NCBI GenBank assembly: GCA_902623185.1
Contig: CACNSW010000013.1
Coordinates: 1-46,801 of the forward strand
DNA length: 46,801 bases
Source of the DNA: an uncultured SAR116 cluster alpha proteobacterium
Lineage (GTDB): Bacteria > Pseudomonadota > Alphaproteobacteria > Puniceispirillales > Puniceispirillaceae
Reading direction: 5' to 3'
The stretch's first letter is position 1; every line of letters begins with the position of its first letter. Shown piece after piece: positions 1 through 46,801 of this stretch. The translations under genes were made by a program, and so were the position numbers. The notes under the pieces are model-generated. The model made no database searches. It had not been told where the DNA came from and was given only the letters and a program-made list of their open reading frames with translations.

Positions 1-164
1 ACAGTGGGTTAGAAAAATTGCAAAACACCCCTCACCACCATCCTTTTTGCCTAATACGCGTCAACGCTTGGCTGGTAATCCCTGGAATCGCCAGGCATAG
101 TTCTTTTTGCAAAAAATCCAGACCCATGGCCAGCTAAATCAGGAGACGGGGATATTCGGAGCAG

Positions 165-623
165 ATGATGGAACTTGCAGACGAAATAGTAATACCAGCC
201 AAACGAGATTCGGTATATGCAGGCCTAAATAACATTAAAATTCTGAGAAAATGTATCCCAGGTTGTGAAGAACTGGTAGCCATAAGCGACACTGAATTGA
301 CTGCCAAAGTTGTTCTAAAAATCGGCCCCGTAAAAGCTAGCTTTAACGGTACAGTCACACTCGATAAGACGCGCGCACCCCAATGTTTCAGTCTCAGTGG
401 TCAGGGTGATGGTGGGGTCGCAGGTTTTGCTATGGGTGGAGCAGAGGTTGAATTGATCGAGGATGCAAGCAGCACAATCCTCAAATACGCTGCTAAAGCA
501 GAAACCGGTGGCAAGATTGCCCAGCTTGGCAACCGTCTGATTACCAGCACTGCCAAAAAGCTATCAAAACAATTCTTTGGTAATTTTGAGGCAGAAATGA
601 CACGGGACAAAGCAAAGGATTGA
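165..623 (+). CDS. coxG: CoxG-like SRPBCC-fold protein (CO dehydrogenase subunit G family)
   Basis: A 152-residue protein whose whole length resembles the CoxG family: an N-terminal stretch on excluding and counting ligand (IPGCEEL near residues 33-39), the IGPVKASFNG core, and a glycine-rich GDGGVAGFAMGG segment. CoxG proteins have a START/SRPBCC fold and are linked to maturation or membrane anchoring of molybdenum CO dehydrogenase; they are not catalytic. Two ATG codons stand in tandem. The second, at 168, is better spaced from the GGAG at 158-161, so the true start may be one codon later. It is convergent with the MobA-like gene and lies in a cluster of molybdenum-hydroxylase genes. No signal peptide or membrane helix is visible. 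CoxG-like proteins also accompany other xanthine-oxidase-family enzymes, so the link to CO itself is not proven. Confidence 0.85.
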   Translation: MMELADEIVIPAKRDSVYAGLNNIKILRKCIPGCEELVAISDTELTAKVVLKIGPVKASFNGTVTLDKTRAPQCFSLSGQGDGGVAGFAMGGAEVELIEDASSTILKYAAKAETGGKIAQLGNRLITSTAKKLSKQFFGNFEAEMTRDKAKD

Positions 624-658
624 TGGGTGCGGACTAGCTTGTGATGTCAACTCTGCTC

Positions 659-1285
659 CTAATCTTCCTCGATCTGTGATAGGGCGATCGGTGTGTCAAC
701 ATCAAAATGAATGCTGTCATCCGGCCATCCCAAACTGTTCAACGCATTTTTGTTTTCCGCAACAATGGTCCGCCCGCCTGCATCGCCAGTCAATGCCATC
801 AACCTGTCAAAAAATCCACGTCCCCATATCACGGGATTGCCCCGCTTCCCATCAAAAATAGGCAGTGTGATCCGATTCGGCGCATCGGTTAGGCCCGCGT
901 GATCTCGCAGCAGTGTTGCAATCAAATCTGATGTCACCCGCGGCATGTCCCCCAGCGCAATCAAGACTGCCTCATGAGTGCTAGCCTGATAATGGCGTAC
1001 ACCACAAGCCACCGATGAGGCCTGGCCAGACTGATAATCCTCATTATAGACGCATGTGACCGACAAGTCGGCGAGGGCAGCGGCGACTAGTTGATGTTCG
1101 TAGCCGGTGACAACAACTAGATCATTCAAACCACTCTCAACCAGCGCAAGGGTTGTTTGCCGGATAATTGGAACACCATTTATCAATGCCAGCAACTTAT
1201 TCTGCGATCCCATCCTTTGCGATTGTCCAGCGGCCAGAATTACCCCACCAATGGTTGCATTTGATATCCGCGACGTATTCACCAT
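659..1285 (-). CDS. MobA-like nucleotidyltransferase (MocA / CoxD-context molybdenum cofactor cytidylyltransferase type)
   Basis: A 208-residue NTP-transferase. The signature VILAAGQSQRMG lies at residues 15-26 and is followed by a conserved lysine (QNKLL); the metal-binding GDMP motif is near residue 112. The family includes MocA, which joins CMP to molybdopterin to form the cytosine dinucleotide cofactor used by xanthine-oxidase-family enzymes. Its place between coxG and an XdhC gene supports that role. The frame can be read back to a TTG at 1300, but the ATG at 1285 is the more likely start. The gene ends 36 bp from coxG, facing it, with no clear terminator between. A MobA activity (GMP transfer) cannot be excluded from sequence alone. 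Confidence 0.85.
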   Translation of the reverse strand: MVNTSRISNATIGGVILAAGQSQRMGSQNKLLALINGVPIIRQTTLALVESGLNDLVVVTGYEHQLVAAALADLSVTCVYNEDYQSGQASSVACGVRHYQASTHEAVLIALGDMPRVTSDLIATLLRDHAGLTDAPNRITLPIFDGKRGNPVIWGRGFFDRLMALTGDAGGRTIVAENKNALNSLGWPDDSIHFDVDTPIALSQIEED

Positions 1286-1331
1286 TTTGTGATACCCCAA
1301 TCAAATCTATAGGAACTTACTCCTCTTTCAA

Positions 1332-2312
1332 TCATTGTGATAGCTGAGGCATTCTCTCAGCGGCAATCATCTCAGCAAGGATTGAAACAGCAATTTCCGC
1401 TGGCGTCAGGGCGCCGATGCGCAACCCGGCAGGCCCTCGCAATCGTTGCAGGTTAACCGTATCAAATCCAGCCTCACTCAATCTGGCGCACCTGGCCGCG
1501 TGTGTCCGGCAAGACCCTAAACAAGCTATATAAAATGCATCACTGGCTAACGCCACTTTAAGACTTATATCATCAATTTTAGCATCATGCGTTAACGTAA
1601 CGACCGCTGTTCTTCCATCCAATTCAAGGGTAGGCATTATCTCATCGGGCCAACCCATAACGCAGTCTATCCCAGGAAATCGCTCGGCGACTATAAAGAC
1701 TTCACGAGGATCAACAACAGTGACACCATATCCAGCAAGTTTTGCCATCTGCGCTAGAAATTGCGTAATATGGACTCCTCCAACGATTATAACTCTTCGT
1801 GGGGGAGTATACACAAAGTAAAACAGGTTTGATGCCTCATCGAAAAAACTGTTTTTATGCAAGTACAATGATGATTGGTGCACAAGTTTTCCATCCTCAA
1901 CATCTAGACAAAGCGTAACTGTGCGCCGTGCCATTGCGTCAGCGGAAAAGCGTGCGATTATCTCTCTTTCAACTCCACCAAATCCTAACGGCGATACCAG
2001 AACTGCAATCTGGCCACCACAGGACAGACCCACGCCCCACGCTGTTTCATTTGTGACTCCAAAATTGAGGCGCCGCCCCACATTGGTTTTGATTGCATTG
2101 ATACCAGCTTCAATCACAGCACTCTCAACACATCCTCCAGACACTGACCCTTCAACGAGCATGTCGTCACGGATAATCATAGTGCTTCCGATAGGCCGCG
2201 GTGACGATCCCCACGTCTGGATGACAAAGGCAAGCGCTACACCATGGCCGTTGGAATGCCAATCTAATGCGCGATCAAAAAGTGAGATTTCCATTGGGCT
2301 AATGTCAAACAT
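1332..2312 (-). CDS. XdhC/CoxI family molybdenum-enzyme maturation factor
   Basis: A 326-residue protein of two XdhC parts. The N-terminal domain carries SVSGGCVES (glycines and cysteine near residues 59-61), and the C-terminal Rossmann-like domain begins around VIIVGGVHI and continues to VTLTHDAKIDD. XdhC binds molybdenum cofactor, promotes insertion of the terminal sulfido ligand and protects the cofactor until it enters the apo-enzyme; CoxI and CoxF are relatives in CO dehydrogenase clusters. The ATG at 2312 is chosen over an upstream TTG at 2339 because a GGA-containing ribosome site lies 7 bases before it. It reads in the same direction as the MobA-like gene, 46 bp upstream, and diverges from the 2Fe-2S subunit gene. 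Confidence 0.88.
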   Translation of the reverse strand: MFDISPMEISLFDRALDWHSNGHGVALAFVIQTWGSSPRPIGSTMIIRDDMLVEGSVSGGCVESAVIEAGINAIKTNVGRRLNFGVTNETAWGVGLSCGGQIAVLVSPLGFGGVEREIIARFSADAMARRTVTLCLDVEDGKLVHQSSLYLHKNSFFDEASNLFYFVYTPPRRVIIVGGVHITQFLAQMAKLAGYGVTVVDPREVFIVAERFPGIDCVMGWPDEIMPTLELDGRTAVVTLTHDAKIDDISLKVALASDAFYIACLGSCRTHAARCARLSEAGFDTVNLQRLRGPAGLRIGALTPAEIAVSILAEMIAAERMPQLSQ

Positions 2313-2676
2313 ACTTCGTTCCACACTTGTCTTATTCAATCCGCGCCGTTTTTTGAACCATGCGTAGTGCCGTCATTGATTGGCTGATTGCAGTTAACAG
2401 CGTAGGGTGAATAAATCCAACGCATCTCAAAAGTTTCACAATGAATCCAAAAGTAAAAAATAGGCCTTTGACAAAACAACAAACATTTCCTGGTAAACGC
2501 CTACAGACGAAGGCTTTGAAAAGCAACTGATCATTATCTCTGATACCCGTTAGCTTTTCATAGGTTCAAACATTCAACTTTACTCAGTGACAAAATCATC
2601 ACAGCATGCTTTGAATTAGGTAATTAAATCACGACGCGGTGCATAAAAAAATGAAAACCGCAATATTTAAAGAAAA
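2313..2676. other. Divergent intergenic region between xdhC-like and coxS-like genes
   Basis: This AT-rich gap of about 360 bp must hold the promoters of the two divergent cox-type units. I see no convincing -35/-10 pair, operator palindrome or RNA gene. A 29-codon, lysine-rich reading frame begins at the ATG at 2441 on the plus strand, and a 64-codon frame runs across on the minus strand. Neither has a recognisable product or a good ribosome site, so neither is called. Confidence 0.5.
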
Positions 2677-3147
2677 ATGGCAATCGTAGATTTCAAATTT
2701 AATGGTGAGTCAGTAAGCGCGGATGTCCCTGACAATACGCTACTGGTTGATTTCATCCGAGAGACGCTCGGCAAAACAGGAACCCATGTCGGTTGTGACA
2801 CCAGCCAATGTGGGGCCTGTGTCATTCATCTAAATGGTGTCTCGATAAAGTCATGTACTATGTTAGCAGTGATGGCAAATGGTCAAGAAATTACCTCAAT
2901 TGAAGGAATTGCTGGTGGTAAACGGATGCATCCTATGCAAGAAGCCTTTCATGAAAATCATGGTCTGCAATGCGGTTTTTGTACACCTGGAATGATTATG
3001 AGTGCCATTGAGTTGGTATCAAACAAACCTAATTTGACAGAGCAGGAAATCCGTGAAGGCCTCGAGGGTAATCTTTGTCGTTGCACGGGTTACCACAACA
3101 TAATTCAGTCAGTACAGTCAGCCGCGCGTGCTATGAGAGAAGATTGA
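2677..3147 (+). CDS. coxS: Xanthine-oxidase-family 2Fe-2S subunit (CoxS-like)
   Basis: A 156-residue iron-sulfur subunit with both expected clusters. The plant-type site has cysteines 40, 45, 48 and 60 (CDTSQCGAC ... C), and the C-terminal helical site has C99, C102, C134 and C136 (CGFC ... CRC). Length matches CoxS, NdhS and similar small subunits. It transfers electrons from the molybdenum site of the large subunit to FAD in the medium subunit. The start is an ATG with a weak AAAGAAA ribosome site. The FAD-subunit gene follows after 82 bp. The usual large molybdopterin subunit gene is not next to it and is not in the window. The true substrate could be CO, an aldehyde or an N-heterocycle. 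Confidence 0.93.
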
Positions 3148-3229
3148 CATGCCCATGACAATAACGTGTTAATGGGTGCCTAAGAGCATCAGCCGAGATC
3201 AAACCAGAGTTATGGAGTGAAACAGAACT

Positions 3230-4033
3230 TTGTATCAGACAAACTATATCAGAGCCTCAAGCACGAATGATGCTATAGCAAAACTTGGCGATGATGGAAA
3301 ACTAATCGCTGGCGGCATGACCTTACTACCTATCATGAAGCAGCGCCTTGCGCGTCCAAAGATGCTCGTGGACCTTGCTGACTGCGGCCTCGCAGGAATA
3401 GAAGATCTTGGTGATACAATTAAAATTGGATCAATGACAACTCATGTGGATGTCGAAACATCACAAATTGTAGCGAATGGTATTCCAGCACTAGCGACAT
3501 TAGCTGCAAAAATTGGCGACCGACAGGTACGAAATCGCGGCACTATTGGTGGATCAATTGCCAATAATGACCCTTCAGCATGCTATCCTTCAGCGGTTCT
3601 TGCGCTTCGAGCAACAATTCATACCAGCAACCGTGACATCGTCGCTGATGATTTTTTCATGGGCATGTTTGAAACGTCTCTTGAAGACAATGAAATCATC
3701 ACAGCAATCAGCTTTCCAAAGCCCACAGCGGCCGCCTACGCCAAGTTTCCAAATCCGGCATCACGCTTTGCCATGGTCGGCGTTTTTGTAGCTAAAAGCG
3801 AAACGGTGCGTGTTGCTGTTACAGGTGCAGGTGAGGATGGCGTTTTCCGTCATGAAGCATTGGAAATAGCGCTTACCGACCTGTTTGCTCCAGATGCTGT
3901 TGAATCTATAATCATAAGTAGTGATGAACTAATTAATGACATCCACGCCCCACGTGATTATCGCGCTCATCTCATTAAGGAAATGACAAAACGCGCTGTG
4001 ACAGCATGTAATCAATCACAATTTGTGTCCTAA
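3230..4033 (+). CDS. coxM: Xanthine-oxidase-family FAD-binding subunit (CoxM-like)
   Basis: A 267-residue FAD_binding_5/CO_deh_flav_C protein. The two FAD motifs of the family are readable: AGG at residues 27-29 (AGGMTLLPIM) and TIGG at 105-108 followed by SIANNDPSA. It passes electrons from the 2Fe-2S subunit to the final acceptor. The start is TTG: an in-frame TGA lies three codons upstream, and GGAGTG is 11 bases before the TTG. The N-terminus MYQTNYIRAS matches family N-termini. It is slightly shorter than CoxM of carboxidotrophs (about 290). The gene order S then M without L differs from canonical coxMSL, and a strong hairpin follows the stop codon. Confidence 0.92.
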   Translation: MYQTNYIRASSTNDAIAKLGDDGKLIAGGMTLLPIMKQRLARPKMLVDLADCGLAGIEDLGDTIKIGSMTTHVDVETSQIVANGIPALATLAAKIGDRQVRNRGTIGGSIANNDPSACYPSAVLALRATIHTSNRDIVADDFFMGMFETSLEDNEIITAISFPKPTAAAYAKFPNPASRFAMVGVFVAKSETVRVAVTGAGEDGVFRHEALEIALTDLFAPDAVESIIISSDELINDIHAPRDYRAHLIKEMTKRAVTACNQSQFVS

Positions 4034-4038
4034 TAAAA

Positions 4039-4090
4039 GGGGAGCCAAACTGCTTCAATTTTTTATGCAGTTTGTCGCCGATAGCTCTCC
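4039..4090 (+). terminator. Two-part hairpin just after the coxM-like stop codon
   Basis: The inner stem is a perfect 8-bp repeat, CAAACTGC at 4046-4053 with GCAGTTTG at 4067-4074, around a 13-nt loop. It sits directly on an outer 7-bp stem, 4039-4045 with 4084-4090, which has one G-T pair and a 9-nt bulge on the 3' side. No run of T follows, so it is not a classical intrinsic terminator. A transcript-end stabiliser or a processing site would fit equally well. Confidence 0.45.
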
Positions 4091-4274
4091 ATAATTGCAA
4101 GGAATTAAACCTGATACCATATCGGTGATCCATGAGTTTTTCACCAGCTAACATTACGTCTTAATTTTTGGAGTGCCTTAGATAAGATTTTTATTGTAGT
4201 AACAAACAAGCAGGGGTCAATTGATAAAGGCTCCATAATCTTAATCCAAGTCGCTTGTCGTAAGGAAGGTTTAA

Positions 4275-5066
4275 ATGAAAATTACTTTTCACGGTGTTCG
4301 CGGCTCTGTTCCCACATGTGGGGCAGAATTTTCAGAATTTGGAGGACACACTACTTGTATCGAATTGATGACAGATGAGGCCCAAATCATTTTGGACGCA
4401 GGTAGTGGTTTTCAGAATATCAAAATTCGTAATGATCGGCCCGTGATCATCTTGTTAAGCCATTTTCATCATGACCATATACAAGGATTAGGCTTCAACC
4501 GGGGTCTATTTTCCAGACAATGCGAAATTTTTATCTCTTCGGCGCTTTGCTCCGGCGAAGAAACCCACGGCTACATCCAGAGTTATTATGGTAGCAAATT
4601 TTTTCCAGTCGACCTTTTGTCTGAAATCCCACACCTAAAAATCAAGACTTTCAATGAAGTAAAGTCGATTTTTGCTCAGGCTTTCTATCTCAATACCTAC
4701 CAACTTAATCATCCTGGAGACTGCGCCGCCTACAGTATTGAAACTGCAACTACCAAGCTTTGCTGCCTTCTTGACAACGAATATAAGGAGAGTCAACTGG
4801 AGGGTCTCGTTGGCTTCACGGAAGGTGCAGAGTTGGCAATTTGGGATGGGATGTTTACTGATAATGAGCTAGAAAAATTTCTAGGCTGGGGTCATTCATC
4901 AATTGAGCAGGGAATAAGATTTCTGGATCAAACCAACTGCAAGCAACTCGCAATCACTCATCACGCTCCAGAACGTACAGATTATCAGCTAAGAAAAATA
5001 AAAAAAATAATAAGAAATCCTGATGTTTTTCTTGCTCACCAAAATCAGGGGATCCATCTCGGATAA
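4275..5066 (+). CDS. Metallo-beta-lactamase-fold hydrolase, cyclic-nucleotide phosphodiesterase-like
   Basis: A 263-residue MBL-fold protein with the N-terminal GVRGSVP-type opening of the COG1235/TaR3-like group, DAGSG near residue 41, and the metal motif HFHHDH at residues 63-68. Later metal ligands are plausible in LNHPGDC, LLDNE and the C-terminal THHAPERTD. Several proteins of this group hydrolyse phosphodiesters, and its genes often neighbour cNMP-binding domains. A good ribosome site (AAGGAAGG) precedes the ATG. The cNMP-binding gene begins 12 bp after the stop, so the two are very likely co-transcribed. I infer, but cannot show, that the pair degrades and senses the product of the nearby cyclases. 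Confidence 0.85.
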   Translation: MKITFHGVRGSVPTCGAEFSEFGGHTTCIELMTDEAQIILDAGSGFQNIKIRNDRPVIILLSHFHHDHIQGLGFNRGLFSRQCEIFISSALCSGEETHGYIQSYYGSKFFPVDLLSEIPHLKIKTFNEVKSIFAQAFYLNTYQLNHPGDCAAYSIETATTKLCCLLDNEYKESQLEGLVGFTEGAELAIWDGMFTDNELEKFLGWGHSSIEQGIRFLDQTNCKQLAITHHAPERTDYQLRKIKKIIRNPDVFLAHQNQGIHLG

Positions 5067-5077
5067 AGGGCAGCCCA

Positions 5078-5419
5078 ATGCAAAAACAAACTTTAAAACA
5101 ACATCAAACAATTTTTAAAGCTGGTGACACAGCTGGAACGGTGTTCCTCCTTGCAAGGGGATCCGTTGGCATATTTTTACCAACAAACGAAACCAAAGAT
5201 CCAAACTTTGTAATCCGCGAAAATGAGATCTTTGGAGAAATGGGCGTGATTGATGACGAACTCCGTATGGCTGATGCCAGATGCCTTGAAGAATGTGATG
5301 TCATTTCAGTGACAAAAGACGAGTTCAACACCTACCTCAATGAATCAAACATTTTTGTTCGCGGTGTAGTGGGAATTCTTTCCGACCGGTTGAGAAAAAT
5401 TCAAAAACCATCCAAGTAA
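5078..5419 (+). CDS. Stand-alone cyclic nucleotide-binding domain protein
   Basis: A 113-residue protein that is almost only a CNB (Crp-like) beta-roll: GDTAGTVFLLARGSVGIF near residues 16-33, then the phosphate-binding cassette FGEMGVIDDELRMADARC with its Glu and Arg, then a short C-terminal helix. There is no DNA-binding helix-turn-helix, kinase or channel part, so it should act as a cNMP-responsive partner of another protein. It is closely coupled to the upstream MBL hydrolase gene and lies within 6 kb of two cyclase genes. A role as regulatory subunit of the MBL enzyme is an inference from that coupling. Confidence 0.85.
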   Translation: MQKQTLKQHQTIFKAGDTAGTVFLLARGSVGIFLPTNETKDPNFVIRENEIFGEMGVIDDELRMADARCLEECDVISVTKDEFNTYLNESNIFVRGVVGILSDRLRKIQKPSK

Positions 5420-5460
5420 AGCCATTAGTAATTACGCTCTACCCTTGGATATTTTTATTA

Positions 5461-6618
5461 TTAATCGACGTGTTCCCACCATTTATCATTTGTTGGCAAT
5501 TCTGATAAGTCAACAAACTGGCCCAACAGCGGAGTCAGCACGCTCACATTTCTTTTTGCCGCTTCAGCAAGCACACGGACCGGAGGTTCAAACCAATCAT
5601 GCATTGATAATGTGAACATCCCCCAATGGATAGGCACCAATAGCTGACCATCCATATCTAGAACCGCCTGTACGGCTTCTTCTGGCATGTTGTGCACATA
5701 ACGCCAACGAGTGTTGTATTGACCAGAGTCCATGAAGACTAAGTCAACAGATCCGTAACGTTCACCAATCTCCCGGTAATGTTCAGCATAGCCGGAATCA
5801 CCACTGAAATAGACCGACTTGCCCAATGATTGAATCAGCCATGACGCCCACAACGATCGCTTTTCCTTATAAGGTCCCCTACGCCCAGAAAAATGCTGCG
5901 AGGGAGTGCAGATCAGATTCAAGCCATCAATCTGGGCCTCCTCCCACCAATCAAGCTCGGTAATTTTTTCAGGCGAGACGCCCCAACGTTCCAAATGTGC
6001 CCTTAACCCTAACGGGACAACAAAGCTGATGCCTTTGCTGCGCAACTGCTTAATTGTTTCCATATCGAGGTGGTCATAATGGTCATGCGAGACAACGACA
6101 ATGTCGACATCTGGAAGGGATGCTAAATCAATCACCGGTGGTTGGAAACGTTTAACAACAAAGCTCAAAGGTGACGCAGCATTTGAAAATATCGGGTCAA
6201 AGAGAACCACTTTATCATTGATGGACATTAGGATGGTGGAATGACCAAGCCAAACAAATTTTATATTTCCTGCACTTTCATGAAAGTCACTAGGCAATGG
6301 CGCTTTGCTTTCAGGCAACAAACCATCAGGCCGTGTTTTGTTAGTGTTAAAGAAGAAATTATTATTCCAGTTTTCCATAGGGTTATCCCAAAACCCAGGC
6401 CCGGACAGGACCGCATCCTGTTCCAGATTAACAAATTTATCCTCGCTTAAATTATAGTTTTCAGATTTTTTTATCCGCAGATAGCTATTGCCAGACGGCA
6501 ATGCACCAAACTGCTCACACCCCGAAAGATGAGAAAAAACAATTAATAGGCCAATGATCAGAACAAAAGTCACCCGGCGCAAATTCTTCTTCTTTTTTCT
6601 TCTGCACCGATACACCAT
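5461..6618 (-). CDS. Lipoprotein with metallo-beta-lactamase (NAPE-PLD/UlaG-like) domain
   Basis: A 385-residue protein. A very basic N-terminus (five lysines and several arginines) is followed by a hydrophobic stretch and the lipobox LSGC, with Cys34 as the predicted lipidated residue. The rest is an MBL domain of the NAPE-phospholipase-D type: LGHSTILM, LFDPIFS, VVVSHDHYDHLD, YFSGDSGY and a late HWGMF. Members cleave phosphodiester or lactone bonds, and some act on N-acyl-phosphatidylethanolamines. Export and lipidation place it at the cell envelope. It is convergent with the cNMP-binding gene and lies just downstream of the 7TM cyclase gene in the same direction (36 bp). Its true substrate is unknown. 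Confidence 0.85.
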   Translation of the reverse strand: MVYRCRRKKKKNLRRVTFVLIIGLLIVFSHLSGCEQFGALPSGNSYLRIKKSENYNLSEDKFVNLEQDAVLSGPGFWDNPMENWNNNFFFNTNKTRPDGLLPESKAPLPSDFHESAGNIKFVWLGHSTILMSINDKVVLFDPIFSNAASPLSFVVKRFQPPVIDLASLPDVDIVVVSHDHYDHLDMETIKQLRSKGISFVVPLGLRAHLERWGVSPEKITELDWWEEAQIDGLNLICTPSQHFSGRRGPYKEKRSLWASWLIQSLGKSVYFSGDSGYAEHYREIGERYGSVDLVFMDSGQYNTRWRYVHNMPEEAVQAVLDMDGQLLVPIHWGMFTLSMHDWFEPPVRVLAEAAKRNVSVLTPLLGQFVDLSELPTNDKWWEHVD

Positions 6619-6654
6619 TAATTGAATTACCTCACTGAACTGATTTTACATCAA

Positions 6655-8862
6655 TCACTTCGTCTCAAGCCTCTCAACTCCGTCCCAAGTCTTTGGGTTC
6701 CAACCCTCCTCGAGCAGTCTCTCGCAACGCTCTACAAAGAGTCTCGCAACAATATCATTTTCACCACTTAACAAGATAGCTTGGAATAGGTCGCGAGCCT
6801 TAGCAAATTTCTGGTTTTTATAAAGAGACATTGCTTCGTTGAATTGCGGCAGATCATCCCGTTTTGATCTGGCAATTTGTGGGGGTTCTGCATCAATCAC
6901 TTCAAAAACTTTGACCGGTCTGTCTTTACCCTTCACCACAACGCTATCGATTTCACGGCAGACAGTTTTGGCAGTGTCCAACTTCCTGAATGTATGTTCT
7001 GAGATAATGACCTTTGACCCGTAACGCTTGGTAAGCCCTTCCAGTCTTGAGGCTAGATTGACAGAATCGCTAATAACCGACCCTTCCATCCGGTCTGACT
7101 CACCAAGAGTGCCAAGCATCATCCGGCCCGAATTGATTCCGATGCCAACATTGATTCTTGGTGCCCCAGTTTTTTCCTGCTCATCGTTATAGCGATAAAG
7201 CTCCATTTGCATTTCAATCGCAGCTTTGACGGCATCTGCCGCCGAATCTGGAAACAAAGCCATCACCCCATCACCCATGAATTTATCGATATAACCGTTG
7301 TGAGCCCTGATGATTGGACCCACAAGACTTAAATATGCATTCACAAAAGCAAAGTTTTCGCCCGGTGACATGGCCTCAGAAATTTCTGTAAAAGATCTTA
7401 TGTCAGAGAACATTATACTCATCTCAACGACAACCTGATCACCAAGCCTAACGTCAAGTATACTATTCCTGCCCAGGTTCTTCAGCAACTGCGGCGGCAC
7501 GAAACGCTGATAAGCTTTGGTGAGGCTTATCTGCTGAGTCAATGCGAGATTTTTCATATCATTTAATTGCTGTGCCACGGCAAAACCAAATGTGATGAAC
7601 ATTGCCAACATCAAAAAGCCAACAACAGCCGATATTACCATCCAGGCTTGCCAGGAAAAACCAAATGCAAGAAACGTCACTCCAGTTATTGGCACAGCTA
7701 GGAATGGCAGGGCAAAGGAAATCATCAAAAATTTTGCATAGTTGCTGCCACGCCGCCATAATATAAAAGACAAAATTGCCGATCCAAGTAATAACAGCAA
7801 AAATGGTGGAATCAGGAAGCTTAGCTTTATAATACCTGGTCCCGCGCGGTCTGGAGGGTGTGCCACCAGGTCTAGGTAGGGTGCGCTTGGATAAGTCAGT
7901 GAAGATCCAACATGTACAAAAACAGAGATCAAATAGAAAGCGATTCCTAAAAGAAAAACCCGGTTGAGGAATGGGAAGTTATTGGGCAAATCAAGAGAAG
8001 TTCTAAAGAATTGGATCAGAAGCACAAAAAGCAGCGAAGTTGATGCCATACCCATCTCGACGTTGGACAGCCATAACGGCGGCATAATCACTGACGAAAG
8101 CGCCAAATACAAACAAGAATGGATAGAAATCTGAAACAGGCTTGCTGAAAGCCAAAAATAGCTGCCACGCCCTACCACGAACATAAACAAATAATAAAGG
8201 CCAAAAGCAGTGGCAATTGCGACAACTATTAGGTTGGTCGCCAGCCGGAAAAATTCGAGGAGACGAATGTCGTTCCATTTGCCAACAGTTATTCGATCAA
8301 GCCCATCGACCTTGCTAAAATATCTGTCAAAAGGTTTGCTGCGGAAAAAATTATAGATTGTGGTGATTTCACCTTGGGGCATCATCACAAGATAATGTTC
8401 ATTTAGTCTACCCTCATCAATCCAGTTATCCTTGCTGCTTGACCAGTAAGGGTACTCCACAACTCCACCGCTATGGTGGGCAAAAATCCGTTTTTCCTTG
8501 TTGAAATTATGTTTGATCCCAACGGCATCAGTAGGGAGTGTATTCTGGATACGCAAACGGACCCAATAGCCCTCTACAAGGGACTGATCCGCATGAAGTT
8601 TTGGCGCCCACTCAGCCTCTTTCAGGAATTCAAAAGTTGCTGTCTCATCAGCGCCCTCGAGGAATTCTAAATGAGTTGCTGGAATGGTTGCTGGCCCCCC
8701 TTCAGGAATAATAAAAACGGGGGATTGACGACCAAGTTGTTCGGAATGAGCCTGAAAAATAACTGTAACGGAAAAAAGTAAAGTTAGAGAGAGACCTTTA
8801 GAGTTTTTTAACCTCCGAAAAATTTTAATTAAATTTAACTTGAAAAAATTACTTTGGACCAC
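6655..8862 (-). CDS. Membrane class III adenylate/guanylate cyclase with 7TMR-DISM sensor
   Basis: A 735-residue receptor cyclase. A basic N-terminus and hydrophobic segment (residues about 24-37) lead into an extracytoplasmic 7TMR-DISMED2-like beta domain (about 50-190), then seven hydrophobic helices (about 207-430), then a class III catalytic domain (about 475-660). The metal aspartates are D487 in FSDIRSFT and D531 in MGDGVMALF; VNLASRLEG supplies the Asn/Arg of the active site. The C-terminal 70 residues look like a single TPR-like helical unit. It should make cAMP (or cGMP) in response to an external carbohydrate-like or other ligand. The start is GTG, with a GGGG-containing site upstream. 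It lies between an MBL lipoprotein gene and a second cyclase gene, all in the same direction. Confidence 0.92.
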   Translation of the reverse strand: MVQSNFFKLNLIKIFRRLKNSKGLSLTLLFSVTVIFQAHSEQLGRQSPVFIIPEGGPATIPATHLEFLEGADETATFEFLKEAEWAPKLHADQSLVEGYWVRLRIQNTLPTDAVGIKHNFNKEKRIFAHHSGGVVEYPYWSSSKDNWIDEGRLNEHYLVMMPQGEITTIYNFFRSKPFDRYFSKVDGLDRITVGKWNDIRLLEFFRLATNLIVVAIATAFGLYYLFMFVVGRGSYFWLSASLFQISIHSCLYLALSSVIMPPLWLSNVEMGMASTSLLFVLLIQFFRTSLDLPNNFPFLNRVFLLGIAFYLISVFVHVGSSLTYPSAPYLDLVAHPPDRAGPGIIKLSFLIPPFLLLLLGSAILSFILWRRGSNYAKFLMISFALPFLAVPITGVTFLAFGFSWQAWMVISAVVGFLMLAMFITFGFAVAQQLNDMKNLALTQQISLTKAYQRFVPPQLLKNLGRNSILDVRLGDQVVVEMSIMFSDIRSFTEISEAMSPGENFAFVNAYLSLVGPIIRAHNGYIDKFMGDGVMALFPDSAADAVKAAIEMQMELYRYNDEQEKTGAPRINVGIGINSGRMMLGTLGESDRMEGSVISDSVNLASRLEGLTKRYGSKVIISEHTFRKLDTAKTVCREIDSVVVKGKDRPVKVFEVIDAEPPQIARSKRDDLPQFNEAMSLYKNQKFAKARDLFQAILLSGENDIVARLFVERCERLLEEGWNPKTWDGVERLETK

Positions 8863-8948
8863 AAATGTTCAATCCCCACCCACTTTAGGCAACAGCATAA
8901 AGTCACAAATCCGCTACTGTATCATATTGCTCAACATCATTTTTTTCA

Positions 8949-10712
8949 TCAACTTGGCATTCCAGCTTTAGCAAGCCCACTCATCACATAGTCTTTGGCA
9001 AGGGTTGGAACAACCTTTTCATAGTCACGCAGAGTCTTAATCTCAGGGCGTTTTTCTAAAAACACAGCTAGTGATTTTTCTGCCTCTTCCATGTTTCCAA
9101 GGTGCGCCTCAACAGCCGCTAACCAACCGTACCAACGACTATGGCCACTTTTGTCACGGAATAAAGTCACCCATCGTTTCGCATTTTCAGAATCTTTCAT
9201 ACCCAGATAAATCAGTGGTAAAAAGCCTTCATATTTACTCCGGCCTAAAGGGTCTAAATCGATTGCTTTCTGGAGATAAATTAAGGCTTCATCATACCGG
9301 CCAAAACTTGTAATCGCCATTGCAAGGTCTTGATTTGCAGCGGGGTTACTTGGGTTTAAATCGAGAGCCAATTCTGCAAATTCAACCCTCTTTTCAAAAT
9401 CACCCCGCAAATTGAAAGAGCGGCTCAGCATTATCACAGCCTCTGGATTATTTGGATTTAAATCATAGGCTTTCTGCGCCAGCCTATGAAAAAGCTGTTC
9501 GTGGTCACCACGCTTTTCGGGTTCTCTTTGGTCAAAAATCCAGTTTGTTAGGGAACGGCATTGAAGCGTGTAAGCCTCACAAAAATTCGAATCCAACGCA
9601 ACTGCAGCTTCACATTTCAAGGCAATTTCTGGGTATTTTGGATCAAAATCGTTGAAAAGGCTCAATGCTTGCAGATACAAATCCCAAGCTGACAAATCAG
9701 TTGTTTTTTTTGACAGCAACCCTCGGCTATGCTCTTTGCCTTTAAGTGCCGGCACAATGAGCACCGCAACTGATTGCGAAACTTCATCCTGAACTTCAAA
9801 TATATCGTCCAAAGGACGATCCCATCTTTGTGACCATATTTGTTGATCATCTATTGCATCGATCAAATTGGCCGTAATCCTAACCTTACTGCCCCCCTTG
9901 CGAACGCTCCCAGTCACCAAATAACGAGCACCCATTTCTTGAGCAATCATAGATGATTTGAGGTTCGAGTCTTTGTAAGTAAAGCTGGTGTTGCGTGCAA
10001 TCACGGGGAAGGTTTTCCAACTAGAGAGATTGGCAATAATGTCTTCTGAAATTCCATCAGCAAAGTAATCCTGGTCGGGATCGTTACTTTGATTCACAAA
10101 CGGTAACACAGCAATCGTTGGCGGCGTTGATAATGTGCCTTTTGTCTCATTTTTTTCATTGGTCTGATTTTTGCCACGCTGGCTGGTGCCATCAAGGACC
10201 ATATCATACGCCCTCACTATCGTATTCTTGACCTGTTGATCACCAATATCAATGAAATTCAATTCAACTTTCTGACTTACAAAATCATGGACACCTTTCG
10301 AGAGGCAAACGCTATCAGGCTGCGCGAGCGCCTCCAAACGCGCCGCCACATTAACACCGTCACCATATAAATTTTGGTTTTCAACAATCACATCACCCAT
10401 ATTGATGCCAACGCGAAATCTCATTTGCGCGTCTTTGTTATCCAAGGCCGAATTACGTTGCTTAATAAGCTTTTGAAATTCTGACGCACAAATCACTGCA
10501 GAAACAGCGCTTTGAAACTCCGCAAGAACAGAATCTCCTGCAGTATTAAAAATTCTACCGCCATGTTCTTCAAACAAATTGTCAAGGATCTCTTTACAAG
10601 ATCTAAAACTGCGCAAAGTTTGTTCCTCATTTTGTTCCATGAGTTTGCTGAACCCGACAGCATCTGTCACGAATATGACAGCAATTTTCCGTACTATATT
10701 ATTTTCCAACAT
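8949..10712 (-). CDS. Class III adenylate cyclase fused to TolB-like and TPR regions
   Basis: A 587-residue soluble protein. The N-terminal class III cyclase domain (about 5-175) has FVTDAVGFSKLM with metal Asp17, TAGDSVLAEF with Asp60, and GDGVNVAARLE. A TolB-N-like segment follows (about 197-320; TIAVLPF, YFADGISEDI, GARYLVTGSV), and then TPR repeats (about 330-585) such as NPNNPEAVIMLSRSFNLRG. This architecture is common in rhizobia and other alphaproteobacteria, with many copies per genome; few have a known ligand. The ATG at 10712 is preferred over a GTG at 10724 because AGGGTG is 9 bases before it. The gene stops 86 bp before the 7TM cyclase gene on the same strand. Confidence 0.9.
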   Translation of the reverse strand: MLENNIVRKIAVIFVTDAVGFSKLMEQNEEQTLRSFRSCKEILDNLFEEHGGRIFNTAGDSVLAEFQSAVSAVICASEFQKLIKQRNSALDNKDAQMRFRVGINMGDVIVENQNLYGDGVNVAARLEALAQPDSVCLSKGVHDFVSQKVELNFIDIGDQQVKNTIVRAYDMVLDGTSQRGKNQTNEKNETKGTLSTPPTIAVLPFVNQSNDPDQDYFADGISEDIIANLSSWKTFPVIARNTSFTYKDSNLKSSMIAQEMGARYLVTGSVRKGGSKVRITANLIDAIDDQQIWSQRWDRPLDDIFEVQDEVSQSVAVLIVPALKGKEHSRGLLSKKTTDLSAWDLYLQALSLFNDFDPKYPEIALKCEAAVALDSNFCEAYTLQCRSLTNWIFDQREPEKRGDHEQLFHRLAQKAYDLNPNNPEAVIMLSRSFNLRGDFEKRVEFAELALDLNPSNPAANQDLAMAITSFGRYDEALIYLQKAIDLDPLGRSKYEGFLPLIYLGMKDSENAKRWVTLFRDKSGHSRWYGWLAAVEAHLGNMEEAEKSLAVFLEKRPEIKTLRDYEKVVPTLAKDYVMSGLAKAGMPS

Positions 10713-11122
10713 TTCATCAAACACCCTACGCTTGTCTCACTTTATTAATTTTTATCTCCTACTAATCACGGCCCAACGCATTAAATCTGTTTAGGTAATA
10801 TCCATTCTGTCATGACTATGCCCTGTTTAGCATTTGGGACAAAATCAGGAAATAGAAGCAAAAAAATCAAGCTTAAGTCGATATTTTTTTGCTCAGGATA
10901 AACATAACTTCATTAAAGTTGTCTAAGGTTCGCAGCTTTGCAATCGTAGGGTCAAGAGTTTGACGGTAATCGTCGATGGTTTTTAACTAATGTGCTGCAA
11001 GTTAATTTTCTGGATAGCACTTTAAGCGAGAGTACAGAAGGCAATGACAACCCCTTTGCATTTTTTGACTGGACACATTGTAGTAGAATGACGGCGGCGC
11101 CCATTTATTCGGAGTATTTGCT
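10713..11122. other. Divergent gap between the TPR cyclase and the PfkB kinase genes
   Basis: This stretch should hold the promoters of the two divergent genes. On the minus strand, about 10875-10990, a 37-codon frame between two stops reads like protein (it includes TIDDYRQTLDPTIAKLRTL) but has no start codon at its head. It may be a gene remnant or chance. The kinase gene has a good CGGAG ribosome site 8 bases before its ATG. I see no RNA gene or convincing operator. Confidence 0.4.
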
Positions 11123-12064
11123 ATGATAGCTGTCGGAGGTGAAAATCTGATTGACCTATTTGCGCGCTGCAAAGCGGGTAGTGACGATCTGGAGCTCGTT
11201 GCCGTCCCAGGTGGAGGACCGTTCAACGTTGCGACGGCAATTGGCCGCCTGGGCCATGAAGTGAGTTATCTCACGCCAATATCGTCAGATATTTTTGGCG
11301 ACATACTTCGCGCACGCCTTCTCCAAAGTAATGTGTCCATTGCCAGTGCGCGCGTGCAGAATCCCTCCTCGCTTGCCGTTGTGTCGATCGACTCCAAAGG
11401 AACGCCTTCCTATAGGTTCTATCGGGACGGAACGGCGGAGCGGCAAGTGCGCCCATCATCGCTGGCTAGCGCCATACCAAGGGATACAAAAATTTTTCAT
11501 GTTGGTGGCCTCGCGCTTATTGATGGTGAAGATGCCGAAGTATGGAAGCAGAGATTCGAACTCTGTAACGCCAAAAATATCCTCACCTCACTCGATCCCA
11601 ACATAAGGCCAGCACTTGTCAGCAATCGCGAACAGTATGTTCGCCGGTTACGCAAGCTGATAAAAATTGCCGACATCTTGAAGCTTAGTGATGAAGATCT
11701 CAAATGGCTCTATCCTAATCAGCCATTAGAAAAGGCGCTCGCCAATTGTCGGGCCAACTGCAATGCTGCAATGTTAATTTTGACTCTTGGGGCCGATGGT
11801 GCGCGAGGCTTTGTTGCAGCCGGCGATGTAAGTATACCCGCAGCAAAGACACATCAGATCATTGATACTGTTGGCGCTGGAGACACCTTCATGGCCAGCA
11901 TATTGGGATGGGTCATCGAAACAGGCTGCAGTAATCCTGACAGCTTACGAAAAATCGATATCAACTCCCTCAAGTTATCTCTTACTTTGGCAGCGAAGGC
12001 GGCAGCAATGAACTGTGAGCAGAGCGGCTGCAATCCACCATGGCGACACCAACTCGATCATTGA
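11123..12064 (+). CDS. PfkB-family carbohydrate kinase, fructokinase-like
   Basis: A 313-residue ribokinase-fold kinase. The N-terminal substrate site (GGENLIDLF, then VPGGGPFNVATAIGRLG) and the C-terminal PfkB signature with anion hole and catalytic Asp (DTVGAGDTFMA) are both intact, and LTLGADGARGF precedes the latter. It should phosphorylate a sugar, most likely fructose, with ATP in the cytosol; the family cannot be narrowed from sequence alone. It appears monocistronic and converges on the small lipoprotein gene, whose stop is only 5 bp away, so the two must share or lack a terminator. It is a different subfamily from the KDG kinase at 31.1 kb. Confidence 0.9.
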   Translation: MIAVGGENLIDLFARCKAGSDDLELVAVPGGGPFNVATAIGRLGHEVSYLTPISSDIFGDILRARLLQSNVSIASARVQNPSSLAVVSIDSKGTPSYRFYRDGTAERQVRPSSLASAIPRDTKIFHVGGLALIDGEDAEVWKQRFELCNAKNILTSLDPNIRPALVSNREQYVRRLRKLIKIADILKLSDEDLKWLYPNQPLEKALANCRANCNAAMLILTLGADGARGFVAAGDVSIPAAKTHQIIDTVGAGDTFMASILGWVIETGCSNPDSLRKIDINSLKLSLTLAAKAAAMNCEQSGCNPPWRHQLDH

Positions 12065-12069
12065 GAGTA

Positions 12070-12495
12070 TTATTCAACTCCAACCTGAACAGGTGGCGTA
12101 ATGGGTGAGGAAGCACCAGAAATCAGGGAAATTGATCCACGCTTGAGCACATTGGTAAACACTCCCGCGTCATCCTGCGTCATAGTTTTTAGTTCACAAT
12201 CCTTTGCAATGCGGTTTGCATTTACTTCATCATCAACGATAACACCACCATTCGCAACCAGCACGGCTGCGGACGGTAAAGCGCCAGCCAACAAAACCAA
12301 TGGTGTCAACAGCGTTGTTGCTTTCGCGGACCATTCCCGCGACTCGACGGTCTGAATGCTCTTTCTACAATCAGAGTTGGAAACAGCCTCAGCATTGCCA
12401 TAAACATTTTTTGCCATAGTTTTTGAGCTCGACTCACAACCCACCAATAGCAAAAATATCGCTACAATAACTAAGTTTGATTTATTCCAATACAC
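12070..12495 (-). CDS. Small predicted lipoprotein of unknown function
   Basis: A 141-residue protein with a short basic N-terminus, a hydrophobic stretch and the lipobox LLVGC, Cys20 being the lipidation site. After it lies a polar region with two cysteines (SDCRKSIQT and KDCELKTM), split by a hydrophobic alanine/leucine/valine segment (about 63-86) that could cross or contact a membrane. The start is GTG with GGAG 5 bases upstream. I do not recognise a family. It faces the PfkB kinase gene and has about 450 bp of apparently non-coding DNA upstream. Confidence 0.65.
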   Translation of the reverse strand: MYWNKSNLVIVAIFLLLVGCESSSKTMAKNVYGNAEAVSNSDCRKSIQTVESREWSAKATTLLTPLVLLAGALPSAAVLVANGGVIVDDEVNANRIAKDCELKTMTQDDAGVFTNVLKRGSISLISGASSPITPPVQVGVE

Positions 12496-12948
12496 AGCAA
12501 CTCCATCAAGAATCAGCTCAAAAACTTAATGCGAAAACTTCTGAAAAAAAGTGCTTAGGTGCTCAGACTGAGTGTTTTTTTAAAACTAAGCAGAAAAGCC
12601 CCGCACCATATTCTTCTTATAACAGCCAAATTGAGAATCAGACCTGTTCACAACTTTTCCGTCAATGGAAATGGAACATCCCTATTAAGCGGGACCTCCC
12701 CAAACTATTGGCAAGCTCGATCCCTATGATATACCCAAAACGTTCTGGTGTCACAACGTTACAGAAAATGTTGCCATCTCAATTCATCAACAGATCTGGA
12801 TCCAAGCCAACGGGTCAGGATGTTTGTACAATATGCGCAAGGTTGGTATTGCACCTGTATCTGCATACCTTGCCAGCATAGGCTTTAGTCTTCTTTATGT
12901 CCCAATTATCTCTATCCATAATCTGTTCCCAAGGCTTGGTTTTGGCTT
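12496..12948. other. Intergenic region between small lipoprotein and apt
   Basis: No intact gene is supported. A 134-codon plus-strand frame (12477-12881) overlaps the lipoprotein start region, has an amino-acid make-up rich in S, K and Q, and has no recognisable motif; I do not call it. On the minus strand, around 12690-12850, a frame broken by two stops contains GLDPDLLMN and DGNIFCNVVTPERFGYIIGI, which faintly recalls an SMP-30/gluconolactonase blade. This is too weak for a pseudogene call. Confidence 0.3.
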
Positions 12949-13479
12949 TTAGTGGCCTTCAAATGCTATCAGGGATCGAACAGTGACACCCATCGCCTCA
13001 AGCTTGGCTGTTCCACCAATGTCTGGGAGATCGACAATAAATCCGCAACCTACCACCTGAGCACCGATAGCCCTAACGAGATGTATTCCAGCGGCCGCAG
13101 TGCCACCCGTTGCAATCAAATCATCAATGACCAGCACCGATGATCTTGGCTCAATCGCATCTTTATGTATTTCGAGTACCGCCTTACCATATTCGAGATC
13201 GTATTCCTTGCTGATAGTTTCGTAAGGCAATTTACCTTTTTTTCGCAATGCAATAAAAGGCAGCCTCATCTTATAGGCAAGTGCGCCACCGATGACAAAG
13301 CCTCGGGCATCGATGCCAGCAATACCGTCAATCTGTTGGTCCAACCAGCTTCTTTCAAATTGGTCAATCATTTCTGCGAACACTTCCGCGTTGTTGAACA
13401 GAGTAGTAACATCACGAAACATAACGCCTTTTTGGGGAAAATCAGGGACAGTTCTTACATATTGTTTCAAATCCATCAT
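12949..13479 (-). CDS. apt: Adenine phosphoribosyltransferase
   Basis: A 176-residue type I phosphoribosyltransferase that joins adenine and PRPP to give AMP and pyrophosphate. The opening DFPQKGVMFRDVT and the PRPP loop VLVIDDLIATGGTA (about residues 115-128) are typical of Apt, as is the length. The ATG overlaps the TGA of the methylthioadenosine phosphorylase gene by 4 bp (13476-13479), so the two are translationally coupled. The pairing is functional: the phosphorylase releases adenine and Apt recycles it. Confidence 0.96.
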   Translation of the reverse strand: MMDLKQYVRTVPDFPQKGVMFRDVTTLFNNAEVFAEMIDQFERSWLDQQIDGIAGIDARGFVIGGALAYKMRLPFIALRKKGKLPYETISKEYDLEYGKAVLEIHKDAIEPRSSVLVIDDLIATGGTAAAGIHLVRAIGAQVVGCGFIVDLPDIGGTAKLEAMGVTVRSLIAFEGH

Positions 13480-14369
13480 TTTAACTCTTTGTTGAAGATA
13501 CGTTCGGCGATGATCCCCAGCCTTTGTTTTTCAGCTGCAGGGACCATTTCTAAGTCTGAGATAATTGCATACTGTAAGGCTGTATCACATCCTTGGGAGC
13601 AATTAGGGCGACACAAACCTGCCATTTCAGTGACTTTTTTGAACATATCTTTGCCAGCAACAGCATTTGCCATAAGCGTTTTTATAATGTCATTTACTTC
13701 AACATTCTCATGATCAGGGTGCCAACAGTCAAAATCCGTAACCATAGCGATCGAAGCGTAACAAATCTCGGCCTCTCGAGCTAATTTAGCTTCTGGCATG
13801 TTGGTCATGCCAATTACATCACAGCCCCAATTATCCTTGTAAAGAAGTGATTCCGCTTGAGTTGAGAACTGAGGGCCCTCCATAGTCATGTATGTTCCCT
13901 TCTTTTGATAAGATATATTTAGTTCGGCCATGGCTTTTCTTACAATTTCTCCAAGGCGTCCGCATACAGGGTGGGCAACGCTTACATGAGCAACGCAGGC
14001 ACCATCAAAAAAGGTTTTTTTACGAGCAAAGGTGCGATCAATAAATTGATCAACAATAACAAATTCACCAGGCTTATAGTCTTGACGCAAACTGCCGCAG
14101 GCGGAGATGGATAGAATATCCGTGACGCCAAGAGACTTCATCGCATAAATATTTGCCCGATAGGGCAACGTGCTCGGTGAATATAAATGACCCCGTCCAT
14201 GACGAGGTAGAAATGCAACGTGTAGGCCGTTCAATTTGCCCGTAAAAATTTCATCGGACGGATCTCCATATGGTGTTGTAACCTTGACCCATTTGCCATT
14301 TTCAACACCATCAATAGCATAGATCCCAGAACCTCCAATAACCCCGAGCACTATTTTATGTTCTACCAT
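13476..14369 (-). CDS. mtnP: S-methyl-5'-thioadenosine phosphorylase
   Basis: A 297-residue nucleoside phosphorylase of the MTAP type. IGGSGIYAIDG at the N-terminus, the phosphate-binding LPRHGRGH, the ISACGSLRQ segment, MEGPQFSTQAES and the late TDFDCWH are all present. It cleaves methylthioadenosine with phosphate to adenine and 5-methylthioribose-1-phosphate. The frame extends upstream to 14402, but the ATG at 14369 is chosen because GGAG lies 8 bases before it and the family N-terminus begins there. It is coupled to apt downstream. The next enzyme of the pathway, MtnA, is present only as a broken gene on the opposite strand beginning about 110 bp upstream. Confidence 0.95.
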   Translation of the reverse strand: MVEHKIVLGVIGGSGIYAIDGVENGKWVKVTTPYGDPSDEIFTGKLNGLHVAFLPRHGRGHLYSPSTLPYRANIYAMKSLGVTDILSISACGSLRQDYKPGEFVIVDQFIDRTFARKKTFFDGACVAHVSVAHPVCGRLGEIVRKAMAELNISYQKKGTYMTMEGPQFSTQAESLLYKDNWGCDVIGMTNMPEAKLAREAEICYASIAMVTDFDCWHPDHENVEVNDIIKTLMANAVAGKDMFKKVTEMAGLCRPNCSQGCDTALQYAIISDLEMVPAAEKQRLGIIAERIFNKELK

Positions 14370-14482
14370 GTATATCACTCCAACTGTGTCCTCTGTACCC
14401 AACTGGATACATGATTGCGTATTATTCTATTTATAGTTCGCTTGTTACTTTATAGCGGACCTTGTTTTTGGAAAATTGAATC

Positions 14483-15522
14483 GTGCTAATCATTAACTCT
14501 CCCTATCGGATAATCTGGATAGACACGATAGAAGATTAAGTCAAAGTCAGCGACCAGCGCAAAGTACCACATGAATTTAATATTGTTAGACTAAATAGCC
14601 TACAGGAGTCAGTTGTAGCGATCCAGAGTAGGTATCTTCAAGAGGCACCATTAATCAGTGTGACCGCTGCTTTTGGCTTTAATCTCGCAATGCAGCAGAA
14701 TCGAAGTGATAGAAGGATCTATAATGCTTTTAAATGTCTTAACTCAGCGAGGCCTACTGCTATAAATCTTGAATGGCCTTGCAAACGGGTAGCGGAAAAA
14801 CCAAAATTTCTTCCTTCGCATGACCGAGTTGACGCTGCAGGTAATTTGGCACTTGAACTGGCCGATAAAGATGTTGCAAACAACACCCGCATTGGCAAAT
14901 TTGGTTTGGATATCAGCCAAAACATTGCCAATAAAAAGCCCAACGGAAGCCCAGTTCATATAGTGACCCATTGCAACGCTGGATGGCTGCTATATTTGAT
15001 CGCGGCACCTCTACCGCGCCGATTTATGGAGCGGTGGAGGAGGGGTTTGAAATCAAAGTTTGGGTGAATGAAACTAGGCCTCGCAATCAAGGGGCCGCTC
15101 TGACAGCATGGGAATTGCGTCACAATGGGGTAAGCAACACCTTAATTTTTGATAATGCAGGTTGACATTTGATGCAGCATGGAATGGTAGGCTTTGTCAT
15201 TGTCAGGTCTGACAGAACAACTGTAACTGGAGATGTCTGCAATAAAATTGAAACCTACCTAAAAGCCCTTGCGGCCAAGGATAATAAATTTCCTTACTAT
15301 GCTGGACTTCCAGTTTCCACAATTGATTTCAAAATTGAGGATGGCTTTAGCATTCCAATCTAAGAACGCGCCGAAATCCAGGTGCTGAAAATGGCCGGGA
15401 GTACAGAGTCCGGTCAGTTAGAAACCATCGATATCTCAATCCCAGTTAGTCGAGTAGCTAATCCAGCTTTTGATATGATGCCGGCACGTTACGTTACTGG
15501 ATTTATTACTAATATAGTGTAA
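14483..15522 (+). pseudogene. mtnA: Decayed mtnA (5-methylthioribose-1-phosphate isomerase)
   Basis: The full length of an MtnA-like protein can be read in pieces. From a GTG at 14483 one frame gives PYRIIWIDTIED, an in-frame TAA at 14537-14539, then SDQRKVPHEFNIV, RPTAINLEW and VTHCNAGW. Near 14984 the frame shifts, and the next frame gives TSTAPIYGAVEEG, VNETRPRNQGAALTAWEL, a TGA at 15163-15165, [29 protein letters not shown], a TAA at 15361-15363, and finally VANPAFDMMPARYVTGFI with its natural stop at 15520. The order and content match MtnA (CNAG, DETRPR-type, DRTT, ANPAFD motifs). Three stops plus a frameshift make an active enzyme impossible without multiple recoding events or several sequencing errors. 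Confidence 0.85.
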
Positions 15523-15671
15523 TAAAGCCAGAGCTTGTTAGTATTCTGGCAATAAAGCCTTGATTATCTTTCCTATTGGCAAAGAGAAATGCCACTGTTT
15601 CAGCAATAATTAACAAACTAGGGGATTATTGTAACCGCATTTTTATGCAGCAAATAATCTGGTTGGAAAGC

Positions 15672-15770
15672 TCAACAGCCGCCATCAACTACAACCTTGC
15701 CGTGAATGAACAATCGGCATAATCAAGTGCTGGCTCAAAATAAACAAAGCATGCCACCTTTGGAATACGT
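15672..15770 (-). pseudogene. Possible remnant of a short-chain dehydrogenase C-terminus
   Basis: On the minus strand two overlapping frames together resemble the end of an SDR protein: one reads KVACFVYFEPALDYADCSF and the other, shifted by one base, reads IHGKVVVDGGC. The last piece matches the family ending with a glycine-rich VDGG. Only about 35 codons are readable, so this is a fragment at best. It lies in the gap between the mtnA pseudogene and the PH-domain gene. Confidence 0.35.
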
Positions 15771-15857
15771 TTTGATTAAATCTCCCTCCCAGGTGATAAC
15801 GAGTTAATAGAGGACCCAAATTTTAAGGTGGTGTTTGGTTTGTATACTCATAGGCAA

Positions 15858-16265
15858 CTATGAATTCCGCTGCCGCAACTCGTTAATTTTTCTCTGCACT
15901 TCAAGTGGATTATCAATATTTTTCAAAACTATCTCGCCCGATCCAACACCTTTTATTCTAATATTACCGCATCCAAAAATTCTCTGAAAAATCGACTGGG
16001 CTAAATTTACTTCTTCAATTCGGTTGCAACTGATTTCCTCTGTCGAGCGACTAATTAGCCCAACTTTAACGATTAGTCGTCGGCTAGTTAAAGCCCTTTC
16101 TGTCGTCCATTTTTCGATTACCATTGAAAAAAAGATAAAAAATCCAATTAGGAACCAGCCTAGAAAAATAAGATAAAGAAAAGCAACTAACATATGTGTC
16201 CAGTGAAATGATATAGCCATTTCAATATCCTCATTACTGGGCAAAGTTTTCTTAATAAATTTCAT
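15858..16265 (-). CDS. Membrane protein with bacterial PH (bPH2, YdbS-like) domain
   Basis: A 135-residue protein with two closely spaced hydrophobic helices near residues 28-50 and a C-terminal bacterial PH domain (about 55-130). The typical opening is LTSRRLIVKVGLISRSTEEI, followed by RIEEVNLAQSIFQRIFGCG and a terminal helix. This is the layout of YdbS/YdbT-like proteins, whose precise role is unknown; they sit in the inner membrane with the PH domain in the cytoplasm. It stands alone between decayed DNA and phnF. Confidence 0.8.
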   Translation of the reverse strand: MKFIKKTLPSNEDIEMAISFHWTHMLVAFLYLIFLGWFLIGFFIFFSMVIEKWTTERALTSRRLIVKVGLISRSTEEISCNRIEEVNLAQSIFQRIFGCGNIRIKGVGSGEIVLKNIDNPLEVQRKINELRQRNS

Positions 16266-16442
16266 GTGCTCTATTTAACAAATTTAAAACAAGCGTAGTG
16301 AATATATCAGGATGTTCTAAACGAGACTCTCTCTATGGACCATTAGGTATCTTCGTGCAACTTCAAGACGGCGCTAACCCTAGCTTTTTATTTCTGGAGT
16401 CTGCAGCCAAGATATTCCTTACAAGATATGACGGCTAGTGCC

Positions 16443-17147
16443 CTATTCGTTATGGACACTTAAGACCATACGGTCGCCGATGAAATGTGTGGTGCCATAC
16501 TCAATCGGCGTACCATCAACCAAGATATTTACTGAATTTACGCGCAGCAAAGGCGCGCCCACCGCGCAACTCAACATATTCGCCATCATAGCTGTGGCCG
16601 TCACCGCTGTCACCTCGGTCTCCTTGCGGAGATAATCGGCAATGCCAAGAGCGGCAAAGGCATCTGTCTTTGAAGGGTTGGTCTGCAAATACGTAAGAAT
16701 TCCATCACAGCGGCCAGCAGGAAACTGGCTCACAGAATGCATGATCGGTGTATTCTCAAGGTAACCAAGGCCTTCAGCTACATGCACCATGTCGCTGGTT
16801 TTGAGTGCCAGCTTACCAGCCTCAAGATAAGTCGCATGACGCGTTTCAACAGATGTGACCTGGCGCGACGGCACGCCATCTGAGGAAATATTTTGCGAAA
16901 ATCTGGTTCGTTTGCCAATGCGATAGGTTGCATTTTTACCGGTGACAAAAACACCAGCGCCCCTTTTGGAAAAAACAAACCCTTCGTCACGCAGTAAGCT
17001 AAGCGCCCGCCTTACGGTGTGACGGTTGACATTGAATCGACGCGCTAGCTCGGCTTCAGTCGGTATTTTTTCACCAGCTGAGTAATGCCCTGCGCGAACA
17101 TCATTCAGCAGTTTGTGATGAATTTCTTTCCATAGCATGCACATCAT
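16443..17147 (-). CDS. phnF: GntR/HutC-family phosphonate regulator PhnF
   Basis: A repressor of about 234 residues. The N-terminal winged helix-turn-helix has the GntR signature IPTEAELARRFNVNRHTVRR, and the C-terminal UTRA domain (about 90-230) is of the HutC/PhnF type and binds a small effector. Several starts are possible: GTG at 17156, ATG at 17147 or 17144, and ATG at 17138, which matches the MLW opening of many PhnF proteins. It is divergent from phnG, so it probably controls the phn operon and itself from the shared 130-bp gap, where an inverted repeat lies inside a promoter. Confidence 0.92.
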   Translation of the reverse strand: MMCMLWKEIHHKLLNDVRAGHYSAGEKIPTEAELARRFNVNRHTVRRALSLLRDEGFVFSKRGAGVFVTGKNATYRIGKRTRFSQNISSDGVPSRQVTSVETRHATYLEAGKLALKTSDMVHVAEGLGYLENTPIMHSVSQFPAGRCDGILTYLQTNPSKTDAFAALGIADYLRKETEVTAVTATAMMANMLSCAVGAPLLRVNSVNILVDGTPIEYGTTHFIGDRMVLSVHNE

Positions 17148-17177
17148 CTCTGTCACAAAAATTTAACAAAATTCAAT

Positions 17178-17206
17178 TTGAAAAACCATGGCCTGCCATC
17201 TATAAT
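17178..17206 (+). promoter_or_regulatory. Sigma70-type promoter for the phn operon
   Basis: TTGAAA at 17178-17183 and a perfect TATAAT at 17201-17206 are separated by exactly 17 bp, in the gap before phnG and reading toward it. This is the best promoter-like pair I found in the window. The expected transcription start lies near 17213, about 65 bases before the phnG ATG. Confidence 0.65.
17188..17199. promoter_or_regulatory. Candidate PhnF operator in the promoter spacer
   Basis: A perfect inverted repeat, ATGGC-CT-GCCAT, fills the space between the -35 and -10 elements of the phn promoter. A repressor bound there would block polymerase directly. PhnF is encoded next door and divergently. The assignment to PhnF is inferred from position; a second, imperfect palindrome at 17217-17234 (GTATATTGA/TGTACATAC) is a weaker alternative. 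Confidence 0.45.
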
Positions 17207-17278
17207 TTGTCTAGTTGTATATTGATGTACATACACTTTGCGAAAAGAATCATAGTGGCAAAGATAGAAGAGGCCAAA

Positions 17279-17710
17279 ATGAAACGTCAGGAATGGCTTG
17301 GTCTGATGGCAAAGGCAGACGCCAACGAACTGATGGGATGCTGGGCGACAGCAAATCTGTCACCAGACTACACTGAATTACGCCCTCCAGAGATTGGCAG
17401 CGTCATGGTGCGTGGACGCATGGGCGGCAAGGGTGATGCTTTCAATCTGGGTGAGATGACGGTGTCACGCTGCTCGGTACAACTGTCATGCGGCACAGTA
17501 GGTCATGGCTATATAAGGGGACGCTCAAAACAAGCGGCCCGGCATGTAGCGTTATGCGATGCCTTGCTGCAAACCGCCGAGGCGCCGGTCGTCACGAACA
17601 AAATCCTGTCGGTGCTGGCTGGCAAACGTGAGGCAACGTTGGCCGAGACTGCGAGAAAGGCTGCGGCAACCAAGGTTGATTTCTTCACCCTTGTCAGAGG
17701 AGAGAATTGA
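17279..17710 (+). CDS. phnG: C-P lyase core subunit PhnG
   Basis: A 143-residue PhnG. It begins with RQEWLGLMAKA, a family opening, and contains VRGRMGGKGDAFNLGEMTV and GYIRGRSKQAA. With PhnH, PhnI and PhnJ it forms the C-P lyase core complex in the cytoplasm; PhnG and PhnI are needed to make the nucleoside-phosphonate intermediate. The frame runs back to 17207, but the ATG at 17279 follows a GAAGAGG site and gives the normal length. Its stop TGA overlaps the phnH ATG by one base. Confidence 0.96.
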   Translation: MKRQEWLGLMAKADANELMGCWATANLSPDYTELRPPEIGSVMVRGRMGGKGDAFNLGEMTVSRCSVQLSCGTVGHGYIRGRSKQAARHVALCDALLQTAEAPVVTNKILSVLAGKREATLAETARKAAATKVDFFTLVRGEN

Positions 17711-18288
17711 TGCAGCCAGATGCGCTTAAAGGCGGTTTTTTAGACCTGCCGATTCAATCAGCCACCGCATTTCGGTCTCTCTTGCAGGCGATGGCCCAGC
17801 CCGGAACGATCCATCAGTTGGCTGGCGCAGCACCACCGCCTTCGATATCAGTTGCTGCCGGCGTGGTTCTGCTTACCCTATGTGATCCAGAAACCCCGTT
17901 ATTCGTCGGCGTGTCGGTTGATACGCCAGATCTGCGAAGCTGGATTTCCTTTCACACTGGCGCGCCCTTTTCTGCGGCCGGTGAGGCGGTGATCGCGATA
18001 GGTAGTTGGCAGGATTTTACCCCCCTCAGTGCTTTTCCCGTTGGTAGTGCTGAATTTCCTGACCGCTCGACAACGCTGATAACCGAGTTGGTTTCGCTAG
18101 CTCGTGAGGGCAGCAACGCCTGCCGTCTGACTGGGCCGGGCATTCAGAATTTTTCCACATTATGTCTGCCTGATCCGGCGTTGATGCAGGTGAATACGGC
18201 CCACTTTCCACTTGGCCTCGATTTCATCCTGACTTCATCTTCCGCTGTTGCGGCGCTTCCCCGCTCAACCAGAATTGAGGTGATCTAA
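17710..18288 (+). CDS. phnH: C-P lyase core subunit PhnH
   Basis: A 192-residue PhnH, normal in length. It is recognised by the N-terminal FRSLLQAMAQPGTIHQL and the late LTGPGIQ segment. In E. coli PhnH is a PLP-transferase-fold protein without PLP that joins the PhnGHIJ core. Start choice: a TTG at 17707 directly precedes the ATG at 17710; the ATG is preferred. The gene overlaps phnG and phnI by one base each, so translation is probably coupled. Confidence 0.95.
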   Translation: MQPDALKGGFLDLPIQSATAFRSLLQAMAQPGTIHQLAGAAPPPSISVAAGVVLLTLCDPETPLFVGVSVDTPDLRSWISFHTGAPFSAAGEAVIAIGSWQDFTPLSAFPVGSAEFPDRSTTLITELVSLAREGSNACRLTGPGIQNFSTLCLPDPALMQVNTAHFPLGLDFILTSSSAVAALPRSTRIEVI

Positions 18289-19376
18289 TGTATGTTGCGG
18301 TCAAAGGTGGCGAGCACGCTATTGCCAACGCGCATCAGTGGCTTGGCGAAATTCGGCGCGGTGACACTTTGTTTGACGCCCTGTCGCTGGACCAGATCAG
18401 AGAACAGCTTGCTCTGTCGGTTGCCCGGGTCATGGCCGAGGGGTCGCTCTATGACCCCGATCTGGCGGCGCTTGCTATCAAACAGGCGCGTGGTGATCTG
18501 ATTGAGGCGATTTTCCTAATCCGCGCCTATCGCACCACATTGCCGCGCCTTGGCTATGCGCTGCCGGTTGATACCTCGTCAATGCGATGCATAAGACGGA
18601 TTTCCGCTACCTTCAAGGATATTCCGGGTGGACAGATTTTGGGCCCCACTTTTGACTACACGCATCGTTTACTTGATTTCAGATTAGCAGCTGACGGTGA
18701 GATAGGCGCGGCAAGCAAGGCTGAGGCGTTGAGTGAAGATGTCCCGCACATTCTTGAATTGCTAAACAGGGATGATCTCATTCAGGAAGAAGAGCTGACC
18801 AATGCCGAGCCGGGTGATCTCACCCGTGAACCGTTAGCGCTTCCGGCAAGCCGGGCTGTTCGCCTCCAGGCATTAGCGCGCGGTGATGAGGGGTTTTTGC
18901 TTGGGCTTGGCTATTCAACGCAGCGTGGTTATGCCCGCAATCACGCCTTTGTTGGTGAGCTACGCATCGGCATGGTTGCTGTTGAGATAATGATACCCGA
19001 GCTTGGCTTTGCCATCGAAATTGGCGAGGTGGAGGTTACTGAATGCGAAACCGTGAATCAATTTCAGGGGTCAAAGACCGAACCACCGCAATTTACCCGT
19101 GGCTATGGATTGACCTTTGGCCAACAGGAACGAAAAACCATTGCCATGGCACTTGTTGACCGTGCCTTGCGCTGGCGCGAACTAGGTGAGGATGATCTTG
19201 GTGCCGCAGCACAGGACGAGGAATTTGTCCTCTCGCATTGCGACAATATTCAGGCCACCGGCTTTGTCGAACATATCAAACTTCCCCATTATGTAGACTT
19301 TCAATCCGAACTCGAACTTGTCCGGCAGATGCGAAGAGACGCCGCTACACGGCAGAGGCGGCAGCAGGATGACTGA
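18288..19376 (+). CDS. phnI: C-P lyase core subunit PhnI
   Basis: A 362-residue PhnI, the nucleosidase-like subunit that replaces the purine of ATP with the phosphonate to form ribose-1-phosphonate-5-triphosphate. Features seen are the opening MYVAVKGGEHAI, TLPRLGYALPVD, the YTHRLLDFRL region, and LGYSTQRGYARNHAFVGEL. The length agrees with the family (about 350-370). The ATG overlaps the phnH stop by one base and its own stop overlaps the phnJ start. Confidence 0.96.
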   Translation: MYVAVKGGEHAIANAHQWLGEIRRGDTLFDALSLDQIREQLALSVARVMAEGSLYDPDLAALAIKQARGDLIEAIFLIRAYRTTLPRLGYALPVDTSSMRCIRRISATFKDIPGGQILGPTFDYTHRLLDFRLAADGEIGAASKAEALSEDVPHILELLNRDDLIQEEELTNAEPGDLTREPLALPASRAVRLQALARGDEGFLLGLGYSTQRGYARNHAFVGELRIGMVAVEIMIPELGFAIEIGEVEVTECETVNQFQGSKTEPPQFTRGYGLTFGQQERKTIAMALVDRALRWRELGEDDLGAAAQDEEFVLSHCDNIQATGFVEHIKLPHYVDFQSELELVRQMRRDAATRQRRQQDD

Positions 19377-20325
19377 ACAGATAATCACACCCTCGGCAAA
19401 TGACAAAAACGATACCACTACACATAATCCTGAGACCCATAATTTTGATGCAACTGACAGCTATAATTTTGCCTATCTGGATGAACAGACGAAGCGGATG
19501 ATCCGGCGCGCTTTGCTGAAGGCGCTTGCCATTCCCGGCTATCAGGTGCCTTTCGCCTCACGCGAGATGCCGATGCCCTATGGCTGGGGAACGGGTGGGG
19601 TGCAGGTCACAGCTGCCTGCCTCACTCCTGATGATTGTGTAAAGGTCATCGATCAGGGCGCGGATGATACAACCAACGCAGTATCCATCCGTAGTTTCTT
19701 TGCCCGCACTGCCGGCGTCAGAACCACCGAGGCAACGGATGAGGCAAGCCTGATCCAGACACGCCATCGCATTCCGGAGACCGAATTGACCGAGGGACAA
19801 TTGCTCGTCTATCAGGTACCGATTCCCGAACCCCTGCGCTTTCTCGAACCGCGCGAGACAGAAACGCGGAAAATGCACGCGCTGTCTGAGTATGGGCTGA
19901 TGCACGTCAAACTCTATGAGGACATTTCCCAGCATGGCCACATTGCCACGGCCTATGCCTATCCGGTGAATGTCGAGGGACGTTATGTGATGGACCCATC
20001 GCCCATTCCCAAATTTGACAATCCAAAAATGAGCGATTGCGCTGCCATCCAGCTGTTTGGGGCAGGCCGCGAACAGCGAATTTATGCCATTCCTCCTTAT
20101 AGCCATGTCAAAAGCCTGGATTTTGAGGACTATCCTTTTGACAGATTACGCGCGCCAGGTGCCTGCGCATTATGTGGAGCGGATGACAGCTATCTTGATG
20201 AGGTGATTATGGATGATCAGGGAACCCGCATGTATGTATGTTCGGACACTGATTATTGTTCGACTCGGCACGAGCGGGGGCATGTTGGCGATCAGTCAGA
20301 TCTGTTCGACAGCGAGGAGGGGTAA
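19369..20325 (+). CDS. phnJ: C-P lyase radical-SAM subunit PhnJ
   Basis: A 318-residue PhnJ, the enzyme that breaks the C-P bond of ribose-1-phosphonate-5-phosphate, releasing the hydrocarbon. The 4Fe-4S cysteines C266, C269, C291 and C297 keep the E. coli spacing of 3, 22 and 6, and the glycine proposed as radical site lies in AIPGYQVPF (Gly57 here). The ATG at 19369 lies inside the phnI end, an 8-bp overlap; a GTG further up (19318) is less likely. Compared with E. coli PhnJ (281 aa) it has about 37 extra, polar, low-complexity N-terminal residues and a slightly longer acidic tail. Confidence 0.97.
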   Translation: MTEQIITPSANDKNDTTTHNPETHNFDATDSYNFAYLDEQTKRMIRRALLKALAIPGYQVPFASREMPMPYGWGTGGVQVTAACLTPDDCVKVIDQGADDTTNAVSIRSFFARTAGVRTTEATDEASLIQTRHRIPETELTEGQLLVYQVPIPEPLRFLEPRETETRKMHALSEYGLMHVKLYEDISQHGHIATAYAYPVNVEGRYVMDPSPIPKFDNPKMSDCAAIQLFGAGREQRIYAIPPYSHVKSLDFEDYPFDRLRAPGACALCGADDSYLDEVIMDDQGTRMYVCSDTDYCSTRHERGHVGDQSDLFDSEEG

Positions 20326-21101
20326 TGCGGAAAACACCTTTATTCAGTGTCTCGGGCCTCAGAAAAAGCTACGGTGCGCAGCTTGGCTGTCGTGACGTCA
20401 GTTTTGATCTCCATCCGGGCGAAATCATGGGGATCGTTGGTGAGTCCGGCTCTGGTAAATCCACCTTGCTGAGCTGCCTTGCCGGGCATCTGGCCCCCGA
20501 TCACGGCGATGTGTGTTTTGATGTTGATGGCACTGGATTGGTCTCAACACTGGCGATGCCGGAGCCCGAACGACGCCTTCTTGCCCGCACGCAATGGGCC
20601 TATGTGCATCAAAACCCGCGAGATGGGTTGCGCATGTCGGTTAGTGCCGGCGGCAATATTGGCGAGCGTCTGATGAATATTGGTGCCCGGCATTATGGCA
20701 ATATAAGACAGGATGCATGCAGCTGGATGGACCGTGTTGAGCTGTCCGTAGGTCGCATTGATGACCGTCCAGCAACGTTTTCTGGCGGCATGCAGCAGCG
20801 TTTGCAGATCGCCCGTAATCTCGTTACAAGTCCGCGCCTTGTGTTTATGGATGAACCGACTGGCGGGCTGGACGTCTCTGTTCAAGCTCGGCTTCTCGAT
20901 TTGCTGCGCTCCCTTGTTCAGGATTTAGGCCTGTCAGTGATTATCGTAACCCATGATCTTGCTGTTGTGCGAATGCTGGCGCATCGGATGATGGTAATGC
21001 AGCGCGGCGAGATCGTTGAGACAGGCCTTGCCGATCAGGTTCTTGACGACCCGCAACACCCCTATACGCAGCTCCTCGTCAGCTCCGTTTTGCAGGTATG
21101 A
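20325..21101 (+). CDS. phnK: C-P lyase system ATP-binding protein PhnK
   Basis: A 258-residue ABC-type ATPase without a membrane partner. Walker A is GESGSGKST near residue 44, the signature is FSGGMQQRLQIAR, and Walker B is LVFMDEPTGG. In E. coli PhnK docks on the PhnGHIJ core as a dimer and drives its catalytic cycle; it is not a transporter subunit. The frame extends upstream to 20256, but the ATG at 20325 overlaps the phnJ stop (TAATG) and follows GAGGAGG, so it is chosen. phnL follows after 3 bp. Confidence 0.95.
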   Translation: MRKTPLFSVSGLRKSYGAQLGCRDVSFDLHPGEIMGIVGESGSGKSTLLSCLAGHLAPDHGDVCFDVDGTGLVSTLAMPEPERRLLARTQWAYVHQNPRDGLRMSVSAGGNIGERLMNIGARHYGNIRQDACSWMDRVELSVGRIDDRPATFSGGMQQRLQIARNLVTSPRLVFMDEPTGGLDVSVQARLLDLLRSLVQDLGLSVIIVTHDLAVVRMLAHRMMVMQRGEIVETGLADQVLDDPQHPYTQLLVSSVLQV

Positions 21102-21104
21102 GCC

Positions 21105-21779
21105 ATGTTTAAAATCACCCAACTATCAAAGACATTTCATCTTCACACACAGCAGCGGGCAGAAATTCCAGTTGTCTGTGATGTTGGTTTCGCTGTCCAT
21201 CCGGGTGAATGTGTTGCCCTGACCGGCGAGAGCGGCTCGGGAAAATCAACTGTTCTGCGCCTTATCTATGGCAATTATCTGGCCCGAACCGGCAGCATTA
21301 GAGTAGGCAGCACAGAAATTGTTGCCGCCGACCCACGCACCATTCTTGAGTTGCGGCGGACAACGCTCGGCTATGTGACGCAGTTCCTGCGGGTACTGCC
21401 CCGCGTGCCGACAACGCGGGTTGTTGCCGAACCGATGATTGAGGCTGGCCATAATGCCACAGCTGCCGACGCGCACGCCCGCAATTTGTTGCGGCGGTTG
21501 CGAATTCCCGAAACATTGTGGAATTTGTCACCCCTGACCTTTTCTGGCGGTGAACAGCAACGTGTTAATATTGCGCGGGGATTTGCCTATGATTATCCAG
21601 CCCTGCTGCTTGATGAGCCAACAGCGAGCCTCGATGCGATAAACCGGCAAACCGTTCTTGATATGATAGGTAATGCAAAACAGCGTGGCTGTGCCATTAT
21701 TGGAATTTTTCATGATCATGCCGCCCGTAAGGCAGTCTGTGATAGGGAAATTGACATAAGTCAATTCGCCGCCGCATGA
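21105..21779 (+). CDS. phnL: C-P lyase system ATP-binding protein PhnL
   Basis: A 224-residue ABC-type ATPase, the partner of PhnK. Walker A is GESGSGKST, the signature is FSGGEQQRVNIARGF, and Walker B is ALLLDEPTASLD, followed by the H-loop FHDHAARK. PhnL is required for formation of the ribose phosphonate triphosphate intermediate in E. coli and binds the PhnK dimer on the core complex. Its end overlaps the phnN start by 4 bp (ATGA). Confidence 0.95.
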   Translation: MFKITQLSKTFHLHTQQRAEIPVVCDVGFAVHPGECVALTGESGSGKSTVLRLIYGNYLARTGSIRVGSTEIVAADPRTILELRRTTLGYVTQFLRVLPRVPTTRVVAEPMIEAGHNATAADAHARNLLRRLRIPETLWNLSPLTFSGGEQQRVNIARGFAYDYPALLLDEPTASLDAINRQTVLDMIGNAKQRGCAIIGIFHDHAARKAVCDREIDISQFAAA

Positions 21780-22333
21780 CAGCTCCAACCCCGGGCCAAC
21801 TTGTTTGTGTCCTCGGTCCGTCAGGTGCTGGCAAGGATACGGTGATGCGCGGTGTTGCGGCGGCGATGCCGGAAATTCACCTGGTCCGCCGGGTGATAAC
21901 GCGCCCTGCGCATAATGACAGCGAGGATTATGACAGCGTCACCGACTCAGGCTTTGCCGCGTTGCAGCGGGCCGGGCATTTCCTATTCCATTGGATAGCT
22001 CATGGTCTCTCCTACGGCGTGCCGGCCAGTGTTCTGCCCCTTGTCCAGTCAGGCGCGACTGCACTGTTCAATGGATCACGCGCTGCTTTGCCGGTGATGC
22101 GGCAGATCCATCCAGATTTGCGGGTGTTTGTGATTTACGTCTCGCCAGACGTGCTTGCTGAACGCCTTCATAAGAGAGGCCGCGAAACACCATCCGAGAT
22201 TGCCAAACGGCTGCAGCGACAGGTTGATTTCACTGATGAAACGGCTGAGGTTATCAATAATGATGGCACGCTCGCCAACAGCGTTGCTAACTTCGTTAAC
22301 GCTTTGCAACGGCCAGAGGAAGGCGACGAATGA
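21776..22333 (+). CDS. phnN: Ribose 1,5-bisphosphate phosphokinase PhnN
   Basis: A 185-residue guanylate-kinase-like P-loop protein. Walker A is GPSGAGKDT near residue 13, followed by RRVITRPAHNDSEDYDSV and FHWIAHGLSYGVP. PhnN makes PRPP from ribose 1,5-bisphosphate and ATP at the end of the C-P lyase pathway, so it returns the ribose to nucleotide synthesis. It is the last plus-strand gene of the phnG-N unit. Its last 38 bp overlap, tail to tail, the end of the DUF1045 gene on the other strand. Confidence 0.94.
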   Translation: MTAPTPGQLVCVLGPSGAGKDTVMRGVAAAMPEIHLVRRVITRPAHNDSEDYDSVTDSGFAALQRAGHFLFHWIAHGLSYGVPASVLPLVQSGATALFNGSRAALPVMRQIHPDLRVFVIYVSPDVLAERLHKRGRETPSEIAKRLQRQVDFTDETAEVINNDGTLANSVANFVNALQRPEEGDE

Positions 22334-22994
22334 GATGAAAGCGCCCGTCCTTTGCCTCTCCAACCAAGCCAACATCATCGACGCGGACAGGCTTGCGGGT
22401 GAGGTGCGATATATGGCTTTGCAAAACGGATTTTATGCTCTGCAACTCGTCCGCCTGCAATTTACCGCTCAGCGTCAGATGAAAACGAAATTCATCCATT
22501 ACGTAAGGATAGCCCCATTTCGTCAGCAATATCTCCTGCGCTGGGGTCAAGCCTGCACTGCGCCGGCGCACGAGCTCAGCATCACTCAATGGTGCGCGCA
22601 GGGGATCCAATTCCCAGACCAACCTACTCGCAAGCTGTTGCAATTCTGCACTCAGCTCCTGAGTTACAAAGGCAAGGAACGATCCAAGTCTGGCAATCTG
22701 AAGGGCGGGCAACTCGAAAGCTGGTATCGAGCTTACAAGAGATGTCGCCTTGGTGATGAGGTCACTCTCACGCACACCATCGGCAAGCCGAAACGGTGCT
22801 TTCAGTGTTCCATGAAAGCCATATTTGCGGGGTCTTTTGGTTATGCTGGCTATGGGCAGTTTGGCAATCTGAGGGTGGGCAACAACCCTGCTTTTAGTAA
22901 CGCTCCAGCCAAGCCAGGAATCACCAAAATCTTCCAAACTGCTGCCTTTGGGTGGCAGAAAGTACAGAGCATGTCGGACAAAGTCACAGCTCAT
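22296..22994 (-). CDS. DUF1045 family, putative phosphonate-metabolism 2H phosphoesterase
   Basis: A 232-residue protein of the DUF1045 family, which is largely restricted to C-P lyase clusters of alphaproteobacteria. Two HxT-type motifs of the 2H phosphoesterase fold are visible: FHGTLKAPF near residue 80 and FHLTLSG near residue 190, with a conserved YGFHGTLKAPF context. A role in processing a cyclic ribose phosphate would fit, since the PhnJ product is a cyclic phosphate that PhnP opens in other species and no phnP is seen here. That is an inference. It is transcribed against the phn operon and shares 38 bp of 3' end with phnN; its start is 155 bp from phnM, divergent. Confidence 0.88.
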   Translation of the reverse strand: MSCDFVRHALYFLPPKGSSLEDFGDSWLGWSVTKSRVVAHPQIAKLPIASITKRPRKYGFHGTLKAPFRLADGVRESDLITKATSLVSSIPAFELPALQIARLGSFLAFVTQELSAELQQLASRLVWELDPLRAPLSDAELVRRRSAGLTPAQEILLTKWGYPYVMDEFRFHLTLSGKLQADELQSIKSVLQSHISHLTRKPVRVDDVGLVGEAKDGRFHLIRRLPLAVAKR

Positions 22995-23149
22995 TTTTAG
23001 GCTCCCCCAACCCTGAGATTACAAACAAGAGATAACAACCAAAAGTTAATAGGTAACAGATTAAAGTTAAGGCATTGAGGTCGGTTTAAAAAAAGTGAAA
23101 CATAAAACCATACTGTCCGCGCAGTAGATCACAGAGAAATGACACTATT

Positions 23150-24292
23150 ATGACAGAAACAGTTTTTGCCAACGCCAAAATCATCACTGAAGATTCTGTT
23201 GTGCAGGGCATGGTCAAAATCGTTGATGGCATTATCAGCGCCGTCGACACAGGCACCAGCGTGCCATCCGGCGCGATTGATTGCGAGAGTGATTACATTG
23301 CTCCGGGTTTGATTGAGCTGCATACGGACAATCTGGAACGGCATTTGAGCCCGCGTCCGCGCGTCAACTGGCCGAAACGTGCTGCGGTCTTGGGGCATGA
23401 CCGAGAATTGGCTGGCGCTGGCATCACCACGGTCTTTGATGCGCTTCGTGTTGGCTCAGAGGCTGACCAGAAACGCAAGGGCTATGTAAAATATGCTAGA
23501 GAGACTGCTGACAACATTCTGGATCTGATGCGCCAGAGCGCGCTCAAGGTTTCCCACTATATTCATCTTCGCGCTGAGCTTTGCACCGACACGCTGGTCG
23601 AGGAGCTGCATGAATTTTCATCCAATGATCACATCGGTCTTGTTTCGTTAATGGATCATACGCCGGGCCAGCGGCAATTCCGCGACACGGCGAAGTTACG
23701 TGTTTATTTGATGGGCAAACATGGCTATGACGATGCCGGTGTCGAGGCGCATATCGCCAGATTGAAAGAGTTACAGAGCCTCTATCTGGAAAAGCACCGT
23801 GCTGCCACCGTGGCCTATGCGAAGGAGGTGGGCGCTGTTCTGGCAAGTCATGATGACACAACCGCAGATGATGTGAGTGCCTCGGCCCGTGAGGGCGTCA
23901 CCGTTGCCGAATTTCCAACGACATCTGAAGCTGCCACAGCCTGCCGGGCACATGGTCAATATATCGTGATGGGGGCACCAAACATCATCCGAGGTGGCTC
24001 GCATTCTGGCAATGTTGCGGCGCATGACCTTGCCAATAACGGGCTTCTCGACATTCTGAGTTCTGACTATGTACCGGCGTCTCTGTTGAATGCAGCGGTT
24101 TCTCTGGGCATGTTGATGGAAGATATAGCGGCTGGCATCCGCAAAGTGACCGCCGTTCCGGCTGATGCCACGGGCTTTGATGATCGCGGTCGAATAGCTC
24201 CAGGGAAGCGCGCTGACCTTGTCCGCTTTTCCTTGCATGATGGTCTGCCGATGATCTCATCAGTCTGGGTGCGAGGCACGCGCGTTTCCTAG
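23150..24292 (+). CDS. phnM: Ribose 1-methylphosphonate 5-triphosphate diphosphatase PhnM
   Basis: A 380-residue amidohydrolase-superfamily PhnM. It removes pyrophosphate from alpha-D-ribose 1-methylphosphonate 5-triphosphate to give the PhnJ substrate. Seen are APGLIELHTDNLERHL with metal ligands, SLMDHTPGQRQF, and the late LRRG/NVAAHDLA and SSDYVPASLL segments. It is separate from the phnG-N unit because the DUF1045 gene lies between on the other strand, so it probably has its own promoter in 22995-23149; I could not identify it securely. The ribosome site (AGAGAAA) is weak. Confidence 0.95.
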   Translation: MTETVFANAKIITEDSVVQGMVKIVDGIISAVDTGTSVPSGAIDCESDYIAPGLIELHTDNLERHLSPRPRVNWPKRAAVLGHDRELAGAGITTVFDALRVGSEADQKRKGYVKYARETADNILDLMRQSALKVSHYIHLRAELCTDTLVEELHEFSSNDHIGLVSLMDHTPGQRQFRDTAKLRVYLMGKHGYDDAGVEAHIARLKELQSLYLEKHRAATVAYAKEVGAVLASHDDTTADDVSASAREGVTVAEFPTTSEAATACRAHGQYIVMGAPNIIRGGSHSGNVAAHDLANNGLLDILSSDYVPASLLNAAVSLGMLMEDIAAGIRKVTAVPADATGFDDRGRIAPGKRADLVRFSLHDGLPMISSVWVRGTRVS

Positions 24293-24594
24293 CAGCAACT
24301 ACACAGGTAGCGTTGAATTAAAATCAATAGATATAGCCGCATTACATTTTAGATCGAAATAAAGGCGATTTGCGCTAAAGCGAGTGAGAGAATTTATGAT
24401 TTTCGATAATGATAATGAAAGAAATGACCAAGAAACGAAAAAGTCGTTTATGAGGAAAATTGCCGGAAATTAAAAAATTTATATCACTGCAAATTTTAGA
24501 CGGGCAAATCAAAAAGCTTCAGGCAATGATGAACAGAGGGGCACAAACATAAAAATATTTAACGTAATGAAGAGAAGTTTTTGAAGCCGCCAAA
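24293..24594. other. Convergent gap between phnM and phoU
   Basis: No established gene. The stretch is strongly AT-rich. Two very short plus-strand frames overlap: 24396-24473 (25 codons, ATG, acidic then basic) and 24460-24552 (30 codons from a TTG, amphipathic, including IKKFISLQILDGQIKKL). They could be parts of one small broken gene or chance. No terminator with a T-run was found. Confidence 0.35.
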
Positions 24595-25299
24595 CTAGGC
24601 GTTCCAACTAGTCTTATCTGCCTTAGGTCTGAATTCATCAACAAATTTCCCATTTGCAAGGAAGTAGACTTGTTCCGCTATGCCGGTAGCATAATCACCA
24701 ATGCGTTCAAAATTTTTGGCAATGAAGAGTAGGTGCACATTAGCTACAGTCTGTTCAGAGTTTTCCTGAGTAGCTTTAACAACAGATCGGTGAACCTTTG
24801 TATGAAGCTTGTCAACTATCACGTCGCTGTTACGTACTTTTATGGCCAGCTCTGCATCAACCGCGTCAAAGGCTGCCATAACATCTGTCAACATCTTTGT
24901 TGTAAGGCTGGCCATTTTCCGAAGTTCGTCGACTGGCACAGCCTCTGGACCCTCGGCAATTATTACCTTTGTCCTGTTGGCAGTATTCCGAGCATAATCA
25001 CCCATCCTCTCAAGGATGGTCGCAATTTTCTGGACAACTAGAACGAGCCGTAAATCTTCTGCTAATGGAGCGCGCAAAGCTATAACTTGAACGGCCTGCT
25101 CGATAATTTCACTCTCCAGTTTATCAACTTTCTTGTCACGCTTGATGAGTTTATCAAGCCCATTATCCTCAAGCGTTGATAGTGACTGTGTTACGGCGTT
25201 GAGTTGGCGTTCGACAAGATTGGCGAGACTTCTGACTTTTTCGGACATCTCGTAAAGGTCCTGATCAAAGGCCGAACTTGTATGATGCGAACTTTGCAT
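24595..25299 (-). CDS. phoU: Phosphate signalling regulator PhoU
   Basis: A 234-residue PhoU made of two three-helix repeats. The metal-binding ExxxD-type motifs are visible around KIATILERMGDYARNTAN (first repeat) and KNFERIGDYATGIAEQ (second repeat). PhoU links Pst transport to the PhoR sensor kinase and damps the Pho response when phosphate is ample. It lies 56 bp downstream of pstB, last in the pst operon. A PhoR/PhoB pair is not in the window. Confidence 0.96.
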   Translation of the reverse strand: MQSSHHTSSAFDQDLYEMSEKVRSLANLVERQLNAVTQSLSTLEDNGLDKLIKRDKKVDKLESEIIEQAVQVIALRAPLAEDLRLVLVVQKIATILERMGDYARNTANRTKVIIAEGPEAVPVDELRKMASLTTKMLTDVMAAFDAVDAELAIKVRNSDVIVDKLHTKVHRSVVKATQENSEQTVANVHLLFIAKNFERIGDYATGIAEQVYFLANGKFVDEFRPKADKTSWNA

Positions 25300-25355
25300 T
25301 TATTTCTTCCTACGTTAATGGTGGCCAGAAAATAGTCATGCAATAAACATAAACC

Positions 25356-26189
25356 CTAACCGAAGCGACCAGTAATGTAACTATTCGTGAGCTCGTGCTT
25401 TGGATTAGTAAAAATCGTGGATGTTTCACCAACCTCTACCAGTCGGCCAAGATGAAAATATGCGGTCCTATTCGAAATCCGGGCCGCCTGCTGCATTGAA
25501 TGGGTCACCATAACAATGGTGAACTCTTCACGTAATTCAAAGATGAGCTCTTCGATTCGTGCAGTGGCAATAGGATCGAGTGCTGAGCAAGGTTCATCCA
25601 TTAAGATTACTTCAGGCGAAACCGCAATGGCACGAGCAATACACAAACGTTGCTGCTGGCCACCTGACAGGCCTGTGCCTGACTGGTCAAGACGGCTTGC
25701 GACTTCCTCCCACAGACCGGCGCGGCTGAGAGAAGCTTCTACGATACCATCTAGTTCCTCTTTGCTGCTCGCCAAACCATGGATTCTTGGGCCATATGCA
25801 ACGTTATCATAGATGCTCTTTGGGAAGGGGTTTGGCTTTTGAAAAACCATACCAACACGGGCACGCAGTGGCACAACATCGATGTGCGCGTCATAAATGT
25901 TCTGATCATCCAGCTTAATTTCACCTTCCACCCTACAGTTTGCGATCGTGTCATTCATCCGGTTCAGACAGCGAAGGAAGGTTGACTTTCCACAACCTGA
26001 AGGACCAATAAAGGAAACAACCTGCTTTTCAGCAATATCCAGCGTTACATTTTCGATCGCCATTTTATCACCGTAGAACACATTGACATTCCGTGTTGTC
26101 ATTCTCGGCGTGTCGACATAAACCTCACCAACCGTGAAGCTGGGTAAATTGGAGGGCTCTATTTCAACAGCTGCTCTCATGGTGTCCAT
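25356..26189 (-). CDS. pstB: Phosphate ABC transporter ATP-binding protein PstB
   Basis: A 277-residue ABC ATPase typical of Pst[18 protein letters not shown], Walker [21 protein letters not shown]-loop [18 protein letters not shown], signature [14 protein letters not shown], Walker [14 protein letters not shown] and the H-loop [12 protein letters not shown]. It powers high-affinity phosphate import with PstA and PstC. An N-terminal leader of about 20 residues precedes the conserved part. Spacing to pstA is 36 bp. Confidence 0.97.
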
Positions 26190-26225
26190 TTTTCTGTTTT
26201 CACCTTTTTTGTCTAGCAGCGAAGC

Positions 26226-27530
26226 CTACCAGCGACGCTCAAGCCTGCTTCTAATAAAAATTGCAACGGCATTCATGAATATAAGAAAAACCAACAATAC
26301 AATAATTGCTGCACTTGTCTTGTGAATGAACATTCGCTCCGCAAAGTCCGCCCACATGAAAATCTGCACAGGTAAAACGGTGCCAGGATCCGTCACGCTA
26401 CCTGGTATATCTACAATAAACGCGACCATGCCAATCATCAACAAGGGTGCGGTCTCACCCAGTGCCTGCGCCATTCCAATAATTGTGCCAGTGAGCATCC
26501 CGGGCATCGCTAATGGTAGCACATGATGCATCACAGTTTGCAACTTTGACGCCCCCACCCCGAGTGCTGCATCGCGAATGCTTGGTGGCACCGCTCTGAT
26601 TGCGGCGCGCGAGGATATGATAATCGTAGGCAAAGTCATAAGCGCCAAAACCACACCGCCTATTAGGGGTATTGAGCGGGGCATACCAAACATAGCTATA
26701 AAGACAGCAAGACCTAGGATGCCAAAAACCACCGATGGGACTGCGGCAAGGTTGTTAATGTTAATCTCAATTATCTCCGTGATTCGATTCTTTGGGGCAA
26801 ATTCTTCAAGGTAAACAGCAGTCGCAACACCCATTGGAAACGCCAACAACAGACATATAGCAAGTGTAAGCATTGAACCGATAAATGCCCCTTTAATGCC
26901 GGCTATCTCTGGATCGCGTGAAGCACTGCCAAAAATCAGATAATCACTAAAATCGTAGCTGATTAACTGCAACCTTTGGAGCTTTTCAATAAATTCGATC
27001 TGCGTATCATCGATCCGTCTATCCTTTTCTGGAACAGCTCTTGAAATATAGCCTCTCAAGAAGGAGTCAACATCGTCATCGAGGGCAAATTTCATTGCCA
27101 CTTTCTTTCCGAGCAGGGACGGATTATCAAGTATCGCCTGTCGCAAGCGCTGCTCAGCCCCCAATGAAATTAATTTCCCTGCAGCCTTGCGACCAGAGCG
27201 ACCCTTTGCACCGGTTGCGTCATAAAGTGCACTACGAATAATACCTCTAGCATCGCCGTCGTATAGAGATTGAACGGATAGATCCCCAGCTGGATCAATT
27301 TTTTCCCGATCAATCACAACTTCAAGTGTGACATAATATTGAAAAAAGCCCGGTATGCCCTTAGTAAAAATTGAAACAAAAAGGGTAAACAAAAAAGCCA
27401 ACGCAATACCTATCGCAATACGGCCATATGTACGGAATCGACGTTCACTCGCGCGCCGCCTAGCGAGACTTGCGTTAACACGTGAGACGGCGACCTGTGG
27501 TAGAATAATGCCTTTGCGTGGTTCACTCAT
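26226..27530 (-). CDS. pstA: Phosphate ABC transporter permease PstA
   Basis: A 434-residue permease. The C-terminal half has the binding-protein-dependent transport fold, with the EAA-type loop AALGVGASKLQTVMHHVLP. The N-terminal half has one membrane helix (about 33-52) followed by a long, charged periplasmic part to about residue 210, as in the DUF3333-bearing PstA proteins of many alphaproteobacteria; E. coli PstA (296 aa) lacks it. Its ATG overlaps the end of pstC by 8 bp, which suggests coupled translation. Confidence 0.95.
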   Translation of the reverse strand: MSEPRKGIILPQVAVSRVNASLARRRASERRFRTYGRIAIGIALAFLFTLFVSIFTKGIPGFFQYYVTLEVVIDREKIDPAGDLSVQSLYDGDARGIIRSALYDATGAKGRSGRKAAGKLISLGAEQRLRQAILDNPSLLGKKVAMKFALDDDVDSFLRGYISRAVPEKDRRIDDTQIEFIEKLQRLQLISYDFSDYLIFGSASRDPEIAGIKGAFIGSMLTLAICLLLAFPMGVATAVYLEEFAPKNRITEIIEININNLAAVPSVVFGILGLAVFIAMFGMPRSIPLIGGVVLALMTLPTIIISSRAAIRAVPPSIRDAALGVGASKLQTVMHHVLPLAMPGMLTGTIIGMAQALGETAPLLMIGMVAFIVDIPGSVTDPGTVLPVQIFMWADFAERMFIHKTSAAIIVLLVFLIFMNAVAIFIRSRLERRW

Positions 27531-28908
27531 ATTGCTCTCTGTATTTTTTCACAATCTGTAAAGAGCCAAAATTCAAACCCAGCGTAATAACAATCAATGT
27601 CAGTGCCAGCGCGAAAGCTGACAGTGTCTTTGCCGACTCAAATTCTTGGTCACCAACAAGGATCGTTACTATTTGTGATGTGACGGTCGTGACAGCGTCA
27701 AGCGGATTAAAAGATAGGTTGGCTGCTAAACCGGCAGCCATCACTACAATCATAGTCTCACCAACGGCGCGCGAAACCGCCAGCAAAACCGACGCAACCA
27801 CCCCAGGCAATGCGGCGGGCAATACCACTTTGCGAATTGCCTCGCTCTTTGTGCTGCCCAGACCGTAGGCAGCGTCCCTCAAGGCTTGGGGTACTGCGTT
27901 GATCACATCGTCAGACAATGACGAGACAAAGGGTATGATCATGATTCCCATTACCAAACCCGCTGCAAGCGCAGACTCAGAAGCAACATCGAGGCCCACA
28001 GTCATTCCCATCGATCGAATGAAGGGTGCAACAGTGAGTGCAGCGAAAAATCCATAAACAACCGTCGGTACACCAGCTAGCATTTCCAGCAATGGCTTAA
28101 TGATGGAACGAACCCTGCTAGATGCATATTCCGAGAGGTATATCGCGCTGAACAGCCCAACGGGAACAGCAACAGAAAGCGCAACAACGGATATCAAAAG
28201 TGTTCCCACAAACAGAGGCACTGAGCCATATGTGGCGATCCCCATCTGCCCAGATCCAGCGCGTTCGGCACCTTCAAATTGTGGATTCCATGTCAGGCCA
28301 AAAAGGAACTCTTTCACAGGTACCAGGGCAAAGAAACGAAGCGACTCAAAGACTACTGAAAAGACGATACCAATTGTCGTCAGAATGGCGATCGCAGAAC
28401 TGGACGCCAGAATCAAAAGGATGATTCGTTCCACCGCGTTGCGGGAACGAAAATCTGGGCCCAATTTCAAAAAGCCATAGAACCCACCAACAAGGCAAAG
28501 GCCTATTACTGAACCAGTTTTCAGTATTGAGGATGTCGACAACCAACCTTGCCAAGCCTCTGCCGCTTGATAGACCCATTCCGGCTGCTCACCAAAATTG
28601 ATCCCGTTAACCACATTTTCAATTTGGGCAAGAACAATAATTTCCTTGTAATCTTCTGTTGTTGATACTGTTTCTGGAACAAAGTTGAGCGCTAATTGTT
28701 GAAAGACCAGATCGTCTCCGATTGAGAGCACAATCAAAAGAAACGACGAGGGCAGGAACGCGAGTAGCGCCGCAAAAAGACCTGAATAATGGGGGCGGGA
28801 CTGGTAACGCATGCCGTTGGGAGCGAGGCCACTGGTTACCCTAATACCAACAAAAAAATAGCCCAGCGAAATAAACAGGACAATCACAGCAATAACCGGA
28901 CTAGACAC
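27523..28908 (-). CDS. pstC: Phosphate ABC transporter permease PstC
   Basis: A 461-residue permease with a membrane helix at the very N-terminus, a second near residue 50, a periplasmic region and then the six-helix transport domain with the EAA loop AAYGLGSTKSEAIRKVVLP. It is about 140 residues longer than E. coli PstC, again in the N-terminal part, which pairs with the extended PstA. The start is GTG with TGAGGA 6 bases upstream. A strong hairpin separates it from pstS. Confidence 0.95.
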   Translation of the reverse strand: MSSPVIAVIVLFISLGYFFVGIRVTSGLAPNGMRYQSRPHYSGLFAALLAFLPSSFLLIVLSIGDDLVFQQLALNFVPETVSTTEDYKEIIVLAQIENVVNGINFGEQPEWVYQAAEAWQGWLSTSSILKTGSVIGLCLVGGFYGFLKLGPDFRSRNAVERIILLILASSSAIAILTTIGIVFSVVFESLRFFALVPVKEFLFGLTWNPQFEGAERAGSGQMGIATYGSVPLFVGTLLISVVALSVAVPVGLFSAIYLSEYASSRVRSIIKPLLEMLAGVPTVVYGFFAALTVAPFIRSMGMTVGLDVASESALAAGLVMGIMIIPFVSSLSDDVINAVPQALRDAAYGLGSTKSEAIRKVVLPAALPGVVASVLLAVSRAVGETMIVVMAAGLAANLSFNPLDAVTTVTSQIVTILVGDQEFESAKTLSAFALALTLIVITLGLNFGSLQIVKKYREQYE

Positions 28909-28929
28909 TTTTATTCCTCAAGATAAATA

Positions 28930-28956
28930 CGAGACCCACGTAGTACGCGGGTCTCG
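28930..28956 (-). terminator. Intercistronic hairpin between pstS and pstC
   Basis: A perfect 8-bp stem (CGAGACCC with GGGTCTCG), plus three more inner pairs (CGT/ACG), closes on a three-base loop, 15 bp after the pstS stop on the minus strand. The following bases (TATTTATC) are a weak T-tract. It would let pstS mRNA accumulate above pstCAB mRNA by partial termination or by blocking 3' decay, as is usual for binding-protein genes at the head of ABC operons. Confidence 0.7.
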
Positions 28957-28971
28957 CATTTTAGTCTAGTG

Positions 28972-30042
28972 CTATTTGAGCATGTCAGCAGTAAGAACCG
29001 GTAGATCTGTCATTGCTGCTTTGAATGTTGCACGCTCAGCTGTTGGCATTGGGATCATGCCAGAGTCTGAAAGCGCACCGTCTTCACCCCAATGCTTTAC
29101 CCACTCAGCCATGTACTCTTTCAGCCCGGGAACAACGCCCATGTGAGCGTGCTTCACATAGAAATATAGAGCGCGGGACACTGAGTACGTTCCATTTGCA
29201 ATTTCGTCAAAGGTTGGGTTGGTGCCACTAATGACTGCGCCCTGCAGCGTGTCAGAATTTTGATCAAGATATGAAAAGCCAAATATACCGTAGGCTGATG
29301 GATCCTCCTGTAGCTTTTGCACGATCAGATTATCCTGCTCTCCAGCTTCGATATAAGCACCGTCCGTGCGCATTGCACGACACTTCTTACCTTTCTTATC
29401 TCCACGTGCAGCGCTGGCTGCTTTTGCCATAGCTTCTTTGCCGCAATAGCCCTTTTGATTAACCATTTCAGCATATGAAGCGCGCGTTCCAGATGTTGTT
29501 GGTGGGCCATAAACGCGGATCTTGAGATCTGGAAGATCTGGGTTGATGTCACTCCATTTCTTGAATGGGTTGGCAACCCATGTATCACAATTAATATTTG
29601 TGGAACCGTCGGCACAGGCCGGCACTTCTGCTGTTAACGCCATGCCCAACTCAGCCTTTGAAATCACAAGAGGCGTGCCCTCTTTTGAATTAGCTACAAC
29701 AATTCCATCATACCCGACTTTGATTTCTGTGACTTTTACGCCGTTTGCTTCACAATATTCAAGTTCCTTGACTTTCATCCGTGAAGAAGCGTTTCCGATA
29801 TCAATGAACTCTGTCCCGATACCATCACAGACACCTTTTTTACCGACTGATGATCCACCAGACTCAACTACTGGTGTTTTAATAGAGGGGTTCTTGCCAA
29901 GTTGTTCCGCGACAATCGTAGCAAATGGCAAAACAGTAGAGGAACCAGCAATACTGATATAGTCACGTGCTAAAGCAATGCCGGATGTAGCGGTGAGCGC
30001 TGCCACGGCAAATGTGGCTGCAAAAAACGTGCGTGCGATCAT
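28972..30042 (-). CDS. pstS: Phosphate-binding periplasmic protein PstS
   Basis: A 356-residue binding protein with a clear signal peptide (basic MIAR, hydrophobic core, cleavage near ALARDY at residues 23-28). The mature part begins ISIAGSSTVLPF, a conserved phosphate-binding loop, and contains SGGSSVGKKGVC, DIGNASSRM and TSGTRASYAEM, all typical. It binds phosphate in the periplasm and delivers it to PstCA. It is the first gene of pstSCAB-phoU. Six or more cysteines in the middle of the protein could form disulfides. Confidence 0.96.
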   Translation of the reverse strand: MIARTFFAATFAVAALTATSGIALARDYISIAGSSTVLPFATIVAEQLGKNPSIKTPVVESGGSSVGKKGVCDGIGTEFIDIGNASSRMKVKELEYCEANGVKVTEIKVGYDGIVVANSKEGTPLVISKAELGMALTAEVPACADGSTNINCDTWVANPFKKWSDINPDLPDLKIRVYGPPTTSGTRASYAEMVNQKGYCGKEAMAKAASAARGDKKGKKCRAMRTDGAYIEAGEQDNLIVQKLQEDPSAYGIFGFSYLDQNSDTLQGAVISGTNPTFDEIANGTYSVSRALYFYVKHAHMGVVPGLKEYMAEWVKHWGEDGALSDSGMIPMPTAERATFKAAMTDLPVLTADMLK

Positions 30043-31131
30043 GGTAATAACCTTTGGGTTGGTTGCTATAACGACACGTTGTTACTTACCTAATGTTACA
30101 AAAATATTTCACAGATATTTAAACTTTGTGAAAAAGGTCTCACTAGCACCAAAGACCTAGTAGGCAGCCAATCCCAAAAAGCTACGGTTACCCGGCTATC
30201 CTCCCTTGTGAGGAATTTTTCCTGAAAACACTCTACAGTCACAAAATAGAACAAAGCCTTGAGACAGTCGAGTTGATTAGCCAGATATTCGTCAAAGGAA
30301 GTAACAAGTTTCCAGTCGATAATTAAGGCAAAGTCAGCCCACTGGTGGATAGCCTATTCCATTGGAGATCTGAAATAAGCGGTTTGCATACCCTAATTGT
30401 GGGCATTTTCAGTGTTAAAGGTTCAGTGAATCTGGGGACAACAACGACCCCCTCTGGTTCAGAACTGTGGCTAATTACTTTGATGCACTCATAAATGCGC
30501 AAGCATTCGAAATATGCGTAGAGTGTGGTGCTGTGGTTTTACAATGATTTAAGGTATAAATCACAAAATGGCTTATCAAATCCATAACGTTGTGAGTTTT
30601 GAGATAACTGTTTTATTCTATTATTGATTACGCGGGTAGGATTTGTTCAAGGCTCTAACTTCAGTTCATGAATATGAGTATGGTTTGGGAATGCAAAGAC
30701 ATTTCATCGTTTGTCTATAAACTGTTTGTTTTTTCCTGAATTTTAAATGCCCGAACAAGCGTTTATACACTGTAGGTGAAAAGATACATGCAAAACCGTT
30801 TATTTTCCAGAGAAAGCACAGTAATTCCCATTGTGGAAAATCTCATTTCTAAAGTTAAATTACCAGGTAGTCCGAGCGGGATATTTGCTAAACAGAGGGC
30901 GGAGACGCCGGCCAAGACTTCGAAATCCTTGCCTCAGCACATGCATACTTTGCTACCGGTAATCTCATTTTCACACGACATCTTCAGCCAGATCGCCAAC
31001 TGGTTGGAAATGGTAATCCGAAGCTATGTTCTAATGTTGACAAGTTTTATTTGGGCCTTTGGCGGAGGCAGCTTTGTCTTTTGGTTCCACAACCGCCCAG
31101 CCAAAACTCTGCTCAACGGGCCGATCGTCTG
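30043..31131. other. Long gap upstream of pstS and of the KDG kinase gene
   Basis: About 1.1 kb without an established gene. The right part must hold a promoter for kdgK and the left part one for pstS. A GTG-started frame of 118 codons (30776-31132) ends with a TGA that overlaps the kdgK ATG and has a hydrophobic stretch (VIRSYVLMLTSFIWAFGG). In another frame of the same stretch (about 30886-31060) a protein-like run, DFEILASAHAYFATGNLIF, occurs between stops. Neither matches a family I know, and a decayed gene is possible. No tRNA, riboswitch or clear Pho box was identified. Confidence 0.35.
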
Positions 31132-32046
31132 ATGGCTGGACGGAAAACAAAGCTGCTTGCTATCGGTGAGGTCATGGCCGAGATCAGGACCAATAAGGAT
31201 GGCAGCTTTATTCTTGGATTTGGCGGGGATACCTACAATACAGCCGTCTATGCGGCACGCGAAATTGCCAGGGCAGGAGTTATCGCCTATCTCACTCGTG
31301 TTGGAAACGAGCCCCTATCGGCAACCTTGCTAAAACAGGCTGCTGCTGAGGGCATTGATACAAGCTATGTAATGCACGATCCGGATCGAAATATCGGCAT
31401 CTATTCAGTTTCCACTAATGCCCAAGGCGAGCGGAGCTTTCATTATTGGCGGGCAAATTCGGCGGCGCGGCAGTTGTTTATGACCGAGGAAACTGGGATG
31501 CTTATGCCGGAATCAGAAATCATCTACCTTTCAGGAATAACCCTTGCCGTGCTGACACCGACAGCTCAGCAGCGGCTTATCGACACGCTTGCTGCGCGCC
31601 GCAAAGCAGGCACGAAGATCGCCTTTGACTCAAACTACCGGCCAAAGCTGTGGAAGGACGCAGAAACCGCCCGCGCCATCATGCAGGCGGTTTGGAAGGT
31701 CACTGATATTGCATTACCTTCCATTGATGATGAGATGGAGTTGTACGGCGACTATGACGAGGCAGCGGTGGTCAACAGGTTTGCCGAGCGTAGTTGGGAC
31801 GGAATTGCCATCAAGCGCGGCATGCGCGGGCCTGTTTCTACGAGTATAGAGCCTACAGCCCATCCCGAATTTCCGCTCGCCACCAGCGTGATCGACACGA
31901 CCGCCGCTGGCGACAGCTTCAACGGTGGGTATCTCGCAGCGTTCCTAAGCGGCGCAAACGAGCCGGCACGGCTCGCAGCTGGTCATGCACTGGCGGCCCG
32001 CGTGGTCAGTGTGCCTGGGGCGATCATTCCGCGGGGGACCGTGTAG
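31132..32046 (+). CDS. kdgK: 2-dehydro-3-deoxygluconate (KDG) kinase, PfkB family
   Basis: A 304-residue PfkB kinase that best fits KdgK: the opening LLAIGEVMAEIRTN, the GFGGDTYNTAVYAARE substrate site, FHYWRANSAARQL, ADIALPS-type IALPSIDDEMELYGD, and the ATP/catalytic motif DTTAAGDSFNGG near residue 257. It phosphorylates KDG to KDPG for cleavage to pyruvate and glyceraldehyde-3-phosphate. The frame extends back to 31051; the ATG at 31132 is chosen on family length. Nearby uxuA, which makes KDG from mannonate, supports the assignment. No eda aldolase gene is in the window. Confidence 0.92.
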   Translation: MAGRKTKLLAIGEVMAEIRTNKDGSFILGFGGDTYNTAVYAAREIARAGVIAYLTRVGNEPLSATLLKQAAAEGIDTSYVMHDPDRNIGIYSVSTNAQGERSFHYWRANSAARQLFMTEETGMLMPESEIIYLSGITLAVLTPTAQQRLIDTLAARRKAGTKIAFDSNYRPKLWKDAETARAIMQAVWKVTDIALPSIDDEMELYGDYDEAAVVNRFAERSWDGIAIKRGMRGPVSTSIEPTAHPEFPLATSVIDTTAAGDSFNGGYLAAFLSGANEPARLAAGHALAARVVSVPGAIIPRGTV

Positions 32047-32565
32047 TTAAGGTTCTCAAACATCTCCTAAAACTTCGCTGTTTAGGAAAGTTCCATGAAA
32101 GAGGAATTGCCGCCTGTAAGACACGGCCCTGATTTAAAGGAATTGTAAAAGGAAAAATGCACCTGGTGCTGATCGCAAATGACAGCCTAGTTGAAACAAA
32201 ACGCTGAGCTCGACTTCAGCGTTATGAACGGCAATAGGATGGCAGTAGCGACAAACAAAATCCTAATTCGGTTGCTCGACGGATCCCTGCCAAGTTATAG
32301 TTGTTTGTCTGATTACCAAGATTGTCTGTTTTTTTTGGTTATATAAGTCTTGCATCCGAAGGACTGTTACGTCAAAGGTAGTGAAGTTCCACGTGGTCGT
32401 ATGCCGCAACCATGTGTAGCGGGCAGGGGGTGTCTGCTGGACCCGCCCAGCGTCGAATGTTGACGTGTGAAATCCCTCGATCATGGAAGTGGGCCAATTT
32501 AGCGTGCCCATATATGACAAGCTCCAAAGCAATGTGCTGCCTTAAAGCAGCAGGGAGGTATCGAT
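32047..32565. other. Gap between kdgK and the beta-hydroxyacid dehydrogenase gene
   Basis: About 520 bp without a gene I can support. Just after kdgK a small inverted repeat (CCTAAA at 32066-32071 with TTTAGG at 32081-32086) could be a terminator but lacks a T-run. A GC-rich imperfect repeat lies near 32420-32447. An 89-codon minus-strand frame (32263-32532) has no known motif and is not called. Confidence 0.35.
32535..32552 (+). promoter_or_regulatory. Small hairpin directly before a ribosome-binding site
   Basis: TGCTGC at 32535-32540 and GCAGCA at 32547-32552 form a perfect 6-bp stem with a six-base loop. It abuts the strong AGGGAGGT site that serves the dehydrogenase start at 32566. A structure in this place could affect translation, but it may also be chance. 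Confidence 0.3.
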
Positions 32566-33453
32566 ATGAAAGCAGGGGTAATCGGGCTTGGTGACATGGG
32601 CTCAGGTTTGGCCAAGAATCTCATTACGAACGGTTTCAAAACAAGTGGATTTGACTTGAGCGAACCCCGAATGTTGGATTTCAAAGCTATGGGCGGCTTT
32701 ACTTGTAACGGACCAGCCGAAGTTGGCAAAAATGCTGATGCTGTCTTTGTAATGGTGATGAATGGAGACCAAGCTAAGTCAGTGATCTTTGGTGAGAGCG
32801 GCATTGCCTCAACCATGTCATCCGGCGGGATAATAATCCTTACCGCTACAATCAAACCTTCGGAGGCACAGCAGATTGGCGCGGCGCTGAAAGGCAGCGG
32901 TTTGTATTTCTTAGATTCGCCCGTCTCTGGCGGGTTTCCAGGCGCTCAAAGCGGCACGCTGACGATGATGGCAGCTGCCACCGATGAATTGATGGCGGCA
33001 GCAAAGCCAGTTATGGAAGCGGTGTCAGAGACCATTCATCATGTTGGCACTACACCCGGTGAGGGACAGATTATGAAGGCCTGCTTGCAGTCCATTATTG
33101 GATCTATATTCACCGCAACATTTGAGGCCGCGGCGCTTGCCGCCAAGGCAGGTGTGTCCGGTCAAGCGCTCTATGATGTCGTTTCCAACTCGGGCGCCAG
33201 CTGCGGCATTACAAAAACTGCCCTGGAGAACATCATTGATCGCCAGTTCGAAGGCACAGGCTCAGGCATTGGGACGATGCACAAGGATCTCACCATCTCG
33301 CTCAACATGGCCGAAGAGATGGGTGTCCCCCTTTTTACCGCGGCCACAGCGATGCAGATATTTCATCAAGGAAAGACCAAATACCCACATGGTGACAACT
33401 GGATTTGCACACAGATCATGGAAGACATCGTCGGTGCCAAACTGCGTCGATAA
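32566..33453 (+). CDS. Beta-hydroxyacid dehydrogenase family (3-hydroxyisobutyrate/L-threonate dehydrogenase-like)
   Basis: A 295-residue NAD(P)-dependent dehydrogenase. The Rossmann motif VIGLGDMGSG is at residues 5-14, the substrate-binding DSPVSGG at 117-123, and the catalytic Lys171 in GEGQIMKAC. The family oxidises beta-hydroxyacids such as 3-hydroxyisobutyrate, glycerate (tartronate semialdehyde) and L-threonate. A TIM-barrel isomerase gene follows after 11 bp. A dehydrogenase plus isomerase pair of this kind is known for tetronate (LtnD/OtnI) catabolism, but the matching kinase and aldolase are missing here, so the substrate remains open. The ribosome site is strong. Confidence 0.88.
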   Translation: MKAGVIGLGDMGSGLAKNLITNGFKTSGFDLSEPRMLDFKAMGGFTCNGPAEVGKNADAVFVMVMNGDQAKSVIFGESGIASTMSSGGIIILTATIKPSEAQQIGAALKGSGLYFLDSPVSGGFPGAQSGTLTMMAAATDELMAAAKPVMEAVSETIHHVGTTPGEGQIMKACLQSIIGSIFTATFEAAALAAKAGVSGQALYDVVSNSGASCGITKTALENIIDRQFEGTGSGIGTMHKDLTISLNMAEEMGVPLFTAATAMQIFHQGKTKYPHGDNWICTQIMEDIVGAKLRR

Positions 33454-33464
33454 GGGAGGCTGTG

Positions 33465-34328
33465 ATGAAACTTGGTGTGATTTGTGACGGAATCAGCCGC
33501 AATCTGGAACATACCGTCAATGTGATGGATGAATACGACCTTGAATATGCCGAACTGCAATTCGTTGGTGACAAGGAGGTTGGGGACCATAATGCCGCCG
33601 AAATCCGAGAAATTGACAAATTGCTTCGTGACCGCGGAAAACCCGTGTCATGTCTTAGTCGACATGTTTTTGCCGGTATGACCATTGCCAACAAGCCTGG
33701 CGATAATCTTCACACGAAACATATGGACGCGCTGAAACGAGTGATTGAGATGGCGCATATTGTCGACTCCCCGCTGGTACGGATCATGACTCCAAAGAAG
33801 GAACAAATCCTATTTGGTTTAAACGGAGCAGAAAAATGGAATGTCGCAAAAGGGGCATGGGACGCCATGTTACCGCTGATCGCGCCAGCGCTGGATGTGG
33901 CGCGCAATGCCGGGGTGACCCTGGTCGTTGAAACCGGCAATGGTACCATGGTCAATTCCAACTATACCGGCCGGAAATTGATTGATGATCTGGATGGAAA
34001 AGATGTGCTGAAGGTGCTTTGGGATCCAGCGAATAATTGCTGGTGCCACGAAACAGCTTTCCCAAATGGCTATGACGAGATAAAGGATGGCTATCTTGGT
34101 CATATCCATATCAAGGATGTAAAGGTCGATACGCCGCGGGCCACGCTTGAGGTGCGACCAATGGGTGAAGGCCAGCTCGCCGACCAATTCGCGCCAATAG
34201 CAGATGCGCTTCGAGCAAACGACTATGAAGGAGTGATCAGTTTTGAATCAGTCTATCACCCGGGAAACGGCGATTTCGAAGCCGGGTTCCGTATGAACAT
34301 TGACAAGTTTAAAGCGTTTTATGGCTGA
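33465..34328 (+). CDS. TIM-barrel sugar isomerase/epimerase (AP-endonuclease 2 / xylose isomerase-like)
   Basis: A 287-residue protein of the sugar phosphate isomerase/epimerase family (COG1082). Metal-binding residues are plausible in VVETGNG, LWDPANNCW, HIHIKDVKVD and ISFESVYHP; these are the usual E, D, H and E positions. The ATG at 33465 is preceded by GGGAGG, so the longer frame from 33405 is rejected. It is very likely co-transcribed with the dehydrogenase gene. Members interconvert keto- and aldo-sugars or their acids; the exact reaction cannot be told from sequence. Confidence 0.85.
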   Translation: MKLGVICDGISRNLEHTVNVMDEYDLEYAELQFVGDKEVGDHNAAEIREIDKLLRDRGKPVSCLSRHVFAGMTIANKPGDNLHTKHMDALKRVIEMAHIVDSPLVRIMTPKKEQILFGLNGAEKWNVAKGAWDAMLPLIAPALDVARNAGVTLVVETGNGTMVNSNYTGRKLIDDLDGKDVLKVLWDPANNCWCHETAFPNGYDEIKDGYLGHIHIKDVKVDTPRATLEVRPMGEGQLADQFAPIADALRANDYEGVISFESVYHPGNGDFEAGFRMNIDKFKAFYG

Positions 34329-34953
34329 TCCAAGCTGCTGGAAAACCAACGTTATGATTTTGCTGCTGAGCCTAAATTAGGAAAGCATCAGCGGTTCCAT
34401 ATCCGCAATAGACCAATCCTGCTGTACAATTTTGAAGAACGCTTCACTTATGTGCCGCGCACTGTAATACTGATCTCAGCTGCCGTCCCCTTATTTAGCA
34501 TAACGAAGATTTTAGGCTTGAAACCAATGGGAAAACTCTTCCTCCAGTCTGAACCAGGCGTCAAGCCCGTCTTCGCAATTCGGTGGTAAAACGAGTGCCC
34601 TGAACCCACACTTAGCAAACCCTTCGGAAAAAACAGAAATATATTAGTGGCTTAAGGTCAAATGGTGCAGCGGCATTCTGAAGGTGCAATCAATGAATTG
34701 ACTGATACGCATTTCGAGATTTTCCACGTCACCCAGTGCAAACCGCACACTTCATAGGACATTTTGGGCGGCCCAGGTTTTCGCTCGACCTCTCGGTTCA
34801 ACCACATCCACCATAAACACTTTTTTCAGGTCGAGCTGTTTTTAGTATGTTGATTGCGAGAGTAAATCGAGGCAAAAGTTATTGCATGTTAGTCGATGTC
34901 GCAGACTTCAAAACTATGGTTTGGGTAGAAAAAAAGTTTTAGGAAAATGTAAT
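34329..34953. other. Gap before uxuA with a possible gene remnant
   Basis: About 620 bp without an intact gene. On the minus strand one frame from about 34850 to 34377 is protein-like between five stops: it contains VDVVEPRGRAKTWAAQNVL, GDVENLEMRISQFIDCTF, GFRALVLPPNCEDGLDAWF and HISEAFFKIVQQDWSIADM. The first piece recalls the Gfo/Idh N-terminal domain, but the match is weak. The number of stops is not much below chance, so I list it only as a candidate pseudogene. Confidence 0.35.
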
Positions 34954-36135
34954 ATGCTTGAAACTTGGCGTTGGTTTGGACCAGATGACCCAGTAACGTG
35001 CTCCCATGTAATGCAAGCCGGTGCCGAAGGCATCGTGACGGCAATCCATACAGCCGCCCCGGGTGTAGTTTGGCGGCCATGTGATATAGCGGCGCGGAAA
35101 GCAGAGATTGAAGAAGCTGGGCTTAGCTGGACAGTGGTTGAGAGCATCCCTGTGCACCCATCGATTAAACTCGGTGACAGATACGCCACACACTATACCA
35201 ACGCGTGGATCGAAACGATGCGCAACCTTTCAGAACAAGGGCTAAAAATAATCTGCTATAATTTTATGCCGGTTGTTGACTGGACTCGTACAGATCTTCG
35301 CTATAGGACAGCTCGAGGTGGCCTCGCTCTTCGGTTTGATCCAAAAGAATTTGCTGCTTATGATTTATTTGTGTTGCGACGACTGGGAGCGACAACAGAT
35401 TATGATGCAACAACTCTCAAACGCGCTGAGGCTTACTATAAGTTTATGGATGAGGCCGCAATTGTAAGTTTAGAGGAAACGATCATTGCTGGCCTTCCTG
35501 GATCTGAACTATCGCACGGTCGTGAAGAAGTCAGAATGGCTATTGCTGAATATGAGGGGCTTACCGCTGAGGCGCTTCGCGCTAATCTAATCGCCTTTTT
35601 GGATAAAGTTATCCCTGCCGCGGAGGATTGCGGTGCCCGTATTTGTTTGCATCCAGATGATCCACCTTTCTCAATTTTTGGATTGCCTCGAGTAGTTTCC
35701 ACTGCTTCTGATTATGCCGCATTGTTTAATGCTATTCCATCTCTTGCCAATGGGATTACTTTGTGTGCAGGGTCACTCGCCTCTCGTCCCGACAATGACG
35801 TCCTAGCAATCGCAATGAACTTTGCAGATCGGATTCATTTTGCGCATTTACGGAATGTTACTCTTATGTCTGGTGGTGGTTTTTTTGAGGATGAGCATTT
35901 AGAAGGACGTGTAGATATGGTCGCACTGATAAAAATCCTAATGGATGAGGAATTTCGACGACGTGCTGAGGGACGCGTAGATTCGGTAATTCCAATGCGC
36001 CCAGATCATGGACACCTGCTACTAGATGATATCAACAAAAAGACTAATCCAGGCTACTCATCTATTGGTCGTTTAAAAGGTCTAGCCGAGTTACGGGGTA
36101 TCGGGCGAGCTTTATCAACAATGTTTCCAACGTGA
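34954..36135 (+). CDS. uxuA: Mannonate dehydratase UxuA
   Basis: A 393-residue UxuA, the same size as the E. coli enzyme (394). The opening TWRWFGPDDPVTCSHVMQAG, VVESIPVHPSIK, CYNFMPVVDWTRTDL and the late RIHFAHLRNV, MRPDHGH and NPGYSSIGRLKGLAELRG are all typical. It dehydrates D-mannonate to KDG using a divalent metal, giving the KdgK substrate. The ATG at 34954 has AGGAAA before it; the longer frame from 34882 is rejected because the family N-terminus begins at this ATG. Enzymes that would make mannonate (UxaC, UxuB) are not seen in the window. Confidence 0.95.
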   Translation: MLETWRWFGPDDPVTCSHVMQAGAEGIVTAIHTAAPGVVWRPCDIAARKAEIEEAGLSWTVVESIPVHPSIKLGDRYATHYTNAWIETMRNLSEQGLKIICYNFMPVVDWTRTDLRYRTARGGLALRFDPKEFAAYDLFVLRRLGATTDYDATTLKRAEAYYKFMDEAAIVSLEETIIAGLPGSELSHGREEVRMAIAEYEGLTAEALRANLIAFLDKVIPAAEDCGARICLHPDDPPFSIFGLPRVVSTASDYAALFNAIPSLANGITLCAGSLASRPDNDVLAIAMNFADRIHFAHLRNVTLMSGGGFFEDEHLEGRVDMVALIKILMDEEFRRRAEGRVDSVIPMRPDHGHLLLDDINKKTNPGYSSIGRLKGLAELRGIGRALSTMFPT

Positions 36136-36215
36136 TTAAATAGGTTGCGATCAATAATCAAACCAGCAAACATTTACCCAAAATAGGCAGTAATCGCACT
36201 GAGCTCAGCGGAAAG

Positions 36216-36237
36216 CTGTTCATGTTGATGTGAACAG
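36216..36237. terminator. Inverted repeat in the convergent uxuA-livG gap
   Basis: A perfect 7-bp stem, CTGTTCA with TGAACAG, closes an 8-base loop between the ends of uxuA and the ABC ATPase gene. There is no T-run on either side. Its place between two convergent genes favours a role at transcript ends for both. Confidence 0.4.
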
Positions 36238-36335
36238 GAATGGGGGATAACTATCAATAGTATAAACAGCGTTGGTGTTGTGTCTTCCATTTGATCCCAG
36301 CAACGCAACCCTAGATCTATCCAAATACATTGAGG

Positions 36336-37136
36336 TTACGCGTCCATTGCCGCCCTAATATCCTCATCAGCCATCTCACGACCCAGATAAGCCTCAATCA
36401 CTGCCGGATCATTCTTGACAAACTCAGGACTTCCTTCAGATATCTTTTGACCGTGATCTAAAACGCTTATCGTCTCACATGTTGACATAACCACTTTCAG
36501 AATATGCTCAACAACAACAATAGTTAGGTCATATCGATCTTTTAAAGTCATGATGGTATCCATCAGACTGTCTACATTGGCCGGAGACAAACCTGCACCA
36601 GGCTCATCTAGCAACAGCATTTTTGGACGCATTGCAATAGCTCTGCCAAGCGCAAGCAACCGTCGTTGGCCACCAGACAATTCGGCCGCTGGAATCTCAG
36701 CGTGCTCCGCAAGCCCAATAAACTCAAGCAGCTCAAACATCTCTTCTTTGACAAGATTGTCCTGACGCCGTACCTCGCCACCATTAAAAAATGGTGCGAA
36801 GGGACTGTATTTAGTGTGTGGGTGAAACCCAACTAGTACATTATCTAGCACGCTTAGCTCACCATATAGGCGAAGCAACTGAAACGTTCTAGATAACCCT
36901 TGTTCCGCAATAAAGTGAGCTGGTTTGCCAGTCACATCAACATTGTTAAACTCAATATAACTTCCATCATCAGGTTGGTAGACGCCTGTTAATAGATTGA
37001 AGAATGTTGATTTGCCCGAGCCATTAGGTCCAATTAGGCCATGCACTGTATTTGGCTCAACTTTCAAGCTCACATCGCTGATGGCCTGCAGTCCACCAAA
37101 GCTTTTACGTAGATTACGAGTTTCTAGCAGTGGCAC
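36336..37136 (-). CDS. livG: Branched-chain-type ABC transporter ATP-binding protein (LivG-like)
   Basis: A 266-residue ABC ATPase with Walker A GPNGSGKSTFFNLLTG, signature LSGGQRRLLALGRA, Walker B MLLLDEPGAGLSP, and the LivG-type C-terminus VIEAYLGRE. The start is GTG, inside the last 23 bp of the LivM-like gene, with a plausible ribosome site (GGAGA) there. It is the last gene of the minus-strand transporter unit. LivG pairs with LivF to energise uptake; the cargo in this family ranges from amino acids and amides to short aromatic and sugar-like acids. Confidence 0.93.
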   Translation of the reverse strand: MPLLETRNLRKSFGGLQAISDVSLKVEPNTVHGLIGPNGSGKSTFFNLLTGVYQPDDGSYIEFNNVDVTGKPAHFIAEQGLSRTFQLLRLYGELSVLDNVLVGFHPHTKYSPFAPFFNGGEVRRQDNLVKEEMFELLEFIGLAEHAEIPAAELSGGQRRLLALGRAIAMRPKMLLLDEPGAGLSPANVDSLMDTIMTLKDRYDLTIVVVEHILKVVMSTCETISVLDHGQKISEGSPEFVKNDPAVIEAYLGREMADEDIRAAMDA

Positions 37137-38199
37137 TCAGTCTCTCCTCACTTCTGCGGATAAATCGTCTATTGCGCTGGAAATCCTCAATCCAGCCGCC
37201 GATGCCGCGCGGCATAAACAAAACCAACAAAACCATCGACAACCCAAATACCAGAGGCTGCACGACTACAGGTCTATCCATAAAATAGAAAACCAAATCT
37301 TTAGTTTGATCGTAGGCTATAGCAACTACGATAGCTCCGATGACGCCTCCCCAGACGTTACCAATACCTCCAAGCACAACCATCAAAAGTAGTGTTACCA
37401 TCTCAATCACAGTGAAATTATTGTGATGAAGATAGCCCGGTGGCATATGCGCGAACAGCGCACCAGCAAGGCCGGCGTAAATTGCACTCAAGACAAAGGC
37501 AAGCAACTTATATTTCACTACGTTGATACCATTGACGGAGGCAGCAATTGTATCTTCACGGATAGCTTGGAAAGCGCGACCAGTGGCCGAACGAAGAATT
37601 GAAAAAGAAAAATAAATACCAACAATTGCAGCTGTCATTACGAGATAATAGTAGCTTGTAAAGCTGTCAAACACGAAAGAACCAATGCTTGGAGCAGGTA
37701 TCATCATCAATCCAGTGCTTGACCCCAATGCCGGGGTCACCGCAATGAAGATACGCACTGATTCGCCAAGGCCCAGTGTAGCCAATGCAAGATAAGCACC
37801 CTCAAGACGCACTGATGGCAGGCCTACAATCAAACCGGCAAAAGCTGTGATAACCACTGCCGTCGGAATAGCTGCCCAAACTGGCCAGCCAAAACCAAGT
37901 GCACCGCCAAATCCCCCCGGCTCAAGCGTCAGTACAGCCGAAGTCACTGCACCAATTGCATAAAGGCCAATATGACCAACAGTAACCTGCCCGCAAAACC
38001 CTTTAACAATGTTCAGGCCTACTGCAAGCAGAATGAAAAGACATATACGGTTTGCCAGGTCGATCAAATATTCATTGAATAGAGTGGCCAGGACGAACGG
38101 TAAAGGTAGCAAAAAAAGATAGGCCAACAGCCAAGGCAAAAGACGATGACGTTTTGCTAAACCATCGATAAAGTCCGCCATGGATGACAAAATCCCCAT
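37114..38199 (-). CDS. livM: Branched-chain-type ABC transporter permease (LivM-like)
   Basis: A 361-residue membrane protein with some nine hydrophobic helices and the LivM signature GQVTVGHIGLYAIGA followed by VGLPSVRLEGAYLALATLG. The EAA-like loop lies in AIREDTIAASVNGINV. Two possible starts exist (ATG 38199 and 38181). It forms the channel with the LivH-like permease. It follows the binding-protein gene after an 87-bp gap that holds a strong hairpin. Confidence 0.93.
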   Translation of the reverse strand: MGILSSMADFIDGLAKRHRLLPWLLAYLFLLPLPFVLATLFNEYLIDLANRICLFILLAVGLNIVKGFCGQVTVGHIGLYAIGAVTSAVLTLEPGGFGGALGFGWPVWAAIPTAVVITAFAGLIVGLPSVRLEGAYLALATLGLGESVRIFIAVTPALGSSTGLMMIPAPSIGSFVFDSFTSYYYLVMTAAIVGIYFSFSILRSATGRAFQAIREDTIAASVNGINVVKYKLLAFVLSAIYAGLAGALFAHMPPGYLHHNNFTVIEMVTLLLMVVLGGIGNVWGGVIGAIVVAIAYDQTKDLVFYFMDRPVVVQPLVFGLSMVLLVLFMPRGIGGWIEDFQRNRRFIRRSEERLSATARNS

Positions 38200-38242
38200 G
38201 AAAAATCCCTGTATTAGATTAATTATTGAAAAATAGAATGTC

Positions 38243-38264
38243 GGTGCAGGCCTTCGCCTGCACC
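38243..38264 (-). terminator. Intercistronic hairpin after the ABC binding-protein gene
   Basis: A perfect 9-bp stem, GGTGCAGGC with GCCTGCACC, closes a four-base loop (GAAG on the coding strand), 22 bp after the binding-protein stop. A short T-rich stretch (ATTTTT) follows some bases later. It resembles the hairpin after pstS and would favour excess binding protein over permease. Confidence 0.7.
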
Positions 38265-38286
38265 ACTCACATTACGCGTTTAAGGC

Positions 38287-39483
38287 CTATTCGAGGCCAA
38301 AATCCTCCTCCATTGTAACACGGGCCAGAACCTCTGTTTCAAAGTTCTCACCACCCTTTGTGTAACCAATAAGCACAGCTGTTCGGTTTCCATCACGACA
38401 CTGCGGCGTTGCCGCTGCACAAAAGCTGATCGGTCCCGACGCAAGTCCCTGATAACCGTTGACATTTGCAATCGCGTCACGAATGGCTGTTCGATCGTCA
38501 GCAAGAGAACCAGTGAACTTTGTGTTCTTCAGGGCAATCTCCATAATCCGCACAAGGTCATATGCCTGAGAAAAATCATGGTCCGGAGCGTGAATGCCAT
38601 AACGTGACTTCACCATTTCATTAAAGAGCTTGGCGATTGGACGCTGGTCAGCAGCGGCATAGGCAGCTGTAAAAAACACTCCTTTTGCCGCATCTCCGGC
38701 AATCTTTGGCACGGGAGCATTTGACGCAGAAGATGAACCAATCCGACGAACTTCCTCACCAATACCAGCCTCATAAGACTGCACTAGCGCACGTGCCATT
38801 GTTTCAGCAAGTGCGGCAACAAGAATTCCGTCAACATTCATCGACTTGATTTTTTGCATATGAGAGCGAAAGTCCACCTCCTTTTCCTGCACATCAGCGC
38901 GGTAGGCTGGCTCCACCCCAAAACGGGCCTTCATTTGTTTTTCCATGTTGGCACAATCACCAACAGAGGCTGCGTCAGCTGCGCAGATATACGCAATTTT
39001 TGTCCCTATGTTCTCCCCAACATATTTCGCATTTACACCACCGTAATAGCGGCCTGAAACAGGAACACGGAAGATCCATTCACTTCCTTTTTGTGTAATT
39101 TTTGAATTGGTAGAGTGGGGAACCAACTGCGGCACACCAGCTTTGGCTGTGACATCCACAATAGGAAGTGTCACCGAGGAGCAGCTTGAACCAATCAGGA
39201 GATGAACTTTTTCCTGGAATACCATTTTATTCGCATTTGCCACACCTTTGTCTGACTTGCATTCATCATTCATCAAGGTCGCTTTAATCATTTTGCCATG
39301 GATTCCGCCAGCCTCATTAATGCCTTTGATTTCATCCATCATCATTTGACCATACGCTTGGCCATTTTCACTCACCATTCTCATAGTGATGCCAACCCTG
39401 ATATCGTCAGCGAATGCAGCAGCGGCTGTAAAGCCAATCCCAGCAGCAACGACACCAGCAAAAAATTTATTCGCTATTTGCAT
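38287..39483 (-). CDS. ABC transporter substrate-binding protein (LivK-like, Peripla_BP_6)
   Basis: A 398-residue periplasmic binding protein. The signal peptide is clear: MQIANKFFAGVVAAGIGF with cleavage near AAAFADD (about residue 25). The mature part has the type I periplasmic-binding fold: RVGITMRMVSENGQ, GGIHGKMIKATLMNDEC, LLIGSSCSSVTLPI and an RVPVSGRYYG ligand loop. The ATG at 39483 is chosen because GGAGG lies 6 bases before it and the signal peptide starts there; the frame to 39540 is rejected. The ligand cannot be predicted. It lies second in the transporter unit after the LivF and LivH genes. Confidence 0.93.
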   Translation of the reverse strand: MQIANKFFAGVVAAGIGFTAAAAFADDIRVGITMRMVSENGQAYGQMMMDEIKGINEAGGIHGKMIKATLMNDECKSDKGVANANKMVFQEKVHLLIGSSCSSVTLPIVDVTAKAGVPQLVPHSTNSKITQKGSEWIFRVPVSGRYYGGVNAKYVGENIGTKIAYICAADAASVGDCANMEKQMKARFGVEPAYRADVQEKEVDFRSHMQKIKSMNVDGILVAALAETMARALVQSYEAGIGEEVRRIGSSSASNAPVPKIAGDAAKGVFFTAAYAAADQRPIAKLFNEMVKSRYGIHAPDHDFSQAYDLVRIMEIALKNTKFTGSLADDRTAIRDAIANVNGYQGLASGPISFCAAATPQCRDGNRTAVLIGYTKGGENFETEVLARVTMEEDFGLE

Positions 39484-39539
39484 TTTTTCCTCCAGTTTTG
39501 TTGTGTAGTTATAAAACGGCATAATGATCCAAATAATCA

Positions 39540-40451
39540 CTATGCTTTAACCTTTGCTTCCACTCCCAACAGTCCCGATGGCTTAAACATCAGAACAAGA
39601 ATCAAAAGCAAAAAAGCGTAGATATCTTTATGACTTGGCGAGATGTATGCCGCGCCAAGATTCTCAAAAACACCTACCATTATCCCACCAATGATTGCTC
39701 CTGGCAGGGAACCAAAACCGCCAACTACGGCAGCAGCAAATGCCTTCATAAGCATCAAATATCCCATCTCAACCTGAACAGACTGCATGGGCCCAATCAA
39801 TACGCCAGCCGCAGCAGCAAGACCGCAGGCCAGACCGAAGATCAGCGAAATCATCAATGGAACGTTGATCCCCATTAGATAGGCGATATCTTTATTATGG
39901 GCGACAGCGCGGACAGCCAAACCCGTCTTGGTGTGACGCAAGAAATAATGCAGCGCGGCCATCAGAGCCACAGAAATGATCGCGGTCAGTACGTAGCTTT
40001 CAGGGACTTTGATATCGCCAGGGAAAGTTAAACGTGGAATATAATCGAGGTTGGCGCGAAACGGCTCAGCCTCGGCGCCCCAGATGAAATAGGCGACATT
40101 CACTAACGCCACAGACATACCAAACCCGCAGATGATCATTCCCATACCAGCAACAGTGTAACCTCCACCAGCACGCGTAAGGCGTCGATAAAAAACCCGT
40201 TCGACTACCATGCCGAGAATGGCCGTCATGATCATTGCACCAATCAATGCGATAGGGTAGGGAATACCAACATTATGAGCAAGGACAAGACCAAAAAATG
40301 CTCCAAACATATACATTTCACCATGGGCAAAATGTACAATATCTAAGCCCGAATAAATCAATGATATGCCAAGCGCGACAATGCCATAGACAACGCCAAT
40401 AGTGACGCCAAAAATAATAAACGCTAACAGAGAGTTATAATCAAAACCCAT
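39540..40451 (-). CDS. livH: Branched-chain-type ABC transporter permease (LivH-like)
   Basis: A 303-residue permease with eight or so helices. The LivH hallmark GLDIVHFAHGEMYMFGAF is present, as are TKTGLAVRAVAHNKDIAYLMGINV (cytoplasmic EAA-type loop, quoted in part) and AFAAAVVGGFGSLPGAI. The family opening GITIGVVYGIVALGI is also recognisable. The stop is 56 bp before the binding-protein ATG; the LivF gene ends 26 bp before the start. Confidence 0.92.
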   Translation of the reverse strand: MGFDYNSLLAFIIFGVTIGVVYGIVALGISLIYSGLDIVHFAHGEMYMFGAFFGLVLAHNVGIPYPIALIGAMIMTAILGMVVERVFYRRLTRAGGGYTVAGMGMIICGFGMSVALVNVAYFIWGAEAEPFRANLDYIPRLTFPGDIKVPESYVLTAIISVALMAALHYFLRHTKTGLAVRAVAHNKDIAYLMGINVPLMISLIFGLACGLAAAAGVLIGPMQSVQVEMGYLMLMKAFAAAVVGGFGSLPGAIIGGIMVGVFENLGAAYISPSHKDIYAFLLLILVLMFKPSGLLGVEAKVKA

Positions 40452-40477
40452 GTTACTTTTCCTCTCGTTAGTAAGGC

Positions 40478-41215
40478 TCAGTTCCTGAGCGCTCTTGATG
40501 TATTCGCCACCGAACCACCAAGAAAGGAATCCTTGACTGCCGGATCACTAATCAATTTTTTAGCCTCACCCTCAATCATTATCACACCGTCGCGAATGAT
40601 GTAGCCATATTGGGCTAATATCAGTGCCATTCGTACATTCTGTTCTACTACTAAAACTGTGACACCGGTTTTGGCGATTCGGTTAATATTTGCAAAAATT
40701 TCCAACACAACCTTTGGCGCCAAAGCCGCACTAGGTTCATCAAGCATTAGCATTTTTGGCTTAGCCATAAGACCACGCCCGATTACCAGCATTTGGACTT
40801 CGCCACCTGACAAAGTACCAGAAAGTTGCTTGCGTCGTTCGCGAAGAACTGGAAAAAATTCATAGACCCATTCAAGATCAGCAAGGGTGCCAGCACGATC
40901 ACGCCGCGTGTAGGCGCCAAGCACTAGGTTTTCCTCAACTGTCATTGCTGGATAAGCCTCTTTGGCCTGTGTTACCTGTACAAGACCAAGGCGCATACGC
41001 CGATGCGGCTTCATTTTGGAGATATCAACACCATCAAAGAGCACCTCGCCCTCCATGAGCGGTAACAGCCCTGACACAGCCTTTAGTAGAGTTGACTTGC
41101 CGGTGCCGTTACCGCCAAGAAGTGTAACAATTTCACCAGCAGGCACTTGCATGTTTATGCCACGCAAGATTTTTAGACTGCCGTAACCAGCGTGCACATC
41201 GTTAATTTGAAGCAC
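40478..41215 (-). CDS. livF: Branched-chain-type ABC transporter ATP-binding protein (LivF-like)
   Basis: A 245-residue ABC ATPase with Walker A GGNGTGKSTLLKAVSG, signature LSGGEVQMLVIGRGL and Walker B MLMLDEPSAALAP. The start is GTG with a good GGGAG site. It heads the transporter unit on the minus strand; 195 bp separate it from the sugar isomerase gene upstream, so it may have a promoter of its own or be read from the long operon. In the gap a TATAAC with a poorly spaced TTGGCA is visible but not convincing. Confidence 0.93.
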   Translation of the reverse strand: MLQINDVHAGYGSLKILRGINMQVPAGEIVTLLGGNGTGKSTLLKAVSGLLPLMEGEVLFDGVDISKMKPHRRMRLGLVQVTQAKEAYPAMTVEENLVLGAYTRRDRAGTLADLEWVYEFFPVLRERRKQLSGTLSGGEVQMLVIGRGLMAKPKMLMLDEPSAALAPKVVLEIFANINRIAKTGVTVLVVEQNVRMALILAQYGYIIRDGVIMIEGEAKKLISDPAVKDSFLGGSVANTSRALRN

Positions 41216-41410
41216 CTATTTCTCCCAAGACCTTAAAGCCTTATTTGATGGCATGTTATAAACTAGGGTCGAATATCATTGCCAACTACGCAAGGCCTTA
41301 TTTAGCTGACAGATAAAAGTTTAATGAGATCTATGTTAGAGATGAACGAATTTGATGAAATGTTATCATTTTGGCTTACATAAAGCATCTGTTCAGCAGA
41401 CGGTAACCCA

Positions 41411-42235
41411 TCAGTACGCGACATTAAGGCGCTCAACAATCTGCTTCAGCATTGATTCGGGGGTTTGTTTCCACCAACGATCACGCGAGAATATCTCTAT
41501 TTCCACTCCGCCCCGATAAGCAAGCTGTTCGAGTTGCGCTCGCCATTGCAGCAAATTGATTTGCCCATCACCTGGCATACCGCGATCCAACCGAAAATCG
41601 GACGTATCTGGCAGCCAGTCAGACACATGATAGTTCAAAATCCGGTCACCCGCGTGGCACAACTTCTCATCTAATTTGTCCTCCCACCAGAGCGAATAGG
41701 TGTCAATCGCAAGACCGATATCATCAGCGTGGCCAATGGCATCCAGCAGATCTAACGCCTCACCAAGACTGGAGACGATGGATCTGAAGCCACATACCAT
41801 CGGATGCAGCGGCTCGAAGGCCAATTGCACATTGTAAGGCCTAGCCAATTCAACCGCCTCCGCCAACATGGACGGCAGATATTTTCTGGCCTGATCAATT
41901 CCCCCTTCAAAACGGGCTGACTCAAGCCCACCCGTAATCAAAACCAACGTCCGCACCTGAAACAGATCCGCCCTGTCCAGCATCGCGCGCAACGCATCCG
42001 GGCCGGAAAACAGTTCGGCCGCGCATAGCGAGTCAGCACGCAAACCAGTGCCATTCCAGATGGACAGCGCCTGCCTCTCACCACAGGTTTCTATCATCGG
42101 GTTCCACAATGCGGTGCGCTTTATTCCAGCCGCAAGCAAACAGGAGAGGGAGGAGACAAAATCACATTGTCCAAACAGGCAGACCTGATGAACACAAAGA
42201 TCATCGAGCCCCAGTTGCCGCACCGGCATCACCAT
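41411..42235 (-). CDS. TIM-barrel sugar isomerase/epimerase of the catabolic operon
   Basis: A 274-residue COG1082 protein. Metal ligands can be read at E141 (AFEPLHP), D178 (AIDTYSLWW), H203 (NYHVSDW) and E247 (EIEIFSRD), and DRGMPGDGQI follows the histidine. The EPLHP and DRG..GDG signatures mark a subgroup often found beside Gfo/Idh oxidoreductases. It may epimerise, isomerise or take part in cleaving an oxidised sugar. The ATG overlaps the SDR stop by 7 bp, so it belongs to the same transcript as the SDR, MaoC and CoA genes. Confidence 0.85.
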   Translation of the reverse strand: MVMPVRQLGLDDLCVHQVCLFGQCDFVSSLSCLLAAGIKRTALWNPMIETCGERQALSIWNGTGLRADSLCAAELFSGPDALRAMLDRADLFQVRTLVLITGGLESARFEGGIDQARKYLPSMLAEAVELARPYNVQLAFEPLHPMVCGFRSIVSSLGEALDLLDAIGHADDIGLAIDTYSLWWEDKLDEKLCHAGDRILNYHVSDWLPDTSDFRLDRGMPGDGQINLLQWRAQLEQLAYRGGVEIEIFSRDRWWKQTPESMLKQIVERLNVAY

Positions 42236-42966
42236 GTGGCACGTCCACCGGTCACATCAAAAACCTGGCCGGTAGTAAAGCTACAGGCAGGCGACGCAAT
42301 GAAAGCCGCCATATTGGCAATTTCCATCGGGGTGCAGAAACGCCCCATTGGGATGCGACTTTTTTTGTCTGCAATATATTCCTCGGTCATGCCGTCGAGC
42401 AGGTCGGTAACCGCAATCGAGGGCGCAATGCAATTCACCGTGATATCGGATGGCAATATCTCCCGCGCCAACCCCTTAGCAAAGCCAATCACGCCTGCCT
42501 TTGCCGCGCCATAGGGCACGGCACCTGGATTGCCCTCCTTGCCGGCAATCGAAGAAATGATGATGATACGTCCCCGCTTGCGCGCACGCAGATAATCAAG
42601 TGACGCCTGAACCGATAAAAAGACACCCGTTAGATCAACGGACATTACCGATTGCCATTCATCTAGAGAGTAGTCCCATAATGGCTTTGTCGGCCCATTG
42701 ACACCTGCATTGGCGACAACTCCATCAATATCACCAAGTGCTGCCAAAGAAGCCGCAAAGCCAGCGCGTGTCTGGCTCTCAGCAGACACGTCAACAATCT
42801 GCGTGTCGGCAAAGACTGAATTTTCCCGCATGCTGCTGTCATCCAGATCCCACCCCGAAACCCTTGCGCCCAATTGATGAAAAAGAGTACTGATGGCAAG
42901 TCCAATTCCTTTTGCAGCACCGGTAACAATGAACGCCTGACCCTCAATATTCATTGATCTTTGCAT
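42229..42966 (-). CDS. Short-chain dehydrogenase/reductase
   Basis: A 245-residue classical SDR. The cofactor motif TGAAKGIG is at residues 15-22, NAG at 86-88, catalytic Ser near 138-139, and Y152 with K156 (YGAAK). The C-terminus ends in VFDVTGGRATW. In this operon it could oxidise the 3-hydroxyacyl-CoA made by the MaoC hydratase (FabG/HcdH-like), or a sugar-derived alcohol. A GGGGAAGG site is 7 bases before the ATG. It lies 58 bp after the MaoC gene. Confidence 0.9.
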   Translation of the reverse strand: MQRSMNIEGQAFIVTGAAKGIGLAISTLFHQLGARVSGWDLDDSSMRENSVFADTQIVDVSAESQTRAGFAASLAALGDIDGVVANAGVNGPTKPLWDYSLDEWQSVMSVDLTGVFLSVQASLDYLRARKRGRIIIISSIAGKEGNPGAVPYGAAKAGVIGFAKGLAREILPSDITVNCIAPSIAVTDLLDGMTEEYIADKKSRIPMGRFCTPMEIANMAAFIASPACSFTTGQVFDVTGGRATW

Positions 42967-43024
42967 CGTATGCCTTCCCCTCTCTCGTCACAATCACCTG
43001 GCCGTTGGTTCCCAAACCAGAGTC

Positions 43025-43456
43025 TCAATCATTTGACACCCATTGCAGGATATGATTGCCAACCGCGACCAAAACATCCTCCTGATTGGTCACCTCAATC
43101 TTGCCAACTGATCGTTTACGCTCAACATCAACCTCGCTAATTGTATAGACCAATGTCACCGTGTCCCCCAAAAACACTGGTTTCAGGAACCTGATCTTAT
43201 CATATCCCACTGACACAGGTGTTTCATCAGCGTCTCGGCAATGCGCAATAACATTTGTCGAAACAGTAGACATGAAACCAACAAGCAGCGCTCCATGTGC
43301 CATCAAACGACCATAAGATGATTTCTCCATATAGACCTTGTTCACGTGATTGGGCGAAAAATCACCTGTGATCCCGGCAAATTGATAAACATCGCTCTCA
43401 GATACGGTTTTAGTAAAGCTGGTGCTGTCACCAATTTTCACATAGAAATCTTCCAT
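43025..43456 (-). CDS. MaoC-like (R)-specific enoyl-CoA hydratase
   Basis: A 143-residue single hot-dog-domain protein. The hydratase-2 signature is readable with catalytic Asp32 and His37 in ITGDFSPNHVN, followed by RLMAHGALLVGFMS. Single-domain members such as PhaJ hydrate short trans-enoyl-CoA thioesters to (R)-3-hydroxyacyl-CoA in the cytosol. It lies 10 bp after the Gfo/Idh gene, with a GAGG ribosome site, and belongs with the acyl-CoA dehydrogenase and CoA-transferase in the same unit. Confidence 0.9.
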   Translation of the reverse strand: MEDFYVKIGDSTSFTKTVSESDVYQFAGITGDFSPNHVNKVYMEKSSYGRLMAHGALLVGFMSTVSTNVIAHCRDADETPVSVGYDKIRFLKPVFLGDTVTLVYTISEVDVERKRSVGKIEVTNQEDVLVAVGNHILQWVSND

Positions 43457-43466
43457 CCCAACCTCG

Positions 43467-44507
43467 CTATAGTTCTAGAATTACACGTCTGCCGCTGGCG
43501 GCTGAACTGGCTACCGCCAGGGTCGCTGCAAGTGATTTGCTACCATTTCTAGCATCAATAATTGGTGTCTCGGTGCCACGGACGATGGCACAAAGATGCC
43601 TGCATTGAGCAATATAGGCGTCGACAAAGGGCGTCTTGATTCGTTCAGCCGTAATTTCGTCATGCCAGTCGCCGTCGTTGTTGGCATGTGACCAAAGTGT
43701 CAGATTTGGAAAATCGAGAGCCCCCTTGGTTCCAAGAAACCGGATCGCGTTCTGGCCTGTCTTTGGAAAACGCACACTTTCGCCAAGAGCCATTTCCCAA
43801 GTCCAGGGTGTAGGTGTCCGGTCCGACAGCAAGAAAGTGCCAACGGCAGAATTGACAAATTTCATACTGATCGCAACCGCATCTTCCTTGTCAAATTCCT
43901 GGTCATGATGCGTCACCTCAGCTGACACAGTGGCAATGTCCCCGCAGATAAAACGTATTAAGTCGATTTCATGGATCAGATTTGTCAAAATTGGACCGGC
44001 CTTCACATCGCGCCGCCACGCAGCGCTGTAATAATCCTCGTCCTTTCGGGTTGTCCATTGGCCTGTTACCCCCATCAATTTGCCGATGCGCCCCTGTGCA
44101 ATGATTTCACGTGCCTCTGCCGCACAGGGGTAGTAGCGCCTTTGATGCCCAACCAGAACGTGACAGCCCTTTTGCTCAGCAAAACCGTTCACTTCATCAG
44201 CTTCTGCAAGGGTGGCAGTAATTGGTTTTTCGACCAGAACGGTCTGCCTCGCTTCAAGCGCCATCATTATGTCCTGATGATGACGCTCTGTTGGTGTCGC
44301 GATAATTACCGCATCAAGAACGCACCGCGCCAACATGGCGCCGGCATCGGGGTATATGGGAATATTCTGCGGCGCTCCAACCTTGACTGCAATTGGAGAG
44401 GGGTCCGCTATGGCGACAAGGGCGATCTCTGGCACTTCCTCCATCGCCTTCATATGTCGGACACCCATCAAGCCAGCGCCTATTAAACCAACCCGGACCT
44501 TGTCCAT
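43467..44507 (-). CDS. Gfo/Idh/MocA family oxidoreductase
   Basis: A 346-residue dehydrogenase. The Rossmann motif GLIGAGLMGVRHM is at residues 7-19, the conserved EKP at 93-95 carries the catalytic-site lysine, and the C-terminal domain has NLIHEIDLIRFICGD with the His/Asp pair typical of the family. Members oxidise hydroxyl groups of sugars, inositols and glycosides with NAD(P). The start overlaps the CoA-transferase stop by one base, and GGGAGAG precedes it. An inositol-type or glycoside substrate is plausible but unproven. Confidence 0.9.
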   Translation of the reverse strand: MDKVRVGLIGAGLMGVRHMKAMEEVPEIALVAIADPSPIAVKVGAPQNIPIYPDAGAMLARCVLDAVIIATPTERHHQDIMMALEARQTVLVEKPITATLAEADEVNGFAEQKGCHVLVGHQRRYYPCAAEAREIIAQGRIGKLMGVTGQWTTRKDEDYYSAAWRRDVKAGPILTNLIHEIDLIRFICGDIATVSAEVTHHDQEFDKEDAVAISMKFVNSAVGTFLLSDRTPTPWTWEMALGESVRFPKTGQNAIRFLGTKGALDFPNLTLWSHANNDGDWHDEITAERIKTPFVDAYIAQCRHLCAIVRGTETPIIDARNGSKSLAATLAVASSAASGRRVILEL

Positions 44508-46060
44508 CAGGTCTCTCCCTCAACATCCGTAAACAACAATTCATCCATTATATGCGGCACCCTAGAAATATGTGGCACAAACCCCATCCGGTCGAGAATG
44601 TCGCGTTCCAGATCGACACCGGGAGCAATTTCAATTAAGCTGACCCCTTCGCTGGTCAGTTCAAAAACGGCGCGCTCGGTCACATAGATTACCCGCTGAC
44701 CCTGGGCAAGTGCCTGGACACCAGAAAAAGTGATTTGATCAACCTGCTTCACAAGCTTGGCGATCCGGCCATGTATCAAAATCTCCAGACGCCCCTGACC
44801 GATTTCCAGCTGCGTTCCGCCAGTGTCGAAAGTGCCACAAAAAATTACCGTATGGGCGTTCTGGGCAATGTCGATAAAGCCACCTGGCCCAACCGTATTA
44901 CCTGCCAGCTTCGAGACATTGACATTGCCAGCAGAGTCAATCTCACCAAACCCAAGAAAAGCGATATCTAGTCCACCACCCGAATAGAAATCGAATTGTG
45001 ACGGGCCATCAATCATACAGCTCGGATTCATCGCATACCCAAACAGATCACCATCCATCAGACGGCCCCCATAGGTGCCATGTTCGATCGTCTGATAATA
45101 GCGATCAGACATGCCATCTCTGGCAATCAATTTTGCCACCTGATCCGGAATGCCAAAGCCAAAATTGATCACAGCATCATCGATCAATTCCTGCCGGGCG
45201 CGTTTGGCGATGACCAGTCGGGGCGAGAACTGCACGGCCTGCGCATCAAGATCGTGCCTGAACTGCTCGCCTGAAACTGCGGCATCATAGACAAGCTCAT
45301 AGCCCTGTTGCTGGCGTTCATCAATCACTACTGCATCAACCAGTGCAGAAGGGATCCTAACCTCTCGCGCTTTCATGCTATTGCTCGGAACCCGGCCCTT
45401 GACCTGGAAAATCACTTTGCCACCACTGTTATGCGCTGCAGCTGCCATCGCATAGATGTCGAGATTTGCCGGCTCCTCCTCAAGCGAAATATTGCCATCC
45501 TCATCGGCATAACTGCCACGCAGCAGGGCCACCGAAACAGCTATGGGAAGATATCGCAGGTAATCCTTGCCATCAATCGTAATTACCTCGGTCAGCTTGG
45601 CCTTCGCACCTTCATTCATCCGGCCTCCCTCAAATCTTGGATCAACGAAGGTGCCAAGACCAACATGCGTGATCAATCCAGGCCGACCCGCAGCAACCTC
45701 ACGCATCAATTGCATAATCACGCCACCGGGTAAAACATAGGCTTCTATGTCGTTGTCACGGGCCATCTGTTGCATGCGTGGCGACCAGACCCAATGACCA
45801 CCAATCACCCTGCTAGTCATACCCTTGTGGGCAAACCGGTTCATGCCCCGTTCATGTCGATCACCTATACCCAGAGCATGAATGCAGGTCAGATTACGTG
45901 GATGGCCGGTTTTCAAAAAACGCCGTTCGACCGCTTCATGTAGCAGAGTCGCCTCCACCAAACCCCCGCCTCCGCCTACAAGGCCGACAACAGACTCGTC
46001 CCCAATAATTGCCACTGCATCATCAGCAGACAGGAATTGCGTTTTTCCCATTTCACTCAC
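44507..46060 (-). CDS. Family I acyl-CoA:acetate/propionate CoA-transferase (YdiF/Pct-like)
   Basis: A 517-residue fused CoA-transferase: an alpha half (GGGGGLVEA, GIGDRHERGMNRFAHKGM) and a beta half (VINFGFGIPDQV, IEHGTYGGRLMDGD). Catalytic Glu326 lies in TIEHGTYGG and should form the glutamyl-CoA thioester. It moves CoA from acetyl-, propionyl- or another acyl-CoA to a carboxylic acid without ATP. It starts with GTG overlapping the acyl-CoA dehydrogenase TGA by 4 bp; an ATG three codons later (46051) is an alternative. As the only CoA-activating enzyme in view, it probably activates the pathway acid. Confidence 0.92.
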   Translation of the reverse strand: MSEMGKTQFLSADDAVAIIGDESVVGLVGGGGGLVEATLLHEAVERRFLKTGHPRNLTCIHALGIGDRHERGMNRFAHKGMTSRVIGGHWVWSPRMQQMARDNDIEAYVLPGGVIMQLMREVAAGRPGLITHVGLGTFVDPRFEGGRMNEGAKAKLTEVITIDGKDYLRYLPIAVSVALLRGSYADEDGNISLEEEPANLDIYAMAAAAHNSGGKVIFQVKGRVPSNSMKAREVRIPSALVDAVVIDERQQQGYELVYDAAVSGEQFRHDLDAQAVQFSPRLVIAKRARQELIDDAVINFGFGIPDQVAKLIARDGMSDRYYQTIEHGTYGGRLMDGDLFGYAMNPSCMIDGPSQFDFYSGGGLDIAFLGFGEIDSAGNVNVSKLAGNTVGPGGFIDIAQNAHTVIFCGTFDTGGTQLEIGQGRLEILIHGRIAKLVKQVDQITFSGVQALAQGQRVIYVTERAVFELTSEGVSLIEIAPGVDLERDILDRMGFVPHISRVPHIMDELLFTDVEGET

Positions 46061-46801
46061 CCATAGATATCGTAGACCGAGGTGTCACCGCGGATCATCT
46101 GTTTCGCCAACACCGCCCGATGGATTTCCGAGGTGCCATCATAGATCCGATAGATGCGGGCATCTCGATAATAGCGCTCGATCGGCAAATCGCGGCAATA
46201 GCCGGCCCCGCCAAAGATTTGCACGGCGCGGTCAACAACATGGCCCAGCATTTCGGCTGCCTGTACCTTCAGCATGGAAATGCTGCCTCGCACCTCTTCG
46301 CCCGCATCAACCCGGCTCGCCGTGTGCCAGAGTGCAAGACGAGTTCCATTGATCTCCATGGCCGAGTCCGCCAACATCTGTTGAATCATCTGAAAATCAC
46401 CGATTGGCGCGCCAAATTGCCGCCTTTCACGAGCATAATCTAGGCATTGATCCATCACCAGTGTGGCTTTGCCAATGCTTCGTGCAACCACCTGCGCAAG
46501 ACGGACACGGCCAAGGGTCGCGAAGGCGAGTTTCAACCCCTGCCCCTCAGAGCCAAGCAGATGATCGCTGGAAAGACCAACATTCTCAAATTGCATTTCA
46601 ACATGCGAGGTGCCGCGCAGTCCCATCATTGGCTGATCACGTCCAATGGTGAAACCCGTCATTCCCTTTTCTACGATGAAGGTAGAGATACCGTGAACGC
46701 CAGCCGTCGGATCGGTAACTGCTGTCACAACAAAAAAATCGGAAAACAAGCCATCAGAAATGAAATGCTTCGATCCATTTAGGACCCAGCCCTCACCGGA
46801 C
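46057..46801 (-). CDS. Acyl-CoA dehydrogenase, 3' part (start lies outside the window)
   Basis: About 248 C-terminal residues of an acyl-CoA dehydrogenase; the frame is open to the right edge. It enters at SGEGWVLNGSKHFISDG, the middle beta-domain, and runs through the FAD-binding helices QIFGGAGYCRDLPIERYYRD to the C-terminal RIYRIYDGTSEIHR, the hallmark next to the active site. It would oxidise an acyl-CoA to the 2-enoyl-CoA for the MaoC hydratase. It is the first visible gene of the minus-strand catabolic unit. The catalytic Glu cannot be assigned with confidence without an alignment. Confidence 0.95.
   Translation of the reverse strand, partial: SGEGWVLNGSKHFISDGLFSDFFVVTAVTDPTAGVHGISTFIVEKGMTGFTIGRDQPMMGLRGTSHVEMQFENVGLSSDHLLGSEGQGLKLAFATLGRVRLAQVVARSIGKATLVMDQCLDYARERRQFGAPIGDFQMIQQMLADSAMEINGTRLALWHTASRVDAGEEVRGSISMLKVQAAEMLGHVVDRAVQIFGGAGYCRDLPIERYYRDARIYRIYDGTSEIHRAVLAKQMIRGDTSVYDIYG

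Follow-up and report, generated by a model that had tools for sequence, protein, structure and literature searches.

A conserved pairing of a metallo-beta-lactamase hydrolase with a stand-alone cyclic nucleotide-binding protein at a class III cyclase locus of a SAR116-cluster alphaproteobacterium: a candidate off-switch for cyclic nucleotide signalling

Introduction

Bacterial phosphodiesterases (PDEs) of the metallo-beta-lactamase (MBL) fold include Rv1339, YhfI and CpdA, which share a [T/S]HxHxDH motif and on that basis have been classed as atypical class II PDEs (PMC9293780); the preferred substrates of YhfI are cAMP and cGMP (PMC9117128). GbpA and GbpB are MBL PDEs that are activated when a cyclic nucleotide (cNMP) binds to their attached cyclic nucleotide-binding (CNB) domains (PMC11988041). 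Our literature search found no paper on a bacterial MBL-CNB pair, and no description of how marine bacteria of the SAR116 type read cAMP or cGMP. Here we report on a locus of such a bacterium in which genes for an MBL hydrolase and a CNB protein lie beside two class III cyclase genes, and we discuss what the pair may do. The stretch of DNA analysed, 46,801 nucleotides long, is referred to as the window.

Layout of the locus

The locus consists of two conserved modules, MBL1 with CNB and the 7TM cyclase with MBL2, beside a gene for a cyclase-TolB_N-TPR protein (Table 1). All five open reading frames and their named domains, as described in the initial annotation, are confirmed by the ORF list and by Pfam; the cyclase-TolB_N-TPR frame has an alternative ATG start at 10712, where the initial annotation had let the locus end. 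Eleven bases (5067-5077) separate MBL1 from CNB. The source genome measures 1.76 Mb and is 65% complete, and the four nearest relatives of MBL1 are found in genomes of the SAR116 cluster. Immediately upstream of MBL1 (window 165-4033) are encoded CoxG, MobA-like, XdhC-like, 2Fe-2S and FAD subunits of a CO-dehydrogenase-type enzyme.

Table 1. Genes of the cyclic nucleotide locus, with their positions in the window
Gene	Position	Strand	Domains	Assignment
MBL1	4275-5066	+	PF12706	Hydrolase of the metallo-beta-lactamase fold, cytosolic; probably an atypical class II phosphodiesterase for 3',5'-cyclic nucleotides
CNB	5078-5419	+	PF00027	Single cyclic nucleotide-binding domain, 113 residues; probably senses cNMP as the partner of MBL1
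MBL2	5461-6618	-	PF12706	NAPE-PLD-like lipoprotein; gene 2 of the receptor-cyclase module
7TM cyclase	6655-8862	-	PF00211	Receptor-like class III cyclase
cyclase-TolB_N-TPR	8949-10724	-	PF00211, TolB_N, TPR (Pfam)	Class III cyclase

MBL1, a putative cyclic nucleotide phosphodiesterase

The Pfam domain of MBL1 scores 42 bits against a cut-off of 27, and the top sequence match among solved structures is B. subtilis YhfI (6kns). The metal motif is present as SHFHHDH at residues 62-68, and its HFHHDH portion (63-68) had rightly been assigned to this protein in the initial annotation. Across 16 aligned sequences (relatives of 40-61% identity) its His and Asp residues do not vary, and neither do H146, D167 and H229, among which are the metal site's bridging Asp and distal His; phmmer aligns D167 with a metal-site Asp of YhfI. 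MBL1 further carries the motifs NHPG, LLDNE, WDGMF, GWGHSS and THHAP, and WDGM, GWGHSS and HH.P.R.D are likewise kept across the 16 sequences.

The AlphaFold model of MBL1 (pLDDT 91, pTM 0.91) has RNase Z, YhfI, ELAC1, PhnP, Apyc1 and yeast PDE1 as its fold neighbours, with a Z of about 20 for Apyc1 and with RNase Z tying with the top matches, and the substrate does not follow from the fold by itself. RNase Z is also the top NCBIfam match (TIGR02651), but at 55 of 293 bits MBL1 misses the cut-off and was rejected as a member. The curated model for cyclic nucleotide PDEs, NF041851, gives 27 of 400 bits, again below its cut-off; this model is a narrow equivalog, and MBL1 is therefore not filed as a member but as an enzyme that may work like one. 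The putative hydrolysis of cNMPs by MBL1, suggested in the initial annotation, draws support from the relationship to YhfI and from the cyclase linkage described below. A search of viral contigs for relatives of MBL1 returned one distant relative, 27% identical, on an IMG/VR contig of 273 kb (L034).

CNB, a stand-alone domain and probable sensor

The PF00027 match of CNB (57.6 bits) covers the whole domain, residues 4-89 of 113, and so leaves the protein without an output domain, in agreement with the initial annotation. Its phosphate-binding cassette reads FGEMGVIDDELRMA, and the cassette Gly, Glu54 and Arg63 are invariant in all 24 aligned sequences (FGEMGV...RMA), an invariance from which cNMP binding by CNB is to be expected. 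The nearest bacterial solved structure is the CNB domain of Bd1971 (E 2e-12), a CNB-EAL c-di-GMP phosphodiesterase under cAMP regulation. At a different site the genome encodes another stand-alone CNB from this subfamily (L001:1483-1851, + strand), with no MBL gene in the neighbouring DNA examined.

Conservation of the MBL1-CNB pair

The MBL1 clade was sampled at 80 loci from GTDB species, 78 of which include downstream DNA. CNB is the next co-directional gene in 63/78 and lies within 2 kb of MBL1 in five further loci. In the 63 adjacent loci the two genes usually abut or overlap, the gap between open reading frames, measured by the first possible start, ranging from -101 to +30 bases and mostly from -13 to +19. 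In a tree that also holds the wider MBL family of the Alphaproteobacteria the clade is monophyletic (100/100), and only a few losses or rearrangements account for the distribution of adjacency. The wider family, present in about half of the alphaproteobacterial genomes sampled, served as a control: within 8 kb flanks a CNB gene was found at 0/20 loci and a cyclase at 3/20 (Fisher 9e-12 for CNB and 1e-4 for cyclase).

The pairing has its exceptions. At four loci (L053, L057, L096, L097) a cyclase is kept while the CNB neighbour of MBL1 is gone, and CNB is therefore not obligatory; at five others (L072, L080, L081, L099, L114) the CNB gene is separate from MBL1 yet sits beside cyclases. Near some MBL1/cyclase clusters that have no small CNB gene, a CNB domain forms the N-terminus of an HlyD-type, membrane-fusion-like protein (L087:16498-18561, - strand; also L093, L103 and L106), and control of secretion by cNMPs is a possible function of such proteins.

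A second pairing and other regulated forms of the MBL domain

A second pairing, in which CNB lies directly upstream of MBL, occurs at nine loci from families f177 and f182 of other Alphaproteobacteria, recovered among wider-family matches in a phylum sample. Its CNB belongs to a different subfamily, with an RTA cassette and an N-terminal extension. The arrangement is not universal, since loci of genus g291 (f177) and family f74 lack it. A co-directional cyclase follows downstream in 7/9 loci: in L221 and L246 it is the next gene, giving a CNB-MBL-cyclase run, and in the remaining five it stands 4-5 kb away, with intervening genes in L249, the one read. Together, the 63/78 adjacent loci and this opposite-order pairing are the reverse of the rare joint conservation that, according to the initial annotation, would have spoken against an MBL-CNB association.

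The MBL domain of the wider family is also fused to a receiver (REC) domain in L217 (Pfam), which eight further loci resemble in length and in the position of the MBL domain, and to a GAF domain in L226; the MBL catalytic domain thus serves as an output under regulation. Long frames recovered with the CNB and MBL profiles were inspected for a natural MBL-CNB fusion; they yielded REC-MBL and GAF-MBL proteins and CNB domains with other partners, but no such fusion. Taking the second pairing and the REC and GAF fusions together, the MBL domain has therefore been coupled to regulators repeatedly.

Linkage to cyclases and cyclic nucleotide effectors

Linkage to cyclases was assessed in the 23 genomes of the order that carry MBL1. 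Their 26 MBL1 genes include 19 with a class III cyclase no more than 8 kb away, where the density of cyclases would predict 1.0 (Poisson-binomial P about 1.7e-23, kinship ignored), and nine of ten genera hold at least one linked case. Five loci show an MBL-CNB-cyclase run. The neighbouring cyclases bear unrelated sensors (7TM, Sdh_cyt-Fer2 with its 2Fe-2S domain, receiver, GAF-GAF-PAS and alpha/beta hydrolase), and the association therefore does not stem from one inherited block. A chance neighbourhood can also be dismissed, both the wider-family control and the cyclase-density expectation being far exceeded. In S. meliloti the class III enzyme SpdA has been studied as a component of cAMP signalling, yet its substrates as a phosphodiesterase are 2',3'-cNMPs (PMC4222275), so linkage of this kind does not by itself give the substrate of MBL1.

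No CRP-type protein (PF00027 with PF13545/HTH_Crp_2) was found in the searched genomes of the window's genus, a 96%-complete relative included, so the cNMP output in this genus probably does not run through CRP. Many CNB frames stand alone or carry other fusion partners. In the genus' best class III cyclase match (G000:C11:4672-5199, and its equivalents in G001-G003) there is one internal TAA.

The receptor cyclase module

The 7TM cyclase has an extracytoplasmic N-terminus and seven hydrophobic segments at residues 199-427. The Pfam models for 7TMR-DISM gave no match (E up to 1), and the 7TM assignment therefore rests on hydropathy. Its catalytic domain retains both metal Asp residues, the Lys and Asp of the adenylate cyclase type and the Asn/Arg pair. 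In the cyclase-TolB_N-TPR protein an Asn replaces the purine-selecting Lys (FNTAGD), which makes its product uncertain.

MBL2 has one hydrophobic segment, a lipobox (LSGC, residues 31-34) that is kept in 9/10 orthologues, and a metal motif, HDHYDH, at 178. Its residues 116-355 match human NAPE-PLD (4qn9) with an E of 1.3e-50. The initial annotation had treated the two MBL proteins as one kind, which does not hold: MBL1 is RNase Z/YhfI-like and MBL2 NAPE-PLD-like, and by homology MBL2 is not a cNMP hydrolase. All 10 orthologous MBL2 genes come right after a 7TM cyclase gene, including those in genomes with MBL1-CNB elsewhere; in eight more distant homologues the 7TM cyclase neighbour is absent from the DNA examined. 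The proposed tie between MBL2 and the receptor cyclase is supported by this gene order, but the protein's own homology is to a phospholipase D, and an action on the outside signal, as suggested in the initial annotation, is at most a possibility. A single, joint cyclic nucleotide locus with two MBL hydrolases was rejected because MBL2 goes with the 7TM cyclase rather than with MBL1, as four genomes illustrate. Module 2 is a separate conserved pair of a receptor cyclase and an envelope lipase-like protein, evolutionarily separable from module 1, and it offers a lead of its own, no less testable, to what such receptors sense.

A model for the pair and its alternatives

We propose that MBL1 and CNB form a cNMP-degrading off-switch in which CNB reports the nucleotide level to MBL1, a reading in which our confidence is evenly balanced. 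Cyclases fed by unlike sensors, module 2 providing one of several inputs to the circuit of module 1, would raise cAMP (or cGMP); MBL1, as a putative dinuclear-zinc phosphodiesterase, would open the 3',5'-cyclic phosphate; and CNB, on binding the same nucleotide, would alter the activity of MBL1, most likely by activating it, and so exert negative feedback. Gene content, the conserved pairing, the linkage to cyclases, the intact motifs of catalysis and binding and the predicted MBL1 fold come directly from the analysis; the metal content, the substrate, the nucleotide bound by CNB, the direct contact and the sign of the regulation are what we infer in this scheme. That the two proteins are subunits of one regulated hydrolase, as first suggested in the initial annotation, is plausible and has strong comparative support in the 63/78 adjacency and the second pairing; as to physical contact, the AlphaFold model of an artificial chain (L040), made by reading through the MBL1 stop and aligned with in-frame relatives (12 rows, artificial linker), gave a pTM of 0.67, compared with 0.91 for MBL1 on its own, and no confident docking, a result that with so few rows and such a linker weighs little in either direction.

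Alternatively, MBL1 might be a cNMP phosphodiesterase next to a CNB that is an independent effector or buffer, merely co-expressed and acting on another target. The five loci where CNB has parted from MBL1 yet remains beside cyclases fit this idea, as do the unconfident read-through docking, the additional CNB from this subfamily at another site in the genome, and a genus without CRP-type proteins (PF00027 + PF13545), which would need another cNMP effector. In most loci, however, it is MBL1 that CNB trails and not the cyclase, with genes that overlap or abut, and the CNB-MBL pairing has a second instance in other Alphaproteobacteria; we consider an independent CNB rather unlikely. It is a good deal less probable still that MBL1 cleaves another phosphodiester (a 2',3'-cNMP, a cyclic oligonucleotide or RNA ends) and is tuned by CNB according to the cNMP level. 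RNase Z does provide the strongest NCBIfam match and one of the best fold matches, and SpdA shows that a PDE in a cAMP-signalling setting can have another substrate (PMC4222275), but the RNase Z score falls far from its cut-off, the nearest solved sequence is that of a cAMP/cGMP enzyme, and MBL1 is strongly linked to cyclases with many unlike sensors.

The PADLOC models PycC and PycTIR match the cyclases and CNB through shared domains, which could point to a Pycsar-like anti-phage system. The combination of a cyclase with a CNB-toxic effector protein is not what we find: CNB has no effector domain, be it TIR or TM, the cyclases bear ordinary sensor domains, a dedicated signal hydrolase would be odd, and inheritance is stably syntenic across genera. 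Pycsar defence was accordingly rejected, and even a Pycsar-like role seems extremely improbable. Returning to MBL1 and CNB as an off-switch, we tentatively extend the proposal, with somewhat less confidence, to a two-subunit, feedback-regulated MBL phosphodiesterase of the Alphaproteobacteria that occurs in at least two gene orders, is a split counterpart of the cGMP-stimulated PDEs of Dictyostelium, and serves many sensor cyclases as a shared off-module where CRP is absent. If true, a conserved cassette of cyclase, MBL phosphodiesterase and CNB would constitute a testable non-transcriptional circuit, and would present in bacteria, split over two genes, an allosteric design for which the descriptions to date come from an amoeba.

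Comparison with known systems

MBL1 shares PF12706, the [T/S]HxHxDH motif and a length of about 250 residues with the atypical class II PDEs YhfI of B. subtilis, CpdA of C. glutamicum and Rv1339 of M. tuberculosis. Unlike these it has conserved WDGMF and GWGHSS motifs of its own and falls far under the NF041851 cut-off, and whereas a CNB gene adjoins MBL1, no CNB partner of the three is described in the literature searched. Apyc1 is also of the MBL fold and cleaves cyclic mononucleotides (PMC9117128), but it is a broad-specificity enzyme without a sensor subunit, a phage tool for evading defence. NAPE-PLD has a catalytic domain with HxHxDH that is homologous to that of MBL2; MBL2 differs in being a lipoprotein of bacterial origin with a receptor cyclase as its genetic partner. 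Bdellovibrio Bd1971 resembles the window pair in coupling a CNB domain to a phosphodiesterase, and differs in its EAL catalytic fold, its substrate and the fusion of its CNB domain. The closest precedent for an MBL-type PDE coupled to CNB domains is provided by GbpA and GbpB, the class IIb cGMP/cAMP-stimulated PDEs of Dictyostelium, which we compare here by description. Membership of class IIb would call for an MBL domain joined to two CNB domains within a single protein, and the window pair has another make-up. The amoebal enzymes are single polypeptides with two CNB domains each, whereas the bacterial system comprises two genes and one CNB domain, and would share with them activation by the bound nucleotide.
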